Part shown: positions 1 to 64,000 of the stretch, piece by piece
How the letters are laid out: every line of letters begins with the position of its first letter
Position numbering within the stretch: position 1 is the stretch's first letter
Source of the DNA: Tetraselmis striata
Taxonomy: Eukaryota; Chlorophyta; Chlorodendrophyceae; Chlorodendrales; Chlorodendraceae
DNA length: 64,000 nucleotides
Direction: 5' to 3'
NCBI GenBank assembly: GCA_006384855.1
Contig: VCJN01001596.1
Coordinates: forward strand, 62,001 to 126,000
Translations under genes and position numbers: made by a program
Notes under the pieces: generated by a model
Told to the model about the DNA's origin: nothing
The model's database searches: none
Seen by the model: only the letters and a program-made list of their open reading frames with translations

Positions 1-301
1 AGCTTTCCAATCCAGAGGTCTATCGAGCTCTCCCCACATAATGCTCCGCACCGTCAGATATTAATCGAACGGCAGTTGACGAGATTTTAGGATCGTCTAT
101 AAATCTTCAACTTGTCAAATAATAGTATATAACGATAACCAGTTTGTTTCTGTCCAATCAGGTGCTGCTGAGCTGGATGATTGCGCGGTGATTCTGAAGG
201 CTCTAGTATCGGTGGCTAACATATTGTGAATAACGTACACACGCCCTGTATACCCGTACGGGTTACGTACATAGCGCGCGACTACTGCAGCAACTAGTAC
301 G
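1..301. other. Flank without a gene
   Basis: I see no gene, repeat or RNA here. It is the flank of the tyrosine recombinase element. No target-site duplication is apparent between this flank and the sequence after 3503, as expected for DIRS/PAT-type insertion. Confidence 0.4.
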
Positions 302-327
302 TTTCAAAGTTGAGTCTGGTTTTGCCA
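302..327 (-). repeat. Split direct repeat B2 (26 bp), element end
   Basis: Identical over 26 bp to 609-634. It is taken as the outer end of the element because no further similarity to the region beyond B1 is visible. Confidence 0.75.
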
Positions 328-419
328 AAAAGGCCGCGCAGGCTGTTTTACACGGTCAAGAGCCGAATTTGGCAGGATGGTTTAGCGAAAGCGTGGAGGG
401 AAAACGGAGTCAGGGGGGC

Positions 420-607
420 GCTGCGTGGAACGCAGCGAAAACTGGAAGATGGCAGGCTCAGCTGTTCTAGCTGCTTTTATATCTACTCGTGCTGCACCCC
501 AAAAGGGCGCAACAACAGATGCCTAGTTCCCGTACCACTGAGCAGCAGCACTTGTAGCGAAAAAGCGGTTAGGTCAAGGGAGGAAACCCCATAAACTAGT
601 TTAAAAC
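420..607 (-). repeat. Split direct repeat A2 (188 bp)
   Basis: Second copy of the 185-188 bp repeat. It lies one base from the B1 repeat (609-634) and 92 bp from B2 (302-327), which gives the B1-A2-B2 end. Confidence 0.85.
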
Positions 608-608
608 A

Positions 609-634
609 TTTCAAAGTTGAGTCTGGTTTTGCCA
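609..634 (-). repeat. Split direct repeat B1 (26 bp)
   Basis: Identical over 26 bp to 302-327. It follows the recombinase frame and abuts A2. Confidence 0.8.
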
Positions 635-687
635 TTCTTGAGCGAACGGAGAGAGCGGTGGATTGACGGAGAAGAGGTAGCGCCAAG

Positions 688-2349
688 TCATGAAGGAGGC
701 ACTGGGAAGGCCACCGCTGCGGAGTCCTGTTGGACTTGGAAGTGGCGGAGGGGGGCGATGTGTCCAAAGAAGAACCATGCGCCAGGTGAAGGAAGAACGT
801 TGGGGTCGATGTAGTCCAGAACGACATCATAGTTAGTGGCCCAACCGCCTTGGTAGCGAATGTGGGACAATGGCACACCGATGGCGTTCGCTGCAGAGGC
901 TGCGCCTTTGCGAAGACTGTGCGAGGTCCAGGAGGTGCCAGCAGGGGGGGCAGCGTTGACCAGACGGATGGCTGTGGACAGCCAGTCTGACATTGTAGCC
1001 GCAATCCAAGGTTTTGACTGCTCATCCGAACTGACAGCCCAGAAGTTCGACTTAGCCAAGCCAACAGCAACCTGGGGGACTGACTGGACGTGGTCGAGGA
1101 AGTGGTGTAGGAGACGTGCTACTCGGGGGTGCTCTGACACTGGGAGGAGAAGTACGCGCAGGTCGTCGGGTCCCCGTCGACCAGCGCGACCCTTCTCTCG
1201 ATACACTTGCAGGGTGATGTTGTAGTCGTCGACATGCACGTCTCGCACTCGACAGGACACGCCAGTAAGGCCCCTGGCAAAGAACATAAAGTTGACAACC
1301 GAGGCCAGGAGGGCTCGGAAGTTGTGGTGGTACTCTGGGTAGGGAGCAGACACAATCAGCTCGGCCTTTGTGACGAAGCGGTAAGCTACATCCGCAGGCA
1401 GAGGGACACGCAAAGGGGCAGCGTCCAGTCGGCGCTGACGCAGCATCAGCCCGCGCCTTGCTGAAGTTAGGTGCAGGCTGTCCTTGGCGATTGGGTCGAG
1501 GTTGTGCAGCTCGAAGAACGTGTTGATCGCAGACATGTAAGGTTGCAACGATTTAGCGGCGATGTGCCCCCGCTCGCCGATCCATGCAACATACCGAACG
1601 ACAGTCGCAGTAGTCGCCTCCAGCGGGCTGATGTTCTCGGAGTCGTGGCAGAACTCCGCGAACTGAGACAGCCGGCCGGCGTAGCTCTTGAGTGTCTGAG
1701 CGCTGAGTGAGCTGGAGAGTAGGTCGAGCGTCCGTTGGCCCATCTCGTCTGAGCCAAACGCGTCCTGCAGCCGAGATCGCAATGAAGCAGCCCAGGGAGC
1801 GACAGCTTCGGGCTCGTCAATTACGTACGTGCGTCGTTTTACTGACAGAGTTCCACCGGTACGACTAATGTTCGCAAAGTACTCGGCAGCAACAGTTAAG
1901 TTCTCGGCGGTTGGCCGGTAGCTGCTGGACGGGTTTGCAGTAGTCTCGGTACGGGTTTGCGGGGCTAGGTTCAAGTAAGAGGGCCGCCCTGCGCGCCCTT
2001 CGCGCTCGTAGCGCCTGTCTCGCGCGTAACGTACCCGCGCGAAACTTGGTCGTTGCGAACCAGTTGTAACACGTAGTGTAACAACCGACGGACGCAGCGA
2101 TGGAATGGTACGGGAGGCGGTTAGTTGAGCCGCCATGTGCAGGTGTGCGGATGGTTGAGCCGCACTCGGCTGTAGCTGTAAGAAGCGCCGCACCGAGGAA
2201 GGTCTAAAGGAAGTCTGTAAGGTGGGGGGGTCAGGTCCTGACACGGGGCGCTCATCTCGCCGTCGAGCTGCAAGGGTGCGCTTTGCGGCGGTCACCGAAA
2301 GGTGGCCTCGCAAAGCTCTAACAGCTCCGACGAAAGGCGCCCCACACCG
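688..2349 (-). CDS. Tyrosine recombinase (DIRS/Crypton type)
   Basis: 553 codons follow the UGA of the Gag-like frame with no frame change. The first in-frame ATG lies only at 2136, so expression may need UGA readthrough or internal initiation. The part after about 2000 is low-complexity linker. A SAM-like N-terminal domain (around TLKSYAGRLSQFAEFC) is followed by the catalytic domain: an arginine in FFARGLTG, an H-x-x-R motif (SHSLRKG, near 905-925), a tryptophan (QGGWATNY) where many families have the second histidine, and a candidate nucleophilic tyrosine in NYDVVLDYID. These are the diagnostic residues of the family. The enzyme would integrate a circular DNA form of the element. The frame is intact and could be active. 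Confidence 0.85.
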   Translation of the reverse strand, partial: RCGAPFVGAVRALRGHLSVTAAKRTLAARRRDERPVSGPDPPTLQTSFRPSSVRRFLQLQPSAAQPSAHLHMAAQLTASRTIPSLRPSVVTLRVTTGSQRPSFARVRYARDRRYEREGRAGRPSYLNLAPQTRTETTANPSSSYRPTAENLTVAAEYFANISRTGGTLSVKRRTYVIDEPEAVAPWAASLRSRLQDAFGSDEMGQRTLDLLSSSLSAQTLKSYAGRLSQFAEFCHDSENISPLEATTATVVRYVAWIGERGHIAAKSLQPYMSAINTFFELHNLDPIAKDSLHLTSARRGLMLRQRRLDAAPLRVPLPADVAYRFVTKAELIVSAPYPEYHHNFRALLASVVNFMFFARGLTGVSCRVRDVHVDDYNITLQVYREKGRAGRRGPDDLRVLLLPVSEHPRVARLLHHFLDHVQSVPQVAVGLAKSNFWAVSSDEQSKPWIAATMSDWLSTAIRLVNAAPPAGTSWTSHSLRKGAASAANAIGVPLSHIRYQGGWATNYDVVLDYIDPNVLPSPGAWFFFGHIAPLRHFQVQQDSAAVAFPVPPS

Positions 2350-2352
2350 TCA
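2350..2352 (-). promoter_or_regulatory. Candidate UGA readthrough codon between Gag-like and recombinase frames
   Basis: The stop is GAG-UGA-CGG. The frame before and the frame after are the same and are open for 284 and 553 codons. UGA followed by C is a known leaky context. Readthrough would give a fusion of about 838 residues. An intron or an internal start could equally serve; the sequence alone does not decide. Confidence 0.45.
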
Positions 2353-3204
2353 CTCGTGCTCACCTTCGCGGCCACGCCCGCGTCCACCGCCACGTCCTCG
2401 CCCACGCCCGCGACCTGCAGCTGCAGCCGCCACTCGAGCAGTAGCGGTCGCTTTCGCGCTGCTGGCTACGGTCGCTTCGAAGACACGGCGCTCGTAGTCG
2501 CGCATGAGGTCCCCAAAGATCGCGGAACCCAGATGCTCCGAAGCAGGCTGAAAATGCTGGGCTCGCAGTACATCCAGAACACCTTGGTCACCGTGCACAC
2601 GTTTGATCTCATTTAGCCTCCGCAGGAAGGCCAAACGAAACCGAAACGCCTTGTCGATGGCCTCGGCGTGGTTCCGAGCTCTCGCGAGGTAGGGGGTGAA
2701 GTCCTGGTTAGCGGCAGGGACGTAGGGTAGTAGCTCGTCGAGAGCCACGAAAAGCGCGGCCATGTGGGCCCCGAAACACGACATCCACAAATACTCCTCC
2801 TGGGCCGGCAGACGCCGGTCGTCCTGCTTGAGGTACTCGTTCGTTAGGTCGGTGCTCAGGGGGAAGAGTCCAGGCACTCGGCTGACCGGTCGAACGGCCT
2901 CGTAACCAGACTCTGCTCTCTGCAGTAGTTCTGGCACCGCGAGGTAGTCATCCTCGGCACTCACGGATTTTGCTCCGACACGGCCGCTCTGGGCTAGCTC
3001 TAGCAAGTCGGGGCGCTCTGCGGCTCCCGCGCTGCCTGTCGGCTGTCCCGCGATGCGCTGCCCGAAGCCGGAACCATGTGCCCCTTCTTCATCAACAACA
3101 CGCTCACGAGCCGTCAATTGAGCTACAGCTGTAGCCAGTGCCCGCACATCTGCTTGCAGCGACTTTAGCGTTGGCTCAGCGACGGGTTCTTCTCCATCTG
3201 ACAT
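2350..3204 (-). CDS. Gag-like protein of the tyrosine recombinase element
   Basis: 284 codons from the first ATG of the frame (MSDGEEPV; the frame also stays open upstream to about 3237 without ATG). The N-terminus has a short heptad-like stretch (LKSLQADVRALATAVAQL) that could form a coiled coil. The middle (about residues 85-245) is a helical charged domain without a recognised enzyme motif. The C-terminus is a run of RG/RGG dipeptides, typical of nucleic-acid-binding tails. Size, position upstream of the recombinase and basic RG tail match ORF1/Gag of DIRS-order elements; I infer that role. It ends in a UGA codon, after which the same frame continues into the recombinase. Confidence 0.65.
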   Translation of the reverse strand: MSDGEEPVAEPTLKSLQADVRALATAVAQLTARERVVDEEGAHGSGFGQRIAGQPTGSAGAAERPDLLELAQSGRVGAKSVSAEDDYLAVPELLQRAESGYEAVRPVSRVPGLFPLSTDLTNEYLKQDDRRLPAQEEYLWMSCFGAHMAALFVALDELLPYVPAANQDFTPYLARARNHAEAIDKAFRFRLAFLRRLNEIKRVHGDQGVLDVLRAQHFQPASEHLGSAIFGDLMRDYERRVFEATVASSAKATATARVAAAAAGRGRGRGRGGGRGRGREGEHE

Positions 3205-3318
3205 GATAACGCACGGACGTACGGACGAGAATATCACACTCGGATGGCGAGCCGGGTGTGGTCTTGAACAACCTGGGGTGACCTTGCTCGCAACTGGTTA
3301 CGAGACAGTTTTTACATC

Positions 3319-3503
3319 GCTGCGTGGAACGCAGCGAAAACTGGAAGATGGCAGGCTCAGCTGTTCTAGCTGCTTATATATCTACTCGTGCTGCACCCAA
3401 AAAGGGCGCAACAACAAATGCCTAGTTCCCGTACCACTGAGCAGCACTTGTAGCTGAAAAGCGGTTAGGTCAAGGGAGGAAACCCCATAAACTAGTTTAA
3501 AAC
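3319..3503 (-). repeat. Split direct repeat A1 (185 bp)
   Basis: Upstream terminal repeat of the element. It matches 420-607 with only a few substitutions and small indels (CAGCAG against CAG; one A/T difference in a TATATA stretch). Its outer end is TAGTTTAAAAC, and its inner end is the small GCTGCG/CGCAGC hairpin. Confidence 0.85.
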
Positions 3504-4870
3504 AAAACCCAGCTAGTGTTCAGTATTTATTTATTACAGCTAGTGTTCAGTCTTACTACAATGCAATAGTACAGTATTTACATACATGATTTATCAGCGA
3601 CTAGTCGCTACTACGCCCTCAGCCCCTCAACGCGAACATACATACTAATTACATGAGCTAGCTGCAAAAGGCGATAAAGAAACCACCCGAATAGGCAATA
3701 GGAAACATCCACTAATCCATACATACATACTAATCCATATACTAATAATTGATCCGAAGACCATCCTTGTGCCAGACTAGCTACCACATCATCGCATTCT
3801 GCATACATGATGTCGACGGAAGTGTCTTCATTTCATCGTTATAAATCTTCTGCTTACATAATCTTCATATATTGTGTTCGCTGCTTCGCTTTATTCATCG
3901 GGGGCGCTCCTATATAATCCTTTTGGATTACCTGGTACGCGTCCAGGCGCCTGGCGCGGCGACTCCTGACCTACCGAGACTACCCGTACAAGTTCCAGAC
4001 CAGTATGGGGATACTTCTTTCTGCCTCTAGCCCATGCATGTCCCCGGTGGTTGGGAGCCAGATCATTCTGCCCCCGACAGAGCACAACCCCGTCACAGAC
4101 GACTTCTATGGTGACGCGCTCATGCATGAATCTCCCGGCACATGTAGGCGCTCACTGTCGTGTACATATTGCATGATGCAATCGCATATGCCCATCACGC
4201 ACAAGCAATCCCATCATGCAATGGGCAGATAGATACCAGCAGCCATGATCTTGTTCTATAGTGGTCGACCGAACACGAAATCTTGCAGTGAGACCATCTC
4301 ATGAGATGCTCCACCCCCCTTGGGAGAGTAGGCTGCGGACATATTGGGCATAGTTGGGCCACCAACCAGTTGAAGTGCTTAAAAGTACATATGAGGCATA
4401 AATAGTAGAGTTGCCCATGGCTAGAAAAGTAGCGAGTAGCAACACGCAAAAGTGTTGTAGTTTTATTAGCATTGTGCATCAGTCTGACAAACCTTTACCC
4501 TATTCATGTCCCAGCTGTGTCACTTCCCTTTGCAGACCCACATACCGAGCAGATTGCCAGCATGGGCGGTTGTAAACCGCCGTCGATTCAGATGGCCAAG
4601 TGGGCTAGGTTTTCGGCGCTGGGTGCGCAGGGCAGCGGCGCCGGGTTGCTGCGCGGAATTATTGCTTGGCATCGGTGATCGAATACATTTACCATCTATA
4701 CGGAAATTCAGCTAGTAGTGCAGGGTCATTGTGTTATATATGTGCACCACACACATATATGCCCCACATCATGGGGCACACATCACATCATATATGCCCC
4801 ACATACTGCCCCACATCATGTAAGAACATTCCAAACCGGGGGAAGTTATGGTCTGTCACTATGTCCGGAT
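3504..4870. other. No gene seen; short repeats only
   Basis: The region holds a 15-bp direct repeat just outside the element (AGCTAGTGTTCAGT at about 3510 and 3539), AT-rich sequence, the dispersed repeat at 3645-3710, and at 4738-4830 several copies of CATATATGCCCCACAT with partial palindromes. Reading frames are short and show no recognisable protein. Confidence 0.4.
3645..3710. repeat. Dispersed short repeat, copy 1
   Basis: The core ACATGAGCTAGCTGCAAAAG with the following GCGAT and an ACCACCCGAA stretch recurs at 63427-63490 (best match), 22428-22460 and, more diverged, 60938-60960. All four have the same orientation. It may be a terminus of a non-autonomous transposon. Confidence 0.55.
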
Positions 4871-4872
4871 CA

Positions 4873-6723
4873 TCATAGAATCAACACTGTTTCTCCTCGA
4901 TGTGCTTCATCGCTATAGGGAAGGCGATGATGCCCCTTGCGAATGTTTAGACGAAGGGGCGCCTTGCTCTGCCACACACAATAATGAGTGCCAAGGGGGG
5001 ACCCCATCACCATGCACTCAGTTGGGTGCAGTCCGCACACATCGAGGGTGAGGTCCGGCACCGAAGGGTTGGTGTGGGTCACCTCCAAGAAGTATGTAGT
5101 GCACTTCCCCAACATACACTACTTGGTTGTCATGCCGCTCCACCTCGGCACGTTTGTCTCGCAGTATATATGGCTTGCTTGCCGTACTCATCACCGGGCA
5201 CCCACTATTCGTCCCATGTATTGTTTCCGAACACCACAGGCCTCCGTGTCTCGGGCTTCTCAAGCACAATATGCATGTGTATAGTGTGTATACCGGAACT
5301 CGGCAGGGCGACACCATGTAGGTAGTTTGGAGTTAGGCTTGGGGGCGGAGGGGGTGCTTTATCCAATAGTTGCGCTTCAGTCCTTGTGTCCTAGTGTACG
5401 ATAAAGAGGTAGCCAGGAATGAGGTCCCCTCTACTATCTTGCACTAGTGATACAGGTTGTACGTGCGGGGTAGTGCAGCCAACAAACTCGGTAATCATAA
5501 TCAACAATCGTAATAAAACATTTTCGACCGCAGATAAGAATGGAATCGACTCTTGTCCGTCGATTTAACAAGCCGCATTTCCTTTGCTAGCGCGGCCGGG
5601 GCAGGGGGGCGCCAACGTGCCGCGGCCGGGGCAGTGCGGCGCCAACGCGCGGCAATGTAGCAACGCGCAGCAGGGTACAAAATAACTAGGCGGTTCACAT
5701 GGTAGTAGAAAGTCCTCGCATGTCCAGTTGGCACACACCACACCGCTAGTGCCGTTTGACGGCACCATCGGCCGGACGGGCTTGCCAAAGTCACTGGTCA
5801 GGGCGACCAGCGCCATCCGCATGTCCATATTCTTCATCTTGGGCCGCATATCATGTGAGGGCACACACATATCAGCAGCGCCCCTTGCGGCAGGAACCGC
5901 TGCATGTGGGCATCCATGCAGCAGACAATGCTGATGGGTTCATAGTCATCGTCGGCAGTCTTTCCCTGCGCTGCGTCCACCACCACCATGTGCACGCCGT
6001 CTATATAGCCGTCGCAATAACGGGCGTCCGGACGGCGGACTCCGAAGTATTACTTGCATGCACCCGAAGCCGCCCATGTATGACCAGCATCATCTAGAGT
6101 AGTACTATGCTATCTGCATGCGGACGCATAACGCATTCACAGTCATACCCTTTTTCTTATCCTTGCCCTTTGTACTCCGTATCAAACCGCTGGAGTAGCC
6201 ATGCCGCGATGTAACTCCACAAAGCATGCTTCATAGCCTTGAAGCGTCCACGCATGTCAGCAAATAAGAAGTCCCCAACCCTACGCATATCTGTAGTCCA
6301 TCATCCCGCATTGTGCATGTCAGTTTTAAATGCCGGCAACAGCCAATCGCATGCCGGCATGCCCACCTCAGGCGGTTGACAATGGGTGCACACCTGATGT
6401 TGCAAGTCACGGCGCGCTCTGGACTTCTTGCCATCATTGTCAGTCACCTCATACACACCTTAAACAATTAGTGCGCCCTCGGCGCTCTGAGTTCTAACAA
6501 TTACCTTGAATGTCTCCTCCACATATATGTCAATGTGCTTTGGTGCAAAGGGCCATGGGAGGATGATCAGCACCTTGCTTGTTGTTGCGCTTCTCACCCC
6601 GATTTGATGATGGCATGTCTCGAAACCTGCTATAATAGGCAACACCGCACTACAGCATGTCAAAACAATCCAACTATAATTATACTCATATATCTCGCAG
6701 CATACAACATCACTTCTTGCCAT
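4873..6723 (-). pseudogene. Decayed CACTA-type (TNP2-like) transposase
   Basis: Leftward frames broken by stops and frameshifts match, in the same order, pieces of the transposase at 10.1-15.0 kb. KVLIILPWPFAPKHIDIY (about 6500-6620) matches SEILIVVPGPHEAPNTGIF of the intact copy. ALVALTSDFGKPVRPMVPS with a following ANWTCEDFLL (about 5700-5830) matches KVTNDFGRPPIIIMGG with PNWTAESFQDFIL. VVYVGEVHYILL (about 5090-5130) matches LQVEVSYFVV near the C-terminus. This is a remnant of a related but distinct element. No terminal inverted repeats were found for it. Confidence 0.6.
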
Positions 6724-7011
6724 CGTTGCCAGTCACCTCTTACACATCTTAAACAGTCAGTGCGCCCTCGGCGCTCTGAGTTCTAACGATTACCTTGAAT
6801 GTCTCCTCCACATATGTGTCAATGTGCTTTTGTGCAAAGGGCCATGGGAGGATGATCAACACCTTGTTGCGCTTCTCCCCCCGATTTGAAGAAGGCATGT
6901 CTCGACACCTGCAATAATGGGCAACACCGCACTACTACAGCATGTCAAAACCATCCAACTATAATTATACTCATATATCTATAATTATACTCATTATACG
7001 CATACAACAGC
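6423..7011. repeat. 289-bp tandem duplication inside the transposase remnant
   Basis: The unit 6423-6711 is repeated at 6712-7011 with about 90% identity by eye. It includes the transposase segment with the LPWPFAPKH motif and a following ATAATTATACTCATATATCT stretch, so the duplication came after insertion of the element. Confidence 0.8.
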
Positions 7012-7177
7012 ACTGGGGTACGAACCTCATGCCAAATATGCAGTGAGCAAGAATATGCTGTGCTGTAGTATTGCTCCACCCTATCTCCACATTAATCATA
7101 CGCCCCGTTGTCTTATTTGTGCGAAAACTGCCCGCCGTTGGTGGCAGCATCCATGGCCTTGCATGCTTTAGCGCTCG

Positions 7178-7208
7178 TCGAAACGGGGTCCGCCTAACCG
7201 CGTTTAAC
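7178..7208 (+). repeat. Left terminal inverted repeat of the CACTA-like element
   Basis: 31 bp, the reverse complement of 15441-15471 with one mismatch. Confidence 0.85.
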
Positions 7209-7781
7209 GACTACCAGGCGCGAGTAGTCGCCGGTATATATCGCGCCTAACGTTAGGCGTCACAGTACTTTAAACTTGGCGGTAAGGATGAGTACGGCAG
7301 CGGAGCCCTGCATCAAAGTACTATAGCGAATAGCGGGTACTCGGTAGTCACGAGTGCACAAAGTACGACGCGAGTACACGAGTCACTGTACTTTACGGGA
7401 ATCGCCGCCCTTCATATCTGCTATTGGGCGCGCGCCTCCTCACGAGTACGCGTGGAAGATACCCGCGTGATGACGAGTGATGATGACGAGCAGGCGGAGC
7501 AGTAGGGTACTGGTCGATACACAACAAAGGCTGCAAAAATGCATTACACGGTAGTCACGGCGGTTGGTTTTGTGATTTAATAAAGGTGAGGTGCCAGGCT
7601 GGATCAGCGGCCAATGAGCGTCGAGCTTCGGGGTGTGGTTAAGCGGACATGGGCGCGCCTACTCCTAGCTGGCAAATTTAACGTCAAGGAACCGGAGATT
7701 TTCGGATTTATGGCGGAGGGGTCGGCAACTGCATAAAGTATTAGAGAAATACTAGAAATTTAATTACAATGGGTCTATCTA

Positions 7782-9412
7782 CTACCGCCCCCGCCTGGCC
7801 CCGCCCAAGCGGCCGGCTGGCTCCGCTGCCGCCGGCCTCTTCCTGCCGCCGGCCTGTGGTGCTATGCCCGCTGCCGGCTCGGGAGCTGACTGCCCCTTGC
7901 TGCCTGCAGCTACTTTTGCGGGTATGTTATTCATGACAGCTGCTGCCATCTGCGCCCCTCGGCTAAGGGGCTTGTATGACGGGGCTGGCATGGATGCCGC
8001 CGCGCGCGCCCGTTGCGCTTGCTTCTTCTGGCGTCCAGCTTGCATCCTCGCAGTATCCGCAAAGTTGGAAGTGACACGCACATGGGTTGCATATACTACA
8101 TGCTTCCGGTTAGTAGCGTCCTGAAGCGCTGGGGCTTGAGTAGCACGGGGAACATGAGTTGATCGAGCGAACGGGGGAGGGGGGCTGGAGCCGGTATACA
8201 TGTCTTGCACCGGTGCGCCGTTCTGGTCGATTCCGGACCTACGGTAGTGATGTAAGAAAAAACACTAAGTCGCCGACACTCATGCAGCAACACCATCAGC
8301 AGATACACGATGACCAGGTAAGGCAGCCGGCAAGCGCACCTTTGCACTGGGGGTGTGGGAGGGTCGGGAACCCTTGTTGCATGCGTCGGCGTCACCGAGT
8401 TAAGCAGGGCAGCTTGCTCCTCCTCCACGGTCAAATAGGGTGGGGGGACGGCGGTCGTCCCTTTGGTGACGGACTCCGTGTAGTACCTGCCCCACCACGT
8501 TGCTGCCCATAGCTGGATGACCTGAGTCTTCCTTTCCGGCCACTTCTTGAAAAGTGGCCAGTTTCTCCTCCGGCTGCGGGCGGCCTTTTGAATCTGCTTG
8601 CGCAGGACGTAGTCGGAGGGCTCGCCGGGAATGATGTCGTAGGCGAGGCCGGTGGCAGTCGCAGCGAGCTCTTTGAAGCGCTTGATAATGTGGCCCTTTG
8701 TATACCCTGGGATTTCTGCGTCCATGTAGGGCAGTCCGGTGACACCGTCGATGGGGTAGAATGCGTCGAAAGCGGCATCGAAGTGGTACTTGAGCGCCGC
8801 TGCTCGGGAAGGAGTAGCATGCGGATTCGTTTTTTAGGTTCGTCTTTATATTATTGAACTGGAAATAATAAGAACACGCCGGATACAAGGGGGGAGGGGG
8901 CACCTGGGACGGCGCGTTCAGACCGCTGCCTCTCCGTGCCGGCGATCGCCTGCTGCGCGACGGCGCTGCCGAGTCCGGTTACCGACGCTGAAGACATACG
9001 CGACACCGCGGTCGGGCGAGTGTAGAGCTGGATAAGACCACCGCCGGCCACGCGAAACCCGGCTTCCTCTAGCTGTGACAAATCGCAGCTGCACACGTAC
9101 ATACGCCGCGTCGAAGCCCAGATCTGTCTCGACTTGCGCCTCCGCTAGGGAAGTGAATACGTACACCCCTTGCGCAGCCTGGTTGGCGGTGCTGCTGGCC
9201 TCGCGAAGGCGGGCGGTGGTCAAGGGGCCGTTCAGCTTGACCCCGTCAGAAACATTCGACGAGCGGTCGGCGCTGACGGTCGTGAGGTAGTAGCGCAGGG
9301 GCGGGCCGCGCGGGGCAGGCGGGGGCTCGGGCGACCCACTCTGCAGCATGAAGCCTTTCCACGAGGCGTCATCCGGGCCGGCAGCGTTATGGAAGGTGCT
9401 GGCGGAGGCCAT
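7782..9412 (-). CDS. Second gene of the CACTA-like element, unknown family (TNPA-position protein)
   Basis: The start ATG at 9412 sits in a perfect GCCACCATGG context. Probable exons: 9412 to about 8914 (donor after AVPG), about 8810 to 8342 (begins ALKYHFDAAFDAFYPIDG, holds GLPYMDAEIPGYTKGHIIK and WAATWWGRYYTE), and about 8240 to 7782 (begins SGIDQNGAPVQD). The first exon needs a +1 shift near 9100, between FDAAYVRVQ and CDLSQLEEAG; this may be a mutation, an assembly error or a recoding site. The C-terminus is basic, alanine-rich and unstructured (GGRKRPAAAEPAGRLGGARR), suited to DNA binding. I do not recognise the family. Position beside the transposase and inside the same inverted repeats suggests a TNPA-like accessory factor. 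The last exon recurs at 63662-63970. Confidence 0.55.
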
Positions 9413-9540
9413 GGTGGCAGTGGGGGGCGAGCAGGGCAAGTGTTCATGCGAGGCGGTCAATATGCGATGCGAGTGCGCGGCTGTCCGCGCTTGGTTCAGC
9501 GGTGAGCGGCAGTGACCGTCAGGCGACCCCGTACTTCATG

Positions 9541-9716
9541 CGCGTACATGGATGTGCAGCGATGTATGTGCAGGGATGTGCAACGGATGTCCAGCGGATG
9601 TGCAGGGATGTGCAGCGATGTATGTGCAGGGATGTGCAGGGATGTTCAACGGATGTCAAGCGGATGTGCAGCGATGTGCACAGCGATGTGCGGCGGATGT
9701 GCAGGGAGTACGTGCA
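9541..9716. repeat. Minisatellite of GATGTGCAG-type units
   Basis: About 16 degenerate 9-12 bp units (GATGTGCAGC, GGATGTGCAG, GGATGTCCAGC) are grouped in a higher-order repeat of about 57 bp, with GATGTATGTGCAGGGATG present twice. It lies between the two genes, about 130 bp upstream of the ATG at 9412. Open frames through it on the plus strand (DVQRMC repeats) follow from the periodicity and are not taken as genes. Confidence 0.85.
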
Positions 9717-10138
9717 ACCGCCTGTACTTAGCCCGGAGGCTCCGCGTCGGCGCGCGACACGCGAGCCCGCGTGCGCATATCAATTTGATGAAATTATCGA
9801 AACGAGAATTTCATACAGTACATTACAATATATGCTCAATTCACAAACGCCACTGTTGCTGCCTAGATGCTACTACTGCCCAGCATCAGCACCGCCATCA
9901 TCCTCATCAAGGGCGGCGATGTCCTTGGCATGGGAGTGCTTCACGTAGGAGCACCACCTGTGCCGGGCAGCAACATCAACATCAGCGCAAAGTGCAGCAA
10001 AGCAACAACAACAGCATGTAGGACGCTATTGCAATAATATATAACACAGGTGGCCCATCACATGATCATCTGCCTGGGCGCAGCATCAGCAGCGGCCCTT
10101 TGCCGCCGCCCCCTGCCAGCAGTGCTGATGGCCTTTGT

Positions 10139-13100
10139 CTATGTGTATGTGACCAGTCTGCCATGCACAATGCTGGGCGGGAAGACGAAGTCATGCTGGA
10201 AGACAGTGTTGATCGGGCCCTCCCACAGTCCAGTGTTGATAGGCGTTGATGGCACGCGGCTTCCACGGTGGGCATCTCCAACTGCAAAGACAACGGGAGG
10301 CGCAGCCAGCGCGTTGTCTTTGCGGTGGCGCTCAGCGACAACGAAGTAACTTACCTCGACCTGCAGGATCTCTTGGAACATGTCCTGGTTCTCGGCCTCT
10401 GCAGAGCAGGTTGGCATGAATGCCAGGTCCTTCCGCTGTTCAGTAGTCTGACGGATGTAGAAGTCCACCGGCACGAGCCCTGCACCCAAGTTCTCCCATC
10501 GCTGGGCGGTGAGCACCCACGCGTTGCCTTTCGGCAGACGGTTGTAGGCACGGGAGCAGTACACCGTGTAGGACTCCTTGTCGGGCTTCAAGGCCTCCAT
10601 TCGGCCATAGTAGGTCATCTTGGGGGGGGGGGGGGGGGGGGGGGGGGGAGTGACATAATCGGACAGATGATGGATGTAAGATATTGTATACTTATGTAAT
10701 AATTATATATCCTGAATAAGACACGGAGACCCTGGCAGACACGGATGCCAACAACAACACTTACTTTATGTTGGTTGTATCCTCCCTTATGTCCTGCACC
10801 TCCAGCCCGTCTGGGCCAAACTCCTCCACATACGTCTTGAAGAGAGCAACGGTGTGTGCGTGGACATCAACCCCCTCCTCGCAGAACTCTACCTGCAACC
10901 GCGCCTTGCTGACTGCCCCCCCAACAGCACCCAAAGCTGCGTGTGCCTTCTTCGCTGTTGTTGATTTACTGCCCCGGTCCCGGCGCATGCTGGTGACCAT
11001 GTCATTGTAAAGGAGCTCAAAGTCCTCTAGCCTCATCTGCATAGCATCTGCACGCAGCAAGCAGTTATTTGATGTCAGGGACCACATGACATCACGCACA
11101 GGGGCAGCAAGGGGGGGGGGGGGGGGGGGGGGGGGTCCCTCTCCAGAAACATCTCAACTTCCCGGGCTGTGCAACCCCGTGCCTTCTCCTGAGCTGCCAA
11201 CCTGCACACAAGCACATGCAGGTTGCTGCACATCAAGCGGAAGTCCCCGCAGAGATGCTCGCATGTCTTCGCGAAGCGTATCAAGTTGGCTGCGCCATCG
11301 AGGCGACGGTTGTCGATGGCGTTGTCCGTCTCCAGTATCCGCCCAAGCAACGACGCCTCTGTCTCACCAGGCTTGGCATATACTGCCGCATCTGCCTTCA
11401 GGTAATGACGGCATACAACAGTTAGGCACATGAAAGCGGTGTGCCAGTGCTTCGGCGGCTTCTTCAAGAGGTCGCTGCGCACAGCACGGCAACATGCATG
11501 TGCAGTTAGTGGTCCGCATCAGGCACAGTAATCCACAAAGGAGAAACATGAAATGTTAGAAGGGGGGTGGGGGGGGGGGCGCACTCCATGGCCGAGTGCG
11601 AGTATGTAAGGATGAAGTCTTGAAAGCTCTCCGCTGTCCAGTTCGGAAACATAGAAGAGCCGCCCATGATGATGATGGGAGGCCGCCCGAAGTCATTGGT
11701 CACCTTGATGTTTTTCACGCGATGATCGTATATCTGCAAGCAGCACAAACGAAGCAGTCACATGTCAGTCGCCGGCCTACAACACTGTATTGACAATAAT
11801 ATACACGCAGGTATGCATGCAGGCAAGGGCGTCACACCCGATAGAAATTCTTGAACTTGATCATGGCGCTGCCAGGGCCACGGGACCGCACCTGCACCTC
11901 CCCCATCCTGAGCAAAAACGTCTTCACCACCCCCAGCAGGAGGGCATGATGTAACGGCATAGCGTGGGAGTTCACGATACTGAATGTGGCGCCCAAAATG
12001 TCATATGCAGCATGCACATGGGCGGAGCCAGTAAGTCCCTTGGGCAGCTTGCCAGCGGCGGAGGCGCGCTGGAGCGCTTCCAACTCGGTGTCCGTGAGCA
12101 TTTATCCATCCGCGCCGGCAAAGCACGACTGGACGCATTGCCGTCCGGGGTCTCGCAGAACCTCCGTGATGCATCGCTTCTGCACTTCGCCCTCCTGCCG
12201 CGCCCGCGTATCCCTCACTCCGTTCCCCGGGGGCAGAATAGGGTTGAACGCTTGATGCCATAGTGTTTGCGCAGCGGCTGCGAAGTACCCCAGGAAGCGC
12301 ACAGCTCCGTCCAAGTGGATGCCCTTGAAGAGGCACCACATGCAGGCAAAGAAAGCCGCGTGGTAGCCTCTGCCAGTCAGCTTGTACCTGGCAGGAGAGT
12401 CATTGTGAAGCGCTCCAAGGAACACTTTACTGCGGCCACCGGGGGGGGCGGCGGCATCTGCATTTGCACAAGCCACACATACGATGGTTGAGTATATTTT
12501 ATAATAGCATATCTGCATATATATGTCATACCGTTTAGCATGACAGAGCACTTTATATTACCACATCTTGCACATAAATGGAGAAGGTAAGGGGGGGTAC
12601 CATTAATAGTTGGCGGTGCATCAGCAACACTTGACGACGATGGCGCGGCATAGCGCCGGCCAAACGGAAGGGGTTCCTCCTGTGATTGCTTAATCGCAGC
12701 GAAGGTCTCCTTCAAGAAAATCCCAGTGTTGGGCGCTTCATGCGGCCCAGGCACCACAATCAGGATTTCAGAATTGGACGCTCCAGCTGCACAGTGCATG
12801 TCAGCAAAGTGGCATGGTATCAGAGGGGATATATATTCAGTAAACGTTAGCCCTACAATCAAAACAAGGGGCATCAACACCACATGCACGCATGCATATA
12901 CAGCCTTACCGCGGGACATTGGCTACCCGTGACACATACACAGTCGCGGAGTGATGCTTGAACTTGGTGAGCTAGACCCCGTCGATCCCAACGTCCATGA
13001 TGAGGTTTGCCGCGTCGGCTATGGCTCCGTCAGCTGCCTCCTTCAACTGCCTCCCGAAGTCAGAGTTCAGGAACGCGTTTTTTGGACAGGTCCTGCATGT

Positions 13101-15015
13101 ACGGTTGGTTGGCGGCGGAGTCGGGGCGCCGCAGCATTCGCCACAGGATCTCTATGATGCCGAAGTCAAAGTAGATGCCATCTGGTTCCATGATGATCTT
13201 CCTATTCTTCCGAACCTGAACGAAACGCGGGGCTTCGCACTCCATGCAGGAGGCGACGCCAGGCTCGTCGGCTGCGAGGTGCAGCCGTAACAACACAACA
13301 TTTAGTCAGCCGAAAATGTGACAATAATAAGAGCATGCATTGCGAGCGATCTAATGGTGGGGAGTCGACGAGCAGTGTGGGCAAAGATACTCACCGCTGT
13401 CGTGCAGTCTCCAACGGCCCTCCTGCGTGGAAAAGCTGTGCTCAGGGTCAGACATCATGTCGATGTCAGCGGGCGGCGGGTAAACATACTGCCCGCAGCT
13501 CCGACACCAATGCCTCTCGAATCGAGATATGTCGTTGTCGATGCCTAACGCCTTCAGCGACGCTGGCTCTGTCTTCGGAAACATGTCGTTGCCTAGGGCG
13601 GTGTTTAGAATGTAGAGTATCTCTTCATACGCAGCGGTGGGCAGCTCGTAGTCGGCTTTGACGCCTAGAAGGTCGACAAGCACACCCCCGATGCTCGAGT
13701 TCTTGGGGGGCTTGCCAATCAGCTCGTGGCTGAAGCACTCGGGTAGCTCGCGGTCGTCATCGGGGTCCTTCGTACCATTGCCCACCGGATACCGGCAAAA
13801 CACACGTCGTCAGTGTGGGCAGGAAAGGGCGGTGCAAGCCAGGTAGGGTGCAAGCAGTTTCAGCGGGCAGTTGGATGCTGATGAGCACTACGCCGAAGAC
13901 GGGGCCTACCTCTTCGGCACCGCCTTCCTGCGTCGCTGCCTCGGGCTGTTGCCGTTGTTCTCCCTCCTGCTCCTCGTCTTCCTCCTCTGCTGGCTCCTCA
14001 TCCGTCGTATCATCGTCGCTGCCGTTCAAGCTTGATAGAAACCCTGCCGGTTCGCCTTCTTGCAGTTCGTTGTCCTCCCAGAAATTGTCGTCCAGTAGCC
14101 TACCAGCACGATCCGGCTCGCCCATCGCACCCGCGTTAGCGGCCACAACCGGACCGCCCGGAACCGGTTCCTCCTCCCCGTTGCTACCGAGGTCGTTCCG
14201 GTTGCCGGCAACGTTGTCGACTTCCATAGGGGCGGGCGGCTCCTCCGAGCTGCCACCGTCCAAGGTAAACCATCGAGAAAATATTTGTTCGCGAACGACT
14301 GACAGTTGCATCACGCGTGTGCTGTAAAAGCGGCCACGGGGAAAGCGCATAACAAGGCGATGTCATCTACTGGTGGGTCGAAGGTTAAAGTGGTTGGGAA
14401 TTGAAGCAGTAGGCCAGCAAGAGGGCTTGGGGCGAGGCACAAGTGGGGCATTACCGTCCGTCGTGATGCCGCACCCTAACCTTGTCGTTGGGGGGCGTCG
14501 CACTGATGACCAACTCATTATGGTTTGACATGAACCGAACACCAATGCATCGGCCGACGTCATTCCTCTGGTCAGGAACGTTGGGCTGCCCGAGTTCGGG
14601 TTCGGCGCGGACGAGGGGGTGTCGGTGTCGCAGGGGGAGACGCAGGGGCGGGCGGTTCGAGCGACGCGGCTGGCTCATCGAGCGCTTGCGACGGCGAAGA
14701 GCCTACTGTTTTTTACATCTGAGAAAAGGGGCGGGAGGTGACCGTTACGTTGAGGGCTATGCAGTCATGCGTGCACTCCATACATCGCAGACCTACGTGT
14801 TAGCACTAACGGGCACTTGCAAGTAAGCGGGCTTGCTCTGCCGAGCACGCAGGGTTCGCCGCAGATTTGAGATGGCGCTCTCTGAAGTGGCGGCTGGTCC
14901 CGCCGAGTGTCTTCTTGCACGCACGGCACTGCACCCCAACGACCTTGCCATGTGCATCCTTGCTATGTTGAAAGATGGTCCTCAAACTGACTCCTCGCTG
15001 GCCGCCGCGAGGCAT
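10139..15015 (-). CDS. TNP2-like (CACTA) transposase with N-terminal BED-type zinc finger, spliced
   Basis: The ATG at 15015 opens with a BED-like finger: CRACKKTLGGTSRHFRERH (C-x2-C ... H-x4-H). Downstream leftward exons give a disordered acidic segment (14350-13860), a cysteine segment (CRSCGQ..., CPHC, about 13500-13360), CMECEAP (about 13230), then the TNP2 core. The core includes ILIVVPGPHEAPNTG (12.75 kb), FLGALHNDSPARYKLTG with ACMWCLF (12.4 kb), GLTGSAHVHAAYDIL and HAMPLHHALLLGVVK (12.0 kb), NDFGRPP (11.7 kb), HWHTAFMCLTVVCRHY (11.4 kb), and a C-terminal part ending at 10139. Exon edges are approximate. Introns near 10630, 11120 and 11565 hold pure C runs on the sense strand. I see no disabling stop in the main exons. 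Function: cutting and moving the element by its ends. The D-x-PA-R-x-K and C-x2-C patterns are those of the Transposase_21 family, from memory of that family. Confidence 0.65.
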
Positions 15016-15440
15016 CGCACGGGGGACTGGCTCGAAGCCAGTCGCGGGTTATGCACGGTGAGCAGGTGGGAAAATGGGAATGATGAGCGGCACTTCCGTC
15101 GGACTTATATCACTACAAGCAGCGCGGCGAAGCCAGCACTTCGTCAGAACCGGTACGGTACCTACCGGTACTCGCGCCGCTTCAGCTTCTGGCCGACTAG
15201 CGCCGAGCGCCCTCGCGCGCCCGTGTAGCGGGTACTCGAGGGGCGAAAAGTGCGCAAGGGACTCATATCACGTACCGTTACCGTACGGGTACTGCCATGG
15301 CAGTCATGGCTCGGCGCGGGTACTCACGACCACCGCCGGATAGGCGGAGATAAGCGGATATAGGCGAGGGTTAGGCGCGGGTGATACGGAATACAGTAAT
15401 CGTACAGTAAAATTGAGTACGGATACAGTACAAGTACCGT

Positions 15441-15471
15441 GTTAAGCGCGGTTAGGCGGACCCCGTTTCGA
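15441..15471 (-). repeat. Right terminal inverted repeat of the CACTA-like element
   Basis: 31 bp, the reverse complement of 7178-7208 with one mismatch. The adjacent inner 290 bp carries repeated GGTACT/AGTACC-type motifs. Confidence 0.85.
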
Positions 15472-17018
15472 GGAGTGAGAGTTCCAAAACCCATTCACAG
15501 ATTGGTCTCTGCATGTGCCTCGGCGCATAGTCCATTCCTCATCCCAAAAGAATTGCTCCACCATATGCAGCGCGTTTCGTGCAACAACAACAACAGCGAC
15601 TCAATTACGCTATGCGCTGACGATGCTGTCGAGTGGGGGCAAACGGAAAGGAAGGGGGGGGGGGGGGGGGGCGCATCACCTCACATGCGTTGAAGTCGTA
15701 AGAAAAACTTGCGCAGCTGAGGCGTGGCGGAGCGCGGGTGGCGCAGTGACTCGGGTGTCCAGCGAGTCAGATTGCAGCGAGGGCAGCGGTCGTCGTAGCT
15801 CCAGTCACCATCCAGTGAGTGGCCGTACCGATGCTCGTCGCCACGGCGCACCCATCAGCGGGTGCCTAGTCGGAGATATAGCGAAATATACATTTCGCGG
15901 TACGTTGTTTAGTACTCTAGAATAGTGTATCGTGTTTATCGCTTATTTCCCGGTATATTCCGCTCGTGTGCTGCGTAGCAGTGCGCGAAAACGGCAACCT
16001 GTCGGCCGCAACCGCGGACGGGCAGTGCCCACGGCTCACGGTGGGGGGCGATGTTCACGGCCTCATGCCTTAGCCGAACGGGCACCACCTACCCTGGAAA
16101 TAGGATAGGTCCATAGCCTATCTCATAGGGATGCCATAGAAAAATTGAGCTAGAGGTCGGAGGCTACAGAGACGGTGCCCCATGTCCCTCCGATTTAAGA
16201 AGCCGTCCGATCTTGGAACCCGCGTCTTCGGAAACACACCCGGCCTCAACCCCTCCGTCCCGTGGGGGCGGCTGAGGTAGCTCTTTGCGTATCGATCGCA
16301 TGAGCACTAGTAGAGGCTCATACGCAGGGGTGACGTCCGCTGGCGGTCAGTTTGCGGTCAATCTCAGTCGATGCCGGCCCAATGGGCCCGACCGACCCGG
16401 ATTTTTCGCGCTCTCGACCCCCTCCCTGATAGGCATCGCCTGCCACCTACATGCAGCTAACTATTTAGCCCGACGCACATGTACTCCCATGGTCTAGCTT
16501 CTAGGCGTGCGGTAGAGCCCATGAAGGGCCCATGAGGTGGTCGGTGCGCGGTGCCCCATCTCCCCCCATGTATATGTTTCAGCCGAGATTAGATAAACGG
16601 GCGGAATGGGGGGCCGGCCAACCACCACCCGTAGATGAGTGATCGACGCGCCGCCCATCTACCTACGCCTGCCGAAGGTCACTATACCCAGCCACATGCT
16701 AGTGATAGAGACCGATATGGGTCGATTTGTCTGCTTATAGGTGCACCGGAAGCCGATGGAGCGACGGGTAGCTGCGATAACCTTTAAAATAGCGAAAATA
16801 CGGTTGCCGGGAGGAGGTGAGACACGGGATGAACCGCACGATCCTTCACCCGGGCCTCACCAAATCCCAAACGACTCGCTCGGCCCATATCCCATCCCTA
16901 GCCCACAAGGGCCCATGGGTCTAGAGGCTCTCGTTCACGTCGTGTGCACTGCTAGTGGCTGATTCGGGGGTGGGATGGGGGTGGTCCTTGTACCGGTACA
17001 TGAGACACCGTATGCGCG
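15472..17018. other. No gene seen
   Basis: This stretch carries a G run (15654-15671) and short frames of biased composition. I find no conserved protein, RNA or repeat. Confidence 0.35.
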
Positions 17019-18571
17019 CTAAAACGCCGATTTTAAACACCTTGCGGGTGCGCCGTGGCACGGGCAGAAGTGAACTTCTTGATGTCCGAGACATTCATGC
17101 ACTGCTCCACCTGGTGCCACGTCTCGGTAATAAGCTCTGACCCGTCCTTCCGTAGCATGTGTCTCTTCAACAGCTTCGACAGCCTCTCGAACGCCGCCGT
17201 CTTGATGTTGTGCTTCAGCTTCATCTGGCAAAGATTGAGCGCGGCCTCCATCAGGGTGGCGTCAGCACCGGTGTATAATTGACGGCGTCTGTGGCAAAGA
17301 GGGTCGAGGAGAAGGTGCTAGCAAGGGACTAGTAGGCGCCACACATTTGGAAGGGGGAGTCGACACGATACAGGCTCACCTCTTCCCGTCATCGTACTTC
17401 CCTTATATTGAGCGTTTCTGGTCCTGGTAGTGAAGTAAAACCTCGCACAAGCGTCTCCTTCACAGTCATTGTCGTTGCGGTTGTCGTCAGAGGGGTTGCC
17501 TTCCACAATCCCCGCGACAATGCCTTCGGCGTCGCTATTGGCGTCGAGAAGTTAGCGTAGCTCCTGTCACGTTCACATGCGCGCAAGCATCTTAACGGAC
17601 GCGCGTGTAAAGGAAGCATAGCAAATCATCGTTTGCACGTTGAATGTGCGATACTCTCACAAATACCTAAATTATGGGGTAACAACGCGGGCAGGCACCC
17701 CCCGAAAGCACCGGCGGTGGACGCGCAAGGGGCACACCTCCGGTAGGGCGTCAATGGCGCCTTGAGGCAACGTGAAATCGCTCAGCCTCTGTGTCGGTCA
17801 GGTATAGCGGTTGTATCTCCGAGTCAGTTAGCTCCTCCAAGTCGCCGTCGTCTTAAATCACATTCATCACCAGCTCCCTATCCGCCGGGTCGTTCTGCGT
17901 CCTCGTTATCCCATCTCCAACTTACGACCCGGATGATACACACGGGTAGCTATCATCGCAGTGCGGCGGTGGGCGTATGGCAAGTGTAACGGCACGTCAC
18001 GGAGGGCACCGGGGGAGAGGTAGTGGGAGGGGACATGGCCGAGAAAGCTTCCCCGTATCAGGAACGTCTTGCTTGTGACATCGCCCAAGTGAAGGTCGGC
18101 ATTCAGCTCTTGCGCTGCCATGCTTGCTGCCATGCCACCATTAGACGACACCGACCGCTCCTCCCCGCCGCTCGGTGCGGGTGGGCTCGCTAATTCGGGG
18201 AGACGAGAGCGGCGGAGAGGGCGGCGGGGGCGATGGCGGCGGCAACGGTATCGATGCACCCTACTCGCCCCGCGTTTCGGTCTGACCGGGTCCGGACGGA
18301 GCAGAGGCGTGACTGTTGCACGGTGTAGCAGAAACCGCAGGGGCGCCATCACCACGCACCGGCTGCGACAGGAGCGGCGGTGGGCGGAGGCGGCTCGGCG
18401 CACGCCCCTATGTGCGTGTCGTAGAACCGAGTCCTCGTGAAGCAGGCACCACACGCGTGTCAGCGGATTCTTTTGGTCACTGTTTCCGGAATCCCCTCGG
18501 CAACAGTCCCGTCCTCCTTGCCCTAAGGAATACGGTGCTTTCAGTTGCGACACCCCATGGCACAACACCAC
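17019..18571 (-). pseudogene. Fragmentary CACTA-type transposase remnant
   Basis: Leftward frames at 17030-17251 encode LCQMKLKHNIKTAAFERL and following basic sequence (LLKRHMLRKDG...WHQVEQCMNV). This resembles the small helical domain that precedes the TNP2 catalytic core (compare ELPTAAYEEILYILN at 13.6 kb). Upstream, 17320-17620 gives an acidic, Asn/Asp-rich segment (NPSDDNRNDNDCEGDA), and 17906-18120 gives MAAQELNADLHLGDV in another frame. The order matches an N-terminal part of the same transposase family, but frames do not join and the core is missing. Alternatively these are unrelated chance frames; the 17.1-kb piece is the most convincing. Confidence 0.4.
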
Positions 18572-20857
18572 TACTCGGCGCCGGCGGCTCGCAGCGGCGG
18601 GGGTTGGTAGGAGCTAGTCATTGGCGGTCCGGTTGCTATGATGCATAGTAAAATGTCCGCGCGACTGCAACTTAGCCGTGGCTTGAGCTTGAGACCTACG
18701 GTACCGTTGGGCGTTGCGTCGTCACGGAGCTTGTGAGGCGTTAAGTACATTGTGGCGAACCCCGGAGCGATAACTGGTACACGCGCGAGACGCGATGTTG
18801 GTCCAATGTACTATGGGGATGGCCCAACATGCGACTGGTAGCATATTACGGAACGTGGGCGAGCCGGGCACGTCATATTGCGACTACCGAGCCTAGCAGT
18901 CAAGTGGCGATGACACGGTAGATGCGGGGATCACACGGTCATTCCAAGGGAAAATCGCGATTACGTGCTAGTACGGTATAATTATGAGGCATCCCGGGAA
19001 CTTAGTGTACGCTTTCACTCGAAAAAGCGGTTTCTATAGAGCGGGCGGGTGGTCAGGAGCTGCGCCCAGTTCATGGCTCCAATATATGTTGCTATTCAAT
19101 TGCCCGCGGCTGTCACCGCAAATGGCGTACGGATTTGGAAAACTCGGACTTAAGACATGTTCAAGCAAGGTTTTGTGATGAAACATTGAAGGCAGCAACG
19201 ACGGCACAAACTGGACGGTCCTATCAACGTTCACCGACATGGATTATACAACCATTCTCTCGGCGAATAAAGCCACTAACGCGCTTTTCCTAGTCGACTT
19301 CGATAGCGACAACAAACCCGAGGAAAATTGTTATGCTTTTCGGGGTCCTATCACGAACCCGAGGGCGGCGTACACAAACTATCCAGTGCGTGTATGTGAC
19401 AGAACACGAGAATAATAGCAGGGCCACGGTGATGGATATTGTGTTGCTTTGAGGAGCTCCGCCCCCCCCCCCCCCCCCTTTTCAACGGTGCGTTTAAAAG
19501 TCGCGCGCGGTGCGTTTGAGAGTCACGGTGTGTTCTGCCTAAGTAATGCATGTATGGAGTCACGGTGTGTTCTGCTCAAGTACTAACTAATTGAGGGCGG
19601 CCGGGCGGGCGGAAGCCGCGACCACATGACGGCGGACCGCGTGGGACGCGCTTTTTACGTGGATCATTTTTGTTGACAAACGCTAGCATTTTCCGGTTAT
19701 CTCTATAGCACCTGATATGGAAACTGCTAGCATTTGTCAACAACCGGGCGGCATGCGGTCAGCCGCGTGCGGAGCGCGCGGAAATTTCATAAAGCGCTGT
19801 GGACGCTTGTTATTTCCACCACGCCCACACCAAAGTACTCGCCACTACATGCCCTAGCAACCCGACAGGTCACCACGATGGCATGCATGAGGGCCGATAA
19901 GCTTCCCGACAACATTAAGCGAGAACTTACAAATCCGAGCGGTTCAACGAATGGAAGAATATGTGTAGCACGATGAACATCCTAGATCGGACGATGGAGG
20001 AGTGCATGATCGAGAAAATGATTGATTACATCGAAGACGAAGGCGTGCAATTGTCCATGGCGCACCCAACACGATGGATGGTTGACCTGACGCTCATCGA
20101 CGACATTGACCAATACAAGGTTGAGAAGAAGGTTAGCATTCGGACGGTGAATGTAGATGACGGCAAAGTGGGCGCGAAACTACGCGCGCGAGCAATAGTT
20201 ACTACCCTAAATTCGTCGCGATTAATAAATTAAAGTAATTGCTCGTAGCATATACCTAGCATATTACAAGTAACATACTAGTCGTACATGATATATAATA
20301 TGCGTATATATATATGTGTATATATGTGTACATATACATACCCGGTGTGTATGTGTTGTATGGTATGGTATTCATCTAATGGTACATACCCGGTGCCGCC
20401 GCGATCCGACTGTGTAGAAAGCTCCAAAGACACTCAATCGGATGGATGCATGCACTTCTCCACATTTCCCGGCAGTCCTTCAAACCCATCATGTCATGAT
20501 CAATTTCGAACCTACTATCACAACCCTACCTCAAACACCCACCATTAACAACTACGCTTGTGAATCACCATATATATGACACCCTCGCTACGGTAGGGCC
20601 GCAAGGGGGGCACACCAAGCGGCACGGAAGGAGGAGAGGCGCGGACACAAAGGAGGAAAGCCGGAAGCCGCATCCGTAATCCCTAGGGTACCCACAACGG
20701 TTGTATAAAGCAGGTCCTAAAAGCAACTCGGCTTAGGCAGTGGAGAGCAGCAAGTCATCACGCAGTTGTGTATCACTAAAAAATAAAAAAACTATTAATG
20801 ACATTGAGATGAGCTAGTAAGGATTAACTGCAGCAAGAGTCACCTTAGATTGCCGAA
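18572..20857. other. No confident gene; transposon debris
   Basis: It contains the inverted repeat at 19670-19743, a C run (19462-19477), a duplicated AGTCACGGTGTGTTCTGC (about 19525 and 19559), a 90-codon plus-strand frame at 19961-20233 (acidic/basic mix around IEKMIDYIEDEGVQLSM, no recognised family) and TA/TG-rich sequence at 20288-20345. Confidence 0.35.
19670..19743. repeat. Hairpin: 19-bp inverted repeat, 36-bp loop
   Basis: TTGTTGACAAACGCTAGCA (19670-19688) and TGCTAGCATTTGTCAACAA (19725-19743) are reverse complements with one mismatch. CCGG also follows both arms. It could be the ends of a tiny foldback element or a structured regulatory site; nothing adjacent decides. Confidence 0.7.
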
Positions 20858-21215
20858 ATTCAATCTCGATTTCGATTTCGCCAGGTGCAAAATGTCCACC
20901 ACATGCTCGTCCGATTTCAACGGTGTAGCCCCATCAGCCTTAAATAATTGATTTGCGAAGGCCGGGGTGATCTTGTTGTTGATGATACGCTTGATGTCGT
21001 TCCACTTCTTCAACACGGGGTCCTTCTAGCGGGCAGCAATGAAGGCTTGCATGGTGGGATGCCCCTTCTGCCGTGGCCACTTGGCGGGATTGCTCGCCAT
21101 GTCAAAAATGCGCTTGACGTACTTCACACGCGAGTCCATCCTCGGTCGGTTCTTGCTCAAACCAAGTGTCTTCACTGCGTGCAAAGCTCCCACGACATGC
21201 AAGTACTCGATGGGC
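20858..21215 (-). pseudogene. Broken ORF of mobile-element type, one in-frame stop
   Basis: Reading leftward from 21215 a frame runs through EYLHVVGALHAVKTLGL, DSRVKYVKRIFDMASNPAKW and MQAFIAAR, meets one TAG near 21028, then continues KDPVLKKWNDIKRIINNKI and DEHVVDILHLAKSKS. Codon content is plainly protein-like and lysine-rich, unlike the neighbourhood. I do not recognise the family; a transposon-encoded protein is likely from context. Confidence 0.5.
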
Positions 21216-22163
21216 CGCTAGTTTACCGTGTCCGAGCGTCATCAAGAGGAGCCGTCCAGAACCTGATGATCGCCAGCCGCGGTTGGCGCGGCTCCACCCT
21301 AGTCGCCATCGTGTGGTTGCGTGAAGGTCGAGCGACGTGGAATAGGAACAAGCCTAACATGACGTACGGAGGGATATGCGTGACCGATATGCCCCAAAAT
21401 TGGCGCTTAAAAACATGGCGCCGGACGGGCGGAGAGGCATCACTGAATAGGCGGCGAGACCCGGGCGCGGGTGGTGGAGCGGCGGAGTTGGCGGCAAACG
21501 CGACTTATGGCTCACGGGGTGGCCCGGATAGCCCAGGATATGTACCGGACGGGCCCGAAAAGCCCTCTATCGTAATCTAGGACCTCCGGATGTCGAATAT
21601 ACGACGTCGTAGATTGAATCTAGGATCGAGATGCGAGCGGCTTTTCGCGAAGATTAGCTGCGCAAACCTACGACTATAATAACTATAGCCGTTAGACCTT
21701 CTTTGATGATAGCGGCCGTTCGGATATATGGGCTCGATCGAGAGCTGCAGGTGTTGAACCCGTAGTCGAGCACCGCTAGCGACCAATCTTTACTCGTACT
21801 AATCCTTAGGTTTTTTTTTGGGCCGCCCTGACACAGTAGTCGGCAGGTGGCGCAGGCAGCGCAGCGACAGCAGTAGCATTCCCATCAGCGCTACTTATCC
21901 TTGCTGCGCCACGGAGCCTCTCACCTCGCCCCCCTTCCGCGGCGGCAGCAGCAGCAGTAGTAAAACTAGCGTCAGCAAGAGCGACCGCGCTGACCGGAAG
22001 GCGCGGTTTAGTATGGCTAGCGGCGGCAACACGCCTCGCCGAGTGACGGACGAGGTGCGCTGCTGCGGCCGCCCCCACCCCGTGGCAGCCTGCACTCCGC
22101 CCGGTGCTGGTGCCCCGCGCGGCGCCCACGCGCCACTTGCTTGGGCTGGAGACTCACCCCTCG

Positions 22164-22197
<34 letters not shown>

Positions 22198-22493
22198 TCC
22201 GATCTTGTTTCCAACCGCAGGAGCTGCATTATACGCTGAGCAACCCGGGCGGACACCACGGCGGGTGAGCTGGGTAGCTCAAGTCCCGATAGTCCTACGA
22301 GTATCATCCCCCTAGCGTCGCTAGGGGTACCCACGAGTACCCACGTACCTTACTTGCCTGAACCTAACTAGCCCTGCGGGGAGTTATGCGTAGAGGGACT
22401 ACAGGTACGTAGAACAAATATGATTTATTAATTACATGAGCTAGCAGCAGAAGGCGATATCGATAGAAAAATATGATTTATGGTGGAATAAAA
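21216..22493. other. No gene seen; long C run
   Basis: The stretch includes an almost pure C run at 22164-22195 and the second copy of the dispersed repeat (22428-22460). Frames across 21.8-22.3 kb are low-complexity. Confidence 0.35.
22428..22460. repeat. Dispersed short repeat, copy 2
   Basis: TAATTACATGAGCTAGCAGC and the following AGAAGGCGATA match the repeat at 3645 and 63427. It lies about 450 bp upstream of the glutamine-rich gene. Confidence 0.5.
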
Positions 22494-22810
22494 CGCTACA
22501 GATACTGCTCTGGTACTGGTAGGGCTACGCCGCGCTAATACGTAAAAAAACAAAAACGATATAATAAGATGAAACAGGTACTGGTACCGGTATAACAGTA
22601 CTACCCGTACTGGTTGATTTTCTAATTATGGGGAACTGCCCTTTTGTAATTCACACCAGTACCATAGTACTGGTAGGTAATCGCTAGCGCTAGCAGGGTT
22701 GCCCCTGGCGCTACTGCGAATACCGGTATACCCGTACTGGTGGTTATTTAATATAATAACAAGGATTAGCGGCTACTGCAGTTACTGGTAGTACGGCGAA
22801 CCTACCGGTA
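22494..22810. repeat. Cluster of GTACTGGTA/TACCGGTA motifs
   Basis: About ten copies of GTACTGGTA, TACCGGTA or their complements occur within 320 bp (for example near 22508, 22575, 22603, 22660, 22722, 22733 and 22780). This resembles a transposon subterminal array, or binding sites ahead of the gene starting at 22898. Confidence 0.6.
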
Positions 22811-22897
22811 GAAGCTACCCGCCCGTCTGGCCTCGGCGGGTGTCCCCCTAATGCCCTCGTTCCCGCTGTCCCGCGCCTGTGCACGGCGGCTCGCAGG

Positions 22898-25800
22898 ATG
22901 GGCAAGGCGGTGGAGCGCCCCGGCGTGCCCTACTCCCCCGCCCCAGGCGGCCCCTCCCACCCTCAGGAGGCAATGCGCCCGCACAGCGTGGGGCTCAGCC
23001 AGCAGGACATCCAGGTGGAGCGCAGCGCGCGACTGGCGGGGCTGTCTAGCTGGCAGGTCTCCCAGAGTCCGGGGCAAGCGCTGCCTCAACAGCAACACCA
23101 GCAGCAGCAGCGGCTAGGCAACCCGCCTCGGCAGCCGCAGTACCAGCACGGCGGGCTGGCCCCAGGGCAGCCAGGGATGCACCACCCGGGCGCATACCAT
23201 CCGGGATCGGCCTCCCACCATGCCCACCTGCGCGCCCAGCAGCAGCAGCAGCACCAGCAGCAGCGGTTTGAGCTGCAGCAGCAGCAGCTATTACAGCTGC
23301 AGCGGCAGCAGGCGGCCGTCCAGCAGCAGCAACAACAGCAACAGCTGCACATGGCGCGTGCTCAGCTGGGAATCTCGCACCCGCAGGCGCCGGAGGCCCA
23401 CAACCCCGCCGCGCTTCGCGCCGCGCAGGCTGTCCTACAGTCGCAAGGGGCCGGCTGGCCAGGTGAGCATCAGTCGCTGTATGTGGGTGCTGCCTGACCA
23501 AGCTATGCCCTGGACGGGACTGAGCTCCATTTTTTTTTCCAGGCAACCAGCAGGCGGTGGGGCAGGGGCAGGGGCAGGGGCAGTTGCTGGCGATGCTGGC
23601 CCAGTTGCCGCAGCATAAGCAAGCTGAGCTGGTGGCGCAGCTGGCCCAGCTTGCGCAGCAGCAGCCACAGCAGCCACACCACCAGCAGCAGCTACCCGAC
23701 GGCTCCGCGGTTCAGCTGCAGAATATGGAACGACTGCGGCAGATTCTGGCGGCTGGTAGCCTGCAGCAGCAGCAGCAGCAGCAGCAGGTGCGGCTGTGCG
23801 GATGTATGGACCTTGGATGACGCTGTGGCAAGGATGGGAGGCGTTGGGGGCAGGCAGGGTGCTTACTGGGTGGCCGCCTTCATGTGCGTCTGGCCTGATG
23901 ACACGGCAGGCGCAGGGGCACCCGGGGCACAGCGGCATGGCCTTCCAGCAGCAGCAGCAGCAGCCGCGGCAGCAGGTGTTCCCCCCCCCCCCCCCCCCCC
24001 CACCCCACCCGGGACTGGACAGGAAAAGTGGTATTCAATGGAAGTCAGCAGCGTTGGGTGGTGATTGTGTGTGTGTGTGTGTGTGTTTGTTTGGGGGGGG
24101 GGGGGGGGGGGGGTGGTCAAACCTTGGAGGCGGCGAGCTGTGTCACCATCTGACTGTACACTGCGCGCAGATGAGCGTGGGCAGCCAGCATCAGCACGCT
24201 GGTCCTGCACCCAGGGGCCACTCACTGGACATCCCACCGGTAAGCCAACTGTCCCACTGGCACAGAATCCCGCAGAACACCTCCTACAACGGCCATGTCC
24301 TCTAACACACGCCTGCCCCCCCCCCCCCCCCCTCCCCCCCCCCGTTCCTCTCCTTCCCTTTCCTCTCCTCCCGTCCCCGTTCCCCCTGCCTGCTCCCCGA
24401 CCCGCCTGTTGAACTCTGCCTGGACAGCATGTGGTGCCGATACTGGAGCGTCTCATCGCGCTGAGGAGAGCGCAGCAGCAGCATGCCGGCAGTCTCACGC
24501 GGGAGCAGGCCCAACAACTGAGCAACGAGGTGGAGCGCATTGCGGTCTGCCCCTCCCCCCCCCCCCCCCCCCCCCAAACCTGCCGTTTGTCCTTGCGTAC
24601 CTAGGTGCACTGGCGCCGGCATGGCGCTGACAGTCCACCGCTTCTGCCTGTGCTGTCGACCCCAGAGGATGATCGATCAGGCGGCGGGCGTCAACCCCCA
24701 AGCGCCCGAGCCCAAGGCCCGGCCGCCCTGGCTGCAGGAGCTGCTGTATGGGCGGCAGCAGGCGCAGCACCAGCAGCAGGCGCAGCAGCAGGCGCTGCTG
24801 ACGGACCGGATGCTTCCCAAGCGGGTGCCGAGCCCCAGCCTGGGCGTGCTGGCGGCGGAGTCAAGGTCCACACAGGTGCGGTGGCCAGGGTCAATGGGGC
24901 TTTGCTCACACCGAGAGAAGAGGTGCCCTGGTGTGGTCGACGTCTCGTGTTCTGGAATCAGCAGGTTCGCGTACCGTAGCCACACTCTGGGATCGCCACT
25001 TAGTACTGTTTTTGTGGCCCTCAAACCCAGTTAAGTGTTCTCAGGCATTTATCACACCGCACCGTGGAGGCTAGCCATCATCCATCACCCACACGCATGA
25101 TGCAATGCCGCCGTGCTGAGTTCATGGCTTGGTACGAGTAGCATGTTGGTCTGATTGCGGCCACGTATTTGTCCCGGTGTTGGCCATTCTGTTGTACCGC
25201 CCCCTCCTCGCTGCTACCGCCGACTGCAGAACATTAGGTACTGCACAGCAGCATGTGGGATTTGACGACGTGTATCTGTGCCCTTATATCCGGACTGGTA
25301 CACCGTATGGGTAACTTGGGACCGGATCGCCTCGTAGCCAGACGCGCCAGATGCGCCCGCCCGCCCGCCCATCCCACCCCGCAGCACAACCGGGCGCCCA
25401 GGTGGGCTGATTTGGCGTGTGGAGACACAGGATGCGCAGGGTGTGGGAGTCAGTTGCCCCGATGTTCGCGCTTATCATGCCAGATTAGCTGCGGAACAGG
25501 TGTCAGAACACAGCGTCAAGTACACTCTGTCGAATTTCCGAAGTTTGCCTGTAGTTATATGGACCCTAGCCGCTTCCCCTCTGCTCACTAGCTGACCCCC
25601 CCCTCCTCCTGACCCCCTCCCCCCTCTGACCCCCCGCAAACCGCCTCCCTCCCTCCCTCCCTCCCTCCTCCTCCTCCCCCCCAACTGCAGGACTCCGGAT
25701 TCAGCCAGGGCATGCCACAGGGCTGGCAGGTGAGTGGGCAAAGCCGCGGCTGCTATTGTTTGGGTGCTGAACGAGCGCCAAGGGCGTCAGCAGGGCAAAA

Positions 25801-28756
25801 GGCGCTCAGGCCTGGAAGCTGCCAGAAGTCCGGTCCTGACAGTGACGGTGGGTGGGTGGGGGGGGGGTACACGGGTACCGTGCTGTCACAATTGATAACC
25901 GGAATAACGACAAGTGCTGCTGGTCTGCATTACCATCAGCATGGCTGTTCACACTATAGGCTCTGTGCCAGACATAACATGGACGGACCACTTCGAAGTC
26001 AGGTGCAGTGCGTCAAGTGGGGGCATTTCAGCCTACATCCGGCCACTTGTCAGGGCGATGGAATTGCCGGTCTTCTGTTTGTTCGATGATAAAACTCCTG
26101 CTTGCTCGATGAGAATACACCGGTACAGGACTACCATATGTTCCTTTATTCATCAGCGTCGGTCGAGCGCTGGATCACGGCGCATCACTGCTGGCCACCA
26201 GCACAAGGCCCCTCGCCAGCCCCCCCCCCCCCCCCCCCACCAACATCGCACAGCCACACACAGCCACACACAGCCGCACACTATTGGGCGTGCGCCTGTC
26301 TGTGCCTGACCCCCCGCCCCCCCCACCTACCCCGCGCGCGTGGCGGCGGCGGTGCCCTCGCACCAGGGGCAGCAGGTGCTTCACGGTGCACAGCAGGAGG
26401 CGCTTCACCGCTCCATGTCGGAGACTGTCATCCAGGTGACCCCACCTCTCCCACTCTTCATGCCCCCCCCCCCCCCCCCCCCCCTCCTCTCCCCTTCTCT
26501 GAACAGATAAAGAGGACAAAACGTACATACAGTTGAAGGCGTCACCGGCACCCAATTGGGCAGGCAGCTAAGCCCTCCATGGGGGCATGCCAAGTCTTGG
26601 ACGACAACATGGCCAGGGGTGAGGTGCGGTGGTGGTGGTGGTGGTGATGTGTGTGTTGGGGTGGGGGTGGGGGGGGGGGTGGCTGGCTGGATACTGAACA
26701 GTCGGGCGCACTTTCGACCCGGCTCGCTGTGGGAACTCCTGCACACTATACGTTGCTAAGGGTCGCGAAGATGCGCCCACGTGGTGATGGCGTGCGAGGC
26801 TTACTCATGCACTTTTATTGTGGGGACTCCCACAGTGACCCCGGGCCGGCAGTGGATCCCACCTACTAGTATAACAGCGCCTGACTAGTATAACATCTGG
26901 CCCGGCTGGAAAATGGACTGACTGTAATGCCTGATCTCCGACGTCCTCGGCAGGCGCCGCGCCAGGCACAAGACCGCATCGTGGAGCCGCCCAGCCGCGG
27001 CGGCGGCGCCATGGCGCGCTCCGCGTCTGCCGCCATGATGCCGGGCGGTGGCGGCGGGCAGCTGCCGGTCGGCTCCCGCACCCGCCGCTACAGCGCACGC
27101 GGCTCGGAGGAGGAGGACGCGCCCGACGCGATGGGCGACCTCGCGGACGCCATGGCGGCGCAGGTCATTGGTGGCCCGGAGCCGCCGGCTGCGGCGGATA
27201 GGGAGGAGTTGGAGGAGGCAGTGAAGGGGGAGGAGCTGGAGAAGGGGGTGGAGGGGGCGCGAGGGGGCGCCCCTCTGGGAAGCCTGGAGGGCGGAGTGAG
27301 TGGCGCAGGCGACGACAGCCAGGACCCGGCGTGGGCTCTCCCGGAGCACCACCGGGAGCTGGAGGCCGACAGCGCGCACCACTTCAACGCAGGCAACTTT
27401 GAGTTTTTCGGGGGTGCGCCCCGGCCCGCGACCCCCCCGCCCCACCACCAACAGGCCGATTCTTGGCGGTGCACCGATTGCCTTGCGATAATTAAAAAAC
27501 CCGCATACTTAACATCCCTTTAGTTTAGACCCTTTCCCTGGCGGTGGCAGGGGAAACGCTCGCGTTATGAGTACCAGGTAGTGCACATTGCACAGAATCG
27601 AAGAAACCATAACACTGCAGATGCCTCCCGTCAAGGCTGGTGTTGTGTACTCAATATCCCTATAAACACGCGCGAGCATATACAAGTATGCCGGTTCTTC
27701 CTCCCTCCCAAGACAACAGAGAAAGTGTCAGGGGCTCTCCTCCGATGTGGCCGTGAGGATTTGCCATCAGCAAGCCACCGTATGATTGGGTTAGTGCTCA
27801 ATAAAGTGGCTCGTTCTGTCAGTTTGTTTGCTTCCAGGGTGGGGTATGAAAAGGGGTCCCCGCCAGATGGACGTTGCTCGAGTACTGCACCGGCTACCGC
27901 CGCACGTCTTGCAGCACCTTCATAACCAAATGCCGCTGTAAGCGCGGAGTAGCATCGGTACCGCATCACAAATATGGAAAGAACATTGTGCGGCACGTGA
28001 GAATCAAGGTTCGGGGCGAAGGGGGGGAGGGGGGGGGGGGGGGGGGGCAAACTGCGCAACGGTGTACGTTTGCGTCCCGGGCGATGCTGGGAACTGTTTC
28101 ATAATCCAGTCGCGGGGCCACCGTGGAAGCGGAAGCTAAATCCCAGAATCACGTACTTCTGGGTACGTTGGTCGCGGGCTGTCGTCACCAACTTCCCTCT
28201 TCGATCTTGGACGGATGGAGCTTGTAAACTCAATGGACCAATGGGAAGTAAAAGCAGAAGTAAACACGCAGTAAAAGCATAAACTAAATGGAAAGCACCA
28301 GGCATCGCGGAGTGGGTGGGCAGAGCAGGATGAAGAGGAAGGGGGGGGGGGGGGGGGGGGCGCGGGGGGGGCGCAGGTAGGTGCCGCCCGGATATGCTAT
28401 GCGGGTTGGCGCGGGGTGGTTTGGCCCCGTGGCTGAGTTGTGTCTGCCGCTGGCGGCGTGTTACGCTGGTGGCAGCGCTGGAGGGCGAGGGGCACCTGCT
28501 GGAGGCGCTGGGCGACGGCGACGGGCCGGACGCGCCGCTGGGCGGCGAGCTCGGGGGCGCGCTGGAGGACGAGGGCGAGGGCGGGGGCGGAGGATGGGGG
28601 GAGGGCGACGGCTGGGACATGCTGCCCGGCGAGGAGGAGCTCGGTGGGGAGGAGGGTGGCGCGCACGGAGCGGCGGCGCTGGGAGAGTCGGACGTGGCGG
28701 CCGGGCTGGACGCCCTGGGCCTCGCCGACGGGAACGGCAATGGGCCGCACGCTTAA
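22898..28756 (+). CDS. Glutamine-rich nuclear-type protein, ten exons, function unknown
   Basis: ATG at 22898. Exons joined by splice sites and phase: 22898-23462, 23543-23787, 23910-23975, 24171-24239, 24428-24544, 24666-24875, 25691-25729, 26367-26435, 26954-27413 and probably 28476-28756, for 706 residues. The first half is rich in Q (runs of 6-8, CAG-coded) and H. Exons 5-6 form a conserved-looking helical segment (VVPILERLIALRRAQQQ; LSNEVERIARMIDQ) ending PPWLQELLYGRQQ. The C-terminus is acidic. If exon 9 is not spliced it reads on to a stop at 27523 (649 residues). The last exon is supported only by phase and a good acceptor. Q-rich and acidic stretches suggest a transcriptional or mRNP regulator, which is inference. 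Most introns carry long C or G runs; the intron after exon 3 has both a C run (23980-24001) and a G run (24093-24113). Confidence 0.6.
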
Positions 28757-28899
28757 CGGGGAGGCGCTCGATGTTGCCTGGATGGTGAACGTACATAGCT
28801 ACATGCCCGCGGGGCTGCGGGCCGCTGCCGGTATGAGACGGCGGCGGAGGCGGCGCGGGGCCTGGCGCTCGAGCTGCGGACAAGACAAGGCGGCGAACG

Positions 28900-30240
28900 G
28901 CAACGCCCACCGAGGAGTGCGCATGCGCATCCATCGCCAGCTGAATGGCGCCCGCCGCCCCGCCCAGGCAGCCATCTCTCTTTTCCATACTTGCTGTGAT
29001 CACGTGCTACATGATCCAGCCGATCTGCGTGATCCTGCCACATGCGCCCAGCCGGGCGCGCGCCAAGACGGTGCCGGCAGCGTCGCCACCGATCGCGCGC
29101 CAACAGCACAGCAGGAGCTGCGGCGATAGCATTGCTTGTAGTAGAATGTAGTCTGACGTTTCTGTGGGGCGGTGGGCACCGGATTGGCTGCCGGTGAGCC
29201 TTATAGCCTCACATGCCCGTGCTGCCACCATTCATTGGTATCATTGGCACGCGTATCATTGGAGGACCCCCCCCCCCCCCCCCCCCTCTCCTTTCCCCCC
29301 TTTTCTTTTCCTTTCTCCTGCCACTGTAAACAAGTCCCCCCCCACCGCTCTATGGTGCCAATGATACCGTGGAGGGGATGGGCAACAGTCTGGCGCCAAA
29401 CTACAGACAAGATTAGTCAGTGGACGGTAATCCCCGATGGGAATTGAGCGCGCACGTCCGCCGACGCCTGAATGGCGACCGGAGGAGGCGGCCAACTGTG
29501 GCGCCCTCCCCACCCTCCTCTTTGCGTATTCGGACCACCATGTGTGCGGTGGATACGTGTGCGGCACGGCGCCTGGACAGAAGCGCTCCAAGACGCCATC
29601 CCATTATCAGCGTCGCCACCGCTCTCGCCCACAAACCCTACACAGCACTGGAGTGGCGGCAACATCATTGCTCGCGGTAGTTCAAGCTTTCTGTTTTTCT
29701 GAGGGGTGGCTGGCACCGGATTGGATGCCCTTCACCCGCCAGCACTGGCATGGTGGCCATCCATCAGGGGAATACTCCCCCTGCCCCCTCTCCTGCCACT
29801 CTCAACAGATCACCCCCCTCTCCCTGTCGACCAGGGTGATGGCAGGGGGGGGAGGTGGAGCGGAGCACGTCTCTCAATTAAGGCGTAACACACTGAGGCC
29901 AGAAACTGGGGCCAAGCTCCACTGTTAGCTGTACTCCGCTGCTTGCGATCCATGCTCGTACAGCGCGATATACCGGTACTCGATCTACAGCACCTGACGA
30001 GAAAAAGGACATGCGCATCCGCCGCCACCCGAACGGAGCCCGGGCCAGCTGTGGCGCGCTCCCCTCTCTCCTCCCTACCACTGCACACGTTGAGCACAGA
30101 CGACCAGAATGTACTCGTGCGCTGCCCGGTGCGCCTGCGACGGTGACTCCGACGGCGCCCTGGCGGGCGATCCCCCACCTCCTCCTCCTGCCCCTCGGCC
30201 CGCCAATGCGCAGGCAGCCATCGCCCTTGCTTGGGCAGCA
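28900..30240. repeat. Diverged tandem repeat of about 0.55 kb, 2-3 units
   Basis: Similar blocks start near 28922, 29452 and 30010 (GCGCATCCATCGCCAGCTGA, CGCACGTCCGCCGACGCCTG, GCGCATCCGCCGCCACCCGA). A second shared block at 29160 and 29700 reads GGCACCGGATTGG with CTGCCG or ATGCCC following, then a C-rich tract and TCCTGCCACT. Units differ by perhaps a quarter of positions. No gene is convincing inside. Confidence 0.6.
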
Positions 30241-30315
30241 GGGAGTAGCCTCCCGTGGTGGCGACATGATTACACGCGACATGGGCGCTTCCGCTCACGC
30301 GGGGCCTCCTCCCTG

Positions 30316-32002
30316 CTACTGGCGGGGCTGCGCGCCACCGGGCAGCGATCCGCCGTCGGGGTTGCTGCCGGCGGAGGCGCTGGAGGCGTCCGTCAGCTGC
30401 TTGGGCGCCATGACCTCGGGCTTGATGGGCGCCGGGCCGAAGATCTCCGCGCGCAGCGTGTCGTGTAGCTCGTCCATCAGCTTCTGCCGAATCTGGAGCG
30501 GGCCAGAGGCGGGAGGCGGGGGGGGGGGGGGGGGGGGCGGGGCTCAGAGGCTGAGGGAGGGAGGCATGTGGGGCGGCCTTTGCGCCATGGCACTCGAGGT
30601 CAGGCCGCCTCTGCCGAGCAGCCGTGCGGACAGCTGTACATCCACTCCATTGACTACTGCATAGCCAGAGTGCAGCTGCGCTGGAGGGACTCCCAGGGAC
30701 TCTGTTTCTTGTGGGAAGGCAAGGGGGGGGGGGGGGGGGGGGATCACGCTCACCCGGTCAAAGGCCTGCTCCAGGCGCTGCAGCTCCTGCGTCGCGTTTT
30801 GGTTGTACATGAAGAGGCCGTAGTAGAGGTCGAACGAGTCGTTGGCGGTGTTGTTCACGAGCGACAGCAGCGACTCGTAGCCCTTGGTGTCGATGGTGGT
30901 ATTGGCCAGCCCCATCTCGCCCAGCATGCGGCCGACGGTGTGCGTGATGAACTGCGTGGACGCCGCCTGCCGGTCGTGCTCCTCGCAGCTCATCTCCACC
31001 ATGCGGCACCCCTCGCGCGCAAAGCAGTCCAGCAGCGTGTCCGCCACCGCCTTGCGGCGCGGCTTGGCCTCGCTCACGCGCACGCGCTCGTACATCAGCG
31101 GCAGCCCCTCCCAGGAGCCGCGCCCGCTGTCGGGCCCGAACATGGGGTGCAGGCACACGATGTCAAAGTGGGCGGGCAGCTTGTTGAGGAACAGCCGCTT
31201 GGGGAACTCCTTCACGGACAGCACGTCCACAAACAGCGTGGAGCGCTTGAGGCGCTGCAGCGGCAGCGCGCCCAGCGCGGCCTCCGTGGAGATGATGGAG
31301 GTGGACATGATGACCACGTCGGGGTGGTACTCGCAAAAGTCATCCACGTCGCCGAAAAACTTGGCGCCCAGCGCAGCCGCCGCGGCGGTGTAGTCCCCGC
31401 GCGAGTGGCCGATGACATCGTGCCCGTGCGACAGGAAGCGGCGCGCCAGGAACTGCCCGAAGTTGCCAAAGCCCACGATGCCAATCTTCAGCCGGCTCTC
31501 CGCGTGCTTCTTGCGCGCCATGCGAGCCTCCATGTCGAAAGGCTGGGCCGCGTCCAGCGCATACACGCGCGGCGCCGAGCGGCAGGGGGCGCCCCGCCGA
31601 CGCCGCCTGTACTGCTGGTGGTGCTGGTGCCGCTGCTGTGGGACGTAAGGAGCATGCTTCAAATCGCTGATGGAAGGCAGTTCACAGATGCTTCGGGGGA
31701 CTCGGCAACTCAGCAGGTGACTGGCATGGACGATGGGGAAGGGGTCGCGCTATTCTGGTTGGGGAGGACGGGGGGGGGGGGGGGGGGGGCAGAAGTTTGG
31801 AGGTCCTCACCAGCAGTGCCTGCCCGCTCGTGCAGTTGGCCGTGACGGCGGCGAGGGCGCTTCCGCAGCCGTCGACGCCGACGCCGCGGCGCGCCCCGTC
31901 TACACGCCGCGCCGTGGCTAGGGGCCGCGCAGGCCTCGCGGCGGGCGCGGCGCCGACACATCCAACGCACGCTGCCCTGCTGCTGCTGTGCATGGCCTGC
32001 AT
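30316..32002 (-). CDS. Arogenate/prephenate dehydrogenase (tyrosine biosynthesis), plastid-targeted
   Basis: Three exons on the minus strand: 32002-31811, 31635-30754, 30492-30316, all in phase 0, giving 416 residues. Exon 1 is a transit-like leader (MQAMHSSSRAACVGCVGAA, rich in Ala, Arg and Ser). The core begins LKIGIVGFGNFGQFLARRF, a GxGxxG dinucleotide site near residues 116-124. LHPMFGPDSGRGSW (about 226) and the helical C-terminal half (QFITHTVGRML; SLVNNTANDSFDLYYGLF) are family signatures of plant-type TyrA enzymes, which oxidatively decarboxylate arogenate (or prephenate) to tyrosine (or hydroxyphenylpyruvate). Substrate choice cannot be told here. Exon 3 supplies IRQKLMDELHDTLRAEIFG and a disordered tail. 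Both introns contain C runs on the sense strand. The start of exon 2 could be 9 or more codons further on. It is divergent from the RecQ gene. Confidence 0.85.
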
Positions 32003-32514
32003 TGCGTCGCACCGGGCCTGGAGGCGGCGGGAAGAGAGGGGAGCGGCGGGGGTCGCTGCGCAGGGCGGGGAGTCCGCGCCACGCCAGGTGGGCGTCCGGA
32101 CTCGCTGGCTGCTCTACCCCGTACTGCGCAGGTGAGCCGCCGCAAGTCGTTGCCGGCGAGCTTAGCCAGGCCCCTTCCAGCCGCCGCTGTATTGCTATGT
32201 TGTGCTGTCTCTAGTGCGGTGATGACGTCTCTCTGTCCGACCCAAGTCGACGTTGTCCCTTCCAGCAGGGGGGAGGGTCCCGCCGTCACCATCGCCTTCG
32301 AGCTGTGATGGCGCTCAGGTAGCTGCGCCGCCAAAGCGCAAGCTCACAAGCAGTGCGGCCAGCAGAATGAACAAAATCCTCAGTAAACCCCTTCTGATTC
32401 TCTTTCTACTTCGTTTAAGTACTTGCCTTTGCCTAATCACTCCGAATCTTGGTCGCCCCGCGCGCCAAGCCAGCGCAGACAGCTTGATAAGAGCTGAGTG
32501 GCGCGCGCCGCGTA

Positions 32515-32526
32515 TACCCCTCGGCG
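32515..32526. repeat. SINE target-site duplication, left
   Basis: TACCCCTCGGCG, identical to 32786-32797. Confidence 0.85.
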
Positions 32527-32785
32527 TACAAGGTACATCCCTTGTCCGCTCGGTAGAGCGGTCGTCTCGTGTGCGAGAGGTACCGGGTTCGATTCCTGGC
32601 CGATGTATTTCGGCAATATCGGCCCGGCGTGTCCCGGGTTTACTCGGTTGATGCATTAGCCCTTCGGGGTTCGAATGAGGCAATGGTCTATGGGCTATGC
32701 CAGACCTACGACTGCAGTTGGCGCACGAGGTCAAGTGCTGGGGCGGCTTCGGCCGATGTCCCGGCGGGGCGAACTTTACTTTACT
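32527..32785 (+). mobile_element. tRNA-derived SINE
   Basis: A tRNA-like head at about 32532-32606 has an A box (GCTCGGTAGAGCGG), an anticodon-arm-like stretch and a T arm with B box (CCGGGTTCGATTCCTGG); five of seven acceptor pairs can form. A body of about 180 bp follows, ending in TTTACTTTACT. It is flanked by exact 12-bp direct repeats (32515-32526 and 32786-32797), the mark of target-primed insertion. It is non-coding and would need a LINE for mobility. It sits in the gap between the divergent dehydrogenase and RecQ starts. Confidence 0.85.
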
Positions 32786-32797
32786 TACCCCTCGGCG
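32786..32797. repeat. SINE target-site duplication, right
   Basis: TACCCCTCGGCG, identical to 32515-32526. Confidence 0.85.
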
Positions 32798-33253
32798 CAT
32801 ATATTTGATTTTCAAAAAATCCTTGCGGCACCGGCTGTCCGCCCCGCCCGCCCTCCACTAGCGAGTTCCGCGCTCCCCACTCGTCGCACTCTCGCTGACC
32901 ATCCCACACCCACCAGCGCCAACCCACTTTGCCGAGCTCCCCTTCGCAAGCCAGATCGCTTGGCCACAACCAAAACCACCAGTCTTAGCGCCGGGGGTCT
33001 TTTTGCGCCCCGTGCCAGAAGGCAGCCGGGGCGCTCCAGGTCGTGGAGGCCGCCAGACGGGCGGAGCTAGAAACTCGTAGCGAGGAAGGGCGGGGGGGGG
33101 GGGGGGGTGGTAGTTGGGTCGCCACCGCTCGACGCCGGAGACCGCACAGTGGTCGGCGAGGCGGTGGATAGCGAGGAGGGATCGGGGCGTTGGATTTTCC
33201 GACGCGCACGTGGGGCAAGGCGGGGGGTCGGCGCGGGTGGGGGTGAAGGCGCG

Positions 33254-36200
33254 ATGGATGACGAGGGCGCTGAGGATCACCCCCTGGTGGCGTTCGGCAC
33301 GGAAGAGTGGGGCTTCGACAGTGCCGTCGTCCGCGCCGCCTTCTACAGGGTGAGACCCCGCCCCCAATCCACCGCAGACCGCGTCTCCCACCCCTCAGTA
33401 GCTGCGCAGTCTCGCCAAGGGGCGGAAACTCACCCCAGGCGGTCGTCGCGAGCTGTGAATAACGTCTCGGCACCTCTCAAAAGCGTGCTGCGCGCGCCGT
33501 CTCGCGCCCCTACCTGTCCTTTCCCTCTCCTCTTTCTCCCCCACTTCCCCCTCTGCACCCGCCACCGCCAGCCCAAATAGCCTGGGCGTGTCAGCAGCCG
33601 GCAGCACGCGAGCATCTGCCCTCCCCCCATTTTACCTCTCCATTCCATGCGTTCACAAGGTGGCGGTCGCCCATGATGAGCTCCCATTGCAATCGAGCAA
33701 TCGCATAGAAAGAGTTATCCCCCATCCCCCCCCCCCCCCCCCCCCCCCCCGCTTCCTCTGGAGTGGGTCATGTATAAACTCAGGTAGTTACTGGTTCACT
33801 GACCTACGTTTCTTTACTGGAGAAAATGACCACTTTGGGCGTGCCGTGAGCCTAAATATATCACAGTGCACTCCGGCTATCAGTGCCATCCCGCAGATGT
33901 CCGACACAGATATCATTGTTGGTCACGTGACGGTTGCCGCGACTGATCACCTGGTGCGATTCCCTCTTCACCGCGTTAGGCACGGAGATGTGATTGGTTA
34001 ATAGGTTGCCCACCGGCACCCTTCGCCCAGCAGGAGCCTTGGCTCTTGGGCAGGGCGGTGAGCAGGAGGTGCTCCAGGGGGTTGCTCGGGTATCTACCGA
34101 TTTGCTTGTATCCTCCGGGATCATACACTTAAGGGGCAGAGTCCAAGCACTAGAGGTGCGGTAGTCAGGCAGGGAATCAAAGATGGAAGAGGACGAAATC
34201 GCCGTCAGAGCTTAAGCTTTTGATACCGGCTCTGCGCCGCTCGCACAGTTCACGGAGGACAAGGGCGTGGAGTGCGAGGAGGACCTGCTGGGGCTACAGG
34301 TGCAGCGCCACGGCGATGAGTTCATGGAGTATATCATGGAGGCTGCCCTGGCCAAGGGCGGCGATGGCGGCGACGGCGGCGAGTATGAAGAGCCCGTGGA
34401 GGAGCGCGGCGACGGGGGCGACGGCGGGGGAGGCGCGTCAGGGAACAGCGCTGAGGACTGGGCCTCCCAGTCCGACCCAGATTGGGAATACGGCGATGAG
34501 GAAGGCGGCGGCGACCAAGCGGAGGAGGCCCCCATCTGCCTGAGCGGGGACGAGGAGGACGGCAACGGGGGCAGCGTCCGCGGCGGCGATGACGGCGACC
34601 TCTGGCACAATGAGGAGCTGCGCATCATGGGGGAGTCGCCTGCGCCTTGCCCCGCGCTGCGACCAAACGCGCTGTCGCAGGTGAAGGGCGCCTCCTCCCC
34701 CCCTCTGTCACCGTGTCTGCCTGTCCTTGGTAGCACACCGCTGCCACCTGCACAGGGCGTTCTGTCGCTGCTTCGCTGCTTACAAAGGCCCCCCTCAAGG
34801 CGCTGCAAGCGATTCACTGTTGCCAGTCCCGAGCTGGAAGTTGAATATTGCCGGGTATAGCATGCATATTCCATCTCCCCTGGGCCCGCGATGGGGTCGG
34901 TGAGCGAGAAGGGTGATGGGAGGCGGCTGACACCACGCCCGTGCGTGCGCCGCAGCTGGACCCCAATACGATGCGGGCGCTTCCCAAGCCTGCCGCTAAA
35001 AAGCCCGTCAAGAAGCCCGCCGGAGCAGGACGAACGGGCCAGCAGCAGTCGGCCAGTATCCTCAAGTTCCTCATCCCCGCCAAGCCTGCCGCAGGGCCGC
35101 CGCCACGGGCACAGGCGCCACCGCCGGCACGCAGCCCCGCGGCCGGTGCGCACCGTGCTGGCCTGGAGATGGACGTCCTGCCCAGCCGGCCGCTGCAGGT
35201 GCGCTGCGAGCCCTCTCTCGCTCATGTGCGTTGTTCTACATGCATGTTTGTCTGTCTTCCAGTGTGCCAGAGCCGGCGATTTATGCCTTAATTCCATCTT
35301 ATCTTGTCTGTTGTTTAAGTAGTTAGAGTAAAGAGTGACCACCCAAAAGCCAAAGCCCATTTCAGGGGAGGTGTATTTTCGGTTGTGAATATCGTTACAT
35401 GAGATACATTCATACTGCCTGCAGATAGGCGGACTTGCGGATTGAGCCATGCTGATTCTCCTACTGCTGATGCATTGAAGGATTTTCTGTGCACCCGAAT
35501 TGGTCTATCATGTAAACGGACGCGCCGGCGTGTTTGCGTGACATCATTCTGTGCGATGCGGTGTGGGATACACAGCGATGTGTGGATGAGGTCTCGCCGC
35601 CCCGCTGACTGAGTGGCCGGTGTCGGCGTGGCGTGCGCAGGCGGCTGCCGCGCCGGGGGCTCCGCCGCCGTACATGGCGCCCATCACGACGGAGGAGCGC
35701 GCCCTGAGCCTGCCGGACCTGGTCAACCTGAAGGCAAGGGAACCCCTTGTGAATCACCACCTGAACCCCACTTCAATATCTCAGGGGCAAATCTGTTCAT
35801 CAGCACCTAAAAGTGCCACTAAAACCTCTTCTCTCAAATGCAAAGGGCACATAGCCAGTCATGACAGCAACGCCAATGTTTGCATGTTTGCATTTGCAAC
35901 ATAATCCGAGCACACTTTTATCCAGATGTACCGCTTTTGTTTCAATTATACAGAGGGAGGGAGCGGGAGAGAGATTATGTTACTGGTACCACACTGAAGG
36001 CATGAACAACTAACGGCTTGTTGTCTAGTACTGTGCCTACTACGCCCGTCGCTTAATTGAAGCTTACGAGAGTATTCAGAGCGGGATCAGCCCCTCACTA
36101 CGATGCTGGACCCTACTCGTTCGGAGTAGAAGACGGCGATGATGCGCCGCACCCTACCACCCAAGCACAACTGGTCCGCCGGGCACCCGTGCGCTTAATA

Positions 36201-39200
36201 CACGTAATCCAGCATCATGTTTAAGTGCATGCCGTGGTGCCATGGTCTTTGCCACCCCATATTCGCTGGCAGCACTCTATGGCAGCTCGACACGGGCGCG
36301 GTCAAAAGCTCCCCATTACCTCTAATGTGCTGTTCGTTGTTTCGGCCCACGTAGGTCTTTGGCAACGCCAGCTTCCGGGCGCAGCAGCGCGCCATCATTG
36401 ACGCTGCCCTCCGCGGCATCAACTGCCTTGTGCTGATGCCAACCGGCGGCGGCAAGAGCCTGTGCTTCCAGGTGCCTGCCGTCATCGACCGCGGCATCAC
36501 CATAGTGGTGTCGCCGCTGCTCTCGCTCATGCAGGACCAGGTGGGTGCAACCACCGCTCGACGGGCATGCCGTGTCGCCACCCGCCCTGTGCATGCCTGA
36601 CAAACCCGCATCTCCCGTCCCCTCTGCCAGATCTTCACGCTCGTCAACCTTCCCACCGGCGGCGTGCCCACCACCTTCCTATCCTCGCAGAAGACCAAGG
36701 TGCACAGCACCCCCCTCCCCTTCACCCCCCTCAATCCTACTTGTTACCCCAATGAAGTCACCCTAAGAACAATAGTGCCGCTGCCGCTGGGCCCCATTCC
36801 TTGCGAGTGAAGTCTGCTACAGCTTGTTCGTGGTCAGCGCCGCAGGGTAGCTGTCGCACGGCCCGGCTTCATGTTCCCGCGTAAGGTCGGGTGGTGCAGT
36901 TGCATGTCATCATGTGGCTGCCAGGTCAGCTAGAGACGTTGATGGGTGCGGGTTGAGTGCAGACGGAGGCGAGCGCAGTGTACCGGGAGCTGCGCAAGCC
37001 GCGGCCAAGCATCAAGCTGCTGTACCTGACGCCGGAGCAGCTGGTCAACAACGCCGGGCTCATGGACGCGCTGCTGGAGCTGCGGCACCGCAACTTGCTG
37101 GCGCGTCTCGTCATCGATGAGGTGACTCGCGGCAAGGGCGATCTGCCGGCCAGCTTATGCCGCCACCTCTTTCCCTGGCCCCGGCCTTGGCGACTGACAG
37201 ATGCCCCCTGACACATGCCTTTCTCGCCACAGGCACATTGTGTGTCCACTTGGGGCCACGACTTCCGTCCCGACTACAGCATGCTCGGAAAGGTGTGGGT
37301 GGGTGGGTGGATGGGGAGGGGGGTGGTGGGGGGGGGGGGGGGGGGGGAGCTCTTTCTCAGGGCAACGCTCACCGCAACATGCCTGTGACCGGCCAAGACC
37401 CCTTTATGTCAGTCATCCCCGTGTTCCTGAGCGCAGCAGGTGTGACTTAGTGGCTGCGTGGATGTGACTGTCCTGGCAGGTGCGCGAGAAGCTCCGCATC
37501 CCCGTGACTGCGCTCACCGCCACTGCCACAGCAAACGTGCAGCGCGACATCCAGAAGATCCTGAAAATGGAGCGCAACTGCTCGCTGTTCAAGGTGAGGC
37601 ATGAGCCCATGTGTGTACCCAAAATGGGAAGGGGGGGGGGTGGGGTGGCGACCAGTAAGTCGAGGATACCGCATGAGGTCAGCACATAATAGGCTCGTGA
37701 TGAATGGGGATAGATTATTGGGTGATACTGACATTTACATCTTCGTTTCAGTAAGTATGATGAAGAGTCCCTGCCGATTCTCAGCTGCCATGCTGGTTGT
37801 CACCGGCTGTTTGAGGCACTCACACAGCAACGGTGTTTCCCCATTGCCACGCGCAGTCCTCTTTCTTCCGGCCCAACCTCACCTTCAAGGTGGTACCCAA
37901 ATGCCTGGACAAGGTGCAGGACCACAACGGCCGCATCCTGCTGGGCTGCCAGGCCGCTCTGTCGCAGTACGTCCGGACGCAGGGCATGGGCGCCTCCGGC
38001 ATCGTTTACTGCATGTCGAGGGACGAGAGCGAGGAGGTCTGCGGGTGCGTGCTGGGGCAAGCGGCGCTGTCCCCACCCTCAGCAAACTGGCGTGTCTGCG
38101 TAGGCAAATGATGACAGGAAATGATGGCATTCGAACCCCAACGGAGCAGTAGACACATGGGGGTGCTGCGAAGCCTGATTTGCGTTATGTGTGGACTTAT
38201 TGCGTTACATGACTTGCTTTCATCACCGCCCTGGGTATCAAGTCGTCGTAGGTCTCACTCCGCGCTGGCGTCCGGCGCGCGGGCAGATTCCTGCAGGGCG
38301 AGGGCTTCCAGGCGGGCTTCTATCACGCCGGCATGAGCAACCGTAACCGCGAGGAGGTGCAGAACGCGTGGCGCAGCGGGCGCCTGCAGCTTGTCGTCGC
38401 GACCATCGCTTTCGGGATGGGTGAGCTCCGGCCGCTGCTGGCAAAATGCACCCCCTTCCCCCCCCCCCTTCCCCGCCCGCCTTCCCCGCTGAGCTTTCGG
38501 CCTTGCTGACGGGCGGCCGGTCGCACTGGCGCAGGCATTGACAAGCCGGACGTCCGCTTTGTGGTGCACTACGTCATGTCCAAGTGCCTCGAAGGCTACT
38601 ACCAGTACGGGAGCAGTGCCGCGTGACTTTGTGCCCATTGCCTGAACCGCCAATCAGTGTTGTGCATGGACCTCGCGAAGCCGCGGCGGCGGCGTTGTGT
38701 GGGTAATGTAGCGATTCTTGTGCATGCGACCTCGCCGCGCAGATGGTAATGGTCTTAGACAGCCGCTTGTTTTGTCAGCCTATTTGTCGGCGGGTCTATC
38801 GATGTTCCCTGTCGCGCAGAGGACTGGTCGTCCGCAACTCGCGGCTCGGTTCGACGCTTTGACTTTTCTGTGTGATTTGCGGCTGGCGGCAATTGACTGG
38901 CCTGGCTTTACCCGGGGTTTAGGGAAGCTGGGCGAGCGGGGCGGGACGGCAAGCCGTCGGAGTGCGTCATCATGTACGCGCAGAAGGATTTCGGTCGGCT
39001 TATCAACCTCATCAGCATGCATAAGAAGGGCAACACCAAGGCGATAAAGCAGAAAGCCATCGCCAAGGTGGATCTGGTGCGTCATTCTGAAGCCCCCTCT
39101 CCCCCCCCCCCCCCCCCCCCCCCCCCCGCTTAGATACCCTGACAGAGTATTGCAATTGTTCTCGGGAGGCAGACGTCGGAGAAAAGGAATATGTTGTATT

Positions 39201-40675
39201 TCTTTGCGTTGAAAGGAACTACAGCAAATTTGATTGTCATGTGTTTTGGCGAATGCAGTCATTCTGATCACCTCGATATATTATGATTGATTCGCTTTGC
39301 AACTTTCCTCATCCAGCGCGGTGGGGAACAATGGGGGGGCGGAGGGGGGGGGGGGGGGGGGGGGCGAGGGTGTCTTTTTTCGCCCCTCTCGGCGGGGGGT
39401 GCGTACGCGGTGGAACTCGGAGGCCGGACGGGCTGACTACCAGCGCTCTGTGCCCTCAGATGAAGGAGTACTGCATGGAGGGTACGAAGTGTCGGCATGC
39501 GCATCTGCTGGACTACTTCGGGGAGCCGTTCCGGCAGGTGCGCGCTGGCGGGAGAATTCGGGTTCGGGAGATCTCTCGGCCGTCTGCTTCCGATGTCTGA
39601 AGTGACGGGTGCTCACACGCGTGTGCTTGCCGTGGATGCAGAGGGAATGCAGCGACACTGGTGGCCCGGGGGTTCACCGCTGCGACAACTGCGGCTGCCG
39701 CGTGACGGGTGAGCGGCTGCTGGCGCCCTTCCCCTTCCCGGAGGAGGATTTCAGTCTGGTGGGGCCGCAGAAGAAGCCGACTCAGCGCAAGCGCAAAGGC
39801 GGCGCATCGCAGGGCGGCGCCAAGGGGGCGCAGCGTCGGAAGACGGCGACGACCCCCCAAGCCGGCGCCCCACGGCAGCAGCCATCGGGTGATCTCGGCG
39901 AGTTTTCGACCCCCCCCCCCCCCGCCCCCCCCCCGTCCGGCACATTGCACCGTCCAATGTCCAAGATGTTACATGAACTCTTTCATTGTCGTTTATCGAT
40001 GTTGTGACAAGTATAGTACCACTCATATAACAATAATCTAATTATATTTTACGTGGTGGAGTGTCGATTCTTTTTTACTGGTTTGCCGTGCTTGCACTGT
40101 CTCTGCCGTGAAAGTTGTTACACCGACTGGCCAGAATAGCCCGCAGAGAGACTGCTCGGGCGTGCTGACGGCTTTATGATGCGACGCTGGTGCAGGCGGC
40201 GGCGGGAGGATGGCAGCCGACAGGCCGGCAAGCTTCACCGCGGCGTCCGCCTTCGTCCAGGCCAGCTCAATGATGCAGGCCGGCGGCTCCGGGGCGGTTC
40301 CCGCTCCCGCACGCACCAGCAGGTAGGCCACCGCGGACCTCAAGCCCTGCGCATCTGTGGCTTGCCGACAATCGGGGATTGTCGAGAGCGCTTTGGTCGG
40401 TGATCTAGCCACTGATACGAGCGTATGCAACACGCAGGGGTACCATGCTGGCCTCGCTCTGCAAGAAAAATCAGACGTCCTTGCCAAGGGCGGCGCCGGG
40501 GAGCAGCGCTGGCAGTCGAGGCGCCGGCGGACCCCCGACGGACGGTGGCTTCATGACAGCGTCCCGGCTGGCAGCAGGCAGTGGCGGGGCGCCGGGGCCT
40601 CGCAAGGCGGCCGCGCCTGACGAGCTGAACATACTGACCATTGAAAACAGCGACGAGGAGGGCGACTGGATGTGA
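33254..40675 (+). CDS. RecQ-family DNA helicase, 17 exons
   Basis: Exons: 33254-33349, 34249-34680, 34956-35198, 35641-35733, 36355-36540, 36631-36699, 36963-37121, 37233-37292, 37480-37593, 37857-38044, 38287-38420, 38535-38604, 38923-39076, 39460-39537, 39642-39888, 40196-40322, 40438-40675. All joins keep phase; the product has 895 residues. Residues 1-288 are a poorly conserved acidic and Pro/Lys-rich leader with SILKFLIP, possibly a degenerate PCNA-binding site. The helicase starts at [13 protein letters not shown]: Walker A PTGGGKS (about 317), [14 protein letters not shown] (425-428) in [39 protein letters not shown], and motif VI GRAGRDG (618-624). A RecQ zinc-binding segment follows ([10 protein letters not shown]...ECSD...CDNCGC). 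There is no HRDC domain; the tail is basic then acidic. It would unwind 3'-5' structured DNA during repair and recombination. Intron 4 begins GC. Motif VI has A where the family has S (EAGRAG). Confidence 0.9.
35734..36354 (+). other. GC-AG intron in the RecQ gene
   Basis: The exon ends LVNLK with AAG followed by GCAAGG, and the next exon starts VFGNASFR after CGTAG. AAG/GCAAG is the known consensus for GC-type donors. No GT donor nearby keeps both phase and the conserved FG-FR helicase start. Confidence 0.65.
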
Positions 40676-42140
40676 GGTCGTCGCTACCGCGGTCGAATCA
40701 GTATTTGCCTGGGAGAGTTGGCCGTAGCTACTGGTATTGTGGATTTGCAGCCATGACAGATAGTGTTGCTTGTCTGATACCTATTTAATGACTTGATTGG
40801 AGATAGCAATGCATGCCACGAGCAGCGCCCAGCACGTCTGGGCCTGTGCCCAGGCTATGGACAAATCAGAACCATAAGCTTTGTATGAGTGATGTATATA
40901 CATGTCGCATGATTTTGCCCCTCACTTGCGCGCCACCACCAGTGCAAACATGGGGCATGTTTTGGTGCTGGGAAGTTGGCATATGTATGTATGTATATGT
41001 GCCCCCACCAACGGAGCCGCAATGGCATATGGTGACTGCACTCCCAACATGTTCCCCTAGGGGGGTCGCTCATGGGTATTAGAGCATGAGGCCTTCAGCC
41101 AAACTGGGCAGACCATTGCTGAGAAACGGCCTTACAAGTGTGATAATCAGAATAAACGTTGCGCCTCCGTCTGCGTGGGAGTCTTGCGTACTACAGGAGG
41201 AAGGATGCAAGATCGCAAGGCCCCATGGCCACAACGACTTGAGACGCAATGCTTGGGCGTCAAGGGCTCGAGGCGATGATATACGCACGTGGATTTCTAT
41301 TGGCAAAGACTGACTTTATGGAACTCCGTAGTATTGGGACAGTAATGATCATCATATAGATATACATCATCGATAACGCGACGAGCGATGATGCCGAGCG
41401 TGTGACAGCATCATATTATATACCCGTCGTACCTCAAACTTTCGTGGAAATATGTACTGTCGGCTGTGCGTTCCTCAGCATAATCATTATTATTATATTA
41501 TTACTATTTAATATACAATAATATTCATTTATTATTATTATAGAATTAGTTAGTAAAATAATAATGTTATGGTGATGCTGCGCGCTGCTCTGCGCCGAGC
41601 AATAATGTTGGTATAATATTTGACAAAAGATTTGACAAAAGATTACTTTCGGCAGCATGCATGCACATGAGACATACCAACCAGATTCAATATCCCTTGT
41701 AATTAGTCGTTTATACATATGCCGTTGTTAGTCGTTCTAAGCTATCATGAATCTGCGTATACGCACGAGTAGGCAAGTAAGTATTCTTCTCCAAAGTGTT
41801 CGGTATCCTCTGACAGTCGCAATATGTACTCAAGGGATGGATGATAAGTACGGCGAGGAAGAAAGGCCACGCTGCGCCAGCCGCATCCTCATCTCGTCCG
41901 CTGCGAAAGGTTCTAGGGCGCGGTAGTCGCTTGGAACATCCAAGCAAGGAGTATAACGATGCTTCGTTTCAATGCTACTCGCTCACAATATCCTGGCAGC
42001 CTTGCACCAAACAATTAAGCCACCTGCCGCCGGCACGTCCATGCAGTTCTCATCCCATGACGCAATAATATACACATAGACAGAACTGCGAATACTGCCG
42101 TCAACAGCCGTCCCGCCTGTCGTCGGTACTGCTCACCATA
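40676..42140. other. No gene seen; AT-rich tract
   Basis: Intergenic after RecQ. 41480-41570 is a run of ATT/TTA repeats. No conserved frame or RNA found. Confidence 0.4.
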
Positions 42141-42410
42141 GTGATAATATCATTGAATAGTTCTCAGCTAGATGGGTCAAGCGCCATCCATCGCCTGCCG
42201 GTATGGAGAGTCACCAGCACAAAGTCACAGCTCGTCTACCACCCTCGAGAGCGAGCAAGCTGGCGGCCGTCGCGATTCTCCAGATATGCGAACCTGCCAC
42301 CCGCACGAGTGTCCCGGTGGCGAGGTTCTTTGCGCGGCGCAAGATTTAACAGGCTTTGCACGGCCCGCCATCGAGGCGGTAGCACCGGTAACAGGGATGA
42401 TAGTAACGAC

Positions 42411-42974
42411 ATGGCCGAGCAGGAAGCGACGTCTGCGACGGCACTGCAGAGCGCACACCTCGCAACGGTGCCCGCAATGCAACGCGATCAGGCAGCCTCC
42501 GCGGAAAGTAGCATCACCAGCAGCAGCATTTGTCACATCGCGAATAAGGACAGATGCCAGGCGTGCAAACAACATCTACGTGTGCTGAGAGCGGTGCCCG
42601 ACGGCAACCGACGACGCAACACTCCAAACACGTCGGACTATCCCTGCGGAGAGATGACGCAGGCTATGGCAGCGACCAATAGTGCCAGTCTCGGACCTGC
42701 CCATCACAGCAGCCGGGCTGTGAAACGTGCGAGATACACTCCCGCCTTGCTGCTGCAACCGGCGCCCGGTTGCTCGCCGCCCCCGATTGCGCAGTCCTGC
42801 TCGGTGGAGCTGCGGGAGCAGCGGCACAGGCTGCGGGTTGTCCAGGCGTTCCGGCTGCCTGTTGCGTACGCGACCGGATGCGTACTGGTCACTGCCAGAG
42901 TGAGCGATGCCTTAGTCTCATGCCCAGTCACTCCCGACCCCGTCCTTTCTTTATATTCTCGAAGCAATCACTGA
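42411..42974 (+). CDS. Open frame, hypothetical protein (weak)
   Basis: The frame is open from 42141; an ATG at 42411 gives about 187 residues (MAEQEATSATALQ...). It contains DRCQACKQHLRVLRAVPDGN and is otherwise Ala/Ser/Pro-rich. The length is above chance for this base composition and it lies just upstream of the multi-exon gene starting near 43.3 kb, in the same direction, so it could be a 5' exon of that gene. No family recognised. Confidence 0.25.
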   Translation: MAEQEATSATALQSAHLATVPAMQRDQAASAESSITSSSICHIANKDRCQACKQHLRVLRAVPDGNRRRNTPNTSDYPCGEMTQAMAATNSASLGPAHHSSRAVKRARYTPALLLQPAPGCSPPPIAQSCSVELREQRHRLRVVQAFRLPVAYATGCVLVTARVSDALVSCPVTPDPVLSLYSRSNH

Positions 42975-43330
42975 GGACCCTCCCCCCCTCCCCCCTCAAC
43001 GTCTGTTTCACGGCGCTGCTCCACCGGCGGAAAGATATGACGACGCCGCGACCATGATGGACTATATACCCGATCATGCCTCCCGAATATACACTTTTCC
43101 AGTAACACTGCTTACTCGTAAATAACAAAATGGCCCGCGGACTTTACTATGATGAGGGCGATTTTACGTGAAGGAAGTGGCCTTGCTACTTTCGAAACAG
43201 GAGTCGCGCCCACGCCGCTTGTGAGCTACGAAAGTACTGCATGGATGGTGGTGCTCATCTCATGCCAGACGGGGAATGGCTTGTGCATGTGCATGGTATG
43301 CGACGCGAGCCACCTCCACTGTTTTTGCAG

Positions 43331-46300
43331 GTAAACTGCAGCAGCAGAGTCCAACGACGGCGCCTTCAGGTTCCCATGTGTCAGATGGAACGCGACGTCG
43401 CAAGCAGGGCATGGGTGAGGGTGTCGTGCCAGCAGGTCCGGGACAATCCAACTCCTCCACCTTCGGACCCCGCACCGCCCTTGCTGCCTGAGATGACGCA
43501 CACGTGTGCAGCGTTGACGGGTGCCCGCCATGCACACTCGTGAAGGGCTCGTGCGTGGTGCTGGAGGAGACGTGCCTCGACACCTTCCGGAGGTGGCAGA
43601 ATCAGCCAGGTGTGCCGCCTTGACGATGATGGCAAGCCTCAACCCCCCCCCCCCCCCTTTGATTTTCTTTGCAAAACTACCAAATATGCATAGTCTTGCG
43701 GCAATACACAATACTGTCCATACCTCCCTATGTCATCATGTATTGTACAGGGATCCACACCGCACATACCGTCACATCAACAAGCTGCGTGGTTGGCTGC
43801 CAATCAGTGAGCCCACAGCTTTACGAGTTGCTGTACCAGTCATTTTAGTACCAAGTAGGTATACGAAACTTACATGGTAGCAACATAGTAATACCGCTTG
43901 GTGAGAAAGGGGGGAATATCGCCTTCTGGCGCCGACTGCTTCACCCTGCTGGCAAGGGAATGCACGGTTTGGCTCTGCTTGGCTCACATTGTTGGGCTTG
44001 CTGTCGCTCTTGGTAGGGGAGGTGCTGCAGGCATGGGAGCCGGGAGCGGGAGCACCGTGCTGTCCTGGCGGCAACACGCTGCTCGTCGCGGTTGCGCAGT
44101 TTGGCAGCCCGGAGTCGGGAGAAGATGCCGCCACGGAGGGCGCCAACTTGACGTCCGCCCTATATGTGAGTAATCTGGATAGATACCATGAAGCTCCCTG
44201 ACTATTCCGTCCTCAGGCCAACACATCAGCATGGAAATCCTATCAGTAAGTGGGGCTCACGCAGGGCGTAGTACCTTTTGAATTATCTTGTCGGTGCGGG
44301 TTGTATAGCAGTAGGTATCCAGACTGACAACTGGTTATATCCTGCGAGTATGCGAATGTCCATAGGCATCCTGATATATGTCTCTGTGTTGGTATAATAG
44401 CAGACCCATAAACAGTGCGCATATGGCGGAACTTCCTTACACAGATAAAAATACCGCGTACATTTGCCAGCGTATTTTGCGTAGTTTTTGTCCTATTGTC
44501 GTCTTGATGAGTAGACGACGAGTATATTTCGATATTCTGGAGCATTCTTGCTTTTCTGCCATCACCACTTTTATATGGTCCATGCATCGTTCATGCTTTT
44601 ATTTCAAACGCTCTGGGGACTAAATGTGTTGCAGCACACGTAATCGGCATATTTTTTACGCCGTTACTAGAAACCAATATGAACTGCCCAATGCGAAACA
44701 GGAAGGCTAAACCTGGAAAATTGAACGGGTGAGCGATGGTGTGAACGGCGTATTTGAGATAAAACAAAGGCAATACCGATCATTGACTACATATTGGCAG
44801 AATGAATTCTATTGCATACACAAATACCACAGGAATGTGTCACGGACATGGATGTGAAATTTACGCCTGTCTGCCCGGTACGTACGCTGTGATATGTTTG
44901 ACGATGCAATGTTCTGGGCACCATGTGAACGCGCATGTGCGCCCACGGCAGTAGGTATGTGTGTATTGTAAGACCTAGTTCATCTAACCTTGTGTATAGA
45001 TAGGTTACTATGTATATACTTCCGACCCTGACAGCAGCAAGGCATTAAAATAGCAGTCATTAGGCATTAGGATATGCTATATCCTATTGTGTTTGCTGAT
45101 CCCCCCTTTGTGCGGCTGATGATTGCTGATCTCCAGGGCAACTCGGGAACCTTTGGCATGGCGGGCACCATCTTCCGGCACGGCAACGGGCAGCCGGAGG
45201 AATGCCCTGGGCTTTGGAGGTACAACTATTGGAAGAGCACGGCAGCCATCGGGAAGCTGACAGCGGCGCAGAAAAATGGCCTGCTGGAGGCAAATGCCCC
45301 TCCCTGCGCCCCCCCCCCCCCCCCACGCCTCCCCGGTCCCTCCCGGGCCACCCCTCTCAATCCCGTCCGGCCATTGCTGAGCAATGCGGCCTGGAGGCTG
45401 CCTTTCTACACGCTTTGCCATGGTGACATCCACCGGTACGCATCGTTATCATGTCTTCCTCGCTTCCAAACTTCCACCCCATGCCCAACTAGCCATGGCA
45501 CGGCCAGTTTGTCCTGGCCACATCGTCCTTTGGATGTCTACATAGAAATCAAGAAAGTTCCCGCAGCAACCCCTCTGCAGGCTGAGTGTGAATTTGCCCC
45601 CCCCCCCCCCCCCCCTCCCTCTCGCTTCCCACTCGGCGTGCTCGGGTCGGTTGTTGATTCTCGTAGCAAGGCCCTCATGCCTGGCGTCCTGCTGGACTGG
45701 GCTTGGTTTGTGCACACTCTACCCGGCGTCAAGGTCAGACAGCCCGTCCGCCGCGTATCCCCGCTCGTTTATTTGTGCGAGCTCTGCACCACATGGTCGA
45801 CGGAAAGACCTGGAATGCGCAAGCTAAATGGAGACTAAGTCAGCCGGTGTGCATCAGTGAAGCATCAGTCGCTGCCACATGCAGGAATATGGGTGATCGG
45901 TACACATAAGGGTAAGGGCGCATGTATTCCTCTTAAAAAATAGAGCACACGGATAACAAAGAGACCGGATGAGGGCATTGCCGTAGTCATACGTAGGCGA
46001 GGGCATCGCTTCACCCTTATTGGGTCGTGCCTCATCCCAATCTCGCAATGTTGAAGTAGAAATAGAAGTTGAATTACAAGGTGCTGATTTGCAGCTCTCC
46101 GCCGCCAAAGCTGAGTTGTTCTAAGGGCCCGCCGTTGGTTGCGCATAAGGCCTGACCAACTTACTATCCGCTGACTGTCGGCCGATGCCTCCTGGATGTC
46201 CACCCCTCCTCCTCCCCCCCGGGCCCATCCATTGACCGGCTCTGATACAAAGGGGTGTACGAAGTGCAGATGACATAACAGAATCCGGCGCACTGCAATA

Positions 46301-47056
46301 TCCGCACGGTTTTGGCGCCCGCAACCTGACATAAATATAAGTATTGCTCCGTGTGGGTGGCCATGTCGCTACGCCACTTCTTCATTGAATGCACGGATTG
46401 GGAGTTTCCGATGCCAACTTGTGGTGGCACACATGCAACAGGAGCAGCTGGAGGCCAAGCTGCGCGGCCTGCCAAGGCACTTTCGCTCAGCTGGCAGCGC
46501 GTGCGCAAAGATCCTCCTCGCGGATACGCTGTGGTGCTGCCTCTCCGTGGGGCTCAACTACCACGCGGCGCCACACACGGTGCGCCACAACCGCATGCCG
46601 TCCCGGCCGCTCAGCACATACACAGCACCGCCCAGGACGCGAGCTGCCTGAGGGCCTATTTCTTATTGATGCTGACGAGATTTGCTCAGCCTGAATGCAA
46701 TGCAGCTCGAGTTGGGAATCCAGGTCACAATGGCGACCCACTAGCGCAGCCATAAAGGCTGACGGCTGCCCCTATTATGGCCGCGCCTGCAGGACGCCGA
46801 CGTGCTCGGGGCAGTGATCCGCTTCCTGGACCACGTCAGCCGGTGCAGCCTGCGCAGCAACGACCTCTTCCTGCCGGAGCTCGGCATGGTGCTCGAGACG
46901 CCCGCGCACACGCTGATGTGGCTGCGCAGCGAGCGCGTCGAGCACGGGACGATGTGCCCCGCCTTTGACGGGGGCGTGGGCGCGCGGGTGAGCACCGCCC
47001 GGATGCTCAAGACGAGCGTGCTCTCGTGCCTGAAGGCTCATGCCGCTCTCCGCTAG
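43331..47056 (+). CDS. Multi-exon gene of unknown function, partly resolved
   Basis: Exons that join in phase: 43331-43414 (Q/S/T-rich, ends TRRRKQGM), 43493-43609 (cysteine-rich: HVCSVDGCPPCTLVKGSC, CLDTFRRWQNQP), one ending 44165 (LLVAVAQFGSPESGEDAAT, perfect donor GTGAGT), 45137-45289 (GNSGTFGMAGTIFRHGNG... WKSTAAIGKLTAAQ), 45382-45422, 45667-45733 (KALMPGVLLDWAWFVHTLP), 46442-46579, 46793-47056 (stop). The 5' end and the exons between 43610 and 44165 are not settled. The intron after 45289 would have a GC donor (GAG/GCAAAT). C runs lie just before two acceptors (45305-45324, 45595-45614). Cysteines suggest zinc binding. I do not recognise the family; an old transposase turned host gene is one possibility, without firm motifs. 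Confidence 0.45.
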
Positions 47057-48139
47057 CCCGCAATGCTACCAAAGCGTGGCCAGCCTTTGGGGGCCAGTGG
47101 TTGACAGGATTATAGGATTTCTAACCACCCCAACCCAGTGAGCACGGGGAAGGGCAGCCCAGGAGGTGTGGAGCTCAGGCTCTGCCAGTGCCACTTTTTG
47201 CAGCCGACCATGCCATGCACGGGTACCCCGAGTGCATCAATCACCGAGAAACCTATCTTGGGACATCAAGGGTGTGTTTGCTTATCAGACGGCAATGTGA
47301 GGCTCGGCACAATGGGGCAGCATTGATTCCGCCTTGCACCAAGGCCGGCCGGCCAGACAGACAGGCAGCCAGCATCAGACAGCCTTGACTGCAACGAGGC
47401 ACCGCAAGGGGCAGCCTGGGCCGTTCCTCACAACAACCAGTACTTTCATCATTTCCCGCCCACCCGCTCCGGGGAGTCCAGCGGCGCCTTCACAGACACC
47501 ACATCTCTTAGACACCCTGTAAGCGCCCCCTTGTGCAGCTACCTACTAGATCTTGCTATTGAGTGTGTGGCCAACCCTCTTGAGCGACATGACGGGTACT
47601 AAGGCTCAGCATCCCCTCAGCCAAGGGCGTGCCGCATCTTCTCGAATGCCCCCCCTCCACTGCTCTTCCCGCCTGCCTCACATTGGCCATGAAAACCTCG
47701 ATCGTGATCTCACTTACCCCTGATCTCTACAGTATTCTGGTAGCGGCGTCCCACAAACCCCGGACAGTACCTCTCCTGCCTGGTGCCGCATGTGCATGGC
47801 AACAGAGTGCGCTGAAGACAACGCTGTTTACTCTCCAAACGCTTTCCATTCTGTCATTGCCTTGGCATCTAGTCACCAATGATGTTGTGTTTGGCACGAC
47901 ATTCCTGATTATGAGGTTTATGGGGGGTTTCTGGCGGCGGAGCGCCTTGGCAACAACTCATTCCGAGTGGCTAATTTGGTACCTGAGAATGAGACAAGAC
48001 CTGGGTACCATGGCGTCAGCTGTTACAGAGTTAATGCCTGCTGTTAATTTAATAACAATCGCGTGTATCATTATATTACTATCCATCAAAGTATTTTCAT
48101 CCCAGCAATCGTATATAGAGTCGCACCATAATAAATTAG
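47057..48139. other. Convergent intergenic region, one long open frame
   Basis: A plus-strand frame is open over 47629-48153 (about 174 codons, hydrophobic near the end: NLITIACIIILLSI) but overlaps the 3' end of the F-box gene on the other strand and has no early ATG. I do not call it a gene. Confidence 0.3.
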
Positions 48140-51100
48140 TTAGGCTTTACTAACAGCAGTAGCGGTGGCGGCCGGCGTCCTGGCGAGTGCCGCCGCTGAG
48201 ACTCTGTCGCAGCCGACAAGCTTTAGGGACGCAAGCGCAGCCAACGGTGCAAGCGCCGCCAGCCCAACATCCGTCAAGCGGCAGCGGCTGAGGTTGAGCT
48301 CCGTCAGTTGCTGCAGTGGCGCCAGCTTCGCGATGCCGGAATCGGTGACGCGGTCGCAGTAGCTGAGGTCCAGCGAGCGGAGGCTGATCAGACCGGCAAG
48401 CGACGCGACGCCCCGATCTGACACGGCTCGGCAGCCCGACACAGCAAGAGTGCGCAGGGAAGGCGCTTGCGAGAGCATGACAAGGCCAATGTCCGTGAGT
48501 CGCTGGCAGCGGCCAAGGTTTAGGATGACGAGGTGTGGCAACTCCGCCAGCGTCACGGCCGCCGCGTCAGTGAGCAGCTCGCAGCTAGAGAAGTCCAGAG
48601 ACGTCAGGCTGGGCGCCATTGCGAGCAGCTCGTCCGCGGCGTCGTCGCCCAGCTTCTCGCAGCGTGACAGGCTGAGGGTGTCGAGCCGGGACAGGGAGGC
48701 CAGCGCCGCGACACCTACATGGGTTAGTCGCCGCAGGTTACCAGCGTTTAGATGCTGCAGGCTGCAGGCCAGCGGTGCCAGGCTGCGCAGCCCAGCATCC
48801 GTAATCAGCTTGCAGCTGCACAAGTGGAGAGAGGTCAAGCTTGGCGAGGAGGAGCTCGTGCTCGTCGTCGACAGCCCGTTATCGTCGAAGCAGTCGTCGT
48901 CGGATGAATCGTCATCGTCGGAATACACAATGGGGTCGTAGTCGTCGCTGCTTGTAGTTCGACAGGTTTTCCGAGGACATGCGAGGGAGTCCACTGACAT
49001 GCTCCGGGGTACCACCTTGCCGGTAAGCACGGCAACCAGGTCAGCAAGGCCGTTATCGGTTAGCCGCTCGCAGCCACTGAGGCGCAGGCTCTGCAGGCGC
49101 TGTCCCGGGCCCGCTATGGCCGCCGCCAGCGAGGCGTCCGACAGTTTCACGCAGCCGCTGAGGTCGACGGATTTTAGGTTCGGCCACCCGCCGGCGTCCC
49201 GCAGCCCACGCAGGTCAGCGACGTTGGCGCACCACGCCAGCGAGAGGCGCTCCAGCGAGGGCAGCGCCGCAAGGCGCGATACGCCGTGCCCTGTGAGCCG
49301 GTCGCACCCGGAAAGGTCGAGAGCAGTCAAGCGCGCCGATCGCGCCGCCGCCAGGGCTGACAGCCCGTCGTCGGTGAGCAGCGCACAGCGCGCGAGAGAC
49401 AGCTCGCTCAGGGCACTGCATGCGCGCAGATTGCCTAGCACGGTGTCGGACAGTCGTGTGCAGCGCGCCAGGCTGAGGGTCTGCAGCGCGCGGAGCCGCG
49501 CCAGCGCCGGTGCGGCACTGTCCGACGTGAGGCGCTTGCACCCGGTGAGGTCGAGGCGGATGAGGCGCGGGCAGGCTCGCGCCACCACCGCCAGGTCCTC
49601 GTTTCCCAGGTCGTCCGCGCCGGCGAGGGTGAGCGAAGTGAGCGCCGGCGCGGCGGTGAGCAGTCCGCGGAGCTCGGGGCCGCGCACGGCCGATGGCAGG
49701 GCCAGCTCCGTCAACCCGGCCGCCACCTGCAGGGGACAGGCCGCGCGTTGTGAGCCATGCCTTGTTAGCCATTCCATCCGTGATGGGATCTTGCTGCACA
49801 TTACTCAAAATCCGGCATACACACAAGCCTACTAAGCTATGGCCATGCTCTGATTCGTTAGCTTGCCGCTAATCCCCTACACTACACCAATAAGGCACAA
49901 GCTGCCCCTCTGATTGTCCCGAATAATGCCACATTTGTGAGGTGCAAAGATGCGCTCTGTTGGGTCAACGAGGCGCTAGGCCGTGGTTTACTGTTTGTAA
50001 AGAATAGAGGGAGACTGCACTCTTCAATGTAGCTGTAAGTGGTTAAAGGGCATCATCATCCGCCCCATAAGTGGGTATGCTGTCGTGCGCGCGATATCGT
50101 AAGAAAAGCATGACATATAGATATATACTCACATCCCAAAAAGCTCCACAGCGCTCAAGAATGATATCTTTATGTGCCTAATTTTAATACTGTTTGTATA
50201 TACCTGTGTCTGGAATCCCTGTGCGCCAAGGAGGAGGGCTCATCCTAGCTAGCATGCTGCATATTGGCCTTCAAAGAACGCCGTAGAAAAGGCCTAGCCT
50301 ACCCTATATGCAGCTTCATTCCCAGGAATGAGTTGTAGCAACAGTTAAATTTCATGCCGCATTCCGTTGTGAGGTATGGCACCGCTCCACCTGACCTCAT
50401 GTCACAACTTAACGAAAAAGCACTCTGCACACGCCCCTTGCGATGGAACGAGGACCGACCGCCGGACTGCCAGCATATGCCACGAACTGTGAGCCTGAGT
50501 ATTTGTTGCCTTGTCAATACGGGTGCCGGCGCAGTAGTAATGCAAGCATTCTTGGGAATAGTCAGAATCTGCCCTAACTGTCGAGAGGTCAGATGTACAC
50601 CAAACAGTAACATAACTTATAAAGAGTGTTGTAGGCAAGTCCATTTTCAGCCTTGAATTGCGGATTCTTACTGGTGTATCGGCGCTGCTAGACACTGCAG
50701 GGTCTACCTAGGCATGTTGTTGTCATTGCCGCACTGTTCTGGCAGAGATTGCGCATCGCCCAGGCGAACAGTGGGGATAGGCGAAGGACAGACATGTTTT
50801 CAGTGTGACGGGGGCAGCTGGAGGACTGGGTGAGGAGCGGTGACTAACCTCGAGCGCGGCATCAAGGCGAACCGTTGAGCGGCCGTGTCGACCCTCCGGT
50901 GGGCAGTCGCGCAGGTCAAGGCGCCGCACAGCCGGCAGGCGCGTGCTCCAGCCGCGCGGCAGGCGTGCGCTGCTGGGCCGTAACCGCGCCCGCACGCCCG
51001 TCAGTTGGCGCCCCCAGCCGGCACACACCAGACGTGCCGCCGCTGCAGAGCGCGCGTCCAGCCGATTGAACAGCACGTCCGCCACTGTCTGCGGCAGGTG

Positions 51101-51157
51101 GTCCCATGCGGAAGTGGCGGCAGGCTGCGCGCAGACGGGGCCCACCGCAGCCGGCAT
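48140..51157 (-). CDS. F-box and leucine-rich-repeat protein (FBXL/AMN1-like)
   Basis: Two exons: 51157-50849 and 49726-48140 (donor GAG/GTTAGT, acceptor CCCCTGCAG, phase 0), about 631 residues. Start at ATG 51157; upstream the frame lacks ATG. Residues ~20-60 form an F-box (WDHLPQTVADVLFNRLDARS...RLVCAGWGRQL), which binds SKP1. Exon 2 is at least 15 cysteine-containing LRRs of the L-x-L-x-x-C-x-x-(L/I)-(S/T)-D type (LDLTGCKRLTSD, LSLARCTRLSDT, LNLGRCQRLTDIG). Between the two LRR blocks is a disordered Ser/Asp-rich insert (SSDDYDPIVYSDDDDSSDDD). The protein would be a substrate receptor of an SCF ubiquitin ligase; the target is unknown. The intron is 1.1 kb and I see nothing else in it. Confidence 0.8.
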
Positions 51158-52409
51158 GCTGACGCCCTTTCTGAGCCGTGCCCTGCTTGGGAGACCTTCC
51201 TGCCTTCCGACCTGGCCTGCGGAGGCGCACACGGCAATCACAGCGCGGATGTCAAAAGCTACCGTGGCAATATCGAACGCATCTGACGCCCCCTAGTACA
51301 GATCTAATCACCTGCAGCCTGAGCTTGATTTTGGAACGGCCGGCCTCGCGAACTTGCCATTCCAACTGCACAGACAGGCACCTTATTGGACTAGTGTAAA
51401 TCCAGACTGGCCATGCTGCGCCATGATATATACAGGGCTCTGGCGGCACTGGCCCAGCTCTCCCCACTCCCTATGAGTGATCCTCTACTTCTACGCCTGC
51501 CTCTCCAACCCCATTCGCCTTGCATTCCAACCCCTCAAAAACAACCTCCGCCCAGCCGATAATCCTCCTCGCGGCTCGCGGGGCAGAGGCAATGTCATGG
51601 AAGCTCCCCGTGCGCGCTCTGCGTGGCCACTAGTCTGGCTCCCGGATCCCTATGCTCGCGCTGGCCACAGCCTCCAAAGCGGTCTTCCAAACGGATGCTT
51701 GGTGTCCTTCGCCGGCGAGGGATTACTCATCACCGCTCGACTACATGTAGTCGACCTCTTAAACCCGCAGAGGGAACCCGCAAGCCGTACGAGCTGCAAC
51801 GAACGCTGCCGCGCCGTTGCAGCCGCCAACGAAGTCCGGTGACGGAACGCGGTTGCAGCCGCTGCCGCGCCGTTACAGCCGCCAACTAAAATCCGACGAC
51901 GGAACGCATTGCCACTGCGCAGCTCTGCAAACCTGTGGATGCCATCCATTGCTGGCAGTGGGTGGGCGCATATCGGTTGGGGAAGGGAATGGGCCGACGA
52001 TCCCGGGCTAGGCGGCTGGGGCGTTGCGAGGGGGTTGATCTAGCGGGGGGGGGGGGGGGGGGGGGGGGGTGCTCACCGCAGTCGGAGGGGACCCGGATAC
52101 CGTTGATACCGTCGTGAGCTATTCGCCGCAGAATGTGGGCTGAGAATGGGGAATGGAGAAAAGCGGTCGTGCAGTGGGAACAAGCGGGAGGCATGCCTGA
52201 CGGAGGTGTCTTGACGGCGTGACGCGCCCAAGGCGTCTCGCGGGCATGCGCGCATGCGGGGATATGCCGGTGTGCTGCTGGCGCAAATATGTCAGGATTT
52301 ATTCATGCCGGGCGCAGGTAGCGACTATCTCATACCCGTACCAGTATTAAAAAAATTCGCCCGCGCGGGACAGAACTGGCAACATCATTATTAATTTGTT
52401 TTTTGCTCG
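51158..52409. other. No gene seen; G run
   Basis: Upstream region of the F-box gene. It holds a short tandem repeat (51817-51907), a G run (52045-52069) and GC-rich low-complexity frames. Confidence 0.35.
51817..51907. repeat. Short tandem repeat, about 50-bp unit
   Basis: Two and a partial copies of a unit built from CGTTGCAGCCGCCAACGAAG (second copy CGTTACAGCCGCCAACTAAA) followed by TCCGGTGACGGAACGC or TCCGACGACGGAACGC. Confidence 0.65.
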
Positions 52410-52560
52410 TCGCGGGACAGGACTGACAACATGAAACCCCTGCAGCGTCTTTACGACGGCCGTTCAGGCAGCGCTCCAGTATCGGAAAGCCCTGGATGGG
52501 CGACCACGCTCCGTTTTAAATATAATCCGTCATCAAGAAAATTGCCGAAGCATTCCTGCC
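52410..52560 (+). repeat. Direct repeat flanking the retroelement, left copy
   Basis: About 150 bp (CGGGACAGGACTGACAACAT... GCAGCGTCTTTACGACGGCC... GGAAAGCCCTGG... ATTGCCGAAGCATTC) matches 54743-54880 in the same orientation with scattered differences. A shorter match to its start lies at 52363. Confidence 0.7.
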
Positions 52561-54084
52561 AATTTGGGGGACTCGACATCAACGATAATGTGGTTATCGA
52601 AGATGCCTCCCACATCGGCGTTGCCGCCCTTGTCGTTGGCCAAGCCGTGACTTTCCTCCGTGCTCAACACGCAACCTGAGCGAGGCCGGCGCGTTCCTTT
52701 CCGACCCGTCGGGCATATCCAGCCCTCATAGCCTTTACCTTGTTGGGGCGTCCTCGATTCACCAAGCTTTGGCCACCCCAACGTTGGAGCCTGGTGCCGG
52801 CGCCAACGTGTCGTCGGCGCCGATGTATGTGGGTTGTCGAGCTTCGCGCTGCTCATACCCGTGTCGTTGACGAGTGTGGAGACGTGGTGCTCGAGGATCT
52901 AGCGGGGCCGTTGGCCTCTGCCCTAAAGTTGCTCCCCTCCAAGCGCTCTCACGTTGCCCGTGCCGGCTGCTCGGCCGTTGGGGTTGAGCCGGCGTCTGCG
53001 ATGCGCTCGCCGGCCGACCTCCAAGCTATCCCGCATTACTCGGACTTCCCCTTGCACTCCATGCGGAAAGTCCAAGAAACCCTGAGCCACCGCCGCATTC
53101 ACAAGGTCCGCTTCGCAAAGCTTGCTGCGCGTATGCCTACATTCAAGCGGCCCTGACAGCAACCGCTTCCGACGGAGGCCGCCTCTTACGCGCTGCGACC
53201 GCGTTCCTAGTGCCCGATCCTCCAAGTGAGGGTCGCCTTGGTGAAGTCCGTGAGCGTTCCCCTTAGTACTACGATTCCATGTTCCGCGTTGCCGCTTGCC
53301 GCCCATTTGGCCTTCCGGCGGCTCCTGTCCTCTCCCTTGACGAGCCATGCCCTTGTGCTTTTTGCTTTTTCTTGATACAAGGTATGCTGGCCCGTTTTGA
53401 GGATGTTGGCGTGGAATTCATTCCTTCAACTTGGGCGGTCGCGTACGTTGCTCTGGGGGCGACTCCAATCACGCCGCACACGAGTGGGCGGCACGTGGCC
53501 TTTCCGACGTTTGCCACGGCGTGAAGTCCGCACTGGGCGTGGGTGTCCAGATCCTCACGGACCCATCGGTGCTTGTTTCTCTTCCGAAGGGCAGCGACGG
53601 CCGGCCGGCCGATGTTGGGCTTTTTGGGGATGGTGGTATCCGCGGGAACACGGTTACTGTCGATACCACCATTGCCCCTATCCTCGGGGTGTCAAGTTCG
53701 GATCCAACGACTGCGTTGCGGGCTGCAGAGCGCCACAAAATCCAGAAGTATGACGAGGGTGTCCGAAACGCCGCCAGCATGCTTCGCTGTGTTCCTTTCG
53801 CCGTTTCCGAGTTCGGCTCGCTGGCCACGCACGCCGAGGCCTTCTTGGTGGAGCTCGCGAAAGCTAGCCACACACACACTGGCCCAAAAATCGGCCAAAT
53901 CTTGTATGCGTGGCGCCGCCGTTTCTCCTTGCTCATGAACATGGCACATGCAGACAACGTTCTTGGCGGGGTCGCGGCCGTGCGCGCGGCACGTGATGGT
54001 GCTTTTGCGCCTGCGTCGCGTCGCTCGTCGGCATGTGTTGCTATGACCCGGGTCATTGGATGCAAGCGTCCTCGCCGCGGCTGA
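52410..54084 (+). pseudogene. Non-LTR retrotransposon ORF2, C-terminal part, frameshifted
   Basis: Rightward frames shift several times. The best part, 53431-54084, reads CSGGDSNHAAHEWAARGL, then RPADVGLFGDGGIRGNTVTV, DTTIAPILG, then AERHKIQKYDEGVRNAA and CVPFAVSEFGSLATHAEAF. This order (cysteine, then H, then R-P-A-D-V ... D-T-T ... K-x-x-K-Y ... P-F-x-x-x-x-x-G) is what I know from the region downstream of reverse transcriptase in many LINE-type ORF2 proteins. Upstream pieces (52740-53156, SPADLQAIPHYSDFP; 53279-53430, CPCAFC) fit the linker before it. The polymerase domain itself is not in the window, so this is 5'-truncated, as LINEs often are. Confidence 0.6.
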
Positions 54085-54742
54085 TGGCCTACCCCGGGGC
54101 GGTGGTCCCTTTGGTTCCTGACAGCTTGGCGACTTCGTGGTTCCCTTGGCTCCCCCTTGGTTCTTGGCTCCCTGGCCTCCTGCTCGACCTTGGTTTCAGG
54201 CTTCCGTCTCTCTTCTGCTGGCAACCTTTCATAGTTGCTGTTAGTTTCGTTTTGTAGTGCGCATTTTGTAAGCCCTGATTTAAAAAATATTATGCAACGG
54301 CATTTGCTGCTAATTTAAGGCATGTGACAGAATTTTCAACACATTTTTATGTTATATTGTTGTTGCAACATTACCATATATTATTACTATTATTATATCA
54401 ACATTATATCGCGACAATTAATGATTATCACGGTACTGGAATTATTCTGCAGCTAATCACTGTATGTACCGCGAAGCAAATTTATGAAATAATCTCGCCC
54501 CTTTTGACAGACATGACCAGATGGGGCGTCCAGTCGGGGGCAGTATTATTTTTTACTATGCAGCACCCGGGTTTTCGAATTTCGATACCCCGTTACCACA
54601 CCACTCGTGTGAATTACAAAAACGGTCTGAAACAAACCAACCGCTAAAAGTAGTGCTAAACCATCAACAGCAGCACAAGCTGTTTTAAAAAAGCCACCCG
54701 CATCCCGCACGAGGCTGGACGGACGATTAGTTTTTTCCGCCC

Positions 54743-54880
54743 CGGGACAAGACTGGCACAAGTGAAACCCTTGCAGCGTCTCTACGACGGCCGTTTAGGC
54801 AGCGATCCAGGTACGGAAAGCCCTGGGTAGGCGACGCTCCGTTATAGTTATCAGGCAAATTGCCGAAGCATTCTGCAAGA
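54743..54880 (+). repeat. Direct repeat flanking the retroelement, right copy
   Basis: CGGGACAAGACTGGCACAAG... GCAGCGTCTCTACGACGGCC... GGAAAGCCCTGG... ATTGCCGAAGCATTC; about 2.3 kb after the left copy. It could be the start of a second, more truncated copy of the same element. Confidence 0.7.
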
Positions 54881-55710
54881 CTAATTGCAGGCCAGTGACG
54901 GAATTTCCAACACTGTTGGATCACCGTCTAAAACACTGCCATGAAAATACCCGGCACTGACCACTAAAGGTCACTCCGCCCTACCCGTTTGGGCGTCGGC
55001 CCATTCGAGTAATGCAAGCTGGGGCAAGCCCCATCCCGCGGAGCAAAGCATTTCGGGAGTGCAATACATGTGCAACAAAGAAAGCAATGTGAGGGAGGGC
55101 CCGGCGCCATAGCTCCCATTCCCACTAAAATCCAGGAAGCCGTGAAGGGAGGGGGGGACCCCGCCCAAAACAAAGGCAGTTGAGTCCTCATGTGTTGACG
55201 CAATAACGTGACCACTGATAAAAATCCCTAAACTCCGGAACTAACAACCCCAAATTATGACGGTGATACCCCCATTACTGCGGGCACTCCACCAACATGT
55301 GTTCGATAGTCTCAGATTCACCACCGCCAGATAGATGCAGAGCAGTGTTCAAGAAACCGCTCAGGCATGACATGAATCCGGGCCAATCGGATGATTAGTT
55401 ATTCGTGCCCAATTCAGAGTAGTCCGACCGATTTTAGGGTTTCGGGCATCTTCCCCCAACCCACCGCATGGGTGGACCCCACGACCGTCCTCGGCCCTCT
55501 AAATCGCGAGCCATCGGCCCGTCTCCACCCCCGGCTGGGGATGCGGGCGGGGCTCGTGCACGGGTGGCACCTTGCTAGCCTTGGACCCGCCCGTGTTGTC
55601 ATCAACACTGCCGCGGGGGGGACATTGCGAGCTGGACACCGGCGTCTTATATGTCGTTGCAAGTCCGGTCTACTCCTCGTTCGTTGTTCGTTCATCACCT
55701 TCTCGCTTCC

Positions 55711-56050
55711 TGTCATGTCGGCGCCTCCACATCACATTCGGCCTAGTGCCGCTATTGAAGTGGCCCAGGATGTTGTGCTGGGGAGGGAGTTCTACGTTCG
55801 GCGGAAGGGGACGCGACCGAGCTAGCGGCGGATTTGGCGCTAGGAGACCCGCGTCGGTTACTTACCTGCCCGTGGCGAACCGTTCTGGGTTGAACCCCCT
55901 CCCCCCGCCCACCACCACCACCACCACCTCCGCTCCTTGCTGCGAGACCTCTTCGAAACTCCTTTCCTGTCGGCGTCTCCACATCACATTCGGCCTAGTG
56001 CCGCTATAGGAGTGGCCCGGGATTGTGTGTTGGGGAGAGCGTCCCTACTG
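55711..56050. repeat. Diverged direct duplication, about 254-bp spacing
   Basis: Two blocks of about 85 bp with around 85% identity, each starting CCTGTC and running through GCCTAGTGCCGCTAT and a GTGTTGGGGAG- or GTGCTGGGGAG-type end. Confidence 0.65.
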
Positions 56051-56309
56051 CGCGGAGCGGCGGCTGGCGGGTGGCGATGCCTGGTCCCGATGGCGGTTCC
56101 CGCGTTTGGTGGCCCATAGCTGGATTTCTGAATGGATTTCTTGAATGTTGCAGCTACAGGTAGCACATGTAATCACTCAGAGTAGTCCGACCGGGCCACG
56201 CAAGCACGTGTGTGTGATGACGGTGATCCACGGCCGCGCCGTGCAGCTTCGGCAATGGGATGGCGGACGAATCTGCGCCGTCCGATGTTGAGGTAGTGCT
56301 AGATGTACG

Positions 56310-56640
56310 CATACTCTTAGCGATACTCGGCTGCCCATACAACGCGATATGCCGGTACTCATCGGCTGCCCGTGTATTGGCTATACATGCGACTCCCGCA
56401 GATACATGTATGTGACATGCTCGTATCTTTTGTGTTGCTTTCACTGGTTTCGGAGCCGCATGGATGTGATTCCGAAGGTCAATGGTTCGAATCGCACGGA
56501 ATTCGGATTAGCCTAGTCGCTCATAGATGGGACGGGATGGAATGTCAGCTGTACTCGGACCGATACTCGGCTGCCCGTGATCGAGACGCGTACAACGCCA
56601 TACCGGTACGGACCAGTATTCGGCTGCCAGTGTAGCGGAT
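56310..56640. repeat. Cluster of TACTCGGCTGCC motifs
   Basis: GATACTCGGCTGCCC (two copies), CAGTATTCGGCTGCC and ACTCATCGGCTGCCC alternate with CCGGTAC and CAACGC motifs. It resembles a subterminal transposon array. Confidence 0.5.
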
Positions 56641-59221
56641 AGATCGCTATGTGGCTACAATATTTATGCGGTTGTCGGCATATATATGACTTGCTCTTGT
56701 GTATTGATTTTAGCGAGCACGCTCTCGAGCCGCCACCAAGCTGAGGACCCGTCCGAGGAAATCTCTTGCGAGTATGGCCTCATGGTGAACCTGTTTGGTG
56801 CAATGAGAGGGCTGTGGACCCGATCCGCGGCCCACTAAGCATGCGACAGTGCGCACCGTGAAGCGCACCCCCTTGATCACCTTACCCACCGAACACCATG
56901 CCCGTGTACTCTGAATGTCCATGATGTCTCGAAGTGGGCCCTTTTGTCCCGGCTCCGTGTTGTGCCGCGCCACATACAGCACTGGGAAACATGCCCCGTT
57001 GCATGTTTCCCACTAGGGAGCGTTCAAACCAATGGCCCCATGGCATCGCAGTGAACTCGACACCGTACCGCGTAGTCTTGATCTTTAGCATCAGCGTGGG
57101 CTTCAAGATTTGGGAATCATAGCTCCCGTTTACTACGACGTCGGAAATTCCGGGAAGGGGAGCTCTGCGTCCGACACCGTGTCCTTGAGTTCAACCATGA
57201 GTACGATGTTGCCGAGAGACGCTGCCTGGCTGCGGGAAGAAGTCACCCACCTTCCGGCGAACAACGATGCCCATATCGTGAACATAGTGATCCCGAAAGG
57301 CGTCTGCAATAGCATGGTGTGGTACACGCTGGTGAGCGTCTCCAGGTGTTGGTAGGTTTATGAGCGCGTCGCCATAGAGGTCGACATGACGGGGTTGTGC
57401 TCTGTCGAGGGAGGAATGATTTGGCTCCCAACAACCAACCAAGCATGGGCTAGGCAGAAATAAGTAAATTCCTGGCAGCAATTTCCTGCAGCTCATGCAG
57501 AGTCATGACCATCCGCACAGTGGAGATGGCTATTGTCCACATGCCCGACGCCGCGTCGAGCTGGCCAAACAACATCAATTCCATGCAAGTGACATAGAGA
57601 GTGCCCTCTCATTCTGAAGCCGAGAGTTGTTGGCATGGTTCAGGTCTGACGTCAGCTCCTTGGATCCCGACGCAGCCTCCACCTCACGCTAGATAACGTG
57701 GGCCTCTGCATCGCTGAGGTGGCCAACAATAGCCGCATGAAGGCGCTCCCACACGCGGCGGCGTAGCTGGCCCGCCCACAAACATCGCTGAGGAAGTGAT
57801 CGTACTTGCGGGCGGCGGAAGAAAATGCGTTGAAGCTGCACCGGTCAAATACGGACTCAAGCTGTAGGGAATACGAGTACGAGTATATTGTGATGGCGCG
57901 GCGCGCGCGGCTGTTATAGTTGTGCGTGAGCTGCGCGCCTTCTGTGCGTAAGAAAGAGCCGAGAAGTCCAGGATAAGACCGAAAAGTACAGGAAACATCG
58001 AGAACAATCGGCAGCCCCAGGCACGCGTAATACCTTGGCGGTGTCTCATCACCACTCAAGAGCGGGGGGTTGGGGGGGAAGGGGGGGTCACATAAAAAGT
58101 ACGCCCTTTGCTTTGGAAAGACACTATTGTCCAGCCCACCATGCGCCCCCAAACCATGTGACCATGCAACCCCTCACGACCCCACGCCAACAAAAGCAGG
58201 ACTATTTGAACTTTCATTTTACTTTTGTACCATCCCCTCCCGCCTCTAACACTCGAGCTTACTACTGCACTGTAGTTATCATGCCCATAAGGCACTTGCC
58301 TGCTAGTTGTACCTGCTTGTGTTGTTTAAATAATCTATCTCCCACCCTACCGGAATCAAACGATGCGGATGCGTGCAGGTGTTCTAGGATCCATGTTTAA
58401 TGGATTAGTACATTTGCACAGAGCTTGATGAGTGTGCCTGAGCATGCTGTTGACGTGATGCAGGGTGGGTACCGGTACAGGGGCGCCTCTTTGTATATTA
58501 CATGCTCGTTACTGCAATATGTACAAAAGGGATCATGTTAGTTTTATATACTACGGCAAGCATTACGGTTTCCTGCTGAATTCCCGTTGGCGCCAATAAG
58601 TTGATGTAGATTATATATGTAGGGGCTGACTATAGTCACATGCTTGATAACTATAACGAAGCTGCCGCGGCCTGCACAGGGCGGTCCGAACTGATTGAAG
58701 TCTGCGGAACAAAGGCTGCGGCCGTAGAGACGCTTCAAATGTTTTATCGTTGCCAGCCCTATCCGGGAAGCAGGGATAAGAAAAGCCACATTTTCTCAAC
58801 TTGGTTTCGGAGCCTAAGGCAGAAGTTCGAATCCCTCTGTTGACAGCTCCATGCCAGTAATTACAATCGATATCTATGGGCAGTCTTTCTGTTTTATGGG
58901 TTGTAATGATGTAAGTACATCAGTATATCACTGTCTCCAGCCAAGCCGGCATTACAATCAGCAACATTCTCCTCGCCTCACTTTGCGGTCGTGCATCATG
59001 GGCGTGCACGATTCACCGTGCTCATGGGTGCAAATTTGCGCCCACCCATACCTGGCTTTTTATCGCCAGGTGGTGAGTTGCATTCACTCCTTTTGCTGGC
59101 GACCTCAGCATGATTCAGCCCGATACAAGCCCATCACAGACGGCCATTATCATCATCAGCAGCTTACGAGAGGCCTGATATGGCCGTGCTTTGCAATCAA
59201 AGAGATATTGCTGGGTCGAGT

Positions 59222-59315
59222 GGGTGTGTGTGTGTGTGTGTGTGGGTGTGTGTGTAGGGGTGGGGGGAGGGGCGGGGAGGGGGAGGGGGGAGGGGGGGGG
59301 GGGGGGGGGGGGGCT
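59222..59315. repeat. (GT)n microsatellite followed by G run
   Basis: A (GT)n-rich stretch leads into purine-rich GGGGAGG repeats and a pure G run at about 59290-59313. The same order (GT)n then G run occurs at 24064-24113 in an intron of the glutamine-rich gene. Confidence 0.8.
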
Positions 59316-59734
59316 CTGCCCACCTGTGCACCTACACATCTTCTCGATTCTGTGCTGTGTTTCAGGCAGGTGGCTCACGTGAAGGCTTGACATTCTGACA
59401 CAACAGGTCACCACCACGCTGCAAGGATTCCTGCTGAATTCAATGTGCCCGCCTCAGTGTAGCACTCTGGCAATGACTGCGGAAATAAATTACTGCTGAT
59501 GTTAAGTGTCGCAAATACAGAAGCACATTTCGCCTACTTTCCTGCTGCTGTTGCTGTCTATGGCCATGCTTAAATAATGTCTAGCATCAATAACCGCAGG
59601 CACCATGCCATCAATGTGAAGGTTCAACTGGCATCCTCAGACTCAGACTATGGATGCCGATTGCCATGAAATCTTCCAGCGCATTGTTTGACAGGGCACC
59701 GATATGATTACCCGCGATGACCCGGATCGGCGGC

Positions 59735-60337
59735 TCACTTGAGCGCATGCAGGTTCACATTGGGGTTGTCCCCGCTGATGGCGCAGGCCTGGGTGCTGCC
59801 ATTCCTGCCTGGCCGTGACACCGGCCACACGTCAAACGTGACCGACGGGTTCATCTCCACCTCAAGCTCCACGGTTTCCCCGCCCCCGAGGCACAACACA
59901 TGTGCTGCGCCCGTCGCCTCCAGCGCAATCTTGCCTAGCTTCGCCCACTCCGCGGGGTTGTCCTCCCCGGAAGTCTCCGGCACCAGAATCACACGCATGC
60001 TTCCCACCCGGCCGCTCCCCCATGACGACTTCACCTGCTCAATGTTCTCCGGCAGATCGTACTTGAACGCCACCAGTTCCCTCGGCGGGAACCCTAGCTC
60101 TGCCACGAGTGCCGTGAAGCTGTCGGAGGCGTAAGGGTCGCCGTCGAAGACAATGGAGGCAGGACTCGCCGCCTGCACCCACGCCTTGAGCTCCGCCGCC
60201 GCCTCGCGCACTTCCTGCTTGTCGAAGTCCAGCCGGCTTCCGAAGCCTTTGATGTGTACGGCGGGCGTCGCCACAGGCTGGGCCTCGGACAGGTTGCAAA
60301 ATGTCAAGCCTCCGCAAGGATCGCTGGGCCCTGACAT
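59735..60337 (-). CDS. Single-exon conserved-looking protein with leader-like N-terminus, function unknown
   Basis: From the first in-frame ATG (60337, MSGPSDPCGG) the frame gives 200 residues to TGA at 59735. Coding composition (Ala/Arg-rich, few acidic residues, like a plastid leader) continues upstream in frame past 60496 without an ATG, so the true start may lie in a 5' exon; an ATG at 60662 in another frame heads a similar leader. The body has alternating strands and helices (IVFDGDPYASDSFTALVAEL; SMRVILVPETSG; AHVLCLGGGETVELEV). DGDPYASDSF and LGGGETV could be nucleotide- or sugar-phosphate-contacting loops, but I recognise no family. It has no neighbours in the same direction nearby. 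Confidence 0.55.
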   Translation of the reverse strand: MSGPSDPCGGLTFCNLSEAQPVATPAVHIKGFGSRLDFDKQEVREAAAELKAWVQAASPASIVFDGDPYASDSFTALVAELGFPPRELVAFKYDLPENIEQVKSSWGSGRVGSMRVILVPETSGEDNPAEWAKLGKIALEATGAAHVLCLGGGETVELEVEMNPSVTFDVWPVSRPGRNGSTQACAISGDNPNVNLHALK

Positions 60338-62945
60338 CTCTGCTGCGGCACTATCGGCGGTCGCTCGGACAAGGCAGGGGAGTGCTCCCCGTGCCGTCGG
60401 CCGACCTGCCCTCACCGCACGCGGCGCCCCCTCGAGGCACCACCTGGCCGAGACGAGCCTGGCCAGGGGTGACGCGCGAGCAGCAGCCCCCGCCACGGTG
60501 TCTTTCCGCCTTGGAGCGCCGCTAAAGCCAGCGGAGAGGGGGGCAGGAGCGCGGGAAGGAGTCGGTGGCTGCGAATGTGAGAATCGGTAGCGTATCTGCG
60601 GCGGCGCTACCCTGTACTCGTGATGCGGTCTGGAGCGAATGAAGTAGTGGGGTCGTCACCATGGGTTGGTTTAAAAATCATATAGTCGCAGTCGCTAAAC
60701 TGGTGGGAAGAATGGCCGCCTGAGAGCCGCGCAAGTTATGACACGGGATGTGCTCTACCGCTGGACCGCTCTCCCGCCGTAATTTCTACACGAACAAGGC
60801 GGCGCCACGTCGCAAAAAATGCAATAATTCTGCCGTCGTAGAGCAGCGGTACTGGTACCTGTAGTAGTCACCGCCGCACCAGCAGATATATAGCCAGATA
60901 CCGGTCTACGGCTACACCCCTCTATATATATAAGTAGGATTACATGTGCTAGCTGCAAAACTCAAGAAATCCATGCAGAAATCCAGAAGAAAATCCAGCT
61001 ACGGGCCACAAGACGCGGGAACCGCCATGACAGCCACCGATCAGCCACCGAACCACTCTACATAAGTGTGGGGGGTGCGAATACGACCCACATGCCCATG
61101 CGCGGCTACACTGAGACCGTGCGCGCGTACATGCATGTTGCTCAGGGTCGTACGACTGGGGGGAAATGCCGCGATACCTGTAGCGCGATACACCCGATAT
61201 TGTCACCCGCCGGTAGCCGTTGCCGTCAACACTTTCATTTATGCAAAAGCAGGGCTTCTGGCGCACGCGCTTCAAAACCACGAACTGCGTCACTCATGTG
61301 CATGAATAGGCATGGGACACCACTGCCCCCGTACTCATACCACATCGCTGTTGGTATGAGAACTATCAATCCATGCACGTGGGGCGTTAAAATTAGGTCA
61401 CTCACGACCTCGACCAAGCCCTACGTGTCGATGACGAGAGTTTATGGGCGAAATCCTTGACAAAATGCGGGTTGTAATCGCGGCACGCGCAAGCGGGAGA
61501 GGGTTATCGCGGTCTCCTTGCCGTAGGCCGAAGTTTATCTATAGAAGTGCGTGGCCGCATGCTCATAGCGCGCCATGGTGATTGTCTGCAAGCCCTCCGG
61601 CATCTGCACCTTGTCATCGCTAGGCCAGCTGCTCCAGCACCGCAGTCAGCTTGTCCTTGTCTATCGTGACATGCTCGAGCGCCTTTTTAGGAGCCATGGC
61701 AGATGCGGTCCTGCGTGCGCTGCGAGACACATCGCGTACCTGACGAAACCCTCATCGGACACTCGGAAACCATGATGGAGGGTGTTGGGGGACAAGCAGC
61801 TACGGTACCTTTACTGTCTGGCGAGTGTGCGTCAGGTAGGCGCAGCCGCTTTCTAAAATAAAGTAAGCTTTCTTTCACGGCGCTGCTTGTCCTCCCACTA
61901 TTTGCGCTGGCCAGCTACGGCCGCCCCCGTGAGTGCCGCCCCACCTACCATGCTCCCCCCTGCCTCCTTACCTGCCACTGTACCCCTCCCATCTCCAATA
62001 GCGGAGACTGGACTTGATTAGGGCGCCACATCTGTGTTTGGTGGGGGGGGGGGGGGGGAAGGAAGTGCCTAAATGATCTCAAACGACCGTGCTATTACTG
62101 AAAAAAAACGTAGCCTTGCTCGCGTAGGTTTAATTGGTATGTACTTAAAAAATTTACCTGACGTTTCATCGCAACGTACTGAGCGATACCACGAGTTGAG
62201 AGCCCCACCACACGGTAGCACTAGAGTGGCAATGGTATCACGCCACATTGTGCACGGGCGCACGCCACTATGGCCCCACCCCAGCAACAATACCCTAGCC
62301 TCTTTGCCAACATGTTTCCTTGCCCACCCATGGCCATCCCAACATGGAATGGTCTATGCATGCGCGGCGGTATGTGCGGGGCACCAACCCCCGTTGTTGC
62401 GGGGGTGCTCGAAACGCTCGTCAGTGTGGCGCAAGTGCCACTCGTGCTGTAGGACACTTGTTAGGGCCAAAGGGCTTGCTTACACCCTATGGTGATAAAG
62501 GCTGAGTATAAATGTGCGACATTCCAGGATTTCAGGTCATAAACCCTAGATTCAGCTGCCATAATACTATTCGTAAGCTCGGATCGGCGAGAAAGGGGCA
62601 TGGGATTTATTATTATGTAGATGGGGTGTAGCATTTCACCGGTTGGGTGGCATCGGTAGCTACAGCCTCTCCAGCCGCGGCAAGTGATAGAAGGTCGCGA
62701 AAGGGACTGCTACTTTTTGACGGAAGATGAGCTTGCACGTACATGTAGTACTGCATTATGGTGGAATGGCGAAGTGTGGTGGCGAGGTATCCATAAATAA
62801 TGTAATTAAAGCTGTTTATTATATGAGCCGTGAGTGCAACTCAGTGGCTTCAGCGAAGTTCCGCTGTTTGAAATTGAGCCTGGGATAGTTCGAGTGCCAC
62901 CCCCGCCGGTCTACCGATCTACCGGTCTATTTTGAACGCTGCACC
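60338..62945. other. No confident gene
   Basis: A tRNA-like D-arm sequence at about 60740-60775 (minus) has no matching anticodon or T arm. 60938-60960 is a diverged copy of the dispersed repeat. A G run lies at 62041-62058. Frames are short and unassigned. Confidence 0.35.
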
Positions 62946-63434
62946 TTGTCCCTGGCGAATCCACCTTCATCGCGCTACCCCTCGCCCGCCGCTCCTTGTA
63001 GATCCAGCACCGGAACCTCGCGCGGGCGGCACATGGATTCCACGCCTCACGGCCATGGCTGCGCGCCCGGAATCGCCCCGCAAGGCGCCACGGGCGTCCG
63101 GTCAAGCGGTTGCTGGTCAAGCGTGTCCTCTGTCTCGTCAACCCCGCCGATCTCGCCATCCGGTGCGCCTAGCGGGGCGCTGCCTCTTAGCGTGTTTCGA
63201 CCGGAAGGTCTTCGCCCCGCTAGCCTCGCTGACCCGTTTGCCGCTGGAACTTATGTCGCGGGCGGACAGCCCTCAACCAACCTGGGCCTAGGAGACGGGG
63301 CAGCACGTGCGGCCGGTCCGTGCCTGCGTTGCTCGGCGTCAGCGTTGTACGGACATCTTCCAAAATATGCTTCGCTCGGCGGTAGCGGTATGGCTACTAG
63401 TGGTACCAGTAAGAATTACTTACTAGTTACATGA
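62946..63434 (+). CDS. Open frame rich in Ser, Gly, Pro (weak)
   Basis: 162 codons open, no early ATG (first Met at about residue 30). Content is low-complexity (SSVSSVSSTPPISPSGAPSG) with a late PCLRCSASALYG. It ends beside the dispersed repeat at 63427. It could be an exon or part of a transposon, or chance. No family recognised. Confidence 0.2.
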   Translation: MSLANPPSSRYPSPAAPCRSSTGTSRGRHMDSTPHGHGCAPGIAPQGATGVRSSGCWSSVSSVSSTPPISPSGAPSGALPLSVFRPEGLRPASLADPFAAGTYVAGGQPSTNLGLGDGAARAAGPCLRCSASALYGHLPKYASLGGSGMATSGTSKNYLLVT

Positions 63435-63490
63435 GCTAGCTGCAAAAGGCGATCAGGAAATCACCCAAAAAGACAATGGGAAACGTCCAG
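63427..63490. repeat. Dispersed short repeat, copy 3
   Basis: Best match to 3645-3710: ACATGAGCTAGCTGCAAAAG, then GCGAT, then ATCACCCAAAAAGACAATGG. Confidence 0.6.
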
Positions 63491-63554
63491 TACAACAATT
63501 GCGAGGTGAAAGCAGCACTAGAAGAGGGTGCGGAATGAGCACGGGCAGACGCAT

Positions 63555-64000
63555 CAGACTTGGCCGTCTGCACTCCGGAGATAATGCCGCCTCCTTTCTG
63601 CATGCAACTACTTCTGCGGGTATGTCATTCATGGCAGCTGCTTGCCATCTGCGCCCCACGGCTAATAAGGAGCTTGTTTGACGGGGCTAGCATGGATGCC
63701 GCCGCGCGCCCGTTGCGCTTGCAGTTTCTTGCGTCCAGCCTCCATCCTCGCAGTATCTGCTAATAAGTTGGAAGTGACACGCACGTGGGTTGCATATACT
63801 ACCTGCGTCCGAGTAGTAGCGTCATGAAGCGCTAGGGGTCTAGTAGCACGGGGAACATGAGCTGGTCGAGTGAACGAGGGAGGTTGGCTGGAGCCGGTAG
63901 ACAGGTCTTGCACCGGAGCGCCGTTCTGGTCGATTCCGGACTTGCGGTAGTGATGAAAGAAAAACACCAAGTCGCCGACACTTAGGCAGCGACAACATCA
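63555..64000 (-). pseudogene. Second copy of the CACTA-element unknown gene, cut by the window edge
   Basis: Matches the last exon and preceding intron of the gene at 9412-7782 in the same orientation: KSGIDQNGAPVQDLSTGSSQ against SGIDQNGAPVQDMYTGSS, and VVYATHVRVTSN in both. Differences include an extra LLA codon group (TSNLLADTARM against TSNFADTARM) and frame breaks near 63690, after which the conserved MNDIPAEV piece is in another frame. It is therefore decayed, at least at its C-terminus. The rest of the copy would lie beyond 64000. It shows that this gene family is repeated in the genome. Confidence 0.7.

Follow-up and report, generated by a model that had tools for sequence, protein, structure and literature searches.

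Structure of the element

The window, the whole stretch of 64,000 nucleotides from Tetraselmis striata that was analysed, contains a 3.2 kb element at positions 302–3504. It lies on the minus strand, as do all features described below, and reads A1, gag, UGA, tyrosine recombinase (YR), B1, A2, a 91-bp spacer and B2. The left end repeat A1 (3318–3504, 187 bp) was delimited by alignment with its internal copy A2 (419–608, 190 bp); 5 substitutions and a 3-bp indel separate the two. The inner end of A1 bears a TATA-like stretch and an 8-bp hairpin, which were checked across copies. For the right end, repeat comparison gave B2 (302–327) and its internal copy B1 (609–634), which are identical over their 26 bp. 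B1 directly abuts A2 and the spacer (328–418) parts A2 from B2. The long repeats are direct, unlike the inverted terminal repeats with an internal complementary region of DIRS1-like elements. The split repeats in A1-body-B1-A2-B2 order described by the initial annotation are thus real and its coordinates were correct to within a few bases. At 352–348 the spacer carries TGTAA, a candidate poly(A) signal that was present in 39 of 40 copies and lay 20 nt before B2, as here, in 38 of them. A shortened body was rejected as the origin of the spacer, since the two aligned with a score of 23 against a shuffled mean of 20.4 and 31 of 200 shuffles did as well. Rfam and ARAGORN gave no match on the window.

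The gag-like frame (2350–3204) and the YR frame (688–2349) share one reading frame with a single UGA between them. The product of the former has an RGG-rich C-terminus and by eye no zinc knuckle, and its matches to solved structures were confined to low-complexity RGG tails. In YR we detected a SAM-like integrase domain at ∼1713–1510 (Pfam, E = 1.2e-7) and a weak alignment with Cre across the His-x-x-Arg, GGW and Tyr region (∼936–805, E = 0.002). NCBIfam and PHROGs gave general recombinase matches only. DUF3504 and GCR1_C, domains of some Crypton groups, were absent from the Pfam matches of YR up to an E-value of 1. Reverse transcriptase (RT), RNase H and methyltransferase had no match in the gag and YR frames or in ten further open reading frames overlapping the element, so the Pfam and ORF searches bear out the annotated coding content of a Gag-like frame and a tyrosine recombinase without RT. 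Viral contigs searched with YR and gag yielded no relatives, and the phage search a single weak match to an archaeal-virus integrase (E = 2e-3).

The gag-YR junction

The UGA at 2350–2352 is followed by CGG and forms a candidate recoding site conserved across copies: across 37 copies the gag stop was UGA in 36 and UAA in one, with CGG after the stop in 37/37. Type II readthrough sites, in the portion of PMC11166343 used here, consist of UGA with CGG or CUA directly after it and in many cases a stem-loop 6–12 nt downstream. The 36 copies with UGA-CGG match this context, and an RNA stem-loop is predicted downstream of the UGA (2255–2348; −46.5 kcal/mol, z = −2.45, 1 of 200 shuffles equal), with a main stem that starts ∼14 nt past the gag stop compared with the 6–12 nt cited. 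From the UGA to the first AUG of the YR frame extends a linker of 71 stop-free codons (2137–2349). Its frame 0 is without stops in most copies and its dN/dS is 0.397 (bootstrap 0.22–0.78; 37 copies), while its base composition by codon position is atypical for coding sequence.

Copies in the host genome and insertion sites

The search of the host genome (224 Mb) for relatives with the same ends, proposed in the initial annotation, was successful. The exact 26-mer B occurred 1,482 times, compared with 0 occurrences of a reversed-pattern control, and exact gag-UGA-YR junctions were found at least 472 times; the PF00589 profile gave 7 matches. We scored 80 YR loci and inspected 20, and the whole plan was present in 16 of these 20, the window's own included. 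In the loci inspected the repeats recurred in the same order and with the same spacing, which shows that the 26-bp and 185-bp repeats of the initial annotation are not unrelated dispersed repeats. L007 and L008, one locus pair with common flanks, consist of A1-body-B1 only. If the other copies had RT at 2350, the element could be a lone internal deletion. This is not what we observed: gag ran directly into YR in 20/20 of the YR loci inspected and YR directly followed gag in 37/37 distinct loci with a readable junction. An RT-bearing close sister was not seen among the copies inspected, and one candidate for an RT-bearing form, L071, turned out to be an old, degraded relative lying next to a copy. 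Ten loci that duplicate another locus were excluded from the dN/dS, junction, linker, flank and TATA/TGTAA counts.

The flank after B2 started with a pyrimidine in 40/40 copies; left flanks were counted only where A1 begins with TG. Unoccupied sites were found for 5 of 16 joined flanks. None of the five showed a target duplication (0/5) and one showed a 1-nt loss. In a sixth case, L040, the flank matches an unoccupied copy in L075 over 18 nt.

Concordance of A1 and A2

For the comparison of the end repeats we used L001–L020 minus L008; L007 and L018 are without A2, leaving 17 elements. A1 and A2 carried the same subfamily letters in 17/17 of them and were mixed in 0/17. Partners were also closer to each other than shuffled partners, with 0 of 5000 shuffles as good. 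Since a free shuffle could reflect subfamilies alone, the test was rerun inside subfamilies, with the same result. The distance between A1 and A2 within an element was 1.5% after trimming (2.0% untrimmed, a value inflated by boundary columns). Only 3 of the 17 elements had their own A2 as the strictly closest sequence to A1, and in two of the three subfamilies the mean distance among the A1s of different elements was smaller than that between A1 and its own A2. Private letters numbered 46 in one repeat only versus 5 in both, boundary columns included. The subfamily match is expected if one template gives both ends; gene conversion could be an alternative homogeniser of A1 and A2.

Selection on gag and YR

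Purifying selection acts on both gag and YR, with dN/dS values of 0.16–0.24. For gag we obtained 0.178 in copies chosen by YR, and for the YR core 0.158, or 0.244 in a set of 24 selected through their end DNA. As dN/dS is biased downwards when copies are chosen by protein similarity, the cited sets were selected through the other gene or the end DNA, and all rows were kept. A separate run with a filter of >80% amino-acid identity kept 27/36 copies for gag, 33/37 for the linker, 31/37 for YRn and 19/20 for the YR core; another kept 7/24. In 18 of the 24 end-chosen copies the part read contained a frameshift.

RT-bearing relatives in the same genome

Two relatives gave an RVT_1 match with E ∼1e-14. 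The RT-bearing relatives have the B1/B2 layout, B ends that open with TGGCAAA and TGTAA before B2, and in five RT-bearing copies A1, the gag stop, YR and A2 follow in this order by coordinates. The Gag of an RT-bearing relative is homologous to that of the element, and their YRs are 35–38% identical to its YR (E = 3e-73, pairwise inside this genome). UGA-CGG stands at their gag stop too, and TGACGGTGTG is found there in L075, L072 and L078; L075, L077 and L078 encode RT past this UGA, in the +1 frame. We also detected a weak methyltransferase signal in these relatives. Their A sequences are unlike that of the element. Given the dissimilar A and a YR identity of only 35–38%, the RT donor need not be one of these relatives.

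Interpretation

Judged from its sequence, the element is likely to be a non-autonomous but self-integrating PAT-like retroelement, one that would make Gag and an integrase, lacks RT, RNase H and methyltransferase, and would use RT in trans. The initial annotation had offered two options, RT borrowed in trans by an element with its own integrase and a new recombinase-only type. The first fits and the second is disfavoured because the genome contains RT-bearing relatives whose Gag and YR are homologous to those of the element and whose ends are laid out alike, because A1 and A2 are concerted and because gag and YR are under selection. We infer that RT is supplied in trans as follows. The RNA would start in A1, past the TATA-like stretch, and stop beyond TGTAA, close to where B2 begins, and would thus be without most of A1 and B2. 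Gag would be made from it and, somewhat probably, some ribosomes would pass UGA-CGG and the stem-loop to give Gag-YR. The RNA would then enter Gag particles together with RT, for which the RT-bearing relatives with homologous Gag are plausible donors, on balance. Following published PAT/Ngaro models, reverse transcription would restore the missing ends from the joined B1-A2 copy; by this putative route the A1 and A2 of one copy would tend to match, as they do. The product is inserted before a pyrimidine without target duplication, presumably by YR.

YR could be translated from its own start codon, on the same or another RNA, with UGA-CGG being a leftover of RT-bearing ancestors and not a working readthrough site here. 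We regard this as a serious possibility that falls somewhat short of probable. The signal may serve a frameshift in L075, L077 and L078, where RT occupies the +1 frame, the linker composition is uncharacteristic of coding DNA, the main stem is somewhat farther from the stop than in the cited sites, and no readthrough was obtained in yeast from a comparable junction, that of Candida Tca2 (PMC2194720). The linker, with its frame 0 stop-free in most copies and its dN/dS of 0.397, the retention of UGA-CGG in 36/37 copies and a stop context like that of type II sites, as far as PMC11166343 was drawn on, nevertheless argue for readthrough. In the relatives UGA-CGG appears to be used for RT in the +1 frame; in the element it may be used for YR in frame 0.

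The copies could also be inactive deletion products of a single autonomous family, moved as passive passengers with Gag and YR as leftovers. The frameshifts indicate that the majority of single copies are decaying, but the dN/dS values of both genes, from sets not chosen by the gene measured, and the lack of a close RT-bearing sister among the copies inspected make this reading highly improbable. We give hardly more weight to a recombinase-only, Crypton-like DNA element, in which YR would excise an A-body-B circle and reinsert it beside resident short A-spacer-B units, mimicking split repeats. YR is intact in many copies, a DNA circle could also leave the A1-body-B1-only forms L007/L008, and Cryptons, which share with the element a YR without RT, are thought to move as circles in the text consulted from PMC3212892. 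Docking onto resident units, however, predicts mixed A1/A2 subfamilies, and there were none; the plan is common to the RT-bearing relatives, and a conserved Gag is unexpected in a recombinase-only element. Moreover, the same text of PMC3212892 describes Cryptons with short terminal repeats, a few bases long, and no long direct repeats, whereas the element has 187/190-bp and 26-bp repeats and a gag frame. It is equally improbable that reverse transcription has no part in the movement of the family, with YR-made circles or another DNA-copying route building and homogenising the split repeats; it would then be a new class of Gag-plus-recombinase transposon that looks like a retroelement.

Comparison with known elements

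Read as a retroelement with RT in trans, the element comes closest to the PAT-like elements (DIRS order; Toc3 and Kangaroo of green algae), with which it shares split direct repeats in A1-body-B1-A2-B2 order, a YR, a Gag without zinc knuckle and the lack of target duplication, and from which it differs by the missing RT, RNase H and methyltransferase. This likeness is one of layout, sequences having been compared inside this genome, and the RT-bearing relatives fit the PAT-like plan. TR-GAG and other partly coding non-autonomous LTR elements likewise keep Gag and miss RT, but have LTR ends and are not known to retain an integrase. Chlamydomonas TOC1 is an algal split-repeat element that is not known to carry RT or to encode a YR, and in the non-autonomous retroelements known to us either cis signals alone or Gag alone are retained. 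If a lineage has kept Gag and its own integrase under selection while having dropped the polymerase, it would show that long-term supply of RT in trans can occur among tyrosine-recombinase retroelements, and the family is a natural test of split-repeat regeneration. Ngaro elements have the same A1-ORFs-B1A2B2 layout with a YR in the part of PMC8547959 referred to here; they encode RT-RNase H, unlike the element, and by definition no methyltransferase, for which the RT-bearing relatives show their weak signal. With different search patterns, the at least 472 exact junctions of the RT-less family compare with at least 70 for one RT-bearing relative.

Structure of the element

The initial annotation had proposed the order A1-body-B1-A2-B2 around a gag-like frame and a tyrosine recombinase (YR) without reverse transcriptase (RT), and this arrangement was borne out by the repeat alignment and by Pfam. 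All features lie on the minus strand. The outer left-end repeat A1 (3504-3318) and its internal copy A2 (608-419) were delimited by aligning them with each other and differ by five substitutions and one 3-bp indel, while the 26-bp right-end repeats B1 (634-609) and B2 (327-302) are identical. B1 adjoins A2, and between A2 and B2 lies a 91-bp spacer that showed no resemblance to the element body in the alignment. A UGA (2352-2350) ends gag, with the YR downstream in the same frame. Pfam detected a SAM-like integrase domain in the YR, which aligns weakly with Cre over the His-x-x-Arg, GGW and Tyr region that has known roles in YRs. RT, RNase H and methyltransferase domains were all absent from gag, YR and ten further ORFs of the element (Pfam).

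The family in the genome

We searched the T. striata genome itself (224 Mb, 2,903 contigs) and scored 80 of 7,702 first-look candidates for YR and 133 of 4,861 for gag. Twenty of the 80 YR loci were opened, including that of the window and two (L007 and L008) with common flanks. The possibility raised initially, that other copies carry RT and this one is a lone internal deletion, is ruled out by 1,482 occurrences of the exact B 26-mer and 472 of the exact gag-UGA-YR junction 24-mer (control 0 for both), and by the gag match ending where the YR match starts in 20/20 opened loci. The whole plan is present in 16 of the 20, among them copies with a shortened spacer (L010), a shorter gag (L012) and a 209-bp insertion in gag (L017). 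The element breaks off within the spacer in L005 and stops at the contig end in L018. L007 and L008 pass from A1-body-B1 directly into their shared flank without A2-spacer-B2. At L071/L052 (C1425) the B2 of one copy adjoins an old relative; the gag of this relative is at 73% on the DNA level, and the first 35 bases of its A repeat are missing.

For copies chosen by YR the dN/dS of gag was 0.178, and for copies chosen by gag that of the YR core was 0.158. When 24 copies were chosen by end DNA alone and all were kept, the YR core gave 0.244, and 18 of the 24 were frameshifted once or more within the stretch that was read. Most single copies of the RT-less family thus decay, and the gag and YR core values imply that Gag and YR were functional while the family spread.

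RT-bearing relatives

In the relative at L072 and L074 (one contig), a frame of 747 aa encodes RT-RNase H and the YR is damaged (35% over 367 aa against the window YR); its two B repeats, each of 31 bp, lie 307 bp apart. In L075, gag, RT and RNase H lie in shifted frames; 375 aa of its YR match at 38% (E 3e-73), and its two B repeats, each of 28 bp, are 365 bp apart. RVT_1 was found in both the L074 and L075 relatives (~1e-14); RNase H in L074 (0.008) and Dam in L075 (0.057) stayed below the Pfam cut-off. The L074 frame aligns with the RT element at L072 2420-4507 across the latter's Dam region. In both relatives the B repeats begin with TGGCAAA, and TGTAA stands 14-16 nt upstream of B2. The L075 Gag is homologous to the window Gag (score 100; shuffles mean 38, maximum 72, 0/1000; blastp E 6e-4); A1 was looked for in L075 and none was recognisable. 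Judged by coordinates alone, five putative RT-type copies (C1219, C2426, C1885, C1220 and C2753) follow the sequence A1, gag stop, YR, A2, with an A1-to-A2 span of 4,580-4,644 bp versus 2,896 bp in the window element, and the RT-type junction occurs exactly 70 times in the genome. None of the best candidates, to which scoring was confined, was a closer RT-bearing copy.

Two further RT elements carry YRs (L072 4287-5675; L073) that gave no significant match to the window YR (best E 0.056). The first of these YRs belongs to a second RT element (L072:2420-5675, C2875), whose 696-aa RT-RNase H-Dam frame overlaps a 463-aa YR; a Dam search of the genome listed many copies in 696-aa frames. The third, DIRS/PAT-type element (L073:450-6545, C103) combines a 700-aa gag-like frame with a 1,331-aa RT-Dam frame, and its YR is unlike that of the window.

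Our comparison drew on PMC4157794, PMC8547959, PMC8226300, PMC3212892, PMC6681497, PMC3783388 and PMC3266345. PAT elements are defined by split direct repeats, a methyltransferase and a YR, and Toc and Kangaroo are without a zinc finger (PMC4157794); PMC8226300 reports DIRS elements of the PAT-like type from across the relatives of Chlamydomonas. The window element shares ends, Gag and YR with PAT elements, whereas two of their defining features are missing. We therefore class it as an RT-less derivative working like a PAT element rather than as a PAT element. The literature search found no description of an RT-less split-repeat family with gag and YR in the material covered; one may exist, the main reviews lying outside that material.

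Gag stop and candidate recoding

The gag-YR junction was readable in 37 of 60 distinct loci, with UGA in 36 and UAA in one, and CGG follows the stop in all 37. The gag stop carries TGACGGTGTG in the window element, L075, L072 and L078, and TGACGGTATG in L077. According to PMC11166343, the signal for type II readthrough is a UGA with CGG or CUA directly after it, in many cases together with a stem-loop ~6-12 nt downstream. In the window element a small hairpin directly follows the stop and the main stem starts ~14 nt past it; the downstream RNA structure has -46.5 kcal/mol (z -2.45). The YR of the RT-less family is in frame 0 after the stop, and the 71-codon stop-free linker to its first AUG (2137-2349) has a dN/dS of 0.397 (0.22-0.78) and a synonymous rate below that of gag. 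We consider it somewhat probable that Gag-YR is made by readthrough at this candidate site. In L075, L077 and L078 the RT is in the +1 frame relative to gag, and the site may therefore act as a frameshift there. A comparable junction in Candida Tca2 showed no readthrough in yeast (PMC2194720).

End repeats

The letters at three subfamily columns agree between A1 and A2 in 17/17 elements from three subfamilies. The A1-A2 distance is 1.5% within an element versus 4.0-5.0% among elements, and inside subfamilies 1.1-1.7% versus 1.9-2.5% for A1 with another element's A2; none of 5000 shuffles was as close as the real partners, both free and inside subfamilies. According to PMC6681497, near-identical repeats upon insertion are implied by the PAT/Ngaro model. 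Simple per-copy regeneration of the repeats is counted against by three observations: the own A2 is strictly the nearest sequence to A1 in just 3 of 17 elements, in two subfamilies the mean A1-A1 distance between elements is smaller than the distance to the own A2, and 46 private letters occur in one repeat only versus 5 in both (boundary columns included).

Of 40 spacers, 39 contain TGTAA, and in 38 it lies 20 nt upstream of B2; most A copies hold a TATA-like stretch. We read the latter as a candidate promoter and TGTAA as a candidate poly(A) signal, UGUAA being that of such algae.

Insertion sites and surroundings

The joined flanks of 16 elements were searched against the opened sequence, which covers part of the genome. 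Unoccupied relatives of the site were found for five (L002, L003, L012, L014 and L016), that of L014 being window 55147-55332. No target duplication was seen at these five sites, and one nucleotide was lost at that of L016. The left flank of L040 matches L075, and its right flank, obtained afterwards, continues like L075 for 18 nt. The first base past B2 is a pyrimidine in 40/40 copies, and the base preceding A1 is never G (36/36).

L002 is inserted in a short dispersed repeat with two copies in the window (3646-3693 and 63415-63469), and similar sites recur in several other loci; this repeat is possibly an insertion hotspot. Elsewhere in the window, a prephenate-dehydrogenase-like frame (30547-31749) and a leucine-rich-repeat frame (48143-49804), both on the minus strand, resemble ordinary host genes.
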